Assembly (NCBI GenBank): GCA_040386775.1
Contig: JAZKEU010000008.1
Coordinates: 8,474 to 65,474 of the forward strand
Direction of reading: 5' to 3'
DNA from: Bdellovibrionota bacterium
Lineage (GTDB): Bacteria > Bdellovibrionota > Bdellovibrionia > Bdellovibrionales > JAEYZS01
Length of the DNA: 57,001 nucleotides
In this document: piece after piece, positions 1 to 57,001 of the stretch
Position numbering within the stretch: the stretch's first letter is position 1
Layout of the letters: every line of letters starts with the position of its first letter
Program-made: the position numbers and the translations under genes
The notes under the pieces: model-generated
The model's input: the letters and a program-made list of their open reading frames with translations, nothing else
What the model was told of the DNA's origin: nothing
Database searches by the model: none

Positions 1-2
1 TC

Positions 3-593
3 TCAATGCTGAAATTCTCTAAAGTATCTCCGGAAGTTGAAATTTTAAAAGCTGCTAACGTTCTAAAAAAATCAAAAGACAAATTTGAAGCACACAATAC
101 AGATGTATACGCCTTCAAAGAATCTTTGGAAAATCATCATGTGACAGAAATGTCTGCATTGGTGCTAGGATCTTCAGGGGGAGCAAAAGCGGCCATTTTG
201 GGCCTTTATCAAATGGGTGTAAAAGATATTTTTGTGAAAGCGAGAGATTATTCTGGTTTTAAGAAATTTGATATTCCAGTACAGGATTATAGAGATCAAA
301 AACCGAATATTGTTGTTCAGGCAACGACTTTGGGTTTAGTCAATACAAGTCAAGGTGAGAAAGATTTAGATTTCTTTAATATTGATTACTCAAACACGAA
401 GATTTCATATGATTTGATTTATTCACCAAAAAAAACGCCATTTATGGAGATTTCACTTAAAAATAAAGTCCCCCATGTTATGAATGGGGAATCGATGTTG
501 GCTCTGCAAGCGTTAAAGACCTTTGAAATTTGGTTTGGTCATCAAGGATCAAAAACTTCAAATGTTTTAGAAAAGTTAAAGGAGATCCTGTGA
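3..593 (+). CDS. aroE: Shikimate dehydrogenase, C-terminal part (5' truncated by window)
   Basis: Shikimate dehydrogenase reduces 3-dehydroshikimate to shikimate with NADPH in the cytoplasm. The reading frame is open to the left edge, so the true start lies outside the window; the ATG at 6 is only an internal methionine. Visible family features are an AHNTDVYAF stretch, matching the substrate-binding GxNTDxxG motif, followed by VLGSSGGAKAAI, which occupies the place of the NADP-binding glycine-rich loop. The C-terminal MNGESMLALQALKTFEIWFG matches the end of the AroE fold. The gene is followed at once by aroC, whose GTG start overlaps this stop codon, so it is the first visible gene of an aro operon. 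Confidence 0.9.
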   Translation, partial: SMLKFSKVSPEVEILKAANVLKKSKDKFEAHNTDVYAFKESLENHHVTEMSALVLGSSGGAKAAILGLYQMGVKDIFVKARDYSGFKKFDIPVQDYRDQKPNIVVQATTLGLVNTSQGEKDLDFFNIDYSNTKISYDLIYSPKKTPFMEISLKNKVPHVMNGESMLALQALKTFEIWFGHQGSKTSNVLEKLKEIL

Positions 594-1756
594 GATACAT
601 AACAGCTGGAGAATCCCACGGAAAAGCATTAACGGGAATTTTTGAAGGATGTCCTTCTGGATTGGCTTTATCAAAAGAAGAAATTCAAAATGAACTCTTT
701 CGTAGAAAAAAAGGTTATGGTCGTGGCGATCGTCAAAAGATCGAGACAGAAGACATTGAAATATTATCCGGCGTAAGATTCGGAAAGACACTAGGATCTC
801 CAATCGCATTGCTCATCGAAAATAAGGACTGGGCCAACTGGGAAAAAACGATGAGTACAGAAGGAATTGAAACCTCTGATCGCGAAGTCCTTGTTCCAAG
901 ACCAGGTCATGCGGATTATGTTGGGGCTTTAAAATACGATCACGCAGATATGAGAAATGTTCTAGAAAGAGCTTCGGCAAGAGAAACGGCAATGAGAGTT
1001 GCGGTGGCAACGGTTGCTAGAAAATTTTTATCTGAACTGAATATCCAGGTACTCAGTCGCGTGGTACAAATTGGAAAAAATAAAGACACGACTTCTTGGC
1101 CAGCATATACATCGGAGCTTTCAAACCTCATCGATTCTTCTCCCGTGAGATGTCTTGATTCCGTAGTCGAAAAATCAATTATGGAAGAAATTGAAGTTTG
1201 CGCTAAAGAAGGCGATACATTAGGTGGAATTTTTGAAACTGTGGCCTTTAATCTTCCGATTGGACTCGGAAGCTATACTCAATGGAATCATCGTATTGAA
1301 GGAAAGCTCGCGCAAATCTTTATGAGTCTGAATGCTATTAAAGGCGTTGAGATTGGGGAAGGCTTTACTTCAGGTACAGTTCGTGGTTCCAAAGCTCATG
1401 ATGAAATCACTTTAAAAGAAAATAAAGATGGAATTGATTACAAAACAAACAGATCGGGCGGAATCACCGGTGGAATGACAACAGGTCAGCCATTATTGGT
1501 GAGAGCTGCTATGAAGCCGCTTTCGACTTTAAAAAAACCACTCCGCTCGATTTCTATGAAAGACAAATCGCAGCAATCAGCACACTTTGAAAGATCTGAT
1601 GTCTGTGCAGTTCCATCTGCCGCGGTCATTGGTGAGTCGTTGATGTGTTTAGTGATCATGGAAGAAGTTTTAAAGAAATTTGGTGGAGACTCGATGACAG
1701 AAATAAAAACGCGCTATAAGGATTGGTTAGAGCTTGAAAGAAGTAAATTCTCCTAA
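590..1756 (+). CDS. aroC: Chorismate synthase
   Basis: Catalyses loss of phosphate from EPSP to give chorismate, using reduced FMN. The product is 388 aa. I chose the GTG at 590 because it gives the family N-terminus MRYITAGESHGKAL and has an AAAGGAG ribosome site at 578-584; the frame is open further upstream but that extension lies inside aroE. The RPGHADY motif, the NVLERASARETAMRV signature and the C-terminal RSDVCAVPSAAVIGE signature are all present. The start overlaps the aroE stop, indicating translational coupling. Chorismate made here also feeds the menaquinone genes further along the window. Confidence 0.97.
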   Translation: MRYITAGESHGKALTGIFEGCPSGLALSKEEIQNELFRRKKGYGRGDRQKIETEDIEILSGVRFGKTLGSPIALLIENKDWANWEKTMSTEGIETSDREVLVPRPGHADYVGALKYDHADMRNVLERASARETAMRVAVATVARKFLSELNIQVLSRVVQIGKNKDTTSWPAYTSELSNLIDSSPVRCLDSVVEKSIMEEIEVCAKEGDTLGGIFETVAFNLPIGLGSYTQWNHRIEGKLAQIFMSLNAIKGVEIGEGFTSGTVRGSKAHDEITLKENKDGIDYKTNRSGGITGGMTTGQPLLVRAAMKPLSTLKKPLRSISMKDKSQQSAHFERSDVCAVPSAAVIGESLMCLVIMEEVLKKFGGDSMTEIKTRYKDWLELERSKFS

Positions 1757-2258
1757 AAATGGGAATAACAATATTTTTATAACGGGCTTTATGGGCAGTG
1801 GAAAGACTACTGTTGGTAGAGCTTTAGCAAAAAAACTTGGCAAGAAATTCATTGATCTAGATTTGGCTATTGAAGACTTCATGGAAAAAAGAATCAGTGA
1901 AGTGATCGAAGAATTTGGAATTGAATATTTCAGAAAAATAGAAAATCAACAATTGGCAGTGATGTGCAAAGAGCGCGACGCAGTGATTTCGTTGGGCGGT
2001 GGGAGCTTAATTTCTGAAAACAATCAGTACCAGGTTAAAAAATCAGGTCATTTGATTTTTTTAATGGCTGAGGAAAAGACTTTGATCAATAGACTTGAAA
2101 AATCCCATGTGAGACCACTTTTAAAAACTAAAGGTTTTTATGAGTTATTCGAAGAGAGACGAAGAGGCTACATGAGGGCGGATTTAAGTATTCGTACAGA
2201 TGATTTTGCACCGGAAAAAATTGTAGATGTTGTCATTCAAGAGATAGATAGTCTATGA
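1734..2258 (+). CDS. aroK: Shikimate kinase
   Basis: Phosphorylates shikimate at O3 with ATP. The Walker A motif is GFMGSGKTTVG near residues 18-28, followed by the FIDLD shikimate-binding aspartates, the GGGS turn near residue 86 and a lid-region arginine in HVRPLL. Length 174 aa fits the family. The start is uncertain: the best available codon is the TTG at 1734, which overlaps the end of aroC by 23 nt, and no ATG precedes the Walker motif. The stop overlaps the aroB start in an ATGA. Confidence 0.94.
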   Translation: MKEVNSPKNGNNNIFITGFMGSGKTTVGRALAKKLGKKFIDLDLAIEDFMEKRISEVIEEFGIEYFRKIENQQLAVMCKERDAVISLGGGSLISENNQYQVKKSGHLIFLMAEEKTLINRLEKSHVRPLLKTKGFYELFEERRRGYMRADLSIRTDDFAPEKIVDVVIQEIDSL

Positions 2259-3283
2259 AATACAGTAAAATTACATTTGGATCTATTAAAAGTCTAAAGA
2301 ACTATTCTCATGTGGTTTTGATTTGCGATTCTAGTTTAAATCACTATAAGAAAGATCTTATAAGAAAAATTTCAAATAAGAGCGTAAGTGTCATTTCAGT
2401 TCAGGCTAAAGAAACATCCAAGAGTATTTCGCAAGCTATAAAGATTTATAAAACCTTATCAAAAAAAAATGTAGATAAGAAATCTGTATTGGTGGCATTG
2501 GGCGGTGGAGTTGTAGGCGATATTGCCGGATTTGTGGCTTCGACTTATTTAAGGGGTTTGCCGTTCATTTCTGTTCCGACGACAATCCTCTCTCAAGTGG
2601 ATTCAAGTATTGGTGGGAAGAATGGTGTAAACTTAGAGACTGGGAAAAATCTTGTAGGAACTTTCTATCAGCCAGATTCTATTGTTATTGATTTTAATTA
2701 TTTAAAAACCCTTTCAAAGCGTGAAATCATAAGTGGCCTAGGAGAAATTCTAAAGTATTCTATTTTAGATAAAAAAATTAAATTTCCAGAATTTGAAGAC
2801 CATAAATTTGATAAATCTAAATTTTTAAGGACAATTCAAAAACTCACTCCTCTTTGTGTGAACTACAAAATGAAGTTGGTGAAAAAAGATGAACACGATG
2901 AAAAGGGGATTCGTCAGGCTTTGAATCTGGGGCATACATTTGGACATGTTCTGGAAACGTTAACTTCTTACAAGAAATACAAGCATGGTGAGGCTGTAAT
3001 TTGGGGAATTAAATTTGCTTGCGTTGTTTCTTATTCTAAGGGGCTAATGTCATTTGAAAATTTTAGAGACATTATGAATCTTGCGAATAAAATGGATATT
3101 CCAAAGCTTCCAAAAAATTTAAATGCTAAGAAATGCTACGAGATTGCTCTAAAAGATAAAAAATCATATCATCAAACTGTAAATATGGTGTTACTAAAAA
3201 AAATTGGTGATATCAAAACTCGTCAATCGGTAACTAGAGAAGAATTTGTCGAAGCCGTGAATTTGCTTAAGGATTTTTCATGA
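2255..3283 (+). CDS. aroB: 3-dehydroquinate synthase
   Basis: NAD- and divalent-metal-dependent cyclase that converts DAHP to 3-dehydroquinate. The 342 aa product has the NAD-binding ALGGGVVGDIAGFVAS, the PTTILSQVDSSIGGKNGVN block and the metal ligands in LGHTFGHVLE plus KHGEAV. It is slightly shorter than the usual ~360 aa but complete across the conserved core. ATGA overlaps join it to aroK upstream and aroQ downstream, so it belongs to the same transcript. Confidence 0.96.
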   Translation: MKYSKITFGSIKSLKNYSHVVLICDSSLNHYKKDLIRKISNKSVSVISVQAKETSKSISQAIKIYKTLSKKNVDKKSVLVALGGGVVGDIAGFVASTYLRGLPFISVPTTILSQVDSSIGGKNGVNLETGKNLVGTFYQPDSIVIDFNYLKTLSKREIISGLGEILKYSILDKKIKFPEFEDHKFDKSKFLRTIQKLTPLCVNYKMKLVKKDEHDEKGIRQALNLGHTFGHVLETLTSYKKYKHGEAVIWGIKFACVVSYSKGLMSFENFRDIMNLANKMDIPKLPKNLNAKKCYEIALKDKKSYHQTVNMVLLKKIGDIKTRQSVTREEFVEAVNLLKDFS

Positions 3284-3711
3284 CAAAAATATTGATTGTC
3301 CATGGTCCAAATTTAAATCTATTGGGTGAGCGTGAACCCGAGATCTATGGTTCTACCACTTTAGATGAGTTGAATGCTGTTTTAGAAGAGCTTGCGAGTG
3401 GGAAAGCAAAACTTCAATTTTTTCAGTCCAACCATGAAGGAGCCATCATTGACTGTCTTCACGAGAACAGAAAAGTGGTGGATGCTGTGCTGATCAATCC
3501 TGGTGCGTTCACGCACACATCGGTGGCTTTGAGAGATGCTATATCGGGGATTAAACTTCCAACGGTGGAAGTTCATTTGACCGATATTTACAAAAGAGAA
3601 GATTTTAGAAGGATTTCAATTATTAAGGATGTATGTATGGCTCAATTTTTGGGTGAGGGCATAGAATCTTATAAAAAAGCCCTCACGTATCTTATCAATA
3701 AATTAAATTAA
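3280..3711 (+). CDS. aroQ: 3-dehydroquinate dehydratase, type II
   Basis: Type II dehydroquinase dehydrates 3-dehydroquinate to 3-dehydroshikimate. The 143 aa product starts MTKILIVHGPNLNLLGEREPEIYG, with the catalytic Tyr in EIYG, then FFQSNHEGAIID and NPGAFTHTSVALRDA, and VEVHLTDIYKREDFR containing the catalytic His. Last gene of the aro operon; its TAA overlaps the stop codon of the convergent gene at 3708, leaving no room for a spacer terminator. Confidence 0.97.
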   Translation: MTKILIVHGPNLNLLGEREPEIYGSTTLDELNAVLEELASGKAKLQFFQSNHEGAIIDCLHENRKVVDAVLINPGAFTHTSVALRDAISGIKLPTVEVHLTDIYKREDFRRISIIKDVCMAQFLGEGIESYKKALTYLINKLN

Positions 3712-4295
3712 AACTTAGCGAATTGTTTATTGAAAGAACACGAAAGACTCGTTGTAGGAATATATGACATTTGAGTCTTTTTCAATTGTTCTAGTTTATA
3801 ACCAATTCTTAGAATGTCGGTGTCATTTTGTGATGAATAATTAATGTTTTCGTTTAAATTTCTTTCGATCATCAGACTTGCTTTTTCTTCTGCAATAAAA
3901 TTTTTGAGGAAGCCATCGGTTCTTTTATAGATCGAAGTATAGGTTTTTTTCTTTTGATCGATTTTTCTTTCGTCAGCTGTTTGCATATCTAGCGTTTCAA
4001 TTGGATCTAGATTTCGCGTACCATTAAACATGTGATAGAGCACACTTCTTTTTCCAGAAGAATCTTCCAAAAAGAATGTCAAAGACGGTCCCCAAGCTAT
4101 AAAAGCGGCACCCTTAGTTAAAAAGTATCCACACTTTAGGTTTGAAACGATTTCTCCATCCAATTTTGATTTTGAATCTAATTTCCCATATACAGAAGTG
4201 GATTTCTTTACAGAATAAGCATCCGTATTTGCTTCAGCTTGAAGGCCAGAAGCCAAAATCCCAACAATTAAAAACGATCTCATTACGTTCAACAT
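3708..4295 (-). CDS. Secreted hypothetical protein
   Basis: A 195 aa protein I do not recognise. Its N-terminus (MLNVMRSFLIVGILASGLQAEA) looks like a signal peptide cleaved near residue 22, so the product is probably periplasmic or secreted. The mature part has two cysteines, one in SNLKCGYF and one in TSLSCSF near the C-terminus, which could form a disulphide. An SH3-like start (SVYGKLDSKSKLDGEIVSNLKCG) is possible but weak. Convergent with aroQ. Confidence 0.75.
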   Translation of the reverse strand: MLNVMRSFLIVGILASGLQAEANTDAYSVKKSTSVYGKLDSKSKLDGEIVSNLKCGYFLTKGAAFIAWGPSLTFFLEDSSGKRSVLYHMFNGTRNLDPIETLDMQTADERKIDQKKKTYTSIYKRTDGFLKNFIAEEKASLMIERNLNENINYSSQNDTDILRIGYKLEQLKKTQMSYIPTTSLSCSFNKQFAKF

Positions 4296-4394
4296 AACAT
4301 TAATCTCCAGATTGATTTGTTCACGATCAAAAATTTCTATAGGTTCTATTCCTTTTTATAATGAAAGAAATGTGCCTAAGCCATTTACACTACA

Positions 4395-4415
4395 AGCATT
4401 TACAGAATGCTTTTT
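4395..4415 (+). terminator. Possible hairpin with T-run
   Basis: AGCATT at 4395-4400 and AATGCT at 4406-4411 form a 6-bp stem with a 5-nt loop, followed by T residues. No plus-strand gene ends nearby, so a terminator role is doubtful. The rest of the 4296-4580 gap is AT-rich with nothing else recognisable. Confidence 0.2.
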
Positions 4416-4580
4416 ATGAAGTCTTTTCAACAGAGTGACAAAAAATGTAACTCTACGGATTCTTTGTGATTTTAAGTGGTAGCGAGATAAATCAAGTATT
4501 TAGCAAGAAGAGCCAAAGGTAGTGGATTAAATCATATTAAATGATACCTAAATAAGCTTTTTCAAGGTTGAGATTACCAA

Positions 4581-5612
4581 TTATAAATTGAGATACTGCT
4601 GCATCTTTTGAAATCCTAACTTTTCAATAGCCGCTCTTTGGTTATGGGTTCGGCATAGGAGTCTTAGGTTTTGAATCGTAGTCTTTCCTCCTATTGCTAG
4701 TGGTATGATGTGATCGTATTCGAGGAACTTTCTGGAATTGCAGTTTGAATGTGTGCACTGGCCTTTGTCTCTTGTGTAGACTGCTTGCCTTAGTGTGGAG
4801 GGGATGTATCTTGCGTTATGACTGACGCCCTTCCGTGGTTGTCCATTCTTGAGACCTGAGCCATCCCGGCTCAGCCCTGGTTTATTTTCTGTGGGTGAAG
4901 TCTCAAGAATACTTTTTCTTTGTTGATGATTTACTTCCTCTGTCGGAAGCTGAGGCGTGTTATTTTTCTGTCTTCTAATTTTTACTCTCTTGGCTTTTTC
5001 CATTGGATCAATCTTTTGGATTACGATCTCTGCCATTGCTTCGATCAACTCTTGATCTGTCATGCTTGGGTTCTTGTGGGACATGAGAGCTTTAATTTTA
5101 TCGAGCTTTGAGATGAGGTCTTTATTTAAAACCACCTTGAGCTCGGTTTTTTCTGGTGTTAGCTCTCTTCTTTTCTCTTGAGGAACACTTTGCGGAGAAA
5201 TGGCTATCAATTCTTGGATGCATTCTCTAGAAGATTTGTTTTCTAATTTTTCTAAGACTTCTTTCTTTTCTAGAATAGAATAGCTTTTACCTACTTTAGC
5301 TTCTTGCCTAAAAAAGCTTTGTGCTTGAGATATGGAAGATAAATTCAAATCCCCGGAAATGATCTTTTCTTCTAGTTCCGGGATAAGCTTCATGGCTCTC
5401 ATGAAATCAATTCTTCTTTGAGCAGAGGCACTCGAGTACTTTAACACTTTCACGCAATACTCAAAGAGTGATGGGTAGTTCTTAGAGTAAAGCCTTCTTC
5501 TTTCTAATTCTGCTAATTTATGAAGAACAATAATTTTATGATGAGTTTCATCAGCGACAGATTGTTTAAGTGATATTTCTAGATCGATATCTGATAAGTG
5601 TTTATAGTTCAT
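4581..5612 (-). CDS. HNH endonuclease family protein
   Basis: A 343 aa protein with an N-terminal helical domain (about residues 1-180) and a C-terminal HNH nuclease domain (about 275-330). The HNH module shows two CxxC-like cysteine pairs (GQCTHSNC and LLCRTHN), the EYDHIIPLAIGG core with the catalytic histidine, and NLRLLCRTHN. Between the two lies a low-complexity polar linker. Multi-copy families with this layout (LSDxxL... ERRRLY ... SLFEYCVKVLKYSSASAQRRI) are common in Bdellovibrio-like genomes; their role is unknown. The start ATG follows an AAAGGAG site on the minus strand. It stands alone, with AT-rich gaps on both sides. Confidence 0.85.
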   Translation of the reverse strand: MNYKHLSDIDLEISLKQSVADETHHKIIVLHKLAELERRRLYSKNYPSLFEYCVKVLKYSSASAQRRIDFMRAMKLIPELEEKIISGDLNLSSISQAQSFFRQEAKVGKSYSILEKKEVLEKLENKSSRECIQELIAISPQSVPQEKRRELTPEKTELKVVLNKDLISKLDKIKALMSHKNPSMTDQELIEAMAEIVIQKIDPMEKAKRVKIRRQKNNTPQLPTEEVNHQQRKSILETSPTENKPGLSRDGSGLKNGQPRKGVSHNARYIPSTLRQAVYTRDKGQCTHSNCNSRKFLEYDHIIPLAIGGKTTIQNLRLLCRTHNQRAAIEKLGFQKMQQYLNL

Positions 5613-6004
5613 GTGTTTCTCCTTTGAACAAAGGAGAACATACCATATGGTTTTAGAATTCGATTTTTAGCAATTTTGAAAAGCGAAAGCGTAATTGATA
5701 AAATGGATTTACGCTTACATATAAGCTTCCCTCTGTGAGAGCTAAGTAAAAATATAAAAACCAAAGGTAAGAAAAAAGAAGTTCAATCTAGCTCTTTTAA
5801 TCAACCAAGAAACTCGTCAATGAATTTGTAAAAAACATTTCTAAATAACGCAATAGCGACACATAAAGGTACAGGGCACTTTTTGGGTTTTGACGCAACG
5901 ACAGTACGAAAAACTAAGGGGTACCTTTTAATAAAATATTCGATTTTATTTAGCAGCTGCGAAACACAAGTAGGTTGGCGCCTTGTCGGAGCTGATTGAA
6001 AATT
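5613..6004. other. Intergenic gap holding a repeat element
   Basis: 392 bp without a convincing gene between the HNH gene and the small secreted protein. The left half is AT-rich and featureless to me. The right half (about 5848-5929) contains repeat units listed separately. No tRNA fold or riboswitch was recognised. Confidence 0.6.
5888..5929 (-). repeat. Dispersed 42-nt intergenic repeat, copy A
   Basis: Read on the minus strand this starts AAAAGGTACCCC and ends TGCGTCAAAA. Copy B is at 48688-48729. The first 23 nt differ at one position, the last 10 nt are identical, and the 9 nt between differ completely but have the same length. A more diverged second unit seems to lie just beyond, at about 5848-5880 (contains GGTACAGGGCAC on the plus strand). 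Confidence 0.75.
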
Positions 6005-6412
6005 CTAATAATTAATGTGTTTAAGCTCTGACTGAATATCTATGCGAGAACTTCCATTTACATTTAATTGAACAATTGGGTGAAGTTCAATGTCGCCATC
6101 TACTGTTTTTAAAATATATTGAATTTTTCCGTCGGGTGAAAAACCGGATGTAACAACTAAGCTTCTATTTTTTCCAAGATCAAGCAATAGATTCCCGTCA
6201 GTGCCTCTAAGATCGCTAATGACTTTTGCACTCACAATCTCTTCACCATTAACTGTACGAAGAATTAATCTTCCATCTGAAATTGGCGTAAGATAAATTC
6301 TACTTAGATCTTTTGAAACACCAACAAATCCCTGCATCTTGAACTCGAGTTTTTCCGCGTAACCTACGGAGGTCATTGTTATAAGGGCAAATATTAACAA
6401 TACTTTCTTCAT
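6005..6412 (-). CDS. Small secreted hypothetical protein
   Basis: 135 aa with a clear signal peptide (MKKVLLIFALITMTSVGYAE, cleavage near residue 19). The mature protein is rich in beta-prone stretches and has no cysteines. I recognise no family. A GGAGATTTT ribosome site precedes the ATG on the minus strand. It is divergent from the alpha/beta hydrolase gene, with about 290 bp between them in which I see no other feature. Confidence 0.75.
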   Translation of the reverse strand: MKKVLLIFALITMTSVGYAEKLEFKMQGFVGVSKDLSRIYLTPISDGRLILRTVNGEEIVSAKVISDLRGTDGNLLLDLGKNRSLVVTSGFSPDGKIQYILKTVDGDIELHPIVQLNVNGSSRIDIQSELKHINY

Positions 6413-6703
6413 AAAATCTCCATGCGAATATTGATACCGTCCGAAAGTTTGTTGGATTTATTTCCAATATAAGCTTCGAACTTCTTAATGAGTCATTACC
6501 TAGCAGATAATGTGCCGGTTAGAAGTGTATTTATTTAGAGTTCAATGCAAAAGAGTGCCTAGAGCACTAAAATCAATGCCCTAAAAAGTCACCATCGGCT
6601 AGCTGGGTTTAGACCTAGTTTTTACAGACCTTGGGGTAAGGGCCATATGGATATGCGTTTTCTTGTGTTAATCTTTTATTCTAACTTCAGAGGGGAGCAT
6701 CGT

Positions 6704-7516
6704 ATGAAGCGTTTACTAGGTCTCATTTCATTGATCTTAGTTCTTGTCAGTTGTATTGATAACATCGTTGTGAGCACGCTTTATCAATACAGTAGAGCCA
6801 ATAGTGATGCGACTGTCCCTGAAGAAGCACCAGCGCCTATGCAAAAAATTGACATTAAGGATACGGCTGGAAATAGAACGGTAGGGTGGTATTATCACTA
6901 TTCAGATACTGCTCCGGTGGTTTTGTATTTTCATGGAAATGCATCAAACCTTCAGAGTTCTTACGCCAATGGACTGGGTGAGAAGCTGATGAATCAAAAA
7001 GTGAATTTCGCAATTTTTGATTATCCAAAATATGGATTGAGCACTGGGGAGTTGAATGAAAAGTCAGTGTTGGCCTCAGGACAGGCGGTATTGGATTTCC
7101 TAAAAGCAAAGTATCCGAATGCTCCGATTTTACTTTGGGGTAGATCTATGGGTTGTGCGATCGCAACTCTCACTGCAAAAAACAATCACGCTAGAGTTTC
7201 TAAGTTGATTCTGACATCGCCATGGGATTCATTTTGGAAAGTGGTTCAGTCAAAAGGAAACCTATCTGAAAGTGCTAGTAAAAAAGCTGTGATCGGGAAT
7301 GAATGGGATACAGAAAATCATGCTAAAAGTATAACAATGCCTGTTTTGATTCATCATGGAACTAAGGATGAAGTTGTTCCTTGGGAAATGGGTAAGAATT
7401 TGTCAGGATCGTTTGCTGGAAATGATGTGACATTTGTTTCCGTAGAAGGTGCCGATCATGACAACCTTCTAGGAAACGATGAGTGGGAAGATCTTTCCCG
7501 CTTCATCAGATATTAA
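6704..7516 (+). CDS. Alpha/beta hydrolase, predicted lipoprotein
   Basis: A 270 aa serine hydrolase of the ABHD13/BEM46-like type. The start was set at the ATG at 6704, which has a GAGGGGAG site directly upstream; the frame is open for 19 more codons. The N-terminus MKRLLGLISLILVLVSC has a lipobox with Cys17. The oxyanion-hole FHGNAS is near residue 77, the nucleophile elbow GRSMG has Ser148, and the acid and histidine are likely in GTKDEVVP and GADHDN. Substrate unknown. It ends 2 nt before the stop of the convergent gene. Confidence 0.85.
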   Translation: MKRLLGLISLILVLVSCIDNIVVSTLYQYSRANSDATVPEEAPAPMQKIDIKDTAGNRTVGWYYHYSDTAPVVLYFHGNASNLQSSYANGLGEKLMNQKVNFAIFDYPKYGLSTGELNEKSVLASGQAVLDFLKAKYPNAPILLWGRSMGCAIATLTAKNNHARVSKLILTSPWDSFWKVVQSKGNLSESASKKAVIGNEWDTENHAKSITMPVLIHHGTKDEVVPWEMGKNLSGSFAGNDVTFVSVEGADHDNLLGNDEWEDLSRFIRY

Positions 7517-7518
7517 GA

Positions 7519-8409
7519 TTACTCTTCGCCTTTAACAATTGATTCCGCCATAGAAACATATCCGTTTGCCATGTCTTTTATGCTTGCAAGTGTTTCTTCA
7601 TTTGCATTTTCAATTGCGCTCAACGTGCCCTTAACGTTCTCAAGAACTCCAGTAGCTTCTTCAGTTTCAACAGTGGCAGCAATGGCAATGTTGAAGCTCA
7701 AACCACTCTCAGAAACCTCTAGTGCTAATCCTGAGATAAGAAGTTTTGTATCAAAGAAATCAATAGCCACTTCAACAGTTGTTTTTAGGATCACTTCCTT
7801 AGTTTTAAAATTGTGAATTTTTGTATCGACTTTTAAGCTGTTCACAAGTTCAGTCCAAGCAGAGTCTTCACCTGGAGTGTTTTCTGCGAGTTCAGCCTTG
7901 ATGATTACGATTAATCTTTCTAACTGAGCTGGAATTTGATCCAATTGAGTTGTCTTTGTTGCGTCTAACAATAAAGCACGAAGAGCCTGGTCATTTTCAT
8001 CTTCAATCGGTTCCTCTTCCATGTCTTTAAGAACTTCAGTTGCAATGTAAGTATAAAGAGGAACGGATTCAGTTTTTGAACCTATAGATGCTGCAAGTTG
8101 CATTTTTGTAGCGGCAGGATCTGAGTTTAAAGTTTTAAGATCAGCTTTTACATCCACAGTTGTTGCTTTTTTGCTCCATACTGATTCTGTCGCTGTAGCA
8201 GAAATTGAAACTCCAGTTTTGAGTTTTTTAATGCTATCAAGATTTGATCTCTCATCAATTTTAACTTCTAGCTTTGGAATGAGTGGAGTTTGTTCTGCTT
8301 CAACCACAGATTTAATAACCTTGTTTACTTTTTTAACGTTCACGGAAGTATCCGCTACTGCAAATGTTGATGTGAGTGCTATGGCTCCGGCGATAATATA
8401 CTTTTTCAT
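7519..8409 (-). CDS. Secreted hypothetical protein
   Basis: 296 aa, starting with a signal peptide (MKKYIIAGAIALTSTFAVADT, cleavage after residue 19 or so). The rest is acidic, contains no cysteine, and alternates beta-prone and helical segments; it ends in an acidic helix. No family recognised. Its upstream region carries three 20-bp-phased repeats (8461-8520), suggesting dedicated regulation. Confidence 0.75.
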   Translation of the reverse strand: MKKYIIAGAIALTSTFAVADTSVNVKKVNKVIKSVVEAEQTPLIPKLEVKIDERSNLDSIKKLKTGVSISATATESVWSKKATTVDVKADLKTLNSDPAATKMQLAASIGSKTESVPLYTYIATEVLKDMEEEPIEDENDQALRALLLDATKTTQLDQIPAQLERLIVIIKAELAENTPGEDSAWTELVNSLKVDTKIHNFKTKEVILKTTVEVAIDFFDTKLLISGLALEVSESGLSFNIAIAATVETEEATGVLENVKGTLSAIENANEETLASIKDMANGYVSMAESIVKGEE

Positions 8410-8460
8410 TTCTCCCCCTTAATTTGAGTTATTTTAGTTGTCTAAGTGGGCACATGAAAC

Positions 8461-8529
8461 AATATGACAGTTAAATTGTCAATATGACAAAATATTTTCA
8501 ATACGACAATTATTCGTCAGGATATGGGT
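8461..8529. promoter_or_regulatory. 20-bp-phased repeats upstream of secreted protein gene
   Basis: AATATGACA occurs at 8461 and 8481 and AATACGACA at 8501, exactly 20 bp apart, with a weaker GATATG at 8521. The array sits about 50-120 bp upstream of the minus-strand start at 8409. A minus-strand TTGACA (8477-8482) followed 17 nt later by TTTCAT (8454-8459) could be a promoter inside it. Two-helical-turn spacing suggests cooperative binding of a regulator; the regulator is unknown. Confidence 0.5.
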
Positions 8530-8586
8530 TTGGATTTTTTATGAAATAAAACAAGGGTTTAACTATTTTGCGCTAAGCAATGTAGC

Positions 8587-9942
8587 TTATTGCTTCCAAG
8601 ATATCTTAGGAGATTCGCCCCAAGGTCTCAGGGCTTTGGGACGATAAAGGCCTGAGAGTTTAGTTTCCAATTGAGTATATATAGATTCATTTTCAAGACC
8701 TTCTCTTTTTTCAATATAAGCAATGGCGCGGTATCCATAGATCTCATCACGTTCAGGGCAGACATAAGCTCTAAGTACGCCGGGAACTTTCAATAGCTCT
8801 TGCTCAATCAATTCCGGAGAAATATTTTCTCCGGCGGACTGGAAGATACGGTCAGATCTACCATGGACATGAATCTGTTCGTTATCCATTTCACCAAAGT
8901 CTTTAGTAAAAAACCAACCCTCAGTATCTGTTGCTTGTACCAGCTGATTGTTTTTGAAGTAACCTTTGAATAGGCAAGGTCCTTTGACATAAATTTGTTT
9001 TTCAGAAATTTTTAGTTCTCGATAATTCAATAAATATCCTGATAGAGCCATTTGGTCTTTCGACTTCAGTTGTTTGCTCGTGCAAATTTGTGAAGCCATT
9101 TCCGTCATGCCGTAGGATTTGTAAATGGGTAAGCCCAGCTCTATGGCTTTCAGAAGGGCAGTTTCTGGAATCGCACTTCCTCCTAGTAAAATGCATTTAA
9201 GGTGAAGAGTATTTTTATACTGCTCTAAGAATTTTAAAAATTGAGTGGAAACCAATGAAATATGAGAAATTTTTAAATCATCAATTTGTTCTATTAAACT
9301 TTTTGATGAATCAATAAGAGACACGGATCCGCTTGCCAATACTGCGCGGATCAAAATAGAAAATCCACCCACATGAAAGAGAGGAAGGCAAAGTCCCCAA
9401 GAGTCTTTTTCTGTAAAAGGAATATTCTCAGCGGATCCTAGAGCACTAAAGAAAAAATTCTTTAAAGTAAGTATGCAGGCCTTGCTCTGAATACTTCCAG
9501 AAGTAAAAAAAATAAGTTCAGAATCAATATCAATATTCAGAACTCCTTCTTCAAATTGAAAAGGAGCCTCGGAATTTATAAACATTGTTTTTAACTCTGG
9601 ATGTGACTGGTCTGTAATAAAGGCGCTATAGATATTGTCTTTCAATACATCATCAATTTGATTTTTTTTAAAGTATGAATTTAAAAATGCCGGTTTAAGC
9701 TTGAGATGAAGACATGCAAATGTGTAAGCCGCAAAGTAAAAAGGATCTTTAATGTCCAAGAGAATAAGATCATTTTGAGTAACATCAAGAGATCGTAACT
9801 GAGTGGATGCATGAAGAGCAAAGGACTTGAATTCTTTAAATGAAAGTTTTCTTTTATTGTCTTTTAAAAAGGTAAGATCAGATAAAAAGATAAGATCAGA
9901 ATTAAAATTCAATGGATCTATTATTTTGTCTAAAACTTCCAT
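8587..9942 (-). CDS. menE: o-Succinylbenzoate-CoA ligase
   Basis: Adenylate-forming enzyme that activates o-succinylbenzoate to its CoA ester. The 451 aa product has FFTSGSIQSKACILT in place of the P-loop of the ANL family, KSYGMTEMASQICT (A5 motif), GWFFTKDFGEMD (A7), and GRSDRIFQSAGENISPELIEQEL (A8), and ends near a lysine (ISWKQ) that matches the catalytic A10 position. A minus-strand AAAGGA precedes the ATG. It is the last gene of the men operon and lies 24 nt after menC. Confidence 0.93.
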   Translation of the reverse strand: MEVLDKIIDPLNFNSDLIFLSDLTFLKDNKRKLSFKEFKSFALHASTQLRSLDVTQNDLILLDIKDPFYFAAYTFACLHLKLKPAFLNSYFKKNQIDDVLKDNIYSAFITDQSHPELKTMFINSEAPFQFEEGVLNIDIDSELIFFTSGSIQSKACILTLKNFFFSALGSAENIPFTEKDSWGLCLPLFHVGGFSILIRAVLASGSVSLIDSSKSLIEQIDDLKISHISLVSTQFLKFLEQYKNTLHLKCILLGGSAIPETALLKAIELGLPIYKSYGMTEMASQICTSKQLKSKDQMALSGYLLNYRELKISEKQIYVKGPCLFKGYFKNNQLVQATDTEGWFFTKDFGEMDNEQIHVHGRSDRIFQSAGENISPELIEQELLKVPGVLRAYVCPERDEIYGYRAIAYIEKREGLENESIYTQLETKLSGLYRPKALRPWGESPKISWKQ

Positions 9943-9966
9943 TCTGTTCCTTTTTAAATATAACTT

Positions 9967-11028
9967 TTAAATATAAATAGGCCCTTTGAGCTCTATATTT
10001 TCTTGTAAAGTTATAGCATTACTGTGGACGTTCAAGTCCATCAAGCTTTCTAAATAACAGTCAAAGGTGTCCAGTCCGTGAGATTCTTGAGGGTTAAAAA
10101 CGTGAGCAAGTTGTGCGATCTGATAAATACCGACTTGTGATTCAAAGCAAGAGCTAAATACGGCAGAAATACCTCTCTTGCTATAAGTCTGAATAAGTCT
10201 TTTTAGAGTGTAGTAATCTCCTAAAAGTGTGGGCTTTATGATTACAGCTGAGACCTTTTCAAAGATAATATCTTTCATGAGATGAATATTCTCGTCTATG
10301 GCAATTGACAGTTTTGTATTCGTTGTGAAGTGGACCAAGTCAGAAGATTTTGAAACGGGTTCCTCGACATAGTCGATTCTTTTTAGATCAATGCCATCAA
10401 GTAAAGTAGGGAAGTCCTCCAGTTTAAAATTTTTGTTGGCATCCAATCTGAGTTGTAAATTTGTAGTGCCTGCTAATATTTTTTTAATAAGATTATTGTC
10501 ATTCTTTAAGGTTTCAGAAGTCGTTTTGAGAGATCCAATTTTTAGTTTTGCTTTTTTAAAACCATTCTTTTCCATAAGATTCGAGCGTTTTACGACTTCG
10601 TCTTGAGAGGATTGAGTTAGTCGATTAGGAATCAATCCGTGAAAATAAACATCGCCAGAGATTTTTAGTTTCAATTTTTGACGGTAGTGATCAGAAAAAA
10701 GACAAGAAAGACCATGCTTCAGGGATGGAAGCTTGGTGTATTTCGAAAAATCAAAATCTAAGAATTTTTCTTGAATGAAAAATTCTTCTTTTGTTTTTAA
10801 GAAAAAATCGATGTCTTCAAAGATTCTATTTATGTCGATTTTTTTACATTCCTGATAGACGTCGTCATACGTCTCAAGATTTAAATACTGTAGTGGACTG
10901 ACATCGGCAAAAGATATGATGTTGTTCTTTTCTACTTTGATGATGAATCCATTTTTAGATTCTAGTTTTTCGTTTTCTCGAATATAAATGGGATCAATAA
11001 AATTGAGTTTGTAGGGTAGAAGTGTCAT
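9967..11028 (-). CDS. menC: o-Succinylbenzoate synthase
   Basis: Enolase-superfamily enzyme that dehydrates SHCHC to o-succinylbenzoate. In order, the 353 aa protein shows KAKLKIG (KxK catalytic lysine), LRLDANKNF (first metal ligand), VEEPV (second), AIDEN (third) and VIIKPTLLG (second catalytic lysine). The start overlaps the menA stop in an ATGA. Family identity is further supported by its place between menA and menE. Confidence 0.92.
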   Translation of the reverse strand: MTLLPYKLNFIDPIYIRENEKLESKNGFIIKVEKNNIISFADVSPLQYLNLETYDDVYQECKKIDINRIFEDIDFFLKTKEEFFIQEKFLDFDFSKYTKLPSLKHGLSCLFSDHYRQKLKLKISGDVYFHGLIPNRLTQSSQDEVVKRSNLMEKNGFKKAKLKIGSLKTTSETLKNDNNLIKKILAGTTNLQLRLDANKNFKLEDFPTLLDGIDLKRIDYVEEPVSKSSDLVHFTTNTKLSIAIDENIHLMKDIIFEKVSAVIIKPTLLGDYYTLKRLIQTYSKRGISAVFSSCFESQVGIYQIAQLAHVFNPQESHGLDTFDCYLESLMDLNVHSNAITLQENIELKGPIYI

Positions 11029-11900
11029 AGGCAGTCGATAATGAGTCCAATACTCATTAATAGTCCAAAAACTACATAAAACTTTGCCGTCATCAGAAGA
11101 AGAGGAATAATGTCAGGACCTCTTTTGTTCCAAACGTCTTTTAAAATATTTTTTGTCATAAACCCTGAAATCAGAGTGATAAGGGTAATGTTGGGAAGTA
11201 ACTCAAGGATGCAAAAAATGGGAATCAAAACTAAACTCAAGATAATGCAGGCTGAATAGAGGCTTCGACCAAACCTCTCTCCATATCTTACAACTAAGGT
11301 TTTTTTATTCACTAGCGTGTCCTGGTCATAATCTCTAAGATTATTGGCGTTAAGTAAGCAAGCGGCGAGGAACCCATAGAGCACTCCGACGGCAATGGCA
11401 GAGTCTGCCCACAAACCAGATTGCAAATAAAAACTTCCTGCGGCAGCCACGGGTCCAAAAAATGTAAATGCAAAAATATCTCCCAATCCTTTATAAGCGA
11501 GAGGGAATGGACCAGCAGTGTAGAGAATGGCAAAGGCGACGGAGAGTATGCCAATAAATAAAATTGGAAATCCGCCCACACTCACAAGATAAACGCCAAG
11601 TAATAGACAGATAAAAATATTTAAGAGAATAGCTTGTTTGATCTGCGCTGGAGTCACTAGCCCCGATGACGTAACTCTTGCGGGTCCGAGTCTTTCTTTG
11701 TCTGCACCTTTTTTGAAGTCAAAATAGTCATTGGTTAAATTTGTAAGAATTTGTAGGCCAATGGCGCAAGAAAGCGTTGCGGCAGCCACAAGCCAATTGA
11801 AGAAGCCTAATTTATAACTCAAGAGAATCCCCGCTAGGGCAGGGAAAAATGAGGACACTAAGGTTTTGGGCCTTGCAGCCTGAATCCAAATTGAAATCAT
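11025..11900 (-). CDS. menA: 1,4-Dihydroxy-2-naphthoate polyprenyltransferase
   Basis: Membrane UbiA-family prenyltransferase that attaches the isoprenoid tail to DHNA. I start it at the ATG at 11900 (291 aa), giving MISIWIQAARPKTLVSS, the usual MenA beginning, 22 nt after the menB stop; a longer TTG-started frame would overlap menB. The NDYFDFKKGAD motif carries the Mg-prenyl diphosphate aspartates, and NLRDYDQD is the second aspartate motif. Multiple hydrophobic segments follow. Confidence 0.93.
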   Translation of the reverse strand: MISIWIQAARPKTLVSSFFPALAGILLSYKLGFFNWLVAAATLSCAIGLQILTNLTNDYFDFKKGADKERLGPARVTSSGLVTPAQIKQAILLNIFICLLLGVYLVSVGGFPILFIGILSVAFAILYTAGPFPLAYKGLGDIFAFTFFGPVAAAGSFYLQSGLWADSAIAVGVLYGFLAACLLNANNLRDYDQDTLVNKKTLVVRYGERFGRSLYSACIILSLVLIPIFCILELLPNITLITLISGFMTKNILKDVWNKRGPDIIPLLLMTAKFYVVFGLLMSIGLIIDCL

Positions 11901-11922
11901 ATTTTTATAAATATATCCACTA

Positions 11923-12753
11923 TCACGGAAGTCTTGTGAATTGATCGAAGTCTGGTTTTCTTTTTTCCACAAAAGCTTTTTTACCTTCTTGGGCCTCTTC
12001 GCTCATGTAGTAGAGGAGAGTTGCGTTGCCGGCAAGCTCCTGAAGACCGGATTGACCATCGCAATCTGCATTGAGAGCTGCCTTTAGACATCTCAGTGCC
12101 AATGGGGATTTTTCTAGAATTTCATTGCACCACTTTACAGTTTCCGCTTCTAAATTTTCATAAGGAACTACGGTATTTACGAGACCCATATCAAGAGCTT
12201 CTTTAGCGTTGTACTGACGACACAAGAACCAAATTTCGCGAGCTTTTTTCTGACCTACGATACGTGCCATATAAGATGCGCCCCATCCTCCATCAAAGGA
12301 TCCAACTTTTGGTCCAGTCTGACCAAAGATGGCGTTTTCTGCGGCGATCGTAAGATCGCACATCATATGAAGAACGTGACCACCACCCACAGCGTAACCA
12401 GCAACCATCGCAATCACAGGTTTTGGGCAAGTTCTGATTTGTCTTTGAAAGTCTAAAACATTTAAACGATTGAATCCTGTTGTAGGATCATTGTAACCCG
12501 CGTCTCCGCGAATTCTTTGATCGCCACCAGAACAGAAAGCTTTTTCACCTTCGCCGGTAAGAATGATCACACCGATATTTTTATCGAAGCGCGCATCTTC
12601 TAAGGCTTTCATCATCGAGTCTACAGTTTGAGGTCTAAAAGCGTTTCTAGATTCCGGTCGGTTGATCGTGATTTTTGCGATCCCATTCATTTTTTCGTAT
12701 TTAATATCTGTGTAATCACCTGCGCTGATCCAATCAAAATTTTTGCCCATCAT
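11923..12753 (-). CDS. menB: 1,4-Dihydroxy-2-naphthoyl-CoA synthase
   Basis: Crotonase-fold enzyme that closes the second ring, forming DHNA-CoA. The 276 aa sequence is typical throughout: [76 protein letters not shown] and the C-terminal [17 protein letters not shown]. It starts 1 nt after the menH stop, with GGAG upstream. Confidence 0.97.
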
Positions 12754-12754
12754 A

Positions 12755-13474
12755 CTATTTCTCCATCATCATTTTTTTGAAAGCGTTTACTGCTCCGGTT
12801 GGGTTCTCAATGTGAATCACGTGGCCGGAATTTTTAATTATTTCTATAGCAATTTGAGGGTATTTATCAATCAACTTTCCCCAGATCTGAAGGTATTTAT
12901 CATCAAATTGACCCACCAGAGCAAGAACCGGAACCTTTATGTTGTTTATAAGGTCAAAATGATCAGCATTTGCTCCTGGCGAGGCCTCAACGATCATTTG
13001 AGCATGAAGAGAGGAAAGCGTCTTCTTACGAAGGGAAATGTAGATGGGGAAGTTCTTTTGCTTTTTGAAACTTGCAAAGATATCTTGGTCGTACCATTTT
13101 TCTAAGAAAAGCTTGGGATTTTTGGTGGTAAGCTCTGCCCATTCTGAATCTTTTTTGACCCTCTCATTTCGTTCATTTTTGTCTACTAGTCCAAGAGATA
13201 CAGACTCTAGGGTCAATGATAAACATATTTCTGGAAATTTTTTATAAAGTTCTAAGCACACTCTCCCGCCCATTGAATAACCCCAAAAGTGAGCCTTGTG
13301 AATTCCCAATTGATCTAGTTTATTCTTTACATATTCGGCTTGCGCTTTGAGTGAAAAGGAGGAGCCTTGGTTTAAGTCCAATGAGACACAATCAAAATTT
13401 TTTTCTAAGGATTTTAAAAATTCGAACTCCTGAGGATGTCCTAAAAAGCCATGGAGAAAAACTAATTTAGTCAT
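12755..13474 (-). CDS. menH: SHCHC synthase (MenH-type alpha/beta hydrolase)
   Basis: Predicted to eliminate pyruvate from SEPHCHC to give SHCHC. The 239 aa product has the oxyanion-hole [10 protein letters not shown], the nucleophile elbow GYSMGGR and a C-terminal [11 protein letters not shown] with the catalytic histidine. The start is taken at the ATG at 13474, which overlaps menD by 8 nt; an in-frame TTG lies 15 nt upstream. Assignment rests on fold motifs plus its place between menD and menB. Confidence 0.9.
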
Positions 13475-15155
13475 GGGGTAACATTTCAATAAGCTTTTGT
13501 GTGAGATCTCTGTGAGCTTTTACATTTTGATCGATGTCCGATTTGATTTCAATAAGGGTAGATTCATTGGAATCCAAAGCCCTAAAAAGATCCTCTGGAG
13601 TTTTTGCTAGAGTGTATTTAAGAAAAAACATATCCGCAGCTGCTTTTAAATTCCATTCATGTGGATGAGTAAAGTTCTTTGTAAAGGTCTTGCGATCAAT
13701 CTGGGCTACGGGCAAGAATGAAAAGATTCCGCCGCCTTGATTATTGATAACTATTGTATGAAAAGGTTGAGGTGCATTTTTCGCTAGAGCTAGGGAATTT
13801 ACATCGTATAAGAAAGCTTGATCGCCGAGGACACACACAGTTTTATTTTCTGAAAGCAGTGCACTCCCAGCGGCAGTTGCAATATTTCCATCAATGCCAC
13901 TGGCCCCGCGATTAAAAATAAATTGCGAATCCCCAGTTCCTGCAAATCTTTCTAAATCTCTGATGGGCATACTTGAGCCTACAAAAAAATTTGTATTCTT
14001 TGAATTGGCTACCAAATGGTAAGGGAGTGACATTTCGTTTAGATCTTTGAGCTCAGATTGAAGAGCTTGTTCTAATTTCTCCGACTTTATTTTGAATTGT
14101 GTGAGATACGCGGGATCAAAGTTCCACTGTGTCTCAGAGATTTGAGAGTAGAACTCTTGAGGAGAAGCATGAAGAAGTTTTTTACTCTTATGCATAAAAT
14201 CCAAGCGTTTCGCTGAATTTTGCACTTGAACATATTCACCATCAAAGTTTTCGATGAATTTGTTTAAAGTTTTCGATGTTAGCGGTCCCCCAATATGTAA
14301 GATCACATCGGGAGTTTCAATATCCACAACATTCATCAATAGATCGTATCTTAAAATATTTTGAGGGAAGTTCGTAAAGCGCATGGGATTTTGTACATCG
14401 CAAAACACGGGTGCATTCAATTTTGCGGCGATCTTTAAAGTGTCTTTCTGATCTAGAAGTGATCCAAATAAAACTAAAATCTTTTTAGAATCTTTTAGAA
14501 AGCTCAAATCGATTTCAGAAGCAATGGTCTTTGAGAAGACAATTTCGGTATAAGCTCTATCAGAAGAATACCATTTTTTTATTTTCTCAAGGATTTTATA
14601 AGAACCCAAGTCATTCGTTAGTGGTGCTAAAGGCTCTTGAAACATCCAATTCACATGAACCGGAGATTTCTGAGATAAAGTTCTGAATACACTATGACTT
14701 GCTAAAGTCAAAATGCTTTCGAGCGGTGTCTTTTCATTCACAGGAGGAATCTGAAAACTATCGCACGTGAAGTTTTGGAAAATGTCTTTTTGCGTGATGG
14801 CTTGGTTGGCGCCAACATTGATAAGCTCTGAAGGACGATCCGCTGAACAAATTATTAAAGGAGTTTGTGAATAATATGCTTCCACCACAGCAGGTAAAAG
14901 ATTGGCTACAGCAGTTCCGGAAGTCGTAATGATCAGAGTTGGTTTTTGTGTTTTCTTAGCACAGCCTAAGGCAAAAAAACCTAATCCTCTCTCATCAAAG
15001 TGAGTATGCACCGTGATTTTTGGGTTATTCTCGCAAGCTAGCACCAATGGCGTAGATCTAGAACCCGGCGCTATAAAAGCTTCTGTAACACCTTGTCTTG
15101 CGAGTTCTTCGACAAAAAGTGATGTTGTGAGTTCGTTTAAAGTTTTAAAGTTCAT
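13467..15155 (-). CDS. menD: SEPHCHC synthase
   Basis: Thiamine-diphosphate enzyme that joins 2-oxoglutarate-derived succinic semialdehyde to isochorismate. The 562 aa protein has IAPGSRSTPLVLAC, HTHFDERGLGFFALG with the ThDP-activating glutamate, TTSGTAVANLLPAVVEA, and the C-terminal cofactor domain with NNQGGGIFSFLPVAQ. Its ATG overlaps the menF stop. Length is normal for MenD. Confidence 0.97.
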   Translation of the reverse strand: MNFKTLNELTTSLFVEELARQGVTEAFIAPGSRSTPLVLACENNPKITVHTHFDERGLGFFALGCAKKTQKPTLIITTSGTAVANLLPAVVEAYYSQTPLIICSADRPSELINVGANQAITQKDIFQNFTCDSFQIPPVNEKTPLESILTLASHSVFRTLSQKSPVHVNWMFQEPLAPLTNDLGSYKILEKIKKWYSSDRAYTEIVFSKTIASEIDLSFLKDSKKILVLFGSLLDQKDTLKIAAKLNAPVFCDVQNPMRFTNFPQNILRYDLLMNVVDIETPDVILHIGGPLTSKTLNKFIENFDGEYVQVQNSAKRLDFMHKSKKLLHASPQEFYSQISETQWNFDPAYLTQFKIKSEKLEQALQSELKDLNEMSLPYHLVANSKNTNFFVGSSMPIRDLERFAGTGDSQFIFNRGASGIDGNIATAAGSALLSENKTVCVLGDQAFLYDVNSLALAKNAPQPFHTIVINNQGGGIFSFLPVAQIDRKTFTKNFTHPHEWNLKAAADMFFLKYTLAKTPEDLFRALDSNESTLIEIKSDIDQNVKAHRDLTQKLIEMLPHD

Positions 15156-16309
15156 TTTGGAGCTGCTATAGAGATATCGTCTTCTGCATGAATACCTAAT
15201 AAATCCAAATAAGGTTGAATCTTGTGTTCAAGCTCTTGCCATTCAGATTCGGGGTTACTTTGAGGAACAACGCCAACTCCGGAGAAGAGATCTACCCGGT
15301 TCTTCTCAATGTGGCAGCATCTAATTGCCACACAGATATCTGTGAATTTTCTATTGAAGACACCAAAAGGTGAAGCGAACAGACCGCGATCGAAGGACTC
15401 TGATTCTCTCAAAAAATTGATGCTTTCTCTTTTTGGCATTCCGCAAACAGCTGAAGTAGGGTGAAGGCTCTCAATAACGTTGAAAATATTCTTACTCTGG
15501 GCATTTCCTGTTTGGGTATTTCCTAAAGAGGGTGTTGCCGTGATTTTTGTTTTTAAGTGTGCAAGGTTCTTGGCATCAATCACCGCGGTCTTTTCGGAAT
15601 GAATTTTTTCAGAGAAAGGTTTTAACTTTGCAATTATGTCTTCGACCACAAGATTGTGCTCATAAAGATCTTTTTCGCTTTCTAAAAGCTCATGGGCAAG
15701 CTCTTTGGGACGAGTTCCGGCGATGGCTTCGGTTTGGAATTTGCTATCTTGAAAGAATAAAAGCCTTTCAGGACTTGATCCCATAAAAGCAGAATGCTCC
15801 GAGGTTCTAATCATGTAATTGTAATTGGAATCCTTCATGATTTTTTTAAAAAATTCTAAAATATTTAAATTCTGCTCTAAATCCACTGTGACTTTTCTAG
15901 CGGGAACAATTTTTCTGAAAGTTTCGTCTTGGAACTTCTCATGAATTTTTGTGAAGAGATTGAGCCAGTCTGATTTTTTTGGTTTATCAAATCTCGTTGC
16001 GACTACTGGAGGATGAGAAGAGGTTTCTAACTTTTGTGAAGGCAAAGGTTCTTTAAAGACCGTATGTACTTTTACATCGGATCCGTCGATCTGAATCTGG
16101 AATCTTGGCAGTGTAACATAAGGTTTGTTGCCGTTGAAAAGTTGATTATAAAAGAAAACCAGTTCTTCAGGTAAAGTTTGAAATCTTTGGAAAAAATCTT
16201 GAGACAGTGGAACTTCGCCGAGGCCAATAAAGATTTTATGAGTGTCTCTTTGCTGGAAGTAGAACTGAGGGAATAAGTTTATATTGAGATATGAATCAAT
16301 ATGTTCCAT
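15152..16309 (-). CDS. menF: Isochorismate synthase
   Basis: Converts chorismate to isochorismate, committing it to menaquinone. The start is set at the ATG at 16309 (385 aa), 13 nt after the menG stop; a TTG 60 nt further upstream would overlap menG. Conserved chorismate-enzyme blocks seen are GSSPERLL, AIAGTRP, SLHPTSAVCGMPKRES, FDRGLFASPFGVF and FSGVGVVPQSNPESEWQELEHK. The homologue EntC acts in siderophore synthesis, but the context is wholly menaquinone. Confidence 0.93.
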   Translation of the reverse strand: MEHIDSYLNINLFPQFYFQQRDTHKIFIGLGEVPLSQDFFQRFQTLPEELVFFYNQLFNGNKPYVTLPRFQIQIDGSDVKVHTVFKEPLPSQKLETSSHPPVVATRFDKPKKSDWLNLFTKIHEKFQDETFRKIVPARKVTVDLEQNLNILEFFKKIMKDSNYNYMIRTSEHSAFMGSSPERLLFFQDSKFQTEAIAGTRPKELAHELLESEKDLYEHNLVVEDIIAKLKPFSEKIHSEKTAVIDAKNLAHLKTKITATPSLGNTQTGNAQSKNIFNVIESLHPTSAVCGMPKRESINFLRESESFDRGLFASPFGVFNRKFTDICVAIRCCHIEKNRVDLFSGVGVVPQSNPESEWQELEHKIQPYLDLLGIHAEDDISIAAPK

Positions 16310-16322
16310 CGCGGTTTCGCCT

Positions 16323-17036
16323 TTAGTTGGTAACTCTTTTAGTCCCTTTGTAAATCGTAGCAATTCCAAGCGTAAGAGGTGTGGCTGTCACTTCTTCGTA
16401 ACCCGCTTTTCTCATAAGATCGCAGAACTGTTCGCCGTAGGGAAATTCTTCTACAGATTGATTGAGATAAGAATATGCTGCGGAATCTCCAGAGATCACA
16501 GATCCAATCCTTGGAAGGACACTTCTAAAATAGAATAAGTAAGGTTTTCTGATCAATTTGCTTTTAGGAAGTGAGAACTCTAAGATTAAACTTGTTCCGC
16601 CTGGCTTTAAAACTCTCAAGGTTTCTTTTAAAGCTTGTTCAACATTCACTACATTTCTAATGCCAAAACTAGTTGTTGAAACATCGAACTCATCATTTTT
16701 AAAAGGAATTTGAGTGGCATCGCCAACTCTTAAGTTCACTTTGCCATCTAAGTTCAGTTGCGTGATTTTCTTTTGGCCTTGAGCGAGCATGTTCTCGGAC
16801 ATGTCGATTCCAACAGCTTTTGTGATTTTGTCAGTTTCCTCGAAGAGGTGAAGTATTTGATCAGCAGTTCCGGTGGCCACATCTAAAAGGTATAAATCTT
16901 TTTTAGCGGGCAATAAATCTAGAAGTTTTTTTCTCCAGAGAACATCTTGTCTCATGGATAAAAGTCTGTTCAACAAATCATAACGGTTAGCAATCCGGTC
17001 AAACATCTTCCAAACTTCAACTTTATTTTGTTGCAT
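16323..17036 (-). CDS. menG: Demethylmenaquinone methyltransferase
   Basis: SAM-dependent C-methyltransferase of the UbiE/MenG family that performs the last menaquinone step. The 237 aa protein has VWKMFDRIANRYDLLNRLLS, the SAM-binding LLDVATGTAD, VGIDMSENML, and the family signature FGIRNVVNVEQALKE. In quinone-mixed organisms the same enzyme also serves ubiquinone, but no ubi genes are seen here. It heads the men block, 33 nt after the DUF3299 gene. Confidence 0.95.
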   Translation of the reverse strand: MQQNKVEVWKMFDRIANRYDLLNRLLSMRQDVLWRKKLLDLLPAKKDLYLLDVATGTADQILHLFEETDKITKAVGIDMSENMLAQGQKKITQLNLDGKVNLRVGDATQIPFKNDEFDVSTTSFGIRNVVNVEQALKETLRVLKPGGTSLILEFSLPKSKLIRKPYLFYFRSVLPRIGSVISGDSAAYSYLNQSVEEFPYGEQFCDLMRKAGYEEVTATPLTLGIATIYKGTKRVTN

Positions 17037-17069
17037 CTATTAAACTCCGATTTTTATCGAACCTACCTT

Positions 17070-17540
17070 CTAGTACTTGTATTCGTCAAGGGTTGCGTCA
17101 TCGATTTTGAAAGCCGCGGCCCCATATTGACTGGTGGTGGTTTCGATTTCAAAGGTGCCTTCTATCCATGCAGGATTATATACTTTTTCCACAGGTAGAG
17201 GCTCGTCCAATTTGACATGGATAATCAGATTTGGAGGAGGTGGAGGCACGTGAACACAGGCTTGAGCATTCGGTACTAAGAGGAATTCATTCAGTACAAA
17301 ATATTCGTCAGTCAGCGGAACCACATAGCCTGCAATTTTAACTTTCTTTTTGTTTAATTTTTGGAGTTTTTCGGGAGTTTTTCCGGTCTTGTAGTCGTGC
17401 TCGTAGAGATCATTCCATGTGATGGTATTGCCGCCGGTTGCAGAGTCTGTAGATTTGTCTTTAAGCTTTTGAATTACCATGGCTGTGGCGGTAAGTGCGA
17501 TCAAGATACCAATTATTGCTAAAAATTTTTTTTGTTCCAT
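17070..17540 (-). CDS. DUF3299 protein, membrane-anchored
   Basis: 156 aa with one N-terminal membrane segment (about residues 7-24) and a periplasmic DUF3299 domain. The family hallmark is the block GYVVPLTDEYFVLNEFLLVP followed by ACVHVPPPPPN, whose Cys-x-His arrangement could bind metal. DUF3299 proteins often sit beside an FtsX-type permease, an ABC ATPase and a DUF2796 protein, as here. Gap of 4 nt to the permease gene. Exact function unknown; a metal-related role is inferred from context. Confidence 0.85.
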   Translation of the reverse strand: MEQKKFLAIIGILIALTATAMVIQKLKDKSTDSATGGNTITWNDLYEHDYKTGKTPEKLQKLNKKKVKIAGYVVPLTDEYFVLNEFLLVPNAQACVHVPPPPPNLIIHVKLDEPLPVEKVYNPAWIEGTFEIETTTSQYGAAAFKIDDATLDEYKY

Positions 17541-17544
17541 CAGA

Positions 17545-18801
17545 TTACACCTTAATCGTCAGTCCATCGGACAATGAGTTTCTATAAGCCAAGAAGGCAG
17601 GAATAATTCCTACCACAAAAGCGGCGCCAAACATCATACTTAGATAAGTCACATCATTGGCTGTCCACTGAGCAAGATCTAGAATCAAACCAAATTTATC
17701 GGTGAGCATTGGTCCTGCGATCAAAAGAGTTCCAAAGGTCACGATAATCCCTGAGAAAATTCCAAGAATAGTCACTGAGCATGATTCAAATACAAAAAGT
17801 AAAAATATAAAATGAGGCTTTGCACCCATGGATCTTAAGATAGACATTTCACGACGGCGTTCTTTCAACGAAGTCAAAAGAACTAAAAATAAACTTAATA
17901 AACTGGTTAAGAACACCAGCGTAGTTAAAAGTTTTAAAATATTTTCTACAAAGCTCAGAGTCTGCCATAAACTTGAGAGAACAACACCAGGAAGAGCTGC
18001 CGTTAAAGGCTCTTCACGGTAATCATTGATCTCTCTTTGAATATTAAGAACGCCAGATCTTGACTCTAGAGCCATAAAAAAAGCTGTAATTTGGGTTGGT
18101 TTTAATTTTTTATTGAGTAAGTCATCGGCAGTCGGCCCATCTCTTGATGGTGCGCCGGTTTCCCAACCGAGATGGATGGCCTCAATGGCTTCTAAAGAAA
18201 CGTGTACGGATTGATCGACGGGAGTTCCTGTTTTATTGAGAATTCCAACAACCTTAAATGGCATATTGGCGTGATCTTGAAAGGTCGCTGCACCAGAGCC
18301 GTGGGCGAGAACAATTTTATCTTTGATTTTGTATTTTAATTTTTGAGCTACGTCATATCCAAGAACTACGTCAAAGAGTTCTTCAAATTTTTTGCCCTCT
18401 GAAATTTCTAAAGACTTTCCACCGCTGAATTTGTAATTGTCAAAATAGCTCTGATCCGTTCCGACAACTCTATAACCTTTGTGAGAATCTCCCAGAGAAA
18501 TTGGAATGGTCCATTTTGTTTCTTTATGATTTTTAAAAAATTGGTAAGAGGCCCAAGACACATTATTTGTAGGATCACCAATTCTAAATACGGAATAAAG
18601 TAGAAGCTGTAGGGGCGAGGATCTAGCCCCTACGATAAGATCTGTTTGAGAGATTGTGTTCTTAAAGCTATCTCTCGCACCTAAACGAATTCTTTCTAAG
18701 GATAAAAGTAAAGTGACGCTGATAGTGATGGATAAAATAGTGAGTATCGTTGTTACTTTTCTATTGATTAGACTTTTTAAAGATAGCTTTAGGAGCGTCA
18801 C
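17545..18801 (-). CDS. FtsX/MacB-type ABC transporter permease
   Basis: 418 aa membrane subunit with an N-terminal transmembrane helix (about 16-36), a large periplasmic domain and three C-terminal helices (about 282-312, 335-362, 385-405), the standard MacB/LolC-like layout. LKERRREMSILRSMGAKP is the cytoplasmic coupling segment contacting the ATPase. It starts with GTG that overlaps the ATPase stop. Pairs with the ATPase at 18798; with the DUF2796 and DUF3299 neighbours it resembles the Zrg zinc-uptake cluster of Vibrio cholerae rather than a lipoprotein exporter. Confidence 0.87.
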   Translation of the reverse strand: MTLLKLSLKSLINRKVTTILTILSITISVTLLLSLERIRLGARDSFKNTISQTDLIVGARSSPLQLLLYSVFRIGDPTNNVSWASYQFFKNHKETKWTIPISLGDSHKGYRVVGTDQSYFDNYKFSGGKSLEISEGKKFEELFDVVLGYDVAQKLKYKIKDKIVLAHGSGAATFQDHANMPFKVVGILNKTGTPVDQSVHVSLEAIEAIHLGWETGAPSRDGPTADDLLNKKLKPTQITAFFMALESRSGVLNIQREINDYREEPLTAALPGVVLSSLWQTLSFVENILKLLTTLVFLTSLLSLFLVLLTSLKERRREMSILRSMGAKPHFIFLLFVFESCSVTILGIFSGIIVTFGTLLIAGPMLTDKFGLILDLAQWTANDVTYLSMMFGAAFVVGIIPAFLAYRNSLSDGLTIKV

Positions 18802-19481
18802 GAGGGACCACCTTTAAGAGATATCACTTCATCGAATAAGGGTTTTAACGTGGGATCATGACTCACAAATAAAACCGTAGTGCCATGACTTTCGCATTCT
18901 TTAAATAAAAGTTTTAAAAATTGATTTCTAACATCGTGATCAAGTGACGATGTAGGTTCGTCTGCAATAAGGAGTTCAGGGCTTCCAATAAGAGCTCTGG
19001 CCACGGCGACACGTTGCTGCTGACCTACGCTAAGATCAGTCACTTTTCGAGAGTAGTATTCAGCCGGGTCTAATTCTAACGCGTTCAAGAGTCTTTTAAC
19101 TTCGGCCTCGCGGTCTTTTACCTTTTTATTTTTTACTTTAGAAAATTCCAAAGGTAGTAAAATATTTTCTGCGACCGTGAGAAATGGCAATAGATTAAAA
19201 AGCTGAAACACAAATCCCATATGATCACCACGAAAAGAATCTCGAAGCGCTGAAGACATTTGATTTAAGTTCTGATCAAAGACTTGGATATTTCCTTCTT
19301 TAAAATCTAAAACTCCAGAAATCAAATTCAGAAGGGTCGTCTTGCCAGATCCAGAGGAGCCTTGAAGAAATATTTTTTTAGATTTAGGAATTTGAAGATA
19401 AGGTATATCCAGCAAATAGTGGGAAGCTCCTTCCCACTTGAATTTTAGATTTGAAATTTCAATAGCATTTTTTGCTGGCAT
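18798..19481 (-). CDS. ABC transporter ATP-binding protein (LolD/MacB type)
   Basis: 227 aa cytoplasmic ATPase. Walker A is GSSGSGKTT near residue 40, the Q-loop is GFVFQLFNLLPFL, the ABC signature LSVGQQQRVAVARAL, Walker B LLIADEPTSSLD, and the H-loop VLFVSHDP. It lies 7 nt after the DUF2796 gene and overlaps the permease start, so the two form one transporter. Sequence type alone cannot separate zinc uptake from lipoprotein or macrolide transport. Confidence 0.92.
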   Translation of the reverse strand: MPAKNAIEISNLKFKWEGASHYLLDIPYLQIPKSKKIFLQGSSGSGKTTLLNLISGVLDFKEGNIQVFDQNLNQMSSALRDSFRGDHMGFVFQLFNLLPFLTVAENILLPLEFSKVKNKKVKDREAEVKRLLNALELDPAEYYSRKVTDLSVGQQQRVAVARALIGSPELLIADEPTSSLDHDVRNQFLKLLFKECESHGTTVLFVSHDPTLKPLFDEVISLKGGPS

Positions 19482-19488
19482 AAAGAAC

Positions 19489-20010
19489 TTAGAGTTCTAC
19501 TTTAGAGCTTGTACGATTGAGTTTAACTTCTTTTTGTATTTTTTCAGTGACAAGTTGAACTGTTACTTTATTCAAAGACTCTATATCTCTAAAAATATTG
19601 ACATCAAGTTCTTTTACTTTTGCAATGTCTTTGCACTTGTACTCAATTTCGTACTCGTATTCGCTATGACCAGCGCCGTGATCATGAGAATCAGAATCCA
19701 ATTTTCTTTTGATCACGTTGCAGCCTGCAGATTCGTCAATAAGGAAAAGGTTGTAATCTTTTGTCAAAAGCTCAGTGACTTTTTTTAATCTATCCTTGTG
19801 TTCTTTTGTTTTTGCTTTTCCTTCGAACCCCACAAGATCCATTCCTGGTATATCGAGGTTAGCTTCAATTACATCTTTTTCAATAGAAATATTCAATTTA
19901 GCAATCCCATGAGAATGTGCTTTGTGCTCTCTATGATCAGAAGCATTGGACGAAATAGTAAAAAAACAAAATAGGGCCGAGATAAAAGCAAATAAAGAGA
20001 GTGTCTTCAT
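19489..20010 (-). CDS. DUF2796 (ZrgA-like) periplasmic metal-binding protein
   Basis: 173 aa with a signal peptide (MKTLSLFAFISALFCFFTISSNA). The mature N-terminus is histidine-rich (SDHREHKAHSHGIAKLNI), followed by the DUF2796 hallmark DIPGMDLVGFEGKAKTKEHK, and a second histidine cluster (DSHDHGAGHSEYEYE). ZrgA of V. cholerae, a zinc-uptake component, belongs to this family. The ATG overlaps the acyl-CoA dehydrogenase stop (ATGA) with GGAG upstream, so expression is coupled. Zinc as the ligand is inference. Confidence 0.88.
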   Translation of the reverse strand: MKTLSLFAFISALFCFFTISSNASDHREHKAHSHGIAKLNISIEKDVIEANLDIPGMDLVGFEGKAKTKEHKDRLKKVTELLTKDYNLFLIDESAGCNVIKRKLDSDSHDHGAGHSEYEYEIEYKCKDIAKVKELDVNIFRDIESLNKVTVQLVTEKIQKEVKLNRTSSKVEL

Positions 20011-21161
20011 GTGAGCTCCATTTTTGCAATTGTTTGCAATTGCATGTTACTTGTTCCTTCGTAAATTTGTCCGATCTTTGCATCTCTAAAGAATTTTTCA
20101 ACGGGATACTCTTTGGTGAATCCGTTGCCACCAAATAAATCCACAGCCATCGAGGCAATCTTTTCTGCAGCCTTTGAAGAAAAGTATTTTGCCATAGCCG
20201 CTTCTTTTACGAAGTCTTGTCCGTTGTCTTTCAATCTTGCAGCATTATAAACCAGAAGTCTTGCCGCTTCGAGATCGATTCTCATTTCTGCCAACTGGAA
20301 TTGGACGCCTTGGAAAGAAGAAATTGGTTTTCCAAACTGCTCTCTTGTTTGTACATACTTCAACGCTGCTTCGTAAGCGCCTTGAGCGATACCCACCATC
20401 TGCGCGCCAATTCCGATACGACCTTCGTTCAATGTCTCGATAGCTACTTTGTAACCAACGCCCACTTGCCCGAGAATGTTTTCTTTTGGAACCTTGCAGT
20501 TCTCAAATAAAAGTTCACAGGTCGATGAGGCTCTGATTCCCAGTTTATCTTCTTTTTTACCAACAGTGAATCCAGGGAAAGTTTTTTCAACCAAAAAGCA
20601 TGTGATGCCTTTATATCCTTTTGCCGGATCAAGATTTGCAAAACACAAGAAAAGAGAAGCTTCGTTGCCGCTCGTGATCCAAAGTTTACTACCGTTAAGG
20701 ACATAATGATCGCCTTTGTCTTCTGCTCTTAGTTTTAAGGCGAAAGCATCACTACCACTGATGGATTCAGAAAGAGCGTAGGCTCCAACCCATTCTTTGG
20801 CTAACTTTGGAAGGTATTTGTCTTTTACAGTGTCATTACCCCATTTCAGGAATGCGTTTGTTACCAAAGTGTTTTGCACATCCAAAAGTACACTCACGGA
20901 TGCGTCCACGCGGCCCAGTTCTTCTACAGCTAAACAAGCCATAGTTAATGAGCTCGCAGCGCCACCATATTTTTCTGGAGATTCGATTCCCATCAAGCCC
21001 ATTTCGAAAAGTTTTTTTACGATATCGGGTCTCATCTCTGCTTTTTCGTCCATTTCTGAAACGTGAGGTTTGATTTCGTTTTCGGCAAATGATCTTACAG
21101 CATCTCTGAATGCGATTTCATCTTCAGAAAACATTGTTATTGCAGGCTGGGAAGGGCTCAC
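20007..21161 (-). CDS. Acyl-CoA dehydrogenase, short/branched-chain type
   Basis: 384 aa flavoenzyme that introduces a trans double bond in acyl-CoA thioesters and passes electrons to ETF. It shows GIESPEKYGGA, ALSESISGSDAFAL (flavin/substrate loop), LNGSKLWITSGNEA, and the C-terminal IYEGTSNMQLQTIA with the catalytic base Glu368. The REQFGKPISSFQGVQFQLAEM stretch is typical of butyryl/methylbutyryl-CoA dehydrogenases. Coupled to the DUF2796 gene by an ATGA overlap, an unexpected partner. Divergent from the B12-binding gene across 175 bp. Confidence 0.92.
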   Translation of the reverse strand: MSPSQPAITMFSEDEIAFRDAVRSFAENEIKPHVSEMDEKAEMRPDIVKKLFEMGLMGIESPEKYGGAASSLTMACLAVEELGRVDASVSVLLDVQNTLVTNAFLKWGNDTVKDKYLPKLAKEWVGAYALSESISGSDAFALKLRAEDKGDHYVLNGSKLWITSGNEASLFLCFANLDPAKGYKGITCFLVEKTFPGFTVGKKEDKLGIRASSTCELLFENCKVPKENILGQVGVGYKVAIETLNEGRIGIGAQMVGIAQGAYEAALKYVQTREQFGKPISSFQGVQFQLAEMRIDLEAARLLVYNAARLKDNGQDFVKEAAMAKYFSSKAAEKIASMAVDLFGGNGFTKEYPVEKFFRDAKIGQIYEGTSNMQLQTIAKMELT

Positions 21162-21239
21162 TAAAAACTCCTGTGTTTATTGTCTTTGTATATGATTAAT
21201 TTGGGTAACATACGGGTCTCTAAAGGTCAGCATAAACAT

Positions 21240-21277
21240 AGGCAGTGAGTTTTTTAATCACGCTCCGCATCCTGCCT
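21240..21277 (+). other. Possible structured leader before B12-binding gene
   Basis: AGGCAG (21240-21245) pairs with CTGCCT (21272-21277), enclosing a smaller GTGA/TCAC stem. It lies about 60-100 nt before the ATG at 21337. It does not match a cobalamin riboswitch that I can recognise. Confidence 0.25.
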
Positions 21278-21336
21278 TTGGCTAGGAGGGAATAAACCTG
21301 TTCACAAATTCAAAGGACTCATAGTAAATTCAATTC

Positions 21337-21822
21337 ATGTCAAATAAAGTCATTAGAGTTCTCATCGCAAAACCCGGTCTCGATGGTCATGACCGCGGGG
21401 CAAAAGTTGTTGCGAGGGGATTGAGAGATGCAGGTTATGAAGTCATCTATACAGGTCTTCATCAAACACCAGAAATGGTTGTTCAATCAGCTATTCAAGA
21501 AGATGTAGATGTTGTGGGGTTATCAATTTTATCGGGAGCCCACATTCCAATCGTCAACGCTATCCAAAGTTTGATGAAAAAAGAAAAAGTTTTAAAACCT
21601 ATTTTTGTGGGTGGAATTATCCCGCAAGATGATTCAAAACAGCTGATCAAAGCAGGAATCCGTGCGGTTTTTGGGCCCGGCGCTACAATTGCAGAAATTT
21701 CTGATAAAATAAAAAGCTTAACAAATAAAAAATCCTCGCCAGTACCTAAAAAACCATCGACTCTGAAAAAAGCTAAAAGAAAAGTTAAGCGAAAAATTCA
21801 GCGAAAAGCTAAGAAAAAATAA
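21337..21822 (+). CDS. B12-binding subunit (methylmalonyl-CoA mutase C-terminal type) with basic tail
   Basis: 161 aa. Residues 4-130 form a cobalamin-binding domain as in the alpha-chain C-terminus of acyl-CoA mutases: LIAKPGLDGHDRGAKV carries the DxHxxG motif (Asp16, His18 as cobalt ligand, Gly21), then GLSILSGAH and FVGGIIP. Residues 131-161 are an odd lysine/arginine-rich tail with alternating Lys-Ala/Arg-Lys. Free-standing small subunits of this type pair with a separate catalytic subunit, which is not in the window. No strong ribosome site precedes the ATG. Function probably propionyl/methylmalonyl or branched-chain acyl-CoA metabolism, consistent with the divergent acyl-CoA dehydrogenase. 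Confidence 0.88.
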   Translation: MSNKVIRVLIAKPGLDGHDRGAKVVARGLRDAGYEVIYTGLHQTPEMVVQSAIQEDVDVVGLSILSGAHIPIVNAIQSLMKKEKVLKPIFVGGIIPQDDSKQLIKAGIRAVFGPGATIAEISDKIKSLTNKKSSPVPKKPSTLKKAKRKVKRKIQRKAKKK

Positions 21823-21826
21823 AACT

Positions 21827-21854
21827 GAAAGGCCCCTGCCGAAAGGTCCCTAAA
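21827..21854 (+). repeat. 14-nt tandem duplication before M50 protease gene
   Basis: GAAAGGCCCCTGCC (21827-21840) is followed directly by GAAAGGTCCCTAAA (21841-21854). Ten of 14 positions match. Each unit contains AAAGG, so the duplication may have doubled a ribosome-binding sequence just before the ATG at 21858. Confidence 0.4.
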
Positions 21855-21857
21855 GAT

Positions 21858-22514
21858 ATGGATTGGTATGAATTTGGCGCAAAAATAGCTCTTATCTATG
21901 TTCCGCTTCTTTTCTCACTTTGCATTCATGAATATGCCCACGGAGTGGTGGCAAAGTGGAAAGGCGATATGACGGCAGAGCGACAAGGTCGTTTGAATTT
22001 AAACCCAATTTCGCATGCAGATCCTATCGGAACATTTGTATTGCCGCTTTCAATGCTCTGGCTGAATGGCCCTGTTATTGGATGGGGAAAACCCGTTCCT
22101 GTAGACGAAAGGAATATGAAAAATCCTAGAGTGGATATGTTCTGGGTTGCTTTTGCAGGTCCCATTTCCAATATGCTTATGGGTATAGTGGGAGCGATCA
22201 TTGTGGCTGTTACGATGGTTTATTTCCCTGTTCAAAAATATTCTAACGCAGTACAGACTTTCTTTTTTGCGTTTATTCGTATCAATTTGCTTTTGGCGAT
22301 TTTTAATTTGATTCCAGTCCATCCTCTAGATGGTGGAAAAGTTTTAGCAAGATTTTTGCCTCAATCTGCCAACGATAAACTAGAGGCGAACCAACAAATA
22401 TCAGGAATGATTTTGATGTTCTTGATGCTGACGGGGATGCTGAGCTTTTTATTTCAGCCTATTGGAGCGGTCTCAGTCTATCTTGTAGCGTTCTTTCAAT
22501 CCATCATTAGCTAA
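21858..22514 (+). CDS. Site-2 protease family (M50) membrane metalloprotease
   Basis: 218 aa integral membrane protein. The zinc motif HEYAH is at residues 24-28 in the first membrane helix, and the third ligand is in NLIPVHPLDGGKV. FAGPISNMLMG is the conserved second-helix motif. The short form without PDZ domain is typical of the bacterial Rv-type or YwhC-like group. Substrate unknown; intramembrane cleavage of an anchored regulator is the usual family role. Starts 35 nt after the B12-binding gene. Confidence 0.9.
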   Translation: MDWYEFGAKIALIYVPLLFSLCIHEYAHGVVAKWKGDMTAERQGRLNLNPISHADPIGTFVLPLSMLWLNGPVIGWGKPVPVDERNMKNPRVDMFWVAFAGPISNMLMGIVGAIIVAVTMVYFPVQKYSNAVQTFFFAFIRINLLLAIFNLIPVHPLDGGKVLARFLPQSANDKLEANQQISGMILMFLMLTGMLSFLFQPIGAVSVYLVAFFQSIIS

Positions 22515-22631
22515 AAGCTTCATCGTTGCTTCAATATGAGTCTTTACATATTTTCATTTCCTGCCTTTTAGAGGTGAAACAATAATCTAGTCTTGGTATT
22601 TCTTTTTCAACAATAACTAAGGGAGAATTTT

Positions 22632-23093
22632 ATGAAATTTTTAATCGCGACATTCGTAGTCTTAGTATCAATGTCTTCATTTGCAGACAGTTCTGAGTTG
22701 ATCACTTCTTGTAAACTTTCAGGAGTTAGCGAAGAGGTGAAAATTGAAGGAACAGCTAACGTGGTAAGAATCGATGAAAAACTTTTAAGAATCAACGTGG
22801 ATGCACTTCTAACTGTAGAAGAAGAGGAAGCAGACAAGCACGAAGGATCAGATGAAATCTCAAAAACTGCTACTTTGAATGGCCAAGAACTTAAAGATTA
22901 CTTAGCTAAAGATGATTTAGGCCAGGTATTGGTAGAAAGACTCAATGGAGAAACTCCAGTAGAGTTAAAGGAATATCAAAGCAAAAACAATGAAGACGAT
23001 GCTGCAGGATACTCTTTAACTCAGCTCAAAGGCGAAAAAGGGACTGTAAAGGGAATTTTAACAATCGGCTGGGGAGTTGCTTTTTGCGACTAA
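22632..23093 (+). CDS. Secreted acidic hypothetical protein
   Basis: 153 aa with a signal peptide (MKFLIATFVVLVSMSSFAD). The mature protein has two cysteines (ITSCKL and the penultimate residue in AFCD) that could pair, and a very acidic middle (VEEEEADKHEGSDE). An AGGGAG site precedes the ATG. No family recognised. Confidence 0.75.
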   Translation: MKFLIATFVVLVSMSSFADSSELITSCKLSGVSEEVKIEGTANVVRIDEKLLRINVDALLTVEEEEADKHEGSDEISKTATLNGQELKDYLAKDDLGQVLVERLNGETPVELKEYQSKNNEDDAAGYSLTQLKGEKGTVKGILTIGWGVAFCD

Positions 23094-23100
23094 AAAGAGT

Positions 23101-23115
23101 CCGGTTCCAAACCGG
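23101..23115 (+). terminator. Possible terminator hairpin
   Basis: CCGGTT and AACCGG form a 6-bp stem with a 3-nt loop a few bases after the stop at 23093. A T-run (TTTTTT) follows only about 17 nt later, so it is a weak candidate. Confidence 0.35.
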
Positions 23116-23217
23116 GTTCCATTTATGTAATTTTTTAAGCATAACTGAATAATGTTGCTGCAAGTCATTATCCTGTCTATAACACGCACTCGTTTTACAA
23201 AAATCCCAGGAGTGCAT

Positions 23218-23802
23218 GTGAAATTCAAGTTTTTGATGATGTTGATGGTGGCAGCAGCGCTTTCTTCTGCTTGTTCCAAAGGTGGGAATACTTTAGATAA
23301 TTTGGATCCAAAAAATACTACGGAAGCTGAATTAGAAAAATTTGACCGAGAATATGAAGCAGCCACGGGTAAGAAAGCTCGCATTCCTGTAGGAAAAAGC
23401 ACTTGTCGTTATACTCAATGTCCGGTGTTTGCCTTCGTAGATAAAGATTCGCAGAGCCTCACTCTGTACGTGAACGGAAAAATCCAAGAAGTTTGGCCTG
23501 TCTCTACGGGGGCTCCCGGTTATACCACACCACCTTTCAACAAAAATCCCAATGGCCGCATTTACGATGAATACATGTCTATATCAAATCCGGGCGGGGA
23601 CTATGAAGGTTTAGGCAATATGCCTTACGCTGTTTTCATTGACGGCGGTTACGCTATTCATGGAACCACCAGAGGCAATTGGTCTAAACTAGGAAGAATC
23701 GCGTCCCACGGCTGCATCCGAATCCACCCGGACAACGCAAAAATTTTCAACCGGCTCGTCCGCCAATACAAACCCGAAAACGTCTGGATCGTCGTTCAAT
23801 AA
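23218..23802 (+). CDS. L,D-transpeptidase (YkuD), predicted lipoprotein
   Basis: 194 aa. The GTG at 23218 was chosen because AGGAG lies 5 nt upstream and it gives a signal peptide ending in LSSAC (lipid-attached Cys likely); the frame is open for 22 more codons. The YkuD catalytic motif is clear: HGTTRGNWSKLG followed by SHGCIRIHPDNA with the nucleophile Cys. Family members form 3-3 peptidoglycan cross-links or attach or trim wall proteins. Two cysteines in KSTCRYTQCPVF may form a disulphide. A repeat-like sequence (GGTGCTAGGTAC) follows the stop codon. Confidence 0.9.
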   Translation: MKFKFLMMLMVAAALSSACSKGGNTLDNLDPKNTTEAELEKFDREYEAATGKKARIPVGKSTCRYTQCPVFAFVDKDSQSLTLYVNGKIQEVWPVSTGAPGYTTPPFNKNPNGRIYDEYMSISNPGGDYEGLGNMPYAVFIDGGYAIHGTTRGNWSKLGRIASHGCIRIHPDNAKIFNRLVRQYKPENVWIVVQ

Positions 23803-23952
23803 AGGGTGCTAGGTACAAAGCTCAAATTTGTGGCAAAAAAAGTGCCTTTATCAAAAGGAAAATCGAAATAACTCCTGACATATCAAAAATTTAGACTTCA
23901 ACCCTTAGAAAGTACTTGAATGAACCTCAAAAACCCACTTCAATAGTGGGTA

Positions 23953-25098
23953 ATGTCAGGGTTACACGTTAGTCTAGAACAATTTGAAGGTCCATTAGCT
24001 CTCTTGCTGTATCTTATTCGCAAAGAGGAGATGGATATCTATAACATTCCTATTCATCAGATCACTAAGAAGTACTTAGAACATATCCAGATGATGAAGA
24101 AATTAGATCTCGAAGGCGCGAGTGATTTTATCACTATGGCCGCAACTCTAATTCACATCAAATCTAAAATGCTACTTCCACAATACGATCAAGAAGAAGA
24201 TGTGAACGAAGATCCACGCAAAGAACTTGTACAGCGTCTAGTGGAATACCAAAGATATCAAAATGCTTCGAAAGATTTACTCGATCGTCCAATCTTAAAC
24301 AGAGATGTTTGGAGAAGAGGGTTTAAAGAAGATATCATTCTAGAGGAAAATCAAGGTATCGAAATCGACGATAGCGGATTATTTGGCTTGATCGCCGCTT
24401 TTAGAACTTGTGTAAAGGCCGCTCAAAAGAGAATTCACAAAGTCATGAAGAAGGGGCAATCGATCGCATCTAGAATTATGGAGATTCGAGATCTTTTAAT
24501 TCCGGGTGAGAGAAGAATCATGAGAGACCTTATCACGCCAGAAGAAATGTCTAAGAACAAACTGCTCGTGACTTTTTTGAGTATGCTCGAGCTTGCGAAG
24601 ATGGGTTTCGTTAAAGTATTTCAATCAGAACCTTATGCTGATATTCACGTTGAACCATTGAAAATTATTGATCGCGATGTGATACAAAGAGCGGAATCTT
24701 ATGAGTCGCAAGATGTGGACGCAGCGGCAAATAGCATTTTGGCTAAGGGCGAAGCTTTTATGGCGGCCGAAATTCTGGCAAAAGCATCAGAAGTTATTAT
24801 TCCAGATCAGCAATTGGAGTTAACTCCAGAAGCAATTATAAACGAACTGGCTTTGCAAAAAGCAGCAGTTGAAGAAGTCATCGATGACTCCGCAACAGAT
24901 GAGGATATTATGTCAGCAGAAAAAGAATTAGGACTAGAATCAGCAGAGGGTGGGCTCGAGGGAGAAATGATTTCTTCCATGGAACCTATCGAAGATATTA
25001 TTAAAGCAAGTCTTAGCCAAACTACAAGTCTTGAAATCGACGAAGAGATTTTCTTAACCGAAGACAATTCAGAAAAGCCTAGAGACGGCGAAATTTAA
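23953..25098 (+). CDS. scpA: Segregation and condensation protein A
   Basis: Kleisin subunit of the SMC-ScpAB condensin. The N-terminus LEQFEGPLALLLYLIRKEEMDIYNIPIHQITKKYLEHI is diagnostic, and FITMAATLIHIKSKMLLP is the SMC-neck binding helix region. The C-terminal winged helix lies around residues 200-240. At 381 aa it is much longer than the usual ~250 aa because of an acidic, alanine/glutamate-rich tail (about 250-381). Ten nt before scpB. A 150-bp AT-rich gap precedes it. Confidence 0.95.
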   Translation: MSGLHVSLEQFEGPLALLLYLIRKEEMDIYNIPIHQITKKYLEHIQMMKKLDLEGASDFITMAATLIHIKSKMLLPQYDQEEDVNEDPRKELVQRLVEYQRYQNASKDLLDRPILNRDVWRRGFKEDIILEENQGIEIDDSGLFGLIAAFRTCVKAAQKRIHKVMKKGQSIASRIMEIRDLLIPGERRIMRDLITPEEMSKNKLLVTFLSMLELAKMGFVKVFQSEPYADIHVEPLKIIDRDVIQRAESYESQDVDAAANSILAKGEAFMAAEILAKASEVIIPDQQLELTPEAIINELALQKAAVEEVIDDSATDEDIMSAEKELGLESAEGGLEGEMISSMEPIEDIIKASLSQTTSLEIDEEIFLTEDNSEKPRDGEI

Positions 25099-25107
25099 GG
25101 AAGAACA

Positions 25108-26370
25108 ATGTCAGAAGAAAATGATATCGACATGAACGAAATGAATGAACTTGATATCGAAGTAGAAATGCAAGCTGCGGCGGATACTGAGGAAGTGTCC
25201 TATGCGCAAAATCAAACTTCAGATGAAATGACGGCGCTGATGGAAAAAGAAGGCCTTATGGCTGTTCCAGAAGAAGAAAGACAAGAAATCTTTATCGAAG
25301 AAGATCGTCTGAAGTCATTACTAGAAAGTATTTTATTTTCTTCACCAAAACCTATGACTTTTGATGCAATCAAAGCCGTTTTTAAAGGAACAAACATCAA
25401 GTCTAAACAATTAAGACGTGTTCTTGAAGATTACGCAGGAGATCTTGCGAGCCAAGAGCGTGGCGTATACATCGAAGAGATCGCCGGTGGATATCAACTT
25501 CGAACTAAAATTGAAAATGCAGAATTCTTAAAACAAGTTGTAAAACAACGTCCATTCAGAGTTTCGGGCCCAAGCATGGAAGTGTTAGCGATTATGGCTT
25601 ACAAGCAACCATGTATTAAAGCCGAAGTGGACACTATTCGTGGAGTGGAGTCGGGCCATTTGATCCGAGTGCTTATGGATAAAGGACTTTTGCAATTCGA
25701 TGGTAAATCTGATCTTCCAGGAAAACCAATGCTCTACAAGACAACTAAGAAATTCTTAGAAGTCTTTGGGTTAAGAAACATTCGTGAGCTTCCATCACTA
25801 GAAGAGATCGATCAATTGATTCCTGAAGGTATTGGCGGTGAGGAAGAAGAGAAAAAGACTCTCGACACTTTGACTGGCGAATTGTCGCTGGATTACGGCG
25901 CAAGAGATGCTGAAGCAGAAGAGGAATATTCTAAGATCACAGGTCGCCTATCTGAAATCTCAACTTCTTCGGAATACTTCGAAAAAGAAAAAGAAAGACA
26001 ACGCGATCAAAAAGAAAAAGACAAAGCGGACGACATCAGAGAACGCATGATCATGGGTCAAGATGTTGAAAAAAACGAAATCAGTTGGTTGAAGCGTTTC
26101 GAAGAGAAGTTATTGGCCGCAGAAACTGCACCGGTTGTTGAGACCGTTGCTGAGGCGATGACTGAATCAACGACAGAAGTGGCCGAAGAAGTAGCAGAAC
26201 CTACAGAGCAATCTGCAGCAGAACTCGCAGCAGAAGTGGTAGAGGCGATTCAAGAGAACGCGGATGAGCAACAAGACGTTTCAAGACTTGCAAACGCCGC
26301 AGCTGATGCTTTCAAAGCCTTCGACGACGACGACGACGAAGACGATATCAAAACCAAATTAGACGTTTAA
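25108..26370 (+). CDS. scpB: Segregation and condensation protein B
   Basis: Kite subunit that binds the ScpA kleisin. The core is LESILFSSPKPMTFDAIKAVF, YIEEIAGGYQLRTK, and SMEVLAIMAYKQPCIKAEVDTIRGVESGHLIRVLMDKGLL, i.e. two winged helices spanning about residues 65-245. The product is 420 aa, about twice the family norm, with an acidic N-terminal extension and a long charged C-terminal region rich in Glu/Ala and ending in a run of aspartates. Ends just before a strong terminator. Confidence 0.95.
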   Translation: MSEENDIDMNEMNELDIEVEMQAAADTEEVSYAQNQTSDEMTALMEKEGLMAVPEEERQEIFIEEDRLKSLLESILFSSPKPMTFDAIKAVFKGTNIKSKQLRRVLEDYAGDLASQERGVYIEEIAGGYQLRTKIENAEFLKQVVKQRPFRVSGPSMEVLAIMAYKQPCIKAEVDTIRGVESGHLIRVLMDKGLLQFDGKSDLPGKPMLYKTTKKFLEVFGLRNIRELPSLEEIDQLIPEGIGGEEEEKKTLDTLTGELSLDYGARDAEAEEEYSKITGRLSEISTSSEYFEKEKERQRDQKEKDKADDIRERMIMGQDVEKNEISWLKRFEEKLLAAETAPVVETVAEAMTESTTEVAEEVAEPTEQSAAELAAEVVEAIQENADEQQDVSRLANAAADAFKAFDDDDDEDDIKTKLDV

Positions 26371-26388
26371 TAATCAAAATTTTATATT

Positions 26389-26426
26389 GCAAAGCAACAC
26401 CGCCGCGGTGTCGCTTTGCGTTTTTA
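26389..26426 (+). terminator. Strong intrinsic terminator after scpB
   Basis: GCAAAGC (26389-26395) pairs with GCTTTGC (26413-26419), and inside it ACACCGC pairs with GCGGTGT, giving a nearly continuous 14-bp stem. TTTTT at 26421-26425 follows. It lies 19 nt after the scpB stop. Confidence 0.9.
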
Positions 26427-26460
26427 TATAGTGCTCAATATCAAGGGTAAAAAAATATTC

Positions 26461-26490
26461 CCTTCTTACTCCACAAGGAGAAGGTTTTTT
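26461..26490 (+). terminator. Second possible terminator
   Basis: CCTTCT (26461-26466) and AGAAGG (26479-26484) with TTTTTT at 26485-26490. This may overlap the end of the NADAR pseudogene fragment, so its role is uncertain. Confidence 0.35.
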
Positions 26491-26577
26491 AAGATCCGCT
26501 TTCATCCCTTAGATAATTTCATAGTGTTCCTTTTGATGTTTACCTTTGTATTCGAGGCGTTCACCATTGTATGTCAC
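26488..26577 (-). pseudogene. Fragment of a NADAR-domain gene
   Basis: Read on the minus strand from 26577, the frame gives VTYNGERLEYKGKHQ... ending at a stop at 26509-26511. It matches residues 140-161 of the intact NADAR protein at 29566-30222 at 15 of 22 positions, without gaps. Homology may continue past the stop (MKADLKK against LKAKMEQ) after loss of one codon. The rest of the gene is missing: the sequence breaks off at about 26580, next to repeat copy 1. It is a remnant of a second, diverged NADAR gene. Confidence 0.8.
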
Positions 26578-26583
26578 CCCTTC

Positions 26584-26644
26584 TGAATGTTTTACCCGCA
26601 GCAATCAAATGCTGCACATTGCATTCAAAAGCATAGTCATTTTA
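26584..26644 (+). repeat. Direct repeat copy 1 (26.6 kb)
   Basis: 34 nt (26584-26617) are identical to 27468-27501, and weaker similarity runs on to a shared TATTTTAAA-like end (26644 / 27530). It contains GCAGCA-N6-TGCTGC. This copy abuts the NADAR fragment and lies about 150 bp upstream of the DUF1566-like gene. The remaining 26645-26795 interval is AT-rich and holds that gene's GGGAGG ribosome site. Confidence 0.9.
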
Positions 26645-26795
26645 AAGTGCACAGTCTATTTAGTCTTCACAGTACATGTTGAGTAGAAGTTTTACTTTTA
26701 CAAAACAAGTCGTAGGGACAAATGTATCTTCCCTGATTAAGAGATACTAATTTATTAAAGACATAAACGTAAAAATTTATTCTTTGGGAGGTTTT

Positions 26796-27377
26796 ATGAA
26801 GACATTATCAATAAGAAATGCAGTTTTGGATACCATAGAGAAATTTGTAAAATGTGCTGTTTTTTTATTTTTCTTACTAACTATGAATGGACTTTCGTAT
26901 GCAAGCGAAAGATCTCCATGTGGTTTAAGCGGTACAGTGGATGAGAGAATCAGCGATTGTTCTAGTCAGTCTGATTTTCAAAAAGAAGGTTTTATTTTAG
27001 TTAGCAGAAAGCCTAGTTTGGGAGAGGTACGAAAAGAACTTTCTACTGGGCTTATTTGGAGTGATCGACTTCCAAGTAGATTTACTTATATTGAGTCCAC
27101 GACAGCCTGTAATGCTGATTCCCTTGCTGTTAATGGCTCAGTTGGTGTCGCAGGCATTACCGATATTACATGGAGGAGGCCAACTTGGGATGAATACATA
27201 GAAGCCGAGAAGAATGGTATTCGAAAGGCAATGCCAAACATGGTTGGAAAAGTTGCAGATGACAATTTGTTTTGGACGGAGGATTGGGGGCTATTCGATG
27301 GTAGACGCGGTGTTATTACCTTCATGTCATTAGACGCGCCTTTCTCTGTTCGATGTGTATCTGGATCAAATACTTAA
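26796..27377 (+). CDS. Secreted DUF1566/Lcl-like protein
   Basis: 193 aa, start set at the ATG at 26796 with GGGAGG four nt upstream (an ATG 12 nt earlier lies before that site). The N-terminus has a hydrophobic signal segment (about residues 22-38, ending SYASE). The mature part follows the DUF1566/Lcl pattern: TGLIWSDRLPS, then a Cys in TTACNAD, TWRRPTWDEYIEAEKNGI, LFWTEDWG and SVRCVSG at the end. Such domains occur in surface or secreted proteins, often with adhesion-like roles. It sits between the two repeat copies, upstream of a TIGR02147 regulator. Confidence 0.75.
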   Translation: MKTLSIRNAVLDTIEKFVKCAVFLFFLLTMNGLSYASERSPCGLSGTVDERISDCSSQSDFQKEGFILVSRKPSLGEVRKELSTGLIWSDRLPSRFTYIESTTACNADSLAVNGSVGVAGITDITWRRPTWDEYIEAEKNGIRKAMPNMVGKVADDNLFWTEDWGLFDGRRGVITFMSLDAPFSVRCVSGSNT

Positions 27378-27467
27378 TCAATCAGCGCTTATAACTTGTA
27401 TTGATCACATGCCTATCCCAGAGAGGGATAGGATCTTTCTTCAATCTCAAGTGCCTAGCGATATTTT

Positions 27468-27530
27468 TGAATGTTTTACCCGCAGCAATCAAATGCTGCA
27501 CTTTGCAGCAAAAAATGTGGTTATTTTAAA
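27468..27530 (+). repeat. Direct repeat copy 2, at regulator 5' region
   Basis: Same 34-nt block as 26584-26617. Here the arm pattern is fuller: GCAGCA, TGCTGC and again GCAGCA, separated by 6 and about 5 nt, so alternative hairpins or paired operator half-sites are possible. It ends 24 nt before the ATG of the TIGR02147 gene. Confidence 0.9.
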
Positions 27531-27553
27531 ATATTTTGTATATAAGCCTCCTC

Positions 27554-28357
27554 ATGGAAAAAATGACAACTGGCTTACCAAAAGAACATCCAACTACTTT
27601 TATCAGTTGGTTTCAGAGAGAATTTTTAAAAAGAAGAAGTAAGAACAGTGGCTATTCGATCCGTGCCTTTGCAAATTATCTTGGCTTGCCTTCAGGAACA
27701 GTATCGCATTTGTTGTCTGGCAAAAGAAAGCCTTCTGTAAAATATATTACTAAGCTTTGTGCAAAATTAGAAATGAGTCCCCAAGAACATGCGTTCATTC
27801 TCAACTCACTTGCAAAAAATCCCTCGTATGGAGATACGAGTTTTAGTCCGCAAGAGTACAGTCTAATCTCCATAGAATCTTTCAAAGTTCTATCGGAATG
27901 GTATCATTTTGCAATTTTAGAGTTAACTCATGTTAAGGGATTTCAATATGACCTCACTTGGATATCGAGAGAGCTGGGAATTTCTGTCATCGAGGCTAGG
28001 CAAGCCATTGAGAGGCTGTTGAAATTAGATCTTTTAGTAGAAAAAAGAGGAAAGCTCTTAAAAACTCAAAGCTTTGTGACTAATGGTGAAAACGATTTCG
28101 TGACAAGTTCGGCGCACAAACAGTTTCAACGGCACGTACTGCAGAGAGCACTAGAAGCCATTGATAACGTTGCAATCGAAGAAAAAGAAATCACCTCTAT
28201 GACCATGGCAATTGACGAGTCAAAATTGCCGCAAGCAAGGAAGATGATGACAAAGTTTAGAAGAGATCTTTGCCAATTTTTAGAAAATGGAAATCAGACC
28301 CGAGTTTATAATTTAGGAATTCAGCTTTACCCACTGTCCAAGGGAACAAGAAAATAG
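27554..28357 (+). CDS. TIGR02147 family regulator (DUF4423)
   Basis: 267 aa. Residues about 10-75 form a Cro/C1-type helix-turn-helix: FISWFQREFLKRRSKNSGYSIRAFANYLGLPSGTVSHLLSGKRKPS. The C-terminal part (about 95-265) matches the DUF4423 pattern: SEWYHFAILELTHVKGFQYDLTWISRELGISVIEARQAIERLLKLDLL, then SSAHKQFQRHVLQRALEAI and a C-terminal YNLGIQLYPLSK. This family is expanded in Bdellovibrio and Fibrobacter. The start is uncertain (ATG at 27554 or 27563; no clear ribosome site). It is followed 12 nt later by the secreted HExxH protein gene, so that gene is its likely operon partner. Confidence 0.85.
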   Translation: MEKMTTGLPKEHPTTFISWFQREFLKRRSKNSGYSIRAFANYLGLPSGTVSHLLSGKRKPSVKYITKLCAKLEMSPQEHAFILNSLAKNPSYGDTSFSPQEYSLISIESFKVLSEWYHFAILELTHVKGFQYDLTWISRELGISVIEARQAIERLLKLDLLVEKRGKLLKTQSFVTNGENDFVTSSAHKQFQRHVLQRALEAIDNVAIEEKEITSMTMAIDESKLPQARKMMTKFRRDLCQFLENGNQTRVYNLGIQLYPLSKGTRK

Positions 28358-28369
28358 GAGAAGTATAGT

Positions 28370-29569
28370 ATGAAGAAATATTTTTTAAGTGCGCTGAGTG
28401 TGATGGCGATATTGTCACAAGCTCATGCTGGAGCTGAGGGCAAAGGAGGAAGCTTTCCTTATTATGAATCAAATGTGTATAAGATCATTAAATCTAGTCA
28501 GGCTGCTTTATTGGAAAAACTTAATAAATGGGACGAAGAATCTTTTTCAAAGGTAATAAATCAAGAATTTGCTCATCCTATTTCTCTAAAAGAGTTAAAA
28601 GGTATTATCTCACATTTGCAATTAAAACCTGCGGAAACTGGAACAGCTATAAATCCTTATGGTATCGAAGAGCCCTTAGCTATGCATTACGGTGTCGATT
28701 CTAAGGGGCAAAAATATATTGTAGCTTACGGCAGGCTTTTTGATTTTATAAATTATGAATGCAAAGTAGAAATTAAACACAACTCTATTGCAAATGAAAT
28801 AGAAGTTGGTTCATGTTACAAGTTGGAGCTTAAATTACTGCACGAAGCTTTGCACCATTTTGGATACGAAGAAGACCAAGCTCAAGCGAATAAATATAAA
28901 ATGCTTGAACTGATTGATATTGGTTTTAATATTTTGGAAGAAACTACCCACATAAAGTCTAAAAGCCTTCTGTATAAAGAAGCTAGCGAACAAATTATCC
29001 AGTGGGCATTCGAAGGAAAAACTTTTAATAAAGTTGTAACTTTGCAAGCAATTGATTCAAACAGTCCTGACTCAACATCCTCTAATAAATACTGGGGAAT
29101 AACGTTGGATTTAAGAACGCCACGCAATAATTTATCGGAATTAATATTAGATAGAAAGACTTATGGCTCTTTCTATTATGACCAGTCATTTTTCTTAACA
29201 TCGAGGCGCCAAAATTACGACATCCATGCAGAGACGATGCCATCTGAATTTAAATTAAGCTATGAAGATAAAGATAAAATTGAATATAGATCATCAGTGT
29301 TGAGTTCGGAATCAAAGGGACGCGTGACATTTAGTGAGAACAAATTAAAATTATCAGCTAATAAATATATTCATGTGTCTGAAGAAGGTAAAACTTTCGA
29401 TAACACTCCATTTGAGAGCCTAGAGTCTCATTTAATCATATCAAAATTACCGCTTGGTCGGGAAATACATATTGATTTAATGGATAGAGTGGTATTTAGG
29501 GGGGCAAAAATAAAAATGGCATCTAGTAAACCTCCTACTCAATTAGTAATGTCTATCCATATTCCTTAA
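28370..29569 (+). CDS. Secreted HExxHxxG protein, candidate metalloprotease
   Basis: 399 aa with a signal peptide (MKKYFLSALSVMAILSQAHA, cleavage near residue 20). ELKLLHEALHHFGYEEDQA at 153-171 contains His158-Glu159-x-x-His162 followed by Gly165 and acidic residues at 167-169, like the zinc site of gluzincin or metzincin-type proteases. Residues 180-399 are predicted mainly beta and resemble no family I know. GGAGAAG precedes the ATG. It is 12 nt after the TIGR02147 regulator and convergent with the NADAR gene (overlap of 4 nt). Protease activity is inferred from the motif only. Confidence 0.75.
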   Translation: MKKYFLSALSVMAILSQAHAGAEGKGGSFPYYESNVYKIIKSSQAALLEKLNKWDEESFSKVINQEFAHPISLKELKGIISHLQLKPAETGTAINPYGIEEPLAMHYGVDSKGQKYIVAYGRLFDFINYECKVEIKHNSIANEIEVGSCYKLELKLLHEALHHFGYEEDQAQANKYKMLELIDIGFNILEETTHIKSKSLLYKEASEQIIQWAFEGKTFNKVVTLQAIDSNSPDSTSSNKYWGITLDLRTPRNNLSELILDRKTYGSFYYDQSFFLTSRRQNYDIHAETMPSEFKLSYEDKDKIEYRSSVLSSESKGRVTFSENKLKLSANKYIHVSEEGKTFDNTPFESLESHLIISKLPLGREIHIDLMDRVVFRGAKIKMASSKPPTQLVMSIHIP

Positions 29570-30222
29570 GGCAAAGCCAAAATTTCATCTCTCAAAAGCA
29601 TCCAGATATCATAGTATCTGTATGCGGGTGGGGGATTGTCTTCTGTTTTGTGATCTGGCAAAAGATCTAAGCCTTTTGTTTTTAAAAGTAGATTTCTAAC
29701 TTCAGGGTTTTGCTCCATCTTTGCTTTTAGAGCTTTGACGATGATCTCATAGTGAAGATTTTGATCCTTACCTTTGTATTCGATTCTTTGACCACTATAA
29801 GTAATCCAGGAGATATTTAATTTTTTAAGATTACTGTTAGCAATTTTTCCGGCGTTTTTGGCGTTCTCACCGACCATTTGTGAAACTTGTTTGCGCGTGT
29901 AGGGCCATTCCACTCTTGGGTCATTTCTTGGATCAGAAGAGTCTTCGAGATTTTCTGGGTACTTCATCATTTGCCAGAAACCTTCAACGCTGGCGTAGTT
30001 CTTAGAATCCAAGGTGAATGCTGTATCTGCAAAGTTTGAAAATAGGCCAAGTTCATTTCGCTTAGAAAGTATGACTTTCTTTTCTTCGCAAGATACGGAC
30101 TGCGGAAGAATTTCCCAGTCCTTTGTATCTTGAGTCACAGGCTTCCACCATTCCTTTGGGTAAGGGCAGATGTTTTCTGATGATATTGCCAATGCAAGAG
30201 TGAGCGTGAGAAGCCAAGCCAT
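29566..30222 (-). CDS. Exported NADAR (YbiA-like) domain protein
   Basis: 218 aa. A short signal-like hydrophobic start (MAWLLTLTLALAISSENI) precedes a NADAR domain at about 52-180: NELGLFSNFADTAFTLDSKNYASVEGFWQMMKYPE is the diagnostic block (LG.FSNF and the S.E...Q..K pattern), and ITYSGQRIEYKGKDQ the second. NADAR enzymes hydrolyse N-glycosidic bonds, e.g. in ADP-ribose adducts or riboflavin intermediates (YbiA), and normally work in the cytoplasm. Export is therefore unusual. It lies 9 nt after the next secreted protein gene. A fragment of a second copy lies at 26488-26577. Confidence 0.82.
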   Translation of the reverse strand: MAWLLTLTLALAISSENICPYPKEWWKPVTQDTKDWEILPQSVSCEEKKVILSKRNELGLFSNFADTAFTLDSKNYASVEGFWQMMKYPENLEDSSDPRNDPRVEWPYTRKQVSQMVGENAKNAGKIANSNLKKLNISWITYSGQRIEYKGKDQNLHYEIIVKALKAKMEQNPEVRNLLLKTKGLDLLPDHKTEDNPPPAYRYYDIWMLLRDEILALP

Positions 30223-30231
30223 TTGTTATTC

Positions 30232-31485
30232 CTACTCTGATAATTCAGTTGTGATGTCTTCTGCTGAAGCTGTCACTTGTTCTAAAAAATTGACCCATGC
30301 TGCTGAGATCTTATAAGCTTTTGGTCCAAGTGAATCCTTAGCTTTGCTGCTGATAATGAACTCAGAAAGTTCTTGGTAAAGATTTTCTACATCTGCATCC
30401 AAGCCCATAGCACTTACAACTTCTTCAACGTATTCAGGATGGTTGGTTTTCATGTACTGAGTGATTTCAGCACCCAATTTTCTGAACTCATTCTTTGTGA
30501 TATTCACTCCGCTACGACCACAATTTTTTGTGTCATCAACACGACGGCTGAACTGCCAGTAGTCTCTCATTGTGGCTTTACGATCTTTACTTGGAATCGC
30601 ACAACGTGCTTGCTCAAGAACGGTTCCTGTGAAAGTTGTTTCTCCATCTGCTGGGTTTTGGTAGTACAGCTTGAATTCTTCTTGGCCCGCATGGAATGAA
30701 GCAAGGAGAGTCACTTCTAAGAGTGCCGCATCCCAATGAGTCGTCACTCGTCCATCCATTAGATTTCGGGCTTGCTCTGCCATGTATACAGCTAAAAAAT
30801 CTGAAAGCACAGTTTGTCCAAAGTCTGTCACTTTAGCATAATTTTTGGGGTTGCTATCAAGAAGAGATTCCAAAATTGCTTTGTAAAATTGAGGTAAGTT
30901 GTCGACGTCTTGATGTCTTGTGTATTGATCTAAATCATCGAGGTAAACTTTGTAGGAAACATCATTTGCAGGTCTTGTTGTCCCTACGCTAAAGCTTCTT
31001 CCTGATTTTTGTTCAGTCGTATCGTAGTGAACATTGTAAGCGTAATTGTTTTTATAAAATTGAACTGCAACCCCACCGCCACTGGCAAGCCCAAGAAAGG
31101 TAGAAAGATCGTAACGATCTACACTACGGTTCAATGCTGCAATTTTTTGAGGAAGATCATTCAGAGTTACCGTTTCTCCTTGAAGGCCTTCCGCGATTTC
31201 CATTACGGCTTCAATGCCTCCATTTCTTTGTACGTTTTTTTGGATTTTTTCATCCACGTACTCATAGACAGCGTTAATAGTTTCACCGTCGGCGATCTGG
31301 TAGCCCTCTGTTGCCACTTCATCAAGTGCGGGCTTAACTGTTTCTTTCATGAATGCGAGGAACGTTTGTCCTTTGTGTTGGCTCAAGTCATACACATGAG
31401 TGTAATTGTTCAGCAGAACATCTTGATCCGAAGCGTGAACGCTTAAACTTATAAAAAGAGAAAGTACCAATAAAATAGATTTCAT
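30232..31485 (-). CDS. Secreted hypothetical protein
   Basis: 417 aa with a signal peptide (MKSILLVLSLFISLSVHASD). It is mostly helical and polar, with a glycine-rich FLGLASGGGVAVQFYKNN near residue 135 and cysteines in EQARCAIP and TKNCGRSG. No known family recognised. It precedes the NADAR gene by 9 nt, so the two are probably co-transcribed and co-exported. Confidence 0.75.
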   Translation of the reverse strand: MKSILLVLSLFISLSVHASDQDVLLNNYTHVYDLSQHKGQTFLAFMKETVKPALDEVATEGYQIADGETINAVYEYVDEKIQKNVQRNGGIEAVMEIAEGLQGETVTLNDLPQKIAALNRSVDRYDLSTFLGLASGGGVAVQFYKNNYAYNVHYDTTEQKSGRSFSVGTTRPANDVSYKVYLDDLDQYTRHQDVDNLPQFYKAILESLLDSNPKNYAKVTDFGQTVLSDFLAVYMAEQARNLMDGRVTTHWDAALLEVTLLASFHAGQEEFKLYYQNPADGETTFTGTVLEQARCAIPSKDRKATMRDYWQFSRRVDDTKNCGRSGVNITKNEFRKLGAEITQYMKTNHPEYVEEVVSAMGLDADVENLYQELSEFIISSKAKDSLGPKAYKISAAWVNFLEQVTASAEDITTELSE

Positions 31486-31627
31486 TTTTCACCCCATTAG
31501 TTTTTAAATTAAACACTGAATATTGAGGTGGTCGGTAGACATCAAGTTAGGAATTGGCTTATGAACTTTCTACACAAAAATCATGCGCTCATTCATGACG
31601 AATACGAAAACAAAAACGATAAAGCGT

Positions 31628-33157
31628 TTAGTTTATGTAGTTTGAGGCAATACTTTCTGCGATTTTGATTCCATCGACAGCAGCCGATGTGATTCCACCA
31701 GCGTAACCAGCGCCCTCACCCGCAGGATAAAGTCCTTTGTGAGAAATAGAAATTAAAGTCTCAGTATCTCTTGGAACTCTCAAGGGACATGAGGTCCTAG
31801 ATTCGATTCCATGAAGTTGTGATTCTTCGGAAATAAATCCCGGCATCTTATCGTTAAAATCTTTTAGGCCTTCGATCAAAGGTTTGATGATGTAGTCTGG
31901 TAGGATGTCATTGAAGTTGATAGGTAAAACTCCGGATGGTGAGGATGTGGGTAGGGCCTTGCCTTTTTTGTTTTTAATAAAATCTAAAGTTGTTTGCACA
32001 GGGAGTTCTTTGGTTCCGCCTTGCTTTTTGACTTCTTCAAAACATTTCTTTTCTAATTCACGACGGAGTTTCATTCCTCCGAAAAGATCGTCTCCGAATA
32101 TTTTTTTGTGATCGATACTGATAACAATCGCTGAGTTTGCGAACTGGCCATTACGGTTGTAATTGCTCATACCGTTACAGACCAGACCGTCAGCTTCAGT
32201 ACCGCTTGATAAAACGTATCCTCCAGGGCACATGCAGAAGCTATAGACGCCGATGCCAGTATCCGTATTGTAGGTGAGTTTGTAGTTGGCAGATTTTAAT
32301 TTAGGATGTTCTGCAAATTTTCTGTATTGAACTTCATTCACAAATTTTTGAGGATGTTCTACACGCAAACCCATGGCAAAGGATTTTCCTTCGAGTTTTA
32401 CACCGATATCATACAAGTGATCCAGAATGTCTGAAGCTGAGTGTCCCGTCGCCAGCACCACATGATCCGAATGATATTCTTTTCCGTCAGAAGTTTTAAC
32501 GCCGGTGATTTTATCTTTTGTATGAACAAGCTCAGTCACCCGAGTATTGAAAATGATTTCGCAGCCGTTGGCTTCTAGATGTTTTCTCATCCTAGGCATG
32601 ATTCTTCTGATTTTATCGGAGCCCACGTGGGGATTGGAAAGGTATTGAATTTCCGGAGGAGCTCCAAATTGGACAAGTCTATGGAGGACATAAGGAATAA
32701 AATCAGATTTGATTCTTGTGACTAATTTTCCATCACTAAAAAATCCTGCGCCGCCTTCACCAAAGCAGACATTGTCTTCGGGATCAAATTCACCATATCT
32801 CCAAAATCGGTTGATCTTAAAGATTCGTTTTTCAGTGGGGGAGCCGCGCTCTAAAAGTATGCAGGGAATGCCTCTTTCGATCAATCTTAAGGCACAAAAG
32901 AGTCCCGCGGGGCCTCCGCCTACGATAATGGGTTTTTTACCTTCGAATTTAATTTTTTCTACAGGAAAGTCATCGTCCATGGGTTTTTCACCAGGCAAAT
33001 AGACTTCTAAGGTATAAACCTCGTGTATTGCGTGTCTTTTTCGGGCATCTACGGATTTTTTGAGGACGCGGTAGGATGAGAATTCAGGGATTTCTTTACG
33101 AATGACGTCTTCGAGGGATGTGTCCAAAGGGACTTTAATGTCTTTGAGAAGTTTCAT
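31628..33157 (-). CDS. FAD-dependent dehydrogenase (COG2509 type)
   Basis: 509 aa flavoprotein. An N-terminal ~90 aa domain precedes the FAD-binding Rossmann motif PIIVGGGPAGLFCALRLIERG near residue 77. Further family features are CFGEGGAGFFSDGKLVTR, HVVLATGHSASD, MCPGGYVLSSGTEADGLVCNGMS and the C-terminal GLYPAGEGAGYAGGITSAAVDGIK that contacts FAD. COG2509 members are widespread but their substrate is unsettled. Divergent from psd with 80 bp between. Confidence 0.9.
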   Translation of the reverse strand: MKLLKDIKVPLDTSLEDVIRKEIPEFSSYRVLKKSVDARKRHAIHEVYTLEVYLPGEKPMDDDFPVEKIKFEGKKPIIVGGGPAGLFCALRLIERGIPCILLERGSPTEKRIFKINRFWRYGEFDPEDNVCFGEGGAGFFSDGKLVTRIKSDFIPYVLHRLVQFGAPPEIQYLSNPHVGSDKIRRIMPRMRKHLEANGCEIIFNTRVTELVHTKDKITGVKTSDGKEYHSDHVVLATGHSASDILDHLYDIGVKLEGKSFAMGLRVEHPQKFVNEVQYRKFAEHPKLKSANYKLTYNTDTGIGVYSFCMCPGGYVLSSGTEADGLVCNGMSNYNRNGQFANSAIVISIDHKKIFGDDLFGGMKLRRELEKKCFEEVKKQGGTKELPVQTTLDFIKNKKGKALPTSSPSGVLPINFNDILPDYIIKPLIEGLKDFNDKMPGFISEESQLHGIESRTSCPLRVPRDTETLISISHKGLYPAGEGAGYAGGITSAAVDGIKIAESIASNYIN

Positions 33158-33237
33158 TTTTATGCCTTATGGCCCAAAGCTAATGGGCAAAATAAAGTGA
33201 TTCACTTAATTTATAGACTTGGGGTATATTTGGAAAG

Positions 33238-34065
33238 ATGTTTTATTCAATCTTGTACGTTTTACCCAAAAACCTTGTCAGCTATCTGTTTGGATTGCTT
33301 GCCCAAATCACATGGCCGGGATTTGTCGTACGTGAAGTGATTAGAGGCTTTGCAAAAATCTATAAAATCGACCTTTATCAAGCAGAAAAAGAAATCGCAG
33401 AATACAGATCCTTGGATGATTTTTTTACGAGAAAACTCAAAATTGGTATTAGACCTATCGGTAAAGGGGTTGTTCATCCTGCAGATTCTAACCTCACTCA
33501 GTACGGAAAATTAGCAGGTGAGACTCTTATTCAAGCCAAAGGAATGCTTTATTCGTTAAAAGATTTTCTTTGTAATGATGTTCTTGCGGAAAGACTCTTT
33601 GATGGTTATTTTTTCCTCTATTATCTTTGTCCCACAGACTATCACCGTGTGCATTCACCGGTAGATGGATTCATTACAGATATCCATTATATTCCTGGAA
33701 AGCTATGGCCGGTAAATAACTGGAGCACCAGTAATATTAAAAATCTTTTTGCAATCAATGAAAGAGTGGTTGTAACTATTAAAACGGATCAAGGTGTTTG
33801 TTCACTGGTTATGGTAGGGGCGACCAACGTTGGAAAGATGACGTTAACTTTTGATAAAGATATTATTACTAATAAATTTTTAGATAGAAATCCAATTCAG
33901 AAAAAATACGATCAACCTATTGCAGTGTTGAAGGGCGATGACCTTGGAGCCTTTCATATGGGCTCCACAGTCGTGATGGTTTATGAAAAGAATTTTTTCC
34001 CAGCAAACCCTAACTTTGCGTCAGGGCCTGTTCGCATGGGTGAGAGTTTGTTAAAGGACTCTTAG
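33238..34065 (+). CDS. psd: Phosphatidylserine decarboxylase
   Basis: Makes phosphatidylethanolamine, the main membrane lipid. 275 aa. Conserved blocks are YRSLDDFFTRKLK, HPADSNLTQYGKL, YYLCPTDYHRVHSPVDG and GAFHMGSTVVMVYE. The proenzyme is cut within the MGST motif between Gly242 and Ser243 to form the pyruvoyl group; most family members have LGST, so the Met is a mild variant. Type I bacterial form. Confidence 0.95.
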   Translation: MFYSILYVLPKNLVSYLFGLLAQITWPGFVVREVIRGFAKIYKIDLYQAEKEIAEYRSLDDFFTRKLKIGIRPIGKGVVHPADSNLTQYGKLAGETLIQAKGMLYSLKDFLCNDVLAERLFDGYFFLYYLCPTDYHRVHSPVDGFITDIHYIPGKLWPVNNWSTSNIKNLFAINERVVVTIKTDQGVCSLVMVGATNVGKMTLTFDKDIITNKFLDRNPIQKKYDQPIAVLKGDDLGAFHMGSTVVMVYEKNFFPANPNFASGPVRMGESLLKDS

Positions 34066-34472
34066 TTTAGATCCGAAACGTAAACTGCCAGTAATTTTCC
34101 ATCTAAAGAATAGTAAACCTTAAATTGAACAGCAAAGCTTGCCTCCGTGTTAACAGCTGCAAAAATATTTAAGTATCCTAAAGTTTCGCCAGTTGATTTT
34201 GATAAAACGACTCTGTCGTAGTTATAAACGACATTTGTATCAGGATCTGGGTAATTAAAAGAAATGTGATCAAAAGTATTGAACGGAATATTTTTAATAC
34301 TGCGAGAACTGCTATCCTTATCTGTAAGCTTGTAAGCTGCTTCAGAACAGATAATTTTTGAGTCAGTATTTTCAACTGGATCTTGACACTCTGCTATCTC
34401 TAGGTCTACTTCCACTGCAAGTGTTGGTTGAATAAAACAAACTGTGATCAATGCTAGAATAATTTTTTTCAT
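34062..34472 (-). CDS. Small secreted hypothetical protein
   Basis: 136 aa with signal peptide (MKKIILALITVCFIQPTLAVE) and two cysteines in the mature N-terminus (AECQDP and KIICSE). Beta-rich remainder ending VSDLN. It lies 1 nt after the next secreted protein gene, so the pair is probably one transcript. Stop overlaps psd's stop region. No family recognised. Confidence 0.7.
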   Translation of the reverse strand: MKKIILALITVCFIQPTLAVEVDLEIAECQDPVENTDSKIICSEAAYKLTDKDSSSRSIKNIPFNTFDHISFNYPDPDTNVVYNYDRVVLSKSTGETLGYLNIFAAVNTEASFAVQFKVYYSLDGKLLAVYVSDLN

Positions 34473-34473
34473 C

Positions 34474-35016
34474 TTACCTTTCTATTATGCCGGGTTTGCC
34501 GTCTGGATTTTTAATTTTTTCTTTTCTTTTAATTGTTTCACCCATATACAAAGGTTCTTCTATAGGATTTTTAGTTGCCCATACAACACATGAAACTGTT
34601 TCAGTTGCCTCATGGTATCCTTCTTCTGAATTATCAGCGAAATTCATGAAGAATACTGCTTTGATTTTTACCAGATCTGTGTTGAGTTCTTTATTTTTAA
34701 ACCTCTTAAGCGCTTCTTGATCTGGGGTAAATACAAAGCTATTATCGCAACCATTGTTGAGGTAACATTCTTTATCATTACATTCAGCGTCTGCATCTAG
34801 AAGGTTCGACCAAACATCCGATGGAGAATTGGTGTTGTAGATTTTAAGTAGTTCAGATTTTGCAGAAGCTTGGCGTTCTACAAATTTTTTATTTTTTACT
34901 TCACATTCAAAATGAAAGTAAGGTTGCTCTTCTAAAACGTGCATCGTGGGAGGTGCGGTGTGAGCTTTAAGTGTAAACATTGCGATTAAAATTAAAATTG
35001 CAGCGATTTTTTTCAT
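34474..35016 (-). CDS. Secreted hypothetical protein
   Basis: 180 aa with a signal peptide (MKKIAAILILIAMFTLKAHTA). The mature region has six or so cysteines (HFECEV, DAECNDKECYLNNGCD, ETVSCVVW), suggesting disulphides, and ends in a basic/proline tail. No family recognised. First gene of a two-gene unit with 34062-34472. Confidence 0.7.
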   Translation of the reverse strand: MKKIAAILILIAMFTLKAHTAPPTMHVLEEQPYFHFECEVKNKKFVERQASAKSELLKIYNTNSPSDVWSNLLDADAECNDKECYLNNGCDNSFVFTPDQEALKRFKNKELNTDLVKIKAVFFMNFADNSEEGYHEATETVSCVVWATKNPIEEPLYMGETIKRKEKIKNPDGKPGIIER

Positions 35017-35097
35017 TTTGGTCCCCCTAGTTTTCTGATCTTTTCCTGATCTTTTAATACAATAATATTTTGTATGTACTGGAAAACGATCTATCCC

Positions 35098-35382
35098 TTA
35101 AAAAAACGACTGAAGGTTTTTGCGTAATTCCTTAATATTTTCTTCGATTTTTTCTAGGTTCGAGTGGAGTTGTATTGGATCTGAGTCTTTGCCTGTTAAA
35201 AGTTTATAGAGTGTCACTTCTAAGGCTGTGGCAATCCTTACATAAGGTTCGCCTTTGATTTGTCTGCCATATTCCCATTCTCGGTATGTTGAGACAGACA
35301 CTCCGATTTTTTGTGCGATGTCTTTTGCGGATAATCCCTTTTCGACCCTCAGCCTTTTAAGCCGACTTGCAAAGCTTTCCAT
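35098..35382 (-). CDS. Small XRE-family transcriptional regulator
   Basis: 94 aa. Residues 4-62 are a Cro/C1-type HTH: FASRLKRLRVEKGLSAKDIAQKIGVSVSTYREWEYGR, followed by a short helix (70-94) that could dimerise. No ligand-binding domain. It lies about 80 bp downstream of the trypsin-like protease and 80 bp upstream of the two secreted protein genes, all minus strand, so it may regulate either. Confidence 0.85.
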   Translation of the reverse strand: MESFASRLKRLRVEKGLSAKDIAQKIGVSVSTYREWEYGRQIKGEPYVRIATALEVTLYKLLTGKDSDPIQLHSNLEKIEENIKELRKNLQSFF

Positions 35383-35463
35383 ACGATCCCCCGTTCCCTA
35401 GGGATGCTTATAAGGCAAGAGAATATATAAATAAACTGATTATATTTTATCATTTTAATAAAT

Positions 35464-36294
35464 TTATTTATCAAAATAATTTTGAATGTATTTCCAAATT
35501 TTTGTTCTTAAAGAATAATCCCTTAATTCAAAAATTCTATCTGGATAATATCTAGAAAACATTGCTATATCTAAGATCTCTTTAGTTGATTTTTTTATAC
35601 CAATACCACTTGCGGTTCCTAAAAGATAAAATTTTATTTCACTCCCATATTTTTTTTTAAGAAAGATAGGTCCACCAGAATTACCCGGTACCAAGCCGCA
35701 ATTCGATTTAATGATTATTCTGTTCTTGCTGTAAAAGCCACCTTTATTGGAGTTGCACCTTCGCATCGCAAGATTATCGAGAAGACTCAATTGTCCTTCT
35801 TGAAGAGCTCCTATGTAAATCAGTTCGATTCTAGATTCTAAGTTCCCAGGATAATAGGAAACAAATGGTAAGTTGGGAATATTTTTCTCTAAAACAACAA
35901 AAGAAAAATCATGATCAATTGATTTTTCATTCAAGAAAAATTCACCATTAAAGTCACGCACATTAAAATTTTTATTTCTCACCACAGTTTTAATAGAAAA
36001 AGCAGATTGAGAAATGGACAGATCTTGATGGTTAGGGAGATCAAAATAAATATTTTTCTCACCTTGTATTCCATCAATACAATGACTGGCAGTAAGCACT
36101 ACTTTGGGAGCGATAACAATGCCAGAGCAAAAGTATTCAGTAGTAGAGTCATTTGCCAACCTTACAAAACGTCCTGTCACTTGCTGTATTTCTTCAAGCG
36201 ACATTCCATTTCCTATTACAGAATTTGCAAAAGAAGGTAACGCTCCAACCATGTGTACAATGGTAGTAAAAAATAATAATAAAATATTTTTCAT
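35464..36294 (-). CDS. Secreted trypsin-like serine protease
   Basis: 276 aa with signal peptide (about residues 1-23). The chymotrypsin-fold triad is visible: His71 in LTASHC, Asp129 in IDHDFSFVVLE, and Ser206 in GLVPGNSGGPIF. Cysteines 56/72 (FCSG, SHC) probably form the usual disulphide. No propeptide cleavage site is obvious, though the mature start near SVIGNGM might serve as the activation site. Such proteases are abundant in predatory bacteria. Confidence 0.88.
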   Translation of the reverse strand: MKNILLLFFTTIVHMVGALPSFANSVIGNGMSLEEIQQVTGRFVRLANDSTTEYFCSGIVIAPKVVLTASHCIDGIQGEKNIYFDLPNHQDLSISQSAFSIKTVVRNKNFNVRDFNGEFFLNEKSIDHDFSFVVLEKNIPNLPFVSYYPGNLESRIELIYIGALQEGQLSLLDNLAMRRCNSNKGGFYSKNRIIIKSNCGLVPGNSGGPIFLKKKYGSEIKFYLLGTASGIGIKKSTKEILDIAMFSRYYPDRIFELRDYSLRTKIWKYIQNYFDK

Positions 36295-36393
36295 AGTAAA
36301 CAGAATATCCCTTTTAGGGTATGAATTCCATTTTGTTATGGGCGACAGAAATTTTTTCCTGGATCGTCAAAAAAATGTACGACATTCAAAGTC

Positions 36394-37470
36394 CTATGGA
36401 ACGCATTCAAACTTAAATGGAGCACCAGAAATGGCCTTTACCATGTCTTCTGGCGCATTGGGCATAACCTTTTTAAGACTGGTTTTAACCAACTGATAGT
36501 TTAATTCATAGGTCAGAGGTTGGAATTTGTCGTTGATATCACCATGAACTTTACTTTTTAAATCAAAATATTGTCGCTGAGAACATTCTGGTGGAAAGCT
36601 TTTAAGTGAAACGTTAGCTACTTTGAAAGAGCTGAACGTAGTCTTAAAGTGGCTTACTAAATTTTCTTTGTCATAAACAATTTGCCATTGTGTATAGCTA
36701 CCTACGCTGACTTTTTCTCTTTTTACAGAGTCGAGAGATTTAAAAGCGTATTCGATGGGATCTTGTGTATCTTTGTAAGTTCTTAAAAGATCATTGAGGC
36801 GAACAAAGCGGTCAAGAGATGCATAGTTCTCCCAAATCACATTGTAGTTTCCTCCAAAATTTTTAAATAAAGACAAATAGCTCATAGAATCTTTGTGAGT
36901 AGAATTTGTGATCACATCAAATCCATATTTTTCATAAGTTCCAATTGCAGCTTTGCCATTCACAAATTCAATGGTGGTGCAGTTTCTTTCAAGGTCACAA
37001 ACAAAATAATGAACCTTAGCGTAGATAGGTTCAATTCTTACAGTTTCAAGGGTTTGAACAACTCCCGCAGTTGTGCTTTGAGTATCCAAGGCATACTGAA
37101 TCCATTGGAGTTCATTAAAGACAGCTTTTTCATCTTGTGCAGGAAAAATACTCTCATCGAGCCAAAGAACTTCAATGCTTAAACCTTTTTCGTTGATCCC
37201 GCCATTAGGGAAATCCAATCCATATTGGTTGAATGTGAGACTTGAATGTTGAGAGACCCATTGAGTTTTCTTTTGGTCAGGTTTTAGGGTGAGCGAGAAT
37301 TTTTGTAAGCCCTTGGGATTATAAATCACGTAGGCATCGCCAAAACTCCAGTCATAATTTTTCCCAACATAGGTGTTAAAATGAGGTTCCAGTTGAAAAC
37401 TGGAACATGCATGTGAGTTGGAATAAACAAATAAATTGATTGTGATTGCTATAACGAAAATACGAAACAT
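36394..37470 (-). CDS. Linear amide C-N hydrolase (choloylglycine hydrolase family), exported
   Basis: 358 aa Ntn-hydrolase. The signal peptide ends SHA, so the mature protein would begin with Cys22 in CSSFQLE, the catalytic N-terminal nucleophile of this family. GKNYDWSFG matches the G.N.D.. motif, and NGGINEKGLSIEVLWL is also characteristic. Relatives are bile-salt hydrolases, penicillin V acylases and AHL acylases; substrate unknown here. Periplasmic or secreted. Confidence 0.88.
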   Translation of the reverse strand: MFRIFVIAITINLFVYSNSHACSSFQLEPHFNTYVGKNYDWSFGDAYVIYNPKGLQKFSLTLKPDQKKTQWVSQHSSLTFNQYGLDFPNGGINEKGLSIEVLWLDESIFPAQDEKAVFNELQWIQYALDTQSTTAGVVQTLETVRIEPIYAKVHYFVCDLERNCTTIEFVNGKAAIGTYEKYGFDVITNSTHKDSMSYLSLFKNFGGNYNVIWENYASLDRFVRLNDLLRTYKDTQDPIEYAFKSLDSVKREKVSVGSYTQWQIVYDKENLVSHFKTTFSSFKVANVSLKSFPPECSQRQYFDLKSKVHGDINDKFQPLTYELNYQLVKTSLKKVMPNAPEDMVKAISGAPFKFECVP

Positions 37471-37553
37471 AATTTTTCCCCTTAGATAAACCTAGTTTAT
37501 TCAAGGGAGGTGATACCTGTCATTAAATAAATACTGCAACTTATATATTTGAG

Positions 37554-38018
37554 TTATATATCCGAAAAAGATTTTTTTGGATCAGCAGTTTCGTATTGAG
37601 CCAGTTCGCCGACATAAATTTTATTTTCTATAATGCTGTTAACTTCATAGGTAAGCGACTTCCAGGTCAATTCGTGTCTGAGGTAAAGTTTATTTTTAAT
37701 ACTCAGTAAAAATAAGTGGTTCCCTTGGAAAGGCATCGCTCCAACATTGCACTTGTAAATAGGGCTAAGTAGTTTTACTTTGTACTTGATGTCTGAACCC
37801 GTCTTAAAGGATCTGTTGGCAATCTCGCACTTTCTGACCCATTTAGCAGATACCTCGCTTTTAGATTCTGAGGAATAGTGAATGTAGAGATCTCCACTAA
37901 AATCAATATTGGATATCTCTTTTTTTACTGCTGGAGTAACCGACATAGCATTGGCAATGTTCAATTGAGATAAGTAGATGGAGAATGTAATAAAACTGAA
38001 TAGAAATAAGTTTTTCAT
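37554..38018 (-). CDS. Secreted hypothetical protein
   Basis: 154 aa from the ATG at 38018, which gives a clean signal peptide (MKNLFLFSFITFSIYLSQLNIANAMS); a longer frame begins 66 nt upstream. Mature part has two cysteines (RKCEIAN and IYKCNVG) and basic stretches. No family recognised. Confidence 0.65.
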   Translation of the reverse strand: MKNLFLFSFITFSIYLSQLNIANAMSVTPAVKKEISNIDFSGDLYIHYSSESKSEVSAKWVRKCEIANRSFKTGSDIKYKVKLLSPIYKCNVGAMPFQGNHLFLLSIKNKLYLRHELTWKSLTYEVNSIIENKIYVGELAQYETADPKKSFSDI

Positions 38019-38114
38019 ACAACACCAACATACCATGATTAAGATGTGTCCGACGGGGACTTGTAAACAAGAAATGCTTGTCAAAATATTCGACGAAAAA
38101 ATCTCAGGAAAGCT

Positions 38115-38927
38115 TTAAAATAGATATGAATAATCAAGATACATGGCTTTGTATGTTTGGGTATGGCGATCTCTGGCTTCAAAATCGGGTTCTGTGAACT
38201 TATTGAAGAACGCGCTGATACCGTATCCCAATCCTAATCTTGAAACCTTACTGAAGTTATAAAATACATCAGCTCTCAGCTGAAGACCGTTACCGTGAGG
38301 TTTGTATTCTATGATGCTGTCGGTGTCGGCCGAGGAGATATAAATAAAATCAAAGCTTCCTCGAAGATCAAAGAGTTCTGTTGCTGGAATACTTCTCTCT
38401 ACGCCTAAAAGAATTCCTGATTCAGACTTGATATAAAAATCCTGAGTATTTTCGAGTTTAAAATTATTGCTCATTCCATAATACTGAAGTTTTAAAGTGA
38501 TGTAGTTTTTGATGATGGTTTCATCGAGAATCATTTTATAGATCACACCGACTTGATAGACCTGCTGAGAAGCAGAGGTTCCATTCAAGGTCCCGGTGCC
38601 TAAGGCATTTTGCGCATGGAGAAAGCTTCCAGAAAAGCCCCAGCGTTTGTAGATTTGGTTTTCGTAAACGAACTCTACGAAAGGCATTTCATTTCTAGAG
38701 TTTAATTTTAGAGGATCAGAAGGTTTATTGGCAGAAACCTGCAGTAACCCTGTGCGAATATCAAAAGAACCTTTTTTATAAAAATTTTCTTTTTGGATTT
38801 CTTGAAGAATGGCTTTTGATTCTGCAAAATTTTCTTCGGTGGTTTCAATTTGCGCGATAGCTTGAAAAGACGCCGTAAAAATAGTTAAAGCAAAAATAGT
38901 TAAAGTTAAAAAACCAAAAAATTTCAT
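38115..38927 (-). CDS. Predicted outer-membrane beta-barrel protein
   Basis: 270 aa with a signal peptide ending AIAQ near residue 26. A short helical segment follows, then repeated amphipathic beta strands with many aromatics and a C-terminal LDYSYLF, ending in Phe as barrel proteins do. No specific family assigned. Confidence 0.7.
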   Translation of the reverse strand: MKFFGFLTLTIFALTIFTASFQAIAQIETTEENFAESKAILQEIQKENFYKKGSFDIRTGLLQVSANKPSDPLKLNSRNEMPFVEFVYENQIYKRWGFSGSFLHAQNALGTGTLNGTSASQQVYQVGVIYKMILDETIIKNYITLKLQYYGMSNNFKLENTQDFYIKSESGILLGVERSIPATELFDLRGSFDFIYISSADTDSIIEYKPHGNGLQLRADVFYNFSKVSRLGLGYGISAFFNKFTEPDFEARDRHTQTYKAMYLDYSYLF

Positions 38928-38980
38928 TTGATCTCACTTGTTGCAATAATTTTAGGAAGAATCAGAGAGAGGATCAAGTC

Positions 38981-39547
38981 TTATTCGTTGCGAGTCCGGT
39001 TGGCTTGTCGATTGCCTTTGAAATATGATGATGGGTCTACGGCAACTTCTGCAATTCTCAGTTCAAAGTGAAGGTGAACGCCGGTAGCTCGCCCTGTGCG
39101 CCCCATTCCACCGATCTTTTCGCCAGCCATAACCCATTTGCCTTCACGCGTGTTGATTGTATTCAAGTGAGCGTAAAATGTCGCATAGCCATTGGGACTT
39201 TCTACAATAACGAGTTTTCCGTAACCTTGAAAATCGCGACCGGTGTAAATGACTTTTCCATCATGAGCGGCTAGTATAGGAGTATTTTTTGATCCGCCAA
39301 GATCAATCCCTTGATGTCTGGATCTTTTTGATCCGGCTTTAAATCCTTGAGTGATGCGAGGGGAAGAAACGGGCCATCTTAGTTTCAACTCATCAACGAT
39401 GGAGGTTTTTCCTATGGGCGTGCCGACACCGTTAGGTATTCGCATTTGGCCAGGGCCAACGTAGTCTGCCGTTTCCAGACTTCCGCAAGAATTAGATACA
39501 ATTAAAATAATACCTAAAATGTAGGTCCTAAATATATTCTTTGCCAC
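38981..39547 (-). CDS. M23 family metallopeptidase, predicted lipoprotein
   Basis: Lysostaphin-type peptidoglycan endopeptidase. The catalytic zinc residues are in SRHQGIDLGGS (HxxxD) and GVHLHFELR (HxH), with YATFYAHLN between. An N-terminal hydrophobic segment ends SNSC, a possible lipid attachment site. The start is uncertain: GTG at 39547 (188 aa) is taken; the frame is open to a TTG at 39598, and neither has a good ribosome site. Located just downstream of glyA. Confidence 0.85.
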   Translation of the reverse strand: MAKNIFRTYILGIILIVSNSCGSLETADYVGPGQMRIPNGVGTPIGKTSIVDELKLRWPVSSPRITQGFKAGSKRSRHQGIDLGGSKNTPILAAHDGKVIYTGRDFQGYGKLVIVESPNGYATFYAHLNTINTREGKWVMAGEKIGGMGRTGRATGVHLHFELRIAEVAVDPSSYFKGNRQANRTRNE

Positions 39548-39616
39548 TCCATATATGGTGCCACTTTTTGGGGAGAATTTCAAATTTTTAAGGACCAAAG
39601 TCGATTAATATGTTGG

Positions 39617-40846
39617 TTAATATATAGGGAAACTATCGCAAAGTTCTTTGATTTGGCCCTTCACTTTTTCGATATTTTTCATGTCCTCTTTATTTGCAAG
39701 AACTTGACCAATCCATTGAGCGATTTTTTTCATTTCAGATTCTTTCATTCCTCTTGAGGTAAGAGCCGGAGTTCCGATGCGAATCCCACTCGTGACAAAG
39801 GGGCTGCGCTTTTCATTGGGAACTGTATTTTTATTTACGGTGATTCCTGCTTTATCTAGTGCTTCTTCAGCTTCTTTTCCAGTGATGCTTTTGTTAGATA
39901 GATCTAGCAGCATCAGGTGATTGTCTGTTCCGCCAGTCACAAGTTCGTAATCCAACTTCATTAATTCTTCGGCCAAAACTTTTGCGTTCTTCATGACTTG
40001 TTTAGAATATTCCTTGAAATCTGGCTTAAGTGCTTCACCGAATGCCACGGCTTTGGCGGCGATAATGTGTTCGAGTGGTCCACCTTGAATTCCGGGAAAG
40101 ATTTTTGAGTTTACTTTTTTAGCGTCCTCTTCAGTTTGGCTCATGATCATGCCGCCGCGAGGGCCTCTCAAGGTTTTGTGAGTCGTCGTTGTTGTATAAT
40201 GGGCGTAAGGAATTGAAGAAGGAATAAGTCCCGCAGCTATAAGACCAGCGATATGAGAAATATCGGCTACTAGAGTTGCACCAACTTCATCCGCAATTTC
40301 TCTGAATTTTGCAAAGTCCAAAGTCCTTGGGTAGGCACTAAATCCTGCTACAAGAATTCTAGGTTTTACTTCCTGAGCTTTTTTTCTAACAGTATCATAA
40401 TTGATGAGGCTGGTTTTTGCATCTAACCCATAAAAGTGTGCGTCAAATAAAAATCCACTGAAATTCACAGGAGATCCATGCGTCAAGTGTCCACCATGGG
40501 ATAAATCCATTCCCAGAACTCGATCACCAGCTTTTGCGCAGGCAAAAAACACTGCCATATTGGCTTGAGACCCAGCATGCGGCTGAACATTGGCAAACTT
40601 AGATCCGAACAATTGCTTCGCTCTTTCAATGGCTAAGGTTTCGATTTCATCCACCACGTGGCATCCACCGTAATAGCGTTTTCCGGGGTATCCTTCGGCA
40701 TATTTGTTGGTGAGAATGGATCCCTGAGCTTCCAATACGCTTTTGGAGACGTAATTTTCAGAGGCAATCATCTCTAATCCGAACTTTTGTCTTTGGTTTT
40801 CTAGTTCAATAAGTTCGGCAATTTTAGGGTCGTTGTCCTTAAGCAT
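39617..40846 (-). CDS. glyA: Serine hydroxymethyltransferase
   Basis: PLP enzyme that interconverts serine and glycine with tetrahydrofolate, supplying one-carbon units to purine synthesis. 409 aa. Characteristic are [61 protein letters not shown] and the PLP lysine in [16 protein letters not shown] minus-strand GGAG precedes the ATG. Confidence 0.98.
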
Positions 40847-41003
40847 GGAAAGCTCCTTTGGCGCGAGATGTATTGGAGCTAGTTTCTATCAACTTTTTAG
40901 ACAGGTCATGTAATTTTTATGAATAACTTGTTCCTAACACGACGTTTTATGTTTTTATGGTATAAAAAGGCTATTAAAAAGTTAACGCATAAACGGAGCA
41001 ATT

Positions 41004-41390
41004 ATGAATTTTACTAAAATTATCGTTGGTGTTTTATTACTCACTTCAAGCCAAAGCTTTGCGCAAGTGGACTTTGTTTTAAATAAGCGTACACATAGAT
41101 TGTCTGCAAATATGGAAAATACCATTCGGGAATCCATCTCTACGAATTGCCCAGCTTTTGACGCTCATATAGGAAAAGAAATTTTTACCCGAACGGGCAA
41201 TGAAGGCGATGATCATGTTCGTTATCCAATTCATTACTATACGGTGATTGAGTATCGTATTTCTGGCGGTTTCGATACAGATGGTTATCATCCTCTTCCG
41301 GAACAACAACGCAAGCTAATGGTTGGAACTACCGTGCAGGCAGATGGAAGCTTTGCAGTTCATTACTATAAAGATTCTCAGTGCTTTTAG
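41004..41390 (+). CDS. Small secreted hypothetical protein
   Basis: 128 aa with a signal peptide (MNFTKIIVGVLLLTSSQSFAQ). Two cysteines (STNCPAF and DSQCF at the end) could pair. CGGAGC upstream of the ATG is a plausible ribosome site, and TATGGTATAAAAAGG about 45 nt upstream could hold a -10 element. No family recognised. Confidence 0.72.
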   Translation: MNFTKIIVGVLLLTSSQSFAQVDFVLNKRTHRLSANMENTIRESISTNCPAFDAHIGKEIFTRTGNEGDDHVRYPIHYYTVIEYRISGGFDTDGYHPLPEQQRKLMVGTTVQADGSFAVHYYKDSQCF

Positions 41391-41397
41391 TCCTTAT

Positions 41398-41416
41398 GTG
41401 AAATTTCAGTTTTCAC
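41398..41416. terminator. Possible bidirectional terminator
   Basis: GTGAAA and TTTCAC arms form a small hairpin between two convergent genes (stops at 41390 and 41435). No long T-run; weak candidate. Confidence 0.3.
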
Positions 41417-41434
41417 GGGCCTTGATCAATAAGA

Positions 41435-41986
41435 TTAAACTTCAGTTTTTAGGTTCCATTCTTTAGCTAAAATACTGTAAACGATGTGATCTACAAAATG
41501 ATCGTAGAGCCATTCGTTTTCGCGAAGAATTCCTTCTTCTTTAAAGTTTAAACTTTTAGGAACGGCTTGGCTGGCCGTATTTCCAGTGGCGCATCTGATT
41601 TCAATTCGATTTAATTTCAGCTCATGAAAGGCATAATTAACCACAGCTTTGGTAGCTTTTTTAGCCAGGCCTTGACCTCGGGATTCTTCGCCAACCCAAT
41701 AGCCGATAAGAGCATTTTTATTGCTAGTATTGATTTCTCGAAGATCTATAATCCCAGCGATTTTATTTTCATTCCAAATAAGAAAGCAGAGAGATACTTT
41801 GTCTGCAATTAACTTTAGCGTAGAATTGATAAAATATTCCGTGTCCAGAGGAACTTTAGAAAGATCCAGCCAGCCTAACCATTGACGAAGATAAGCTCTA
41901 TTTTTATCTGCAAGATTAAAAAACTCTAAAGCATCTTCTTTTCTAATTTGTCTAAGCTCTAATTTAGAATCGATTTTTAAAATCAT
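41435..41986 (-). CDS. GNAT acetyltransferase, RimJ/RimL type
   Basis: 183 aa. Acetyl-CoA-binding core GYWVGEESRGQGLAKKATKAVVNYAF and the following LKLNRIEIRCATGNTASQAVPKSLNFKEEGILREN match the ribosomal-protein N-acetyltransferase group, which starts with ELRQIRKEDALEFF as here. The acceptor is not known. Only 3 nt separate it from rpiB, so it is the last gene of the fab operon. Confidence 0.87.
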   Translation of the reverse strand: MILKIDSKLELRQIRKEDALEFFNLADKNRAYLRQWLGWLDLSKVPLDTEYFINSTLKLIADKVSLCFLIWNENKIAGIIDLREINTSNKNALIGYWVGEESRGQGLAKKATKAVVNYAFHELKLNRIEIRCATGNTASQAVPKSLNFKEEGILRENEWLYDHFVDHIVYSILAKEWNLKTEV

Positions 41987-41989
41987 AGA

Positions 41990-42424
41990 TTAGCAAAGTT
42001 TCTTTACTCTGTTGGTGTGGCGGCCTTCTAGGAATTTTGTTTTTAAGAAGGTGTCCACGATTTCAGTTGCTAGAGTGTAGGGTAGGATGCGTTCGCCGAT
42101 GCAGAGCACATTGGCATTGTTGTGTTCTCTGGAAAGTTTTGAAGTCACTACGTTGTGGCAAAGAGCTGCGCGGATATGCGAATGTTTATTTGCTTTGATG
42201 GCCATACCTTGACCAGAGCCACAAATGAGAATTCCCATGTGTTGTGGATTCTGATCCAAGCTTCCGGCAGGCAAAAGTTCACAAAGTTTTTCGGCGTAAT
42301 CTGGGTAATCCACGCTTTGAGTGTCGTAAGTTCCAAGATCTTCAAAATGAAGTTCATGAAAATGTTCAATGATATATTTTTTGAGATTATAACCAGCATG
42401 GTCTGAAGCGATTAGAATTTTCAA
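41990..42424 (-). CDS. rpiB: Ribose 5-phosphate isomerase B
   Basis: Interconverts ribulose 5-phosphate and ribose 5-phosphate. 144 aa. It starts MKILIASDHAGYNLKKYI, contains the active-site Cys in ICGSGQGMAIKANK, then IRAALCHNV and SREHNNANVLCIGER. 21 nt after fabF. Confidence 0.95.
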   Translation of the reverse strand: MKILIASDHAGYNLKKYIIEHFHELHFEDLGTYDTQSVDYPDYAEKLCELLPAGSLDQNPQHMGILICGSGQGMAIKANKHSHIRAALCHNVVTSKLSREHNNANVLCIGERILPYTLATEIVDTFLKTKFLEGRHTNRVKKLC

Positions 42425-42445
42425 AAGAGCCTCCTTTAGGAAAAG

Positions 42446-43714
42446 TCAGGTAACTTTAGAAAAGACAACTGAAGCGTTTGTTCCACCAAATCCGAAGCTG
42501 TTATTTATAACATGATTGATTTTAGTATTTCTTGCAGTTTTTGGCACATAATCCAAATCACAATCAGGCGATGGATTTTCTAGATTGATTGTTGGAGGAG
42601 CCACTTGATCGTGAACGGCCAAGGCACAGAACGCACTCTCTAGAGCGCCAGCAGCACCAAGCAAATGTCCGGTCATACTTTTTGTACTAGAAACCATTAT
42701 TTTTTTAGCGTGATCTTTAAATACGTGTTTGATAGCAAGAGTTTCTAAACCATCACCAACAGGAGTGGATGTTCCGTGAGCATTCACATACTGAATGTCT
42801 TCAGGGTTTAATCTGGCGTCGGTGAGAGCTGCTCTCATTGAATCTTGAGCGCCTCTATGCTCCGGTGCGGGTGAAGTGATATGGTATGCATCACTACTCA
42901 AACCGTAGCCAGTTATTTCAGCGTAAATTCTTGCGCCTCTTTTTACTGCGGCTTCATAGCTTTCCAAAATTAAAACAGCAGAACCTTCGCTCAATACAAA
43001 ACCATCACGGTCTTGATCAAAAGGTCTTGAGGCTTTTTTAGGTTCATCGTTTCTGGTAGAGAGAGCTTTCATATTTTCAAAGCCTGCGATTGCTGTTGGT
43101 ACGACTGCACTCTCTGCTCCGCCTGCGATCATCATATCCGCAAATCCTGATCTCACGTACCTTACGGCTTCGCCGATAGCGTGAGCTCCTGAAGAGCATG
43201 CAGAAGTAATGCAGTAGCTTGGACCTTGTGCTCCGACTCTCATACTCAAATAGCCAGCTGCCATATTGGCAATGACCATAGGAATATAAAATGGAGAAAC
43301 TCTCCCGTGACCTTTTTCAAGGAGGTTAGAGTGTTGAGCTTCGATCGCCGGTAATCCACCGATTCCCACGCCGATAAAGCAGCCTACTTTTTTTCTGTTG
43401 AGATCGTTGATTTCAAATCCTGAATCCTTCAGAGCATCTTGGCCAGCGACCATTGTCAGCTGAATGAAGCGATCCATTTTTTTGACTTCTTTTTTTTCGA
43501 TGTAATTTTCAGTTTGAAAATTCTTAACTTCGCCTGCGATTTGACAATCGTAGGTTGAAGCATCGAATTGCGTGATGCGGTCAATACCAGAAACACCTTC
43601 TAGAATATTCTTCCAGGATTCACGAGTTGTGTTACCAGTGGGACAGACAAGTCCAATCCCGGTAACGACGACGCGTCTCTCAGTCGAAGGTGTTGATCTA
43701 GTATAGTTCATCAT
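42446..43714 (-). CDS. fabF: 3-oxoacyl-ACP synthase II
   Basis: Condensing enzyme for chain elongation. 422 aa. N-terminus RRVVVTGIGLVCPTGNTT, catalytic Cys in ITSACSSGAHAIG, histidines in NAHGTSTPVGD and KSMTGHLLGAAGALES, and C-terminal NNSFGFGGTNAS. The ATG overlaps the acpP stop in TAATG. Complete. Confidence 0.97.
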   Translation of the reverse strand: MMNYTRSTPSTERRVVVTGIGLVCPTGNTTRESWKNILEGVSGIDRITQFDASTYDCQIAGEVKNFQTENYIEKKEVKKMDRFIQLTMVAGQDALKDSGFEINDLNRKKVGCFIGVGIGGLPAIEAQHSNLLEKGHGRVSPFYIPMVIANMAAGYLSMRVGAQGPSYCITSACSSGAHAIGEAVRYVRSGFADMMIAGGAESAVVPTAIAGFENMKALSTRNDEPKKASRPFDQDRDGFVLSEGSAVLILESYEAAVKRGARIYAEITGYGLSSDAYHITSPAPEHRGAQDSMRAALTDARLNPEDIQYVNAHGTSTPVGDGLETLAIKHVFKDHAKKIMVSSTKSMTGHLLGAAGALESAFCALAVHDQVAPPTINLENPSPDCDLDYVPKTARNTKINHVINNSFGFGGTNASVVFSKVT

Positions 43715-43956
43715 TACAGTTGAACACCTTTTGACTCAAGGTAGTCTTGTACGTTTTTAACAGAAGCTAATTTCTCAGCGTCTTCATCTGGAATTTCGAT
43801 ATCGAATTCTTCTTCCATAGCCATAATAAGCTCAACGATGTCTAGGCTATCAGCACCTAAATCGTCGATGAATTTTGCTTCAAACTTTACTCTCTCTGGA
43901 TCTACACCAAGTTGTTCTACGATGATGTCTTTGATCTTTGGTTTTACAGTTGCCAT
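43714..43956 (-). CDS. acpP: Acyl carrier protein
   Basis: 80 aa acidic four-helix carrier. The phosphopantetheine site is Ser37 in [24 protein letters not shown] lies upstream of the ATG on the minus strand. It is separated from fabG by a 115-bp spacer that holds a hairpin and tandem repeats, unlike the other tight junctions in this operon. Confidence 0.97.
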
Positions 43957-43981
43957 TTTAATTCTCTCCTCTTAACCTTTG

Positions 43982-43999
43982 GTGGCGGATTCTCGCCAC
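43982..43999 (-). other. Hairpin upstream of acpP
   Basis: GTGGCG and CGCCAC arms with a 6-nt loop, located about 25-43 nt upstream of the acpP ATG in the fabG-acpP spacer. No T-run follows, so it is more likely an RNA-stabilising or processing structure than a terminator. Confidence 0.55.
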
Positions 44000-44039
44000 A
44001 CCTAAAGTGTTAGTATATTAATATTCTAATTTTAAAAAC

Positions 44040-44086
44040 CCAATTCATGTCCGATCTAATTCATATCTGGTCTAATTCATATATAA
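44040..44086. repeat. Three 16-bp tandem repeats at fabG 3' end
   Basis: AATTCAT occurs at 44042, 44058 and 44074, exactly 16 bp apart, within longer partly matching units (TCTAATTCATAT is shared by the last two). The unit at 44071-44086 covers the fabG stop codon (44072-44074), so the array spans the coding end and the spacer. Confidence 0.7.
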
Positions 44087-44815
44087 GCCACCATTGACGT
44101 GCAACGTGTGACCTGTGATGTAGCTTGATTCTTCGCTCAATAAAAACGCGACAGCATTAGCTACATCCTTTGCGCTTCCAACTTTTCCTAAAGGAATTCT
44201 GGAAAACATTTTTTCTTTTTGTTCTTCCGTGAGTTCTTGAGTCATATCCGATTCAATAAATCCTGGAGCAACACAATTTGATCTAATATTTCTACTTGAA
44301 AGTTCTAAGGCAAGTGATCGGCTAAAACCTTCGACACCTGCTTTAGTTGCTGTGTAGTTCGTTTGTCCTGGATTTCCAGTGTGACCTACAACGCTTGAGA
44401 TATTTACGATAGAACCTTTTCTCGCTTTTAACATAGGTTTGAGTACGAGCTTAGAGCAGTAGAATGCACCTCTCAAGTTCACTTGATAAACTTGATCGAA
44501 ATCTTCTAAAGACATTCTCAATATCAATTGATCTTTGGTGATTCCTGCGTTGTTCACTAAGCCATCGAGGCCTTGGAATTTTTCTAAAATTTTTGCGATA
44601 GCCTCATTCATGGAAGTTTCGTTAGAAACATCCATTTGTACCATCATGTGATTGGAGGGATTTTTAAGACTACTCAAGATTTTTTCAGCAGATGCTTGGT
44701 TTGAAGAATATGTAAAAGCAACGTGTGCGCCAAGTTCAGCAAGATGCTGAACTATTCCGGCTCCAATACCGCGGCTTCCACCAGTGACTAAAATTTTCTT
44801 TCCGGTCAAATTCAT
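44072..44815 (-). CDS. fabG: 3-oxoacyl-ACP reductase
   Basis: SDR-family NADPH-dependent reductase. 247 aa. Cofactor motif ILVTGGSRGIGAGI, NNAG in LVNNAGITKDQ, the catalytic Ser in NISSVVGHTGNPGQ, and YTATKAG with the catalytic Tyr/Lys. C-terminus ITGHTLHVNGGLYMN is typical. 11 nt after fabD. Confidence 0.97.
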   Translation of the reverse strand: MNLTGKKILVTGGSRGIGAGIVQHLAELGAHVAFTYSSNQASAEKILSSLKNPSNHMMVQMDVSNETSMNEAIAKILEKFQGLDGLVNNAGITKDQLILRMSLEDFDQVYQVNLRGAFYCSKLVLKPMLKARKGSIVNISSVVGHTGNPGQTNYTATKAGVEGFSRSLALELSSRNIRSNCVAPGFIESDMTQELTEEQKEKMFSRIPLGKVGSAKDVANAVAFLLSEESSYITGHTLHVNGGLYMN

Positions 44816-44826
44816 TAACGAAATCC

Positions 44827-45777
44827 CTAGAGATCTGCCTCTAATTTTTTGAAATCTTCAATAGTTTCGATATTCAATGTTGAGAGAGCCTCGGAGTCAA
44901 TTTTTTTCACCAATCCGCTCAATACTTTGCCTGGGCCCACCTCTATACAACGCGTAACACCTAATTCTCTCAACTTTATAACGCTTTGTACCCATTTTAC
45001 CGGGGCAGAAATTTGTGAAATTAGGTTTTTTTGGATCTCATTTGCCTCTGATGTAGGCATCGCTGTAACGTTCTGAACCACTGGGAATTTAGCCAAAGAG
45101 TACTTTAATTTTGAAATCACGGGAGTCATCTCAAGTTGTGCCGGCATCATCATCGAGCAGTGGAATGGGGCAGACACATTAAGGGGAATGAACTTGGCCT
45201 TGATTTGTGTTGCAAGCTCTGAAGTTTTCCAATTGGCCATCAACCATTCTCCCGCTTTTGCAGATCCACTGATCACAACCTGTCCAGGGGCATTGTAATT
45301 TGCGGGTTCTAGAATTTCTTTTGATTCTTTTTGAACCCACTGACAAATTTTTTCTACATTTTCATTTTCACAACCCAGAACTGCGATCATCGCACCTTCG
45401 CCCGGAGGAACTGCTTTCTGCATCAATTCGCCTCTGATGCGAACAGTTTTAATCGCTTCAGCAAAATCAAGCACACCGTTGGAAACCAATGCTGAATATT
45501 CCCCAAGAGAATGTCCAGCGCAGATCTTTTTCTTTTCTTTTAGAATGTCTTTTAGAATTCTATCAAGAGCTACGCTCACTAGTAAGATTGCAGGTTGTGT
45601 GTTGTGCGTGAGTTTTAGATCGGAATCTGGTCCGTCAAAGAGAAGCTTTTTGAGATTGATTTGGAGAGCGTCACTGCCTTCGTCGAAAGTGTGCTTAACA
45701 TCTTTGAAGTTTTCGTAAAAAACTTTACCCATCCCTACAAATTGTGATCCTTGGCCTGGGAAAATTAAACCTAACAT
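44827..45777 (-). CDS. fabD: Malonyl-CoA:ACP transacylase
   Basis: Loads malonyl groups onto ACP. 316 aa. FPGQGSQFVGMG, active-site Ser90 in AGHSLGEYSAL, the substrate Arg in RGELMQKAVPPGEGAM, and the catalytic His in APFHCSMM. Its ribosome site (AAAGGA, minus strand, 45782-45787) overlaps the left arm of the inverted repeat at 45784-45812. Confidence 0.96.
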   Translation of the reverse strand: MLGLIFPGQGSQFVGMGKVFYENFKDVKHTFDEGSDALQINLKKLLFDGPDSDLKLTHNTQPAILLVSVALDRILKDILKEKKKICAGHSLGEYSALVSNGVLDFAEAIKTVRIRGELMQKAVPPGEGAMIAVLGCENENVEKICQWVQKESKEILEPANYNAPGQVVISGSAKAGEWLMANWKTSELATQIKAKFIPLNVSAPFHCSMMMPAQLEMTPVISKLKYSLAKFPVVQNVTAMPTSEANEIQKNLISQISAPVKWVQSVIKLRELGVTRCIEVGPGKVLSGLVKKIDSEALSTLNIETIEDFKKLEADL

Positions 45778-45783
45778 ATAATC

Positions 45784-45933
45784 CTTTACTTAAATTTTAA
45801 ATAAACAGGCGAAATCTTAAATACCTCAAAACTTACTTAAAGTTCTTTTACTTACGCGGCCGAGCGGAATCTTTTAAAATATAAAAATCTCATCGGCCTT
45901 GTGGTCGCCTGTTTATTTAAAATTTAAGTAAAG
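45784..45933. repeat. Perfect 29-bp inverted repeat, fabH/fabD junction
   Basis: Arms 45784-45812 and 45905-45933 are exact reverse complements over 29 bp, with 92 bp between. The right arm encodes the last codons and stop of fabH; the left arm touches the ribosome site of fabD. In the mRNA the arms could pair and partly hide that site. A minor inner pairing (GGCCGA / TCGGCC) lies in the loop. Also compatible with a ~150-bp miniature element with terminal inverted repeats. Confidence 0.95.
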
Positions 45934-46906
45934 CGCTTCCGGAAGTCAAACCTGCTCCAAACGCGGAGAGTAAAATGTGTTGGCCACGTTTAATTCTGCC
46001 ATCAGTTACGGCATGATCAAAAGCAATTGGGATTGAAGCAGCAGAAGTATTACCCGTAAAATGAATTGTACTTACGACTTTTTCCGTTGGAATTTTAAAA
46101 TGTTTTGCTACGGATTCAGTGATTCTCATGTTTGCTTGATGGGGGATGAACCAATCCACTTTTTCTAAGGGCATATTGTTTTGGTCCAGAGCCATTTGAG
46201 CGCAATCCACAAGAGTTCTTACCGCATTTTTAAAAATCTCTTTACCCTTCATATTGATGTATTGAAATTCGTATTCAACGACTTTGTCTGAGAAAGGTTG
46301 AGTCGGTTTGTGGTTCCCTTTGAGTTCTAATAGGTGTCCCAATTGTCCATCAGCAAAGAGGTGAGTGCTATAGATTTTAGAGTCTGAATTTTCATCAGCT
46401 CGCGAAATAATTACGCAACCGGCTCCATCACCAAAAAGGATCGAAGTGTTTCTGTCTTTGTAATCTACGAGTCGAGTTAAAATCTCAGCGCCAATAACCA
46501 AAACATTTTTGTACATTCCTGTTTTGATAAATTGATCGGCAATAGAGAGTGAATAAACAAAACCAGAACACGCTGCGGATAAATCAAAAGCAAAAATATG
46601 TCTGCATCCGAGCTTAGCTTGGACCATACACGCTGTTGAAGGCATTACTTGGTCCCCGGAAACGGTTGCCACAATGATCATATCGATGTCTTCAGGTTTT
46701 AGATTGGCTCTTTGAAGGGCGACCCTCGCGGCATTCACGCAAAGGTCACTTGTGACTTCTGATTCAGATGCGACAGAACGCTCTTCGATGCCCGTGCGCT
46801 CGACAATCCATTCGGCTGTCGTGTCGACCATTTTTTCAATGTCTTTATTAGTGAGTTTCTTGAGTGGAAGGTAAGAGCCAGTAGATAGAATCTTGGAGTT
46901 GTACAA
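45917..46906 (-). CDS. fabH: 3-oxoacyl-ACP synthase III
   Basis: Initiates fatty acid synthesis by condensing acetyl-CoA (or branched acyl-CoA) with malonyl-ACP. 329 aa. Triad: Cys113 in DLSAACSGFVYSL, His in WFIPHQANMRI, Asn in HFTGNTSAAS. Ends SGSALLKF. Start is TTG with GGGAG 6-7 nt upstream. Downstream of rpmF without an intervening plsX. Confidence 0.96.
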   Translation of the reverse strand: MYNSKILSTGSYLPLKKLTNKDIEKMVDTTAEWIVERTGIEERSVASESEVTSDLCVNAARVALQRANLKPEDIDMIIVATVSGDQVMPSTACMVQAKLGCRHIFAFDLSAACSGFVYSLSIADQFIKTGMYKNVLVIGAEILTRLVDYKDRNTSILFGDGAGCVIISRADENSDSKIYSTHLFADGQLGHLLELKGNHKPTQPFSDKVVEYEFQYINMKGKEIFKNAVRTLVDCAQMALDQNNMPLEKVDWFIPHQANMRITESVAKHFKIPTEKVVSTIHFTGNTSAASIPIAFDHAVTDGRIKRGQHILLSAFGAGLTSGSALLKF

Positions 46907-46938
46907 AGATGCTCCCTTACCTTAAAAGTTATTAAAGA

Positions 46939-47118
46939 TTATTGCTTAGCTGCAACTACTAGGCGGCCTTTATAATGACCACATGATTTGCAAACGATAT
47001 GTGGTTTTTTTGCAGTTCCACAGTTTGCGCAAGTTGAATTACCAGGCTTAACTAGAAAATCGTGTGATCTTCTCATTCCTCTTTTTGATCTCGTCATCTT
47101 ATCCGATGGATGAGCCAT
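46939..47118 (-). CDS. rpmF: 50S ribosomal protein L32
   Basis: 59 aa, found by translating the minus strand between fabH and yceD. Starts MAHPSDKMTRSKRGMRRSHD, the L32 N-terminus, then a zinc ribbon with Cys30/Cys33 (CANC) and Cys43/Cys46 (CKSC), and ends KGRLVVAAKQ. Its place between yceD and the fab genes is conserved in many proteobacteria. Confidence 0.96.
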   Translation of the reverse strand: MAHPSDKMTRSKRGMRRSHDFLVKPGNSTCANCGTAKKPHIVCKSCGHYKGRLVVAAKQ

Positions 47119-47215
47119 GCTATGTTCCTCGTTCTTTTATGTAGTTTTTTTGAAAGGATGTAATTTCGCTTGTCTGACACATGTTTGTCAAACACAAATT
47201 AAGGTTCCCTTCGAT

Positions 47216-47713
47216 TTAGTTTTTCTTAAGGTTTTTAAGTACTTCAAAGGGGCTCTTTAAAGGACTTTCAACGTTTTGCTGTAGATATTTTTGGTATGGA
47301 GATCCTTCAACACAAAGAGGTTGGCCGCTGGCATTTACTTCTTGCGTGCATTTTGGTTGAATTGGCATATTTAAGCCCACTAATTCATCAACTATGGGTC
47401 TTAAATCAATTTCATTGCCGTTCACGTAATGGATTTCAAGATCATTGGGGTCCACATCCACTTCTTTAAGCTGTCTGGCAATCTTTCCCTCTATCATCAT
47501 CATTTCATGGAATTTTTCTTTTACCGGAACTTTCATGGGGCTGGTACAAAACGAACATTCCGTATCGATTTCTGCTTCCACTTCGCCGTTGATGTCGAAG
47601 CCATTTTTGAGCGGATATATAAAGCCTTTAACGCTTAAACCGTCTTCTTGAAAATCAAAATCTTCTCCCTCATGAGGGATATCGCGCGCTGAAATAATCA
47701 TGGGGCAAAACAT
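47216..47713 (-). CDS. yceD: YceD/DUF177 family protein
   Basis: 165 aa. The ATG at 47713 has AAAGG 4-5 nt upstream; a TTG lies 24 nt earlier. DUF177 pattern: ISGEVEAEIDTECSFCTSPM-like CxxC region, ending with a negatively charged, then basic, C-terminus (VLKNLKKN). Members are linked to 23S rRNA accumulation and sit next to rpmF, as here. Confidence 0.88.
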   Translation of the reverse strand: MFCPMIISARDIPHEGEDFDFQEDGLSVKGFIYPLKNGFDINGEVEAEIDTECSFCTSPMKVPVKEKFHEMMMIEGKIARQLKEVDVDPNDLEIHYVNGNEIDLRPIVDELVGLNMPIQPKCTQEVNASGQPLCVEGSPYQKYLQQNVESPLKSPFEVLKNLKKN

Positions 47714-47782
47714 ATGACCTTTGGTGGGTTTTTTCAATGTAAAACTGGAAGAGGTGGGAAGTCGGGCTTATACTCTATAGAT

Positions 47783-48688
47783 ATGCAAAAAAAATTCAAC
47801 ATCCTGGTCTTATTAGCATTACTTTCTGTCTCTCAAGCTGCTCTTGCGGTGAAAGAAGTTATCTTTAGGCAGCAGACCCAAGTTTATTCAAAACGAAATG
47901 AAAATTCAGAAGTGCTCGGAGTTTATGATCGCGGAGACACGGTTCCGATTTCCAGTAAGGTTTATGGTGCTTGGAGAAAAGTGATCGTGGATGTTCAAGG
48001 CAAAAAAACTGTGGCCTGGGTGCTTACAAAAGACATTCGTGGTGCGCGGATCAAAGACTCAAAAGCTCGTCAAATGGAAGAAGATGAAAAGGATGGACAG
48101 ATCTCTTACCGCCGAAGAACGGGCGTAGGAATCATGGGGAATCTTTCTTATGTTTATCAAACTCAGGGTTCCGTGAACGTACAGACCAGCATTCCGGGTG
48201 TTACTCCCGAGGTGAGCTATTCCAGTTTGAGTGGGGCGAACGTGTTTGTAGGATTATTTGGAGATTTCAATATCTCAGATACGATGGCAATCCGTGGGTA
48301 TTTCGCAATGAGAAACATGAAAAGATCAGGTTCGGCGGCAACTCAAGGCGCGAGCGGTAACTTTACGATCACGCAAGATATGATGGCGCTGGGATCTACT
48401 TTAAAATTCTATGCTTCAAAGAATGCAATATTCTGGTGGGGGCCGGGCCTAGAGATCGCAAAGACGACAAAGTTTGACGTGAAAGGCAGCACACCTATCG
48501 ATACATCATTTGAAGGTACCGTTACGGAAGATCCATTGTACGCCCTGGCAACATTGAGTGCGGGTTACGATTTGAATTTGTCCGGCAGGTTCTTTATTCT
48601 ACCAGAAATCAAAGTGGGAATCGTACCCAATGGTGATCCCATTCTCATGACATTCGAAGTGCTCATTCCCATCGCATTCACCTTCTAA
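47783..48688 (+). CDS. SH3-domain plus outer-membrane barrel protein
   Basis: 301 aa; start at the ATG at 47783 gives the signal peptide MQKKFNILVLLALLSVSQAALA. Residues 25-95 look like a bacterial SH3 domain (QTQVYSKRNENSEVLGVYDRGD..GAWRKVIV..GKKTVAWVLTKDI). After a charged linker, residues about 125-301 are amphipathic beta strands ending IPIAFTF, a barrel-type C-terminus. Joining a periplasmic SH3 (peptidoglycan-facing) to a barrel suggests an envelope anchor. Role unknown. Confidence 0.75.
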   Translation: MQKKFNILVLLALLSVSQAALAVKEVIFRQQTQVYSKRNENSEVLGVYDRGDTVPISSKVYGAWRKVIVDVQGKKTVAWVLTKDIRGARIKDSKARQMEEDEKDGQISYRRRTGVGIMGNLSYVYQTQGSVNVQTSIPGVTPEVSYSSLSGANVFVGLFGDFNISDTMAIRGYFAMRNMKRSGSAATQGASGNFTITQDMMALGSTLKFYASKNAIFWWGPGLEIAKTTKFDVKGSTPIDTSFEGTVTEDPLYALATLSAGYDLNLSGRFFILPEIKVGIVPNGDPILMTFEVLIPIAFTF

Positions 48689-48729
48689 AAAGGTACCCCC
48701 TAGTTTTTCGCGTCCATAATGCGTCAAAA
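48688..48729 (+). repeat. Dispersed 42-nt intergenic repeat, copy B
   Basis: Starts AAAAGGTACCCC and ends TGCGTCAAAA; pairs with copy A at 5888-5929 (minus). It begins at the last base of the SH3/barrel gene's stop codon and lies between that gene and prfC. Confidence 0.75.
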
Positions 48730-48769
48730 GGACTGACATCCTAATATTTTTTAGGTAGAACATTTTTCT

Positions 48770-50428
48770 GTGGCTGAAATTGCAACGTTAAATCAAAAAA
48801 CTATCAATGATGAGATAGCAAGGCGTAAAACCTTTGCCATCATCTCGCATCCTGATGCGGGGAAAACAACTTTAACTGAAAAATTGTTGTTTTATGGCGG
48901 CGTGGTGCGCGAAGCGGGTTCCGTTAAGGCCAAAGCTGGAAAGAAACACGCAACATCCGACTGGATGGAGATGGAGCGCAAGCGCGGAATCTCGATCACT
49001 ACAACGGCGATTCAATTTGAACACAAAGGCTTTTGTATCAACCTTCTCGATACTCCCGGCCATAAAGACTTTTCTGAAGATACTTACAGAACATTGATGG
49101 CTGTGGATGCGGCCGTGATGTTGATCGATGCCGCAAAAGGTGTCGAGGAGCAAACTAAAAAACTTTTTCAAGTTTGTCGTAAGGCGGGAATTCCGATTTT
49201 TACCTTCGTCAATAAGCTCGATAGAGAAGCGAAGAACCCTCTGCAAATCATCGATGAAATTGAAAACGTTCTTAAGATGGACTGCACAGCAGTGAACTGG
49301 CCGATCGGCAGTGGGCAATCTTTCCGTGGAGTTTATGATGTTTTGGATAAGCAATTCCATGCTTTTGACATTGCGGTTTTAGAGCGCGGTGAAAAACCAA
49401 AATCTCAAACTTATGAATCTGTAGAAGATTTAAAAACTCATCCCGACTTTCAAACTTCATTTGTACAGCAAGCTCTTGATAATTTTATCAACGAGATTGA
49501 TTTGATCAATACAGCAGGACATTCCTTTGATAAAGATCGCATCATGAAGGGTGATCTTTCGCCGGTGTTCTTTGGATCCGCGATGAATAATTTTGGTATG
49601 GAGCTGTTCTTAGACTACTTTATTGATCTTGCGCCCAGTCCGGTGCCGAGAGCCACAACCAAAGGAACAACTCATTCTCAAGCGGAAAAATTTTCTGGCG
49701 TGATTTTTAAAATTCAAGCCAATATGGACGTGAATCATCGAGATAGCTTGGCGTTTTTAAGAATTTGTTCGGGTGCTTACGAAAAGGGTTTGAAAGTGAA
49801 TCTTCCTCGAACGGGCAAAGAATACAAGGTGAACAATGCTTTTTCAATTCTGGGTAGAGATCGAACTCCGATTGATAACGCTTTTGCTGGGGATATCATT
49901 GGTATCGTGGACACTTCCAATTCGCTTCGCATTGGCGACACATTAGCTGTACAAAAAGATATTGAATACGTTGTGTGGACAAGATTTTTACCTGAAGTGT
50001 TTGCCGATCTAAGATTGATGGATCCTGAAAAAAGAAAACAACTGAATAAAGGTTTAGAGCAATTGTCAGGCGAGGGAATTATCCAGTGCTTAACCACCTC
50101 TACTCAATCGAGCGTGCTGCCAACGTTGGGAGCTATTGGGGATCTTCAGTTTGAAGTATTATCAAGTCGGCTTCTTTCGGAGTACGGCGTGAATGTGAAG
50201 GTGACTAAGCTTCCGTGGGTGACGTCACGGCTCCTGGTTACTGATACCGATGAATATAAAAATTCAACATCCAGTGATTGGACCTTTATCAATGATGCTG
50301 ATGGAAATACAGTGATGCTCTTTTCGACGGAGTGGAGTGTGCGAACTTTCGAAGCCATAAATAAGGGTGTAGTTTTGGCTTCGGACTACGAATCCTTTAA
50401 TAAATTAAAAAAAGAACTTAAGAACTAA
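48770..50428 (+). CDS. prfC: Peptide chain release factor 3
   Basis: Class II release-factor GTPase that recycles RF1/RF2. 552 aa. P-loop SHPDAGKTTLTEKLL near residue 27, switch GISITTT, DTPGHKDF, NKLDREA, and C-terminal domains SSDWTFINDADGNTV with QLSGEGIIQ. Starts with GTG; slightly longer than the E. coli protein by an N-terminal 14 residues or so. Ends over the stop of a convergent gene. Confidence 0.96.
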   Translation: MAEIATLNQKTINDEIARRKTFAIISHPDAGKTTLTEKLLFYGGVVREAGSVKAKAGKKHATSDWMEMERKRGISITTTAIQFEHKGFCINLLDTPGHKDFSEDTYRTLMAVDAAVMLIDAAKGVEEQTKKLFQVCRKAGIPIFTFVNKLDREAKNPLQIIDEIENVLKMDCTAVNWPIGSGQSFRGVYDVLDKQFHAFDIAVLERGEKPKSQTYESVEDLKTHPDFQTSFVQQALDNFINEIDLINTAGHSFDKDRIMKGDLSPVFFGSAMNNFGMELFLDYFIDLAPSPVPRATTKGTTHSQAEKFSGVIFKIQANMDVNHRDSLAFLRICSGAYEKGLKVNLPRTGKEYKVNNAFSILGRDRTPIDNAFAGDIIGIVDTSNSLRIGDTLAVQKDIEYVVWTRFLPEVFADLRLMDPEKRKQLNKGLEQLSGEGIIQCLTTSTQSSVLPTLGAIGDLQFEVLSSRLLSEYGVNVKVTKLPWVTSRLLVTDTDEYKNSTSSDWTFINDADGNTVMLFSTEWSVRTFEAINKGVVLASDYESFNKLKKELKN

Positions 50429-50736
50429 TTCAAATAGCAGCCAGCAAAACCAAATGTTGGTTTTGTGCCGGGCTCGTTATTGATTTTAGTAACGTTGGAT
50501 TCTTCGGTCTCAGTGTTTGTGCAGATCGTAGAAAATGTTTTCTTCGTAATTTGTGAATTACAGGTTAAGAGTTCTTTAGGAGCAGTTGGACAAGTCACAT
50601 GAACTGTTACTTCAGATTCATTTTCCATAAAGTCTTCGAAAGTTTGCGTGCAAGAGCAGGTGTAAATCGGAGGAGTTCTTGCAATGGATGTTGTGGCGAT
50701 AAAAGTGAGTGCTGTGATCAATAAAGTTTTAAACAT
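50425..50736 (-). CDS. Small secreted hypothetical protein
   Basis: 103 aa from the ATG at 50736 (GGGAG 5 nt upstream; another ATG 12 nt earlier precedes that site). Signal peptide MFKTLLITALTFIATTSIART. Six cysteines in the mature part, e.g. YTCSCTQ, VTCPTA, LTCNSQ, TICTNT and AGCYLN, suggest a disulphide-rich fold. No family recognised. Confidence 0.7.
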   Translation of the reverse strand: MFKTLLITALTFIATTSIARTPPIYTCSCTQTFEDFMENESEVTVHVTCPTAPKELLTCNSQITKKTFSTICTNTETEESNVTKINNEPGTKPTFGFAGCYLN

Positions 50737-50807
50737 AAAATCTCCCATTGATATTTTAGTCTTACAATTTAATTAACGCAGAGTTTATTCGGCGCCGCAA
50801 GTGATAT

Positions 50808-52085
50808 TTAGTTAAATGTCGGTTTAGTAACAATTTGGGCGAGTTTTTCTGAAGCTCCTGCTTTAGCCTTAACCGTTTCTTTTAATCCTTCTTTGAAAGA
50901 TGTCGAAGTGTCCATGTTTCGGTTGTCCAAAATGTGTTTGAGCATCTGCGCGCCGCTTGGAACTGGTGTAGCGTAGTGGTTGATGTTTGCAAAAATGATC
51001 GCTTCGCGATTGTTTCCATAATAAGGACCGAAAAAAGTTTTGCAGCCTTGAGCAAGTGGTTCCATCACGCTGTGGACTTGTTTTTTGAATGATCCGCCCA
51101 CGAAGGCCCAATCGGCCCAGGCATAGAGGTCGGCCAAGATACCTACTTGATCGATAATCAAAACTTGATTGGGTGGCCAGCTTGTTGCTTCGCTATAAAG
51201 TAAGGGTCTTATTCCCATGTCCGTGATTTGTTTTTTTAATTTTGCGATATGTTCCTCGGTGGGTTCATGAGGAGCAATGATCACTTGAATAGTATTTCTT
51301 AAAAGCTCTTTGAAGACCGGAAGAATTTCTCTTTCGTCTTCCGGCCAGGTAGAGCCTGCGATAAAGACGGAATTTAATCTTTCAGATTTTTTTGCGAGTA
51401 GGCCGTCTTTTAAAAAACTGGATTTTGAAATTCTATATATTGCTTGATCAAATCTTGTGTCTCCAATGACCGTTATCTTTTGGGGAGTTGTAAGTTGTGC
51501 TAAATTATTTTTATCGTCTTCACTTACGCAATAAACATGACTAATGAGTGTATGAAGCCAGCGGTAATAAGATTTTAAAAAAGGATTTGTGATCTTTGAA
51601 CTGTAAGATGAAAGCATGGCAGAGAAAAGGCATACTGGAATTTTCATCGCCTTGGCTTGGTATAAAAACTCTGGCCAGAAATCTGTTCGAGATATCAAAA
51701 TCATTTTAGGTTTAAGCTTGGCTAAAAATTCTCTTTGGACATAAGGCAGATCCCAAGGAAGCGGACAAGCAAAAGTGACGCCCTCGGTATTTTTGATTTG
51801 GGATTCAAAGCTCGGAGAAAAGTAAGTGACAACTATGGCTTGCTGGGGATTTTTTTTTCTGATTTCACGGATCAAAGGTTTGGCATATTCAAATTCTCCG
51901 GATGCACAGTGAATGAGAATCGGGTTTTCCATGTTTGTGAAATTGAGCCAAGGAGGGACGCGGTTGCGATCCTCTCTCATTTTTAAACCTTTTTTTAATT
52001 TTGTATTCAATGGCGCACAGAGCTTCGCCAAGAAAAGGCAAAATGGGTAGATGATTCTGTAGACTTCTAAATAAATAAAACTCAT
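50808..52085 (-). CDS. waaA: 3-deoxy-D-manno-octulosonic acid transferase
   Basis: KdtA/WaaA adds Kdo to lipid A precursor at the inner membrane. 425 aa. An N-terminal hydrophobic anchor is followed by ILIHCASGEFEYAKPLIREIRKK, DLPYVQREFLAKLKPKMILISRTDFWPEFL, the GSTWPEDE block and IIAPHEPTEEH, then AFVGGSF and HSVMEPLAQG. Overlaps the heptosyltransferase gene (ATGA). Confidence 0.93.
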   Translation of the reverse strand: MSFIYLEVYRIIYPFCLFLAKLCAPLNTKLKKGLKMREDRNRVPPWLNFTNMENPILIHCASGEFEYAKPLIREIRKKNPQQAIVVTYFSPSFESQIKNTEGVTFACPLPWDLPYVQREFLAKLKPKMILISRTDFWPEFLYQAKAMKIPVCLFSAMLSSYSSKITNPFLKSYYRWLHTLISHVYCVSEDDKNNLAQLTTPQKITVIGDTRFDQAIYRISKSSFLKDGLLAKKSERLNSVFIAGSTWPEDEREILPVFKELLRNTIQVIIAPHEPTEEHIAKLKKQITDMGIRPLLYSEATSWPPNQVLIIDQVGILADLYAWADWAFVGGSFKKQVHSVMEPLAQGCKTFFGPYYGNNREAIIFANINHYATPVPSGAQMLKHILDNRNMDTSTSFKEGLKETVKAKAGASEKLAQIVTKPTFN

Positions 52086-53104
52086 AACCTGCCGTTGGAC
52101 GTATCTCTGCTTGTCCCTAAAGTATTTAATTCTTCATGAACATCTTTTGGTTTTATATCGTAAAGACATTTTTTGTAAGTACTATTTTTGCATTTGCCTC
52201 GTCCATCTTTTGAGCAAGGTCTGCACCAAAGATCTACTTCCATCGATTTTGAACTTGCTCTGGAGGGCAAACCAAATGCCGTCGGTCCCGTTAAGAAAAC
52301 AATCGGGATGCCCAGTTGATCGGCAGCATGGGAAAGCCCGGTATCGCAACCGACAGATGCATTTGAAATTGAGACTACAGCACAACTTTCTAAAAGCGAA
52401 AGTTGTCCGCTTAAATTTAAAACGCGAGATTTATTTTCTGGAGTTACGAGTTCATTTAAAAAAGTATCTTGAGGTCCACCGAGGATCACGTAGTTTTTGT
52501 CCGGTGAGGCTTCGATCATTTGTTTCCAATATTCAATGGGCCAGCGCTTTAAGGCCCATGCCGCAGAGGGAATGAGCGCGGTGAAAGTTTTGAATGGAAT
52601 TTTACTTTGAATTTTTTGTTTTAATTCCTCGGGAATATAAAGTTGTGAATTTTTAAGCGGAGCATTTGGGATATTCCATTTCTTAAGAGGATTAATGTAG
52701 GTATCATGAGCGAGAAGTCTTTTTGGATAAAAATTGATTCTGAAATTGAATAGAAGAAATCGTTTTAGTCTATCTTTACCTCGTCTTAAGAAGAATTTTG
52801 GCCATAAGAAAAAGCTTAAGAACCTTGATCTGAGGTTGTTATGAGCATCGTACACGTGAGTGTATTTTTCGCTTTGCAGTTGTTTGGTGAGTTTCCAGAG
52901 ACCTGCAAAGCCTTGTTTGCGATCAAGCGACCAAATTTTTGTGATTTTTGGATGATATTTCAGCAATTCTAGAAAGTCTGCGCGAACAGCCCAATGGATC
53001 TCAGCTTGCGGATATTTATTTAAGAAGCATTCCACAACCGATAAGGTTTGAATGATGTCTCCAAAGCTAGAAAATCGAATGATGAGGAGTTTTTCTTTTT
53101 GCAT
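52082..53104 (-). CDS. Glycosyltransferase family 9 (heptosyltransferase-like)
   Basis: 340 aa. N-terminus LLIIRFSSFGDIIQTLSVVECFLNKYP and C-terminal VGCDTGLSHAADQLGIPIVFLTGPT are the GT9 hallmarks; this family transfers ADP-heptose to LPS core. RPCSKDGRGKCKNSTYKKC has several cysteines, as in many members. Whether it is WaaC or WaaF type cannot be told from sequence alone. Coupled with waaA. Confidence 0.9.
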   Translation of the reverse strand: MQKEKLLIIRFSSFGDIIQTLSVVECFLNKYPQAEIHWAVRADFLELLKYHPKITKIWSLDRKQGFAGLWKLTKQLQSEKYTHVYDAHNNLRSRFLSFFLWPKFFLRRGKDRLKRFLLFNFRINFYPKRLLAHDTYINPLKKWNIPNAPLKNSQLYIPEELKQKIQSKIPFKTFTALIPSAAWALKRWPIEYWKQMIEASPDKNYVILGGPQDTFLNELVTPENKSRVLNLSGQLSLLESCAVVSISNASVGCDTGLSHAADQLGIPIVFLTGPTAFGLPSRASSKSMEVDLWCRPCSKDGRGKCKNSTYKKCLYDIKPKDVHEELNTLGTSRDTSNGRL

Positions 53105-53245
53105 TCAACTTTTTATTTTAGCTGGTTTTTGAGAGGAAGATCATCCCTTAATTCTTTTCAATGATGCCCAATGTTATCTTGCCAGGTGCTGAGGGCTTTG
53201 ATATGTATACCTAAGACCCGCACATTCATTTTGAGAGGAACTCTT

Positions 53246-54253
53246 TTGAGTAATGATCTCTACAAAAAATCTGGCGTCGATGTAGAAACAGGTGATGCAC
53301 TTGTTGATTGGTTGTCGCAAGATCCTGAACATTCTAAGATTCCAACTCCTCACAAATCTCAAATTTTATCAGGTATCGGTGGATTTGCTTCTCTTTTTAG
53401 ACTCAATCTCAAAGACATTCAAAAACCATGTTTAGTGACTTGCACTGATGGTGTGGGAACGAAAGTTCTTTTGGCTGTGCAATTTGAATCTTATGAGGGA
53501 GTGGCTCAAGATATGGTTGCCATGTGCGTGAATGATTTGATCACAACAGGTGCTGATCCTCTTTTGTTCTTAGATTATTATGCCACGGGAAAATTAGATC
53601 TCAATGCTGCTCAAAAATTTTTAACCGGTGTTAAGAAAGCTTGTTACGAAAGCGATTGCGCACTCATTGGTGGTGAGACGGCGGAGATGCCTGGCGTGTA
53701 TCAAGGAAAAGACTTTGACTGCGCAGGCTTTGCCGTAGGAATTGTGGATGAAGATAAAAGATTGGGCTCTCATCTTGTCAAAGAAGGTGACGTGGCGATC
53801 GGGATTTCAAGCAATGGATTCCATAGCAATGGCTACTCATTATTGAGGAAGGTCTTTGAAAAAGATCTCGAAGAATGGAAAGACGTTCTCTTAAAACCCA
53901 CGCATCTGTACGTAAAACTCGCAAAAGAACTTAAAACCATCGGCGTTCATGCGCTGGCACATATTACTGGCGGTGGAGTTCAGAACATTCCTAGAGTGTT
54001 ACCTGAAGGTTTAGGTTTGGCGCTTAAGTCGTGGGAATTCCCAGAGGAATTCAAAGAGGTGCAAAAACGTACGGGAATGACAAAAATAGAAATGATGGAC
54101 ACCCTCAATTGCGGGATTGGCCTTGTGGTTTTTGCAGATGAAGCGAAAGTTTCGGAAATTCTGAAGGCTGCGGCCTCGTTAAAATATAAAACCTATGATC
54201 TAGGTAAAGTGGTCAAAAGCAAAGATCAGCTCATCATGAAGGATTTTTCATGA
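53246..54253 (+). CDS. purM: Phosphoribosylformylglycinamidine cyclo-ligase
   Basis: AIR synthetase, step five of purine synthesis. 335 aa from the TTG at 53246, which has AGAGGAA 5 nt upstream; an in-frame extension to 53171 lacks support. YKKSGVDVETGDALVDW start, TCTDGVGTKVLLA, DMVAMCVNDLITTGADPLLFLDYYATG, GGETAEMPGVY and HITGGGVQNIPRVLP. Overlaps purN (ATGA). Confidence 0.95.
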   Translation: MSNDLYKKSGVDVETGDALVDWLSQDPEHSKIPTPHKSQILSGIGGFASLFRLNLKDIQKPCLVTCTDGVGTKVLLAVQFESYEGVAQDMVAMCVNDLITTGADPLLFLDYYATGKLDLNAAQKFLTGVKKACYESDCALIGGETAEMPGVYQGKDFDCAGFAVGIVDEDKRLGSHLVKEGDVAIGISSNGFHSNGYSLLRKVFEKDLEEWKDVLLKPTHLYVKLAKELKTIGVHALAHITGGGVQNIPRVLPEGLGLALKSWEFPEEFKEVQKRTGMTKIEMMDTLNCGIGLVVFADEAKVSEILKAAASLKYKTYDLGKVVKSKDQLIMKDFS

Positions 54254-54816
54254 TGAAAAGATGGGCAGTTTTCATTTCAGGAACAGGGTCGAATATGACA
54301 GCCATTCTTGAAAAGCAAAACTTAGCTCATGTTTCGTTGGTGGTGAGTTCAAATCCAAATGCCTATGGGCTTAAAAGAGCTAAAAGAAGATCAGTTCCTA
54401 CGATTGTATTTAATAGCAAGCTTCATTCTGACAATGCGCTTAACACGTGGAATGACTTGATCGAAACCCTAAAAAGTCACAACATAAATAATATCATGCT
54501 TGCTGGATTTATGAAGATCTTGCCTCCCGAGTTTATCAAAGCTTTTGAGGGTAGGATTTTTAATATTCATCCGAGCACGTTGCCTGATTATCCGGGTCTA
54601 CAGAGCATCGAGAGAGCTTTTCATGACAAAAAGCATACTGGGTGCAGTGTGCATCTTGTCGACGAGGGCGTGGATACTGGAAAGGTTCTTTTTCAAAAAA
54701 AAGTTCCTTTAGAAAAAAATTTGGAGTGGACCAAAATGATGGTTCATATCCAAGAACATAAACTTTCAAGGAAAGTTCTGAATCTTTGCTTTGAGGACAA
54801 TAGCCATGAAAAGTAA
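54250..54816 (+). CDS. purN: Phosphoribosylglycinamide formyltransferase
   Basis: GAR transformylase using 10-formyl-THF. 188 aa. FISGTGSNMTAIL start, LAGFMKILPPEFI, the catalytic NIHPSTLPDYPG (Asn and His) and GCSVHLVDEGVDTGKVLFQ with the catalytic Asp. Stop overlaps the next gene by 11 nt. Confidence 0.94.
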   Translation: MMKRWAVFISGTGSNMTAILEKQNLAHVSLVVSSNPNAYGLKRAKRRSVPTIVFNSKLHSDNALNTWNDLIETLKSHNINNIMLAGFMKILPPEFIKAFEGRIFNIHPSTLPDYPGLQSIERAFHDKKHTGCSVHLVDEGVDTGKVLFQKKVPLEKNLEWTKMMVHIQEHKLSRKVLNLCFEDNSHEK

Positions 54817-56113
54817 AATTGTAATTCTATCTGCATATCATCGTGCGCAATGGCTTGCGAATGAACTCAAGTCCAAGGGTCATGAGGTTGTGTACTTGGA
54901 TTTTTCGGGGCGTCTCGGCGGACTCAGTCCTGAGGCTTGGATTGCTCCTTTTGGATATTTTCAAACCGCAAAAATCAATTACTCGCAAAATGTTTGGTTG
55001 AGTGAAGGGACTGCCACGGGCACCATCACCAACGGATTTACGGTTCTTTCAGAAAAAGGACCCATTGAGTTTCAAGGCCCTTTGAACCGTTTAAGTTACA
55101 AAAGATATAACATTGATCAAGACGAATTGGATTATCTGAGAGCTTCGATCACCATGAATGATGAGGCTTATCAGAAATTCAAAAACCATTTTTCGGGAAT
55201 GTCTTTTGAGCAAACTTGGCTTTTGCATTTGAGTCACCAGCTGGCTTCGCAAACTTACTTTGAAAATGCATTTGCGATCAGAAATAAAAATCGTACTCTG
55301 CCTCTGACGGAAAGTTGGTCGGTACGAACTTTATCAAGACGTGGAGCTCAAGAAACTCTTCAGATGAGCCAAGATAAAGGCGTTGAGGTGCATTCTGTAA
55401 AAGCTTTGAAATCAGTGAAGGCTTCGGGATCAAATCTAGAGTCTCTGCAAATTTCTAATTCCAAAGACATAACAAAAGACATCGCGGGCGAAACCTTTAT
55501 TAATTTTCTCTCGCAAGAAGAGCTTTTTGCTATTCATCCAACATCTTATTCAAATTTGATCGATGGGGACCCTGTCACTAGTGATTGGTTCTGGACCCGA
55601 TACAGATTCTTTACCAATCAAAATGACGTGACGGAGATCTTACCTCAGTCTTTCTGCATGATTGAAGACCGCTTTATGCCTTGGACTCATCATAATTTGA
55701 TAATGATTCATAGAGGCTTGAGAGCCCATGAATTTATCGCGTGGGTGAGAATTCCTTCAAACTATAGACTGCAGCAAAATATGCTGGAGAATGTGGGTGA
55801 AGAGATTCATCGGGTATTCACGGAAAAATTTATCGGAATCAAAGTGCAGCAAATGGAATTACCTCTGGAGTGCCTGGCCACAGAATTTCAAGTGCATGCG
55901 CCCCATCTTCCAATCTACTCGCAAAGTAAATTGGCTGAGATGAAAAAACCAAAGCATAAGAACTTTATGTGGTGTGGCCCGGAAGCTTGGGAAAGACTTG
56001 ATACTAGTTTTCTACTCGATTACCAACTTCAGATTTTAGATATTATTCAAGGTGAGCAAGATAAACAAGGCATACACAGGAGACGCGGTCGTGATAGCGA
56101 GATATACTCGTAA
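54806..56113 (+). CDS. Uncharacterised protein in purine operon
   Basis: 435 aa; start ATG at 54806 after GAGGA. I do not recognise the family. The N-terminus KIVILSAYHRAQWLANELKSKGHEVVYLDFSGRLGG has the beta-alpha-beta outline of FAD/NAD-binding proteins of the amine-oxidase type, including a late R.GG, but the GxGxxG loop is replaced by SAYHRAQ. The remainder has no clear motif; it has no signal peptide, so is probably cytoplasmic. Sits between purN and purB with overlaps on both sides. Confidence 0.8.
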   Translation: MKSKIVILSAYHRAQWLANELKSKGHEVVYLDFSGRLGGLSPEAWIAPFGYFQTAKINYSQNVWLSEGTATGTITNGFTVLSEKGPIEFQGPLNRLSYKRYNIDQDELDYLRASITMNDEAYQKFKNHFSGMSFEQTWLLHLSHQLASQTYFENAFAIRNKNRTLPLTESWSVRTLSRRGAQETLQMSQDKGVEVHSVKALKSVKASGSNLESLQISNSKDITKDIAGETFINFLSQEELFAIHPTSYSNLIDGDPVTSDWFWTRYRFFTNQNDVTEILPQSFCMIEDRFMPWTHHNLIMIHRGLRAHEFIAWVRIPSNYRLQQNMLENVGEEIHRVFTEKFIGIKVQQMELPLECLATEFQVHAPHLPIYSQSKLAEMKKPKHKNFMWCGPEAWERLDTSFLLDYQLQILDIIQGEQDKQGIHRRRGRDSEIYS

Positions 56114-57001
56114 GGAAATGGCAAAAATTTGGGAACCCGAAGCAAGGTTTCGTTATATGTTGGAAGTCGAGAAAGCAGTCGCGCGCGTACAAGCGGCTGC
56201 AGGAATCATTCCCCGAAAAGCTTCTATAGATATTCAAAAGAAATCCAAATTTCAGATTGAGAGAATCAATGAAATCGAGAAAGAAACAAAGCACGACGTA
56301 ATTGCTTTTGTTTCTAATGTGGCAGAGAACGTTGGACCCAATGGAAAATACATTCATTATGGACTAACAAGTTCGGATGTTTTAGATACTGCACTAAGCC
56401 TACAGATTCGTGATGCAGGAGAATTACTTTCTGAAACCTTAGATCAATTAATTGAGACTTTAAAAAAATCTTCAATGAAATACAAAAACACTTTGTGCGC
56501 AGGAAGAACTCACGGAATGCACGCGGAGCCAACAACGTTTGGTTATAAACTTTTGGGACATGCTTTTGAATTTAAAAGAAATAAAAAAAGACTTTCAGAT
56601 GCACTAGAGCAAATCGAAATTGTAAAGTTGAGTGGGGCAGTGGGCACCTACTCGGCGCAAAGCGTTCAGGTCGAGAAAAAAGTTGGCGATCTATTAAAAC
56701 TCACACAGGAAAGTGTCGCAACCCAAGTGATTCCTCGCGACCGACATGCGCAGGTGATTTTGGCAATTGCGCAAACTGGATCTGCTCTAGAAAGATTGGC
56801 CCTGGAATTAAGACATTTGCAAAGAACAGAAGTGGGGGAAGTTGTAGAAGGTTTTACACCAGGACAAAAAGGTTCCAGTGCCATGCCTCACAAGAAGAAT
56901 CCTATCAGTGCCGAAAACATTACGGGTCTTTCGAGAATTTTAAGATCCTACGTGAATGTCGCTCTAGAGAACGTAGCTCTCTGGCACGAAAGAGACATTT
57001 C
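56091..57001 (+). CDS. purB: Adenylosuccinate lyase (3' truncated by window)
   Basis: Catalyses two fumarate eliminations in purine synthesis. 303 codons are visible and the frame runs off the right edge. GTG at 56091 with AGGAG 8 nt upstream gives MIARYTRKEMAKIWEPEARFRYMLEVEKAVA. TSSDVLDTAL, GRTHGMHAEPTTFG with catalytic His, and the superfamily signature GSSAMPHKKNP are present. Overlaps the upstream gene by 23 nt. Confidence 0.95.
   Translation, partial: MIARYTRKEMAKIWEPEARFRYMLEVEKAVARVQAAAGIIPRKASIDIQKKSKFQIERINEIEKETKHDVIAFVSNVAENVGPNGKYIHYGLTSSDVLDTALSLQIRDAGELLSETLDQLIETLKKSSMKYKNTLCAGRTHGMHAEPTTFGYKLLGHAFEFKRNKKRLSDALEQIEIVKLSGAVGTYSAQSVQVEKKVGDLLKLTQESVATQVIPRDRHAQVILAIAQTGSALERLALELRHLQRTEVGEVVEGFTPGQKGSSAMPHKKNPISAENITGLSRILRSYVNVALENVALWHERDI

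What the first reader, a model, noticed from the sequence alone, without database searches (positions are those of the whole stretch)
26461..31485. Accessory locus: TIGR02147 regulator, secreted HExxHxxG protein and exported NADAR protein
Between scpB and the COG2509 gene lies a compact set of five genes: a DUF1566-like secreted protein, a TIGR02147 regulator 12 nt ahead of a secreted protein with a HExxHxxG motif, and, on the other strand, an exported NADAR protein paired with another secreted protein. Repeats and a NADAR remnant show the locus has been rearranged. The sequence shows the genes and spacing; that they form one system, perhaps of secreted effectors acting on prey or competitors, is inference.
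Basis: partly seen in the sequence, partly recalled or inferred. Interest (0 to 1): 0.75.

Follow-up and report, generated by a model that had tools for sequence, protein, structure and literature searches.

The report
Self-regulated exported-protein gene pairs
The five genes are real but are not one system: two of them form one of about thirty regulator-plus-exported-protein gene pairs in this Bdellovibrio-like genome, many with their own private DNA switch, and their neighbour is an exported member of an enzyme family (NADAR) otherwise described as working inside cells.

Summary
In detail: five genes, a 12-nt gap, the HExxHxxG motif, an exported NADAR, a NADAR remnant and a repeat. The "one five-gene system" reading does not. 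Across 79 relatives, NADAR (25), P0005 (5) and P0003 (4) occur separately, never as this cluster.

The real unit is P0002-P0003. The genome holds 31 TIGR02147/DUF4423 regulators. Of 30 examined, 26 are followed at -17 to +27 nt by an exported protein, nearly all with a glycine-rich mature N-terminus; 22 of the 26 carry an HE motif. Three more have such a partner divergently or upstream. Relatives show the same pairing, and almost all P0003-family genes sit beside a TIGR02147 gene, usually divergently. Upstream of the regulators lie perfect dyads centred on CA-N3-TG at about -52, each with different arms (12/30 against 0.24 expected); P0002's is TGCTGCA-CTT-TGCAGCA. I infer autoregulated, individually switched exported-protein cassettes; P0003 is probably a zinc-metallopeptidase-like protein.

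The neighbour P0004 belongs to an exported NADAR clade spanning many phyla, with the NADAR fold, invariant E80 and D190, and fusions to a phosphodiesterase and an S1/P1-like domain. It is unrelated to the pair.

What the regulators sense and what the exported proteins do is untested. No paper describing the pairing was found.

The parts
27494..27510 (.). Candidate operator of P0002: perfect dyad TGCTGCA-CTT-TGCAGCA, centred -52 from ATG 27554, of the CA-N3-TG type seen upstream of other TIGR02147 genes
   Evidence: 12/30 own regulators against a shuffle mean of 0.24, max 2 of 300; position peak; 1/57 control genes
27482..27499 (.). Overlapping perfect dyad GCAGCA-ATCAAA-TGCTGC, part of the 33-nt element found twice in the genome
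27465..27530 (+). Upstream region of P0002, 66-nt repeat copy 2 (contains both dyads and a weak promoter-like TTGCAG-N18-TAAAAT)
   Evidence: promoter read by eye, below the scan threshold
26581..26646 (+). 66-nt repeat copy 1 upstream of P0001 (85%); GCAGCA-N6-TGCTGC kept, CA-N3-TG dyad degenerate in its right arm
27554..28357 (+). P0002, TIGR02147/DUF4423 regulator (HTH_3 plus DUF4423)
   Evidence: one of 31 in the genome over cut-off
28370..29569 (+). P0003, exported protein with G-rich mature N-terminus (AGAEGKGGSF) and HEALHHFG; partner of P0002
   Evidence: family alignment A6, invariant G21, G26, G27, L103, E159, H162
26796..27377 (+). P0001, exported, remote Lcl_C (DUF1566)-like protein; possibly in the same regulon through the repeat, not shown
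29566..30222 (-). P0004, exported NADAR protein; independent neighbour
30232..31485 (-). P0005, exported protein of unknown family; 5 of 79 relatives; not linked to NADAR elsewhere
26488..26586 (-). NADAR remnant (P0004 residues 137-170, 52% identical, one internal stop)

Best explanation
P0002-P0003 is one member of a large set of self-contained expression cassettes. Each cassette is a TIGR02147-type DNA-binding regulator gene and, directly after it or divergent from it, the gene of an exported protein with a glycine-rich mature N-terminus, usually followed by an HE-containing metallopeptidase-like region. Shown by computation: the pairing, the near-universal export signal and G-rich motif, the HE motif, and a dyad of private sequence but shared CA-N3-TG core about 50 nt upstream of many of the regulators in this genome. 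Inferred: the regulator binds its own dyad and so controls itself and its partner, which lets each exported protein be switched separately. Also inferred: P0003, which keeps the full HExxHxxG and is related to lipoproteins with HEAAHxxGIGxTE, is an exported zinc-metallopeptidase-like enzyme. P0004 (exported NADAR) and P0005 are separate, accreted neighbours; P0004 probably hydrolyses an N-glycosidic bond of a nucleotide-like substrate outside the cytoplasm.
For: 31 TIGR02147 genes over cut-off in the genome. 26 of the 30 fetched have a tandem exported partner at -17 to +27 nt; L133 and L141 have a divergent partner and L145 one directly upstream. 22 of the 26 tandem partners carry a hydrophobic-HE motif. 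An automatic test for export signal, G-rich stretch and HE fits 19/30 regulator neighbourhoods (a lower bound, its ORF picker missed four pairs) and 0/59 other ORFs of the window. A profile of the commonest partner family (A5) hits the own genome at places adjacent to TIGR02147 genes, except the weakest hit, which overlaps a regulator. A profile of the P0003 family (A4) hits 13 of 141 genomes; of 18 other loci 16 lie beside a TIGR02147-like gene, mostly divergent. The pairing recurs in G015, G006, G009, G019 and G031. Operator: arms of 5 or more at CA-N3-TG in 12/30 against a shuffle mean of 0.24, max 2; perfect arms of 7 or more peak at -75 to -46; control genes 1/57 and 0/57. L118's partner is a recognisable matrixin (PF00413, 3e-5; HELGHVYGISH). 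NADAR.
Against: No binding, expression or activity data. The dyad is clear in this genome but weak elsewhere (2/16 in G031, 5/31 in others). Most partners lack the second His of HExxH, so they may not be peptidases. The P0003 model is unusable (pLDDT 34), so fold and third zinc ligand are untested. Similarity of regulators tracks similarity of partners only weakly (Mantel r 0.14, 1 of 2000 permutations over 55 pairs; not significant in the own genome alone). P0003 joins the other partner clusters by architecture and motif rather than by clear sequence homology.
Confidence: 0.75

Rival explanations
1. One five-gene system of secreted effectors against prey or competitors.
For: Compactness; four of the five products have export signals; the shared 33-nt element upstream of P0001 and P0002 could link those two.
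Against: The genes do not co-occur in relatives; P0004-P0005 face the other way and are unlinked elsewhere; exported NADAR is found in many phyla, including ones not known for predation.
Confidence: 0.06
2. Regulator-peptidase pair of the ImmR-ImmA or DdrO-IrrE kind: the HExxH protein cleaves its XRE-type partner to derepress the operon.
For: XRE-type HTH regulator next to an HExxH protein, often translationally coupled.
Against: P0003 and its relatives carry signal peptides or lipoboxes and so leave the regulator's compartment; no match to M78 or any Pfam family at E 10; most partners have lost the second His.
Confidence: 0.07
3. Self-sensing (pheromone-like) units: the exported partner, or a peptide from it, feeds back on its own regulator, as in RRNPP systems.
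For: One-to-one pairing with private operators; glycine-rich N-terminus kept in very different partners.
Against: Partners are 140-490 aa proteins, not short pro-peptides; TIGR02147 has no sensor domain beyond HTH plus DUF4423, and the AimR match (0.009, cut-off not reached) covers only the HTH.
Confidence: 0.12
4. P0004-P0005 is a DarT-NADAR-type toxin-antitoxin pair.
For: NADAR next to another gene; NADARs are antitoxins of guanine ADP-ribosyltransferases (PMC11543638, PMC11125620).
Against: P0005 matches no ART family; both are exported; the pair is not conserved.
Confidence: 0.03

Closest known systems
TIGR02147 (Fsuc_second) / DUF4423 paralogue family
   Same: P0002 scores 116 bits (cut-off 50); expanded paralogue family
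   Different: The library gives no function; the partner gene and operator pattern reported here were not found in the literature searched
NADAR superfamily: YbiA, DarT1-associated NADAR, phage gp30.3
   Same: Fold (2b3w, 8bau, 8bat are the top Foldseek hits); E80 and K87 match the spacing of catalytic E88 and K95 of E. coli C7 NADAR; invariant D190-H191 in the last strand (PMC11543638, PMC11125620)
   Different: Exported or lipoprotein; extra conserved YPxxWW...WEILPQ and LSKRNELG motifs; K87 is Leu in 25 of 74; below Pfam cut-off
ImmR-ImmA / DdrO-IrrE repressor-peptidase pairs
   Same: XRE-type regulator with adjacent HExxH gene
   Different: Partner exported, no M78 match, active-site His often lost
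HExxHxxG metallopeptidases (metzincin or gluzincin type)
   Same: HExxHxxG followed by acidic residues in P0003 and relatives; L118 partner matches matrixin
   Different: No family match and no usable fold model for P0003
Lcl_C (PF07603, DUF1566)
   Same: Two homologues of P0001 match it weakly
   Different: P0001 itself has no match

Membership tests
TIGR02147 / DUF4423 (P0002) | Curated score reached over the full length | tested here: met
   116.3 bits against 50, residues 18-263; DUF4423 147 bits
NADAR superfamily (P0004) | Pfam NADAR gathering score | tested here: not met
   22.8 against 35.1 bits; 24 of 25 relatives match at E<=0.1
NADAR superfamily (P0004) | YbiA/NADAR fold | tested here: met
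   Model pLDDT 94.7; top three Foldseek hits are YbiA 2b3w (9e-6) and NADARs 8bau and 8bat (prob 0.99), TM-scores modest at 0.41-0.43
NADAR superfamily (P0004) | Catalytic Glu, Lys and acidic residue of the last strand | tested here: met
   P0004 has E80, K87 (spacing 7, as E88/K95) and D190; across 74 sequences E80 and D190 are invariant, K87 is Lys in 49 and Leu in 25
NADAR superfamily (P0004) | De-ADP-ribosylation or N-glycosidase activity | not testable with these tools
   needs enzyme assay
DarT1-NADAR toxin-antitoxin | Adjacent ADP-ribosyltransferase | tested here: not met
   P0005 has no ART match; neighbours vary elsewhere
HExxHxxG metallopeptidase (P0003) | HExxH zinc motif conserved in the family | tested here: met
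   E159 and H162 invariant, H158 at least 90% in A6
HExxHxxG metallopeptidase (P0003) | Peptidase fold and third zinc ligand | tested here: inconclusive
   single-sequence model pLDDT 34; acidic residues follow but their alignment is loose
ImmA (M78) with ImmR | Cytoplasmic M78 peptidase next to its repressor | tested here: not met
   signal peptide present; no Pfam match at E 10
RRNPP / AimR regulators | C-terminal TPR-type peptide-binding domain | tested here: not met
   AimR match only to HTH, 15.2 against 70 bits
Lcl_C / DUF1566 (P0001) | Pfam Lcl_C score | tested here: not met
   no hit for P0001; two homologues at 1.7e-4 and 6.4e-4, below cut-off

The most novel reading that the evidence does not exclude
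Bdellovibrionales genomes carry an undescribed combinatorial repertoire of up to about 30 orthogonal one-regulator, one-exported-protein switches, each with its own operator, that lets a cell express chosen members of a metallopeptidase-like arsenal (perhaps prey- or stage-specific). Separately, an extracytoplasmic NADAR clade processes nucleotide-like N-glycosides outside the cytoplasm in many phyla.
Probability: 0.35. Interest if true: 0.8.

Novelty: new variant of a known kind. Interest (0 to 1): 0.62.

Why it matters
TIGR02147/DUF4423 proteins are numerous in Bdellovibrio-like bacteria (81 of 82 genomes) and have no assigned function in the libraries used. The pairing and the private operators give them a testable one: dedicated autoregulators of exported proteins. 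It groups dozens of orphan secreted proteins into one repertoire, which bears on how predatory bacteria deploy secreted enzymes. A DUF4423 protein (Bd3700) is already reported as induced in the prey-exit phase of B. bacteriovorus (PMC12546842). The exported NADAR clade extends a superfamily otherwise described in cytoplasmic or viral roles.

Tried and rejected
Five-gene linkage: rejected on co-occurrence. NADAR as phage-borne: no relative of A2 in IMG/VR. NADAR with a conserved partner: neighbours are clade-specific and unrelated (DUF1501, S9 peptidase, VWA, trypsin-like, pyruvate oxidoreductase); in 33 of 60 loci it follows a same-strand gene within 80 nt, against 8 of 60 with such a gene after it. 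Structure of P0003 from its single sequence: useless. Relatives from other whole genomes were not handed to the structure tool because its stated rule does not list them. Viral scans with A5 and A6 were not possible. Sigma-70 scan: fewer promoter-like sites than in shuffles. Papers: TIGR02147 gave 0 and DUF4423 gave 1; nothing on exported NADARs was found.
Full report
WHAT IS THERE. The window lies in a 2.86-Mb, 26-contig genome of a Bdellovibrio-like bacterium (kinship by the relatives, which include Bdellovibrio sp. qaytius, CP025734.1, equal in length to G076). Between ScpB and a COG2509-type FAD protein are five genes as described. P0002 is a TIGR02147/DUF4423 regulator; P0003 and P0005 have no family; P0004 is NADAR-related but below the Pfam cut-off; P0001 is at best a remote Lcl_C-like protein. 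The NADAR remnant and the repeat are real.

THE FIVE GENES ARE NOT ONE SYSTEM. Relatives of P0004 occur in 25 of 79 genomes of the order, P0005 in 5 and P0003 in 4; P0001 relatives in 8 of 141 counting this genome. P0004 and P0005 never sit together elsewhere.

THE REAL UNIT: REGULATOR PLUS EXPORTED PROTEIN. The genome has 31 TIGR02147 genes over cut-off. Of 30 fetched, 26 are followed at -17 to +27 nt, often with a 4-nt overlap, by a gene for an exported protein, nearly all with a glycine-rich stretch just after the signal peptide (AGNEGGGGGGF, ADKDRGGGGGF, AGAEGKGGSF in P0003); 22 of the 26 have a hydrophobic-HE motif. L133 and L141 have such a gene divergently, L145 directly upstream, L142 none. 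The combination is absent from 59 other ORFs of the window. In other genomes of the order the pairing recurs (G031 has the length I recall for B. bacteriovorus HD100, an inference from memory). A profile of the largest partner family finds, in the own genome, places beside TIGR02147 genes, apart from one weakest hit that overlaps a regulator. TIGR02147 genes occur in 81 of 82 near-complete genomes of the order.

P0003'S OWN FAMILY. A profile of P0003 with its three nearest relatives finds 13 of 141 genomes. Of 18 loci other than P0003, 16 have an adjacent TIGR02147-like gene, mostly divergent, one is ambiguous (L227) and one lacks it (L237). Neighbours were recognised from their sequence, and confirmed by profile coordinates in G000, G009 and G019. 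Members share a G-rich segment and IKxKLLHExAHxxGIGxxxxxD: a full HExxHxxG. Many other partners keep only HE, so peptidase activity cannot be assumed for all. One partner (L118) is a recognisable matrixin. Partner clusters are linked by profile comparison, P0003's only weakly.

A PRIVATE OPERATOR. In the 110 nt upstream of the 30 regulators, 12 have a perfect dyad centred on CA-N3-TG with arms of at least 5 (shuffles: mean 0.24, max 2 of 300), nearly all centred -50 to -55, with different outer arms: GAGGAACA-CAT-TGTTCCTC, TGAAACA-CTT-TGTTTCA, AATTTGCAACA-CCT-TGTTGCAAATT and, for P0002, TGCTGCA-CTT-TGCAGCA. Perfect arms of 7 or more of any core peak at -75 to -46. Among 57 other genes of the window 1 and 0 show these features. 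This fits a regulator bound at its own promoter with pair-specific recognition; binding itself is inferred. In other genomes the signal is weak. The copy upstream of P0001 keeps a GCAGCA-N6-TGCTGC dyad but has lost the right arm of the CA-N3-TG dyad, so co-regulation of P0001 is possible, not shown.

THE NEIGHBOURING NADAR. The family aligns at 41-57% identity to P0004. A scan of GTDB genomes gave 184 relatives; the best 80 come from Bdellovibrionota, Acidobacteria, Verrucomicrobia, Planctomycetes, Ignavibacteria, Eisenbacteria and others. 71 of 80 have an export-type N-terminus and 25 a lipobox by simple rules; most of the rest are fusions or truncated. P0004's model (pLDDT 94.7) matches YbiA and two NADAR crystal structures first. 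E80 and K87 have the spacing of catalytic E88 and K95, and D190 is invariant (PMC11543638, PMC11125620). Natural fusions join it to a type I phosphodiesterase (L087, PF01663, 2.7e-49) and a weakly S1/P1-like domain (L101); the fused members examined have Leu at 87. A nucleotide-like extracytoplasmic substrate is the inference. No relative was found in viral contigs.

WHAT REMAINS OPEN. What the regulators sense, whether they activate or repress, what the exported proteins do, and whether any of this concerns prey. The one published clue is that a DUF4423 protein of B. bacteriovorus, Bd3700, is more abundant in the exit phase (PMC12546842).

Noticed in passing
L087:6648-8582, L101:5655-8600, L105:7305-8609, L100:125-1990: Exported NADAR domains naturally fused to a type I phosphodiesterase, to an S1/P1-nuclease-like domain, in tandem, or to an unknown domain.
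   Followed up: partly
L036-L115: The exported NADAR gene tends to be the last gene of otherwise unrelated operons (same-strand gene within 80 nt upstream in 33 of 60 loci, downstream in 8 of 60), with sporadic distribution across phyla, suggesting a horizontally mobile gene.
   Followed up: partly
A2 column of P0004 K87: A lysine reported as needed for efficient ADP-ribosyl-guanine hydrolysis is Leu in 25 of 74 exported NADARs, including the fused members examined.
   Followed up: partly
26488-26646: The NADAR remnant abuts the duplicated upstream region of P0002, suggesting an earlier rearranged copy of part of the locus.
   Followed up: partly
L118:2246-3565: Partner of another TIGR02147 gene is a matrixin-like protein with a complete metzincin motif HELGHVYGISH.
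   Followed up: no
7519-8409 (-): An exported protein gene outside the locus has a CA-N3-TG dyad with 6-nt arms upstream; the only such control hit of 57.
   Followed up: no
L170:720-2159: One HE-family partner appears by eye to carry a C-terminal sulfatase-modifying-factor-like region (WRGRVIRGGSWCDGA).
   Followed up: no

Follow-up and report, generated by a model that had tools for sequence, protein, structure and literature searches.

The window, a stretch of 57,001 nt from the genome of a Bdellovibrionota bacterium, contains a gene for a 193-aa protein, a gene for a TIGR02147 regulator and a gene for a 399-aa glycine-rich protein; one copy of a direct repeat lies upstream of each of the first two (Table 1). 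Next to the regulator lie genes for ScpB, for exported proteins and for a NADAR-like protein. The regulator was matched by the NCBIfam model TIGR02147 (Fsuc_second) with 116.3 bits at a cut-off of 50 and by PF14394 with 147.4 bits at a cut-off of 30. The first-pass annotation had called the 193-aa protein DUF1566-like; neither Pfam nor NCBIfam gave any match to the protein, and hence no support for this label, even at E-values up to 10, and its sole ground is the sequence TGLIW ... WRRPT, which we take to resemble a DUF1566 motif. Weak homologs of this protein were found in 7 of 139 other genomes, and the TIGR02147 signature was absent from the three such loci inspected (L392, L393, and L396). 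A terminator-like hairpin separates the 193-aa gene from repeat copy 2.

Downstream of the regulator, the 399-aa protein begins with a signal-peptide-like sequence and gave no Pfam or NCBIfam match even at E 10. It contains the sequence HEALHHFG, a zinc-protease-like HExxH motif, which is present in 15 of 108 ORFs encoding downstream partners of TIGR02147 regulators. On the minus strand, positions 29566-30222 encode a protein whose N-terminus is hydrophobic and which matches NADAR/riboflavin-intermediate N-glycosidase below threshold; an exported NADAR-like protein would be unusual.

Table 1. Position of genes, repeat copies and putative regulatory elements in the window.
Feature	Position	Strand	Description or basis
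34-mer, copy 1	26584..26617	+	sequence comparison
Putative operator, copy 1	26598..26626	+	GCAGCA 26598-26603, TGCTGC 26610-26615, degenerate GCATTC 26621-26626
Inferred promoter, copy 1	26634..26662	+	-35-like TAGTCA 26634-26639, 17 nt, -10-like TATTTA 26657-26662
193-aa protein gene	26796..27377	+	signal-peptide-like N-terminus, SD GGGAGG
Terminator-like hairpin	27412..27432	+	8-bp stem, z -2.66
34-mer, copy 2	27468..27501	+	sequence comparison
Putative operator, copy 2	27482..27510	+	GCAGCA 27482-27487, TGCTGC 27494-27499, GCAGCA 27505-27510
Inferred promoter, copy 2	27518..27546	+	-35-like TGGTTA 27518-27523, 17 nt, -10-like TATAAG 27541-27546, 7 nt, ATG
TIGR02147 regulator, 267 aa	27554..28357	+	XRE-type HTH, C-terminal winged-helix-like DUF4423
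Exported Gly-rich partner, 399 aa	28370..29569	+	HExxH motif, downstream cassette member

The two repeat copies are identical over 34 nt, and weaker similarity extends to 66 nt with 85% identity (26581-26646 and 27465-27530). As had been noticed in the first-pass annotation, one copy stands upstream of the 193-aa gene and the other just before the regulator gene, both hold GCAGCA-N6-TGCTGC, and copy 2 has a third GCAGCA. This motif occurs twice in the window as compared to zero times in 100 dinucleotide shuffles. The arms of copy 2 are separated by 6 nt and then by 5 nt (ACTTT), and the operator ends 43 nt before the start codon of the regulator gene; the third arm of copy 1 matches GCAGCA at three of six bases. 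In copy 1 only, TGAATG before the arms is able to pair with CATTCA behind them, which would extend the dyad to a longer, nested one (26584-26628). The source genome (2,859,376 bases) was searched for further copies. It contains exactly two GCAGCA-N6-TGCTGC sites, no additional GCAGCA/TGCTGC site was found when spacers of 3-13 nt were allowed, and a query of 91 bases around copy 1 yielded copy 2 as the only match with a convincing E-value. A third site enlarging the regulon was not found in this genome with exact arms.

The source genome encodes 31 TIGR02147 proteins above the cut-off and two weaker ones, and the upstream regions of all 33 genes were read. Most paralogs with the same HTH type are preceded by one layout, in which an arm A and its inverted form are separated by a spacer and A recurs after a further 5 nt, mostly ACTTT or ACATT; the last arm ends about 43 nt ahead of the start codon. 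The spelling of the arms differs between paralogs, examples being GTTTAC, GAGGAC, GTGGAC, GGTGCA, and GATCTA; a single operator spelling for all TIGR02147 genes was rejected for this reason. A strict set, which also underlies the covariation analysis and the rules described below, was limited to sites with their end 39-48 nt from the chosen start codon; it included 13 operators of the source genome with 13 different arms; outside this set, the arm GGTGCA is common to two paralogs (C13:73631 and C17:182940).

The layout was scanned with a fixed 5-nt spacer upstream of TIGR02147 genes encoding the HTH signature YS[LMIQ]R. A score of ≥16 was reached by 44 of 122 genes (18 of 25 in the source genome, 26 of 97 in others), by 19 of 573 control ORFs and by 5 of 605 dinucleotide-shuffled upstream regions. 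At least five of the 19 control matches (L088, L106, L128, L170, and L183) are operators of exported-protein genes located beside TIGR02147 genes, and two more (L098 and L179) are the operator of the regulator itself viewed from another start. If a gene offered more than one start codon, that with the best site was used, for training loci from other genomes and for test loci alike; the most frequent distance from operator to ATG is 43 nt. The enrichment is large, though a high-scoring operator was missing from the standard place in the majority of the family genes tested (78 of the 122 YS[LMIQ]R genes and 73 of 107 genes fetched later). Related loci were sought with an alignment of seven sequences; homologs of the window regulator are present in 125 of 140 genomes of the order.

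The source genome also has another TIGR02147 clade, which differs in its HTH (C7:45818, C8:134928, C17:91090, C3:76761, C18:99250, C12:134203, and C17:158722), and no convincing three-armed site was found upstream of these seven genes. For two of them, C8:134928 and C12:134203, the next gene encodes an exported protein whose signal peptide is followed by GGG. In Bdellovibrio bacteriovorus kdesi (L126, NZ_CP102930.1), GTTTCA-N5-TGAAAC-ACT-GTTTAC is found upstream of 2501 with a second spacer of 3 nt instead of 5 nt; the same is seen at L061 and L078, and these sites possibly form an operator sub-type.

Covariation between arms and HTH was analyzed for 66 operators, 47 of them representatives sharing less than 50% identity; four operators with an arm not starting in G were excluded. 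Mutual information peaked at HTH residues 46, 47, 48, 49, and 52. The strongest link was found between residue 47 and arm base 2 (Z 13.1), followed by residue 46 and base 4 (Z 10.6), residues 46, 48, and 52 and base 3 (Z about 7) and residue 49 and base 6 (Z 6.4), those for bases 4 and 6 being drawn from all data and not a blind result; none of the remaining 23 HTH columns exceeded Z 4. Among 1,929 pairs with less than 40% identity, the agreement at base 2 was 0.98 when residue 47 was the same and 0.32 otherwise. An AF2 model of the regulator (mean pLDDT 89.4) has residues 47-55 in a helix (pLDDT block means 97 and 94), and residues 46-49 and 52 are predicted to mark the start of this recognition helix. 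Residues 47, 48, and 52 presumably correspond to the base-contacting residues Q28, Q29, and Q33 of the 434 repressor.

Rules were drawn from 36 operators and fixed before further genes were fetched. The test sets consisted only of regions in which the HTH signature plus an upstream region was found: test 1 comprised 39 new genes of 60 regions (two duplicates, 19 without match), test 2 comprised 26 genes (L252-L330), and test 3 comprised 42 genes of 60 regions. By the rule for residue 47, H is paired with G at arm base 2, Q with A, S with C, and P, A or V with T. It was correct in 31 of 32 operators fetched later (permutation mean 13.6, p 5e-5), namely in 10/10, mostly T (p 0.10), 9/9 (p 0.0016), and 12/13 (p 0.0019) in the consecutive tests. 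After removal of relatives more than 50% identical to the training set or to each other, 18 of 19 predictions were correct as compared to 13 for a constant guess of T, and so were six of the seven predictions other than T. S47 was paired with T, not with C, at L175 and L344. The rule for position 3 was correct in 25 of 34 cases overall (p 1.5e-4) and in only 8 of 14 in test 3; those for position 4 (4/11) and position 6 (6/9) failed the blind test, performing no better than permutation. In the window regulator, S47 fits the C at arm base 2, and a relative with 62-64% identity has P47 and a T at this base (GTAGCA). Half-site bases track residues of the recognition helix, strongly for residue 47 and partially for the others.

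A distinct second cognate site was detected for 8 of 66 operator-bearing regulators (L113, L212, L221, L222, L275, L357, L380, and L382) within a few kb around each regulator. Distinct second copies were told by eye from double readings of the opposite strand (e.g. L056, L064, L254, L336, and L373), and scans with foreign arms gave two sites in 453. The pair in the window is absent from this list because the third arm of copy 1 falls below the threshold. The sites at L106, L088, L128, L170, and L183 were added, and the region downstream of all 13 second-copy sites was inspected. Ten sites (L088, L106, L128, L170, L183, L212, L221, L222, L275, and L357) precede, at a distance of 63-89 nt, a gene for a signal-peptide-like protein of 111-198 aa; no such exported ORF follows the second site at L380 and L382, and the site at L113 lies near the record end. 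L106 has the same order of elements as the window, with one operator before the gene for a small exported protein and another before the TIGR02147 gene, which in turn precedes the gene for an exported Gly-rich protein. At L170, one site is located between divergent genes, and at L128 and L183 the site was found only before the exported-protein gene. Hence, the operator is not always situated at the regulator. In the source genome, all 24 regulators of this HTH type directly precede a Gly-rich protein with a signal peptide; in total, such a partner follows 81 of 119 regulators as compared to 11 of 485 control ORFs, with signal peptides called by a crude hydrophobicity rule.

Downstream of arm 3, the operators have in common an A-rich stretch followed by T (0.82), T (0.58), and G (0.77) at +8 to +10, and the end of a -10-like element is found most often 6-9 nt before the ATG. 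The window promoters were placed by this common register; a strict sigma-70 consensus scan returned no promoter at either place. About 7 nt separate the last arm from the inferred -35 box downstream of it. From the position of these elements, we infer a leaderless regulator mRNA starting at the ATG. With this start, the dyad of arms 2 and 3 would have its centre at about -52, immediately ahead of -35 and in a position typical for activators, which suggests autogenous activation.

The first-pass annotation had offered the repeat either as an operator of the regulator or as the scar of an insertion or duplication. The former is strongly supported in silico by the layout, the arm-helix covariation and the predictions of the frozen rules. 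As far as can be judged from sequence, the repeat is very probably a three-armed operator serving the TIGR02147 regulator whose gene directly follows copy 2. We infer that the XRE-type HTH binds the arms GCAGCA/TGCTGC; arms 2 and 3 with their fixed 5-nt spacer would form the invariant dyad, most likely for one dimer, and arm 1 at variable distance would serve as an additional half-site. Through copy 2, the regulator would act on the leaderless promoter of its own gene and so govern the cassette of regulator plus exported protein. Copy 1 would place the upstream gene for the exported 193-aa protein, a putative second target, under the same regulator. The most likely sign is positive, with the regulator activating its own gene from a site immediately ahead of a weak -35 box, and the middle arm, being shared, would permit a self-limiting switch. 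About two dozen such cassettes in the source genome, most of them with a spelling of their own, would then constitute a largely insulated set.

The same operator may also act with opposite sign, the regulator repressing both promoters, its own and the one of the 193-aa gene, in a HigA-like manner. HigA antitoxins are the nearest solved relatives of the HTH by sequence (2icp, E 5.6e-7), and simple autoregulation by XRE proteins is often repression; however, the arms end before the inferred -35 and do not lie over -35/-10, and the -35 boxes of the window are weak (TGGTTA and TAGTCA), as would suit an activator. Repression therefore appears possible, if doubtful. Another account assigns the identity of both copies mainly to recent ancestry, a promoter-operator segment having been copied between units. 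Identity between the copies also covers the N6 spacer and 14 nt ahead of arm 1, more than the generic layout demands; thus, the promoter segment was probably duplicated. By contrast, the spacers differ between the two copies at other regulators (such as L106 and L113). The nearest relative L112, whose regulator is about 62-64% identical (L312 looks like the same locus), has a single operator and no 193-aa-type gene, but its neighbourhood is not syntenic, and no direction of change can therefore be assigned. Moreover, ancestry leaves the three-arm layout at a fixed distance and the arm-helix covariation unexplained. Duplication is compatible with an operator and not an alternative to it; that recent ancestry mainly accounts for the identity falls only somewhat short of an even chance.

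The alternating arms could also form mutually exclusive hairpins in a leader transcript, as arms 1 and 2 and arms 2 and 3 are able to pair, and the RNA fold of copy 1 beats its shuffles (z -3.24). Yet the fold of copy 2 is unremarkable (z -1.15), the arms lie upstream of the inferred start at the ATG, and RNA pairing does not predict that arm bases track recognition-helix residues. An RNA attenuator as the main reading was rejected on the inferred start and the fold scores, and we consider an RNA switch very unlikely. A direct repeat flanking a gene may further point to a generic mobile or dispersed repeat; such an element is hardly conceivable here, since the repeat was seen only twice in the 2.86-Mb genome with no copies at unrelated sites, and the layout recurs before paralogs in different letters.

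The regulator and its proposed three-armed operator resemble restriction-modification controller (C) proteins and their C-boxes in the XRE-type HTH and the inverted half-sites before the own gene; a leaderless transcript, if real, would be a further shared trait. The C-box arms of C.Csp231I are given as CTAAG-n5-CTTAG, with a 5-nt spacer as here, and Esp1396I is described to have a second C-box before another gene (PMC4824078); for the PvuII controller, activator-repressor autoregulation is described (PMC3695507). C.Esp1396I and C.BclI were among the structural matches of the regulator's N-terminal domain; Foldseek with the regulator model gave no match below E 0.001, and VIA-align Z values of about 7-8 show only the common XRE and winged-helix folds. 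In contrast to the small single-domain controllers linked to restriction-modification, the window regulator is a two-domain protein of 267 aa, its putative operator has three half-sites instead of the two complete dyads OL and OR, its partners are exported proteins, and dozens of paralogs with different arms exist per genome. HigA antitoxins, which autoregulate at inverted repeats, gave the best HTH sequence match among solved structures; unlike HigA, the regulator has an extra C-terminal winged-helix-like domain, and none of six genes scanned in the window matched a HigB toxin. No relevant article on base contacts made by HigA was found in the literature searched.

Camas et al. (2010, PMC2978694) made use of autoregulation in the LacI family to connect a small number of HTH residues with bases of the operator; that code concerns a different HTH family, and the operator proposed here is three-armed. 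A recognition code has also been reported for MerR (PMC5045206), and IclR has been the subject of a co-evolution study (PMC8222616). In the literature searched, TIGR02147 did not appear at all, and DUF4423 appeared only as a table row on Bd3700 in PMC12546842. The search, which covered few subscription journals, found no operator for the TIGR02147 family, and a search of the Bdellovibrio literature for leaderless transcripts, operators and paralogs found nothing on such operators. TIGR02147/DUF4423 itself is not new; this analysis adds to it the cassette together with a probable operator and part of a recognition code.

Regulators with TIGR02147/DUF4423 occur in large numbers in this order yet are nearly absent from the literature searched. 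The family gains a putative target site and a partial residue-to-base code which predicts sites in genes outside its training, and the repeated cassette ties each regulator to exported proteins. If confirmed, these cassettes would supply regulator-operator pairs that form a natural and largely orthogonal set, as well as a means of asking when these bacteria deploy each exported protein. A wider view, which at present we regard as rather unlikely, is that genomes of the order (Bdellovibrio, Bacteriovorax, and kin) each carry up to two dozen self-addressed, insulated and possibly bistable activator switches. In each switch, an activator would be joined by a three-armed operator and an exported Gly-rich protein of its own, and often by another small exported protein; a recognition code spanning some five residues would keep the switches insulated, and bistability could arise from positive feedback together with the shared middle arm. 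If this is true, populations would vary their exported proteins combinatorially.
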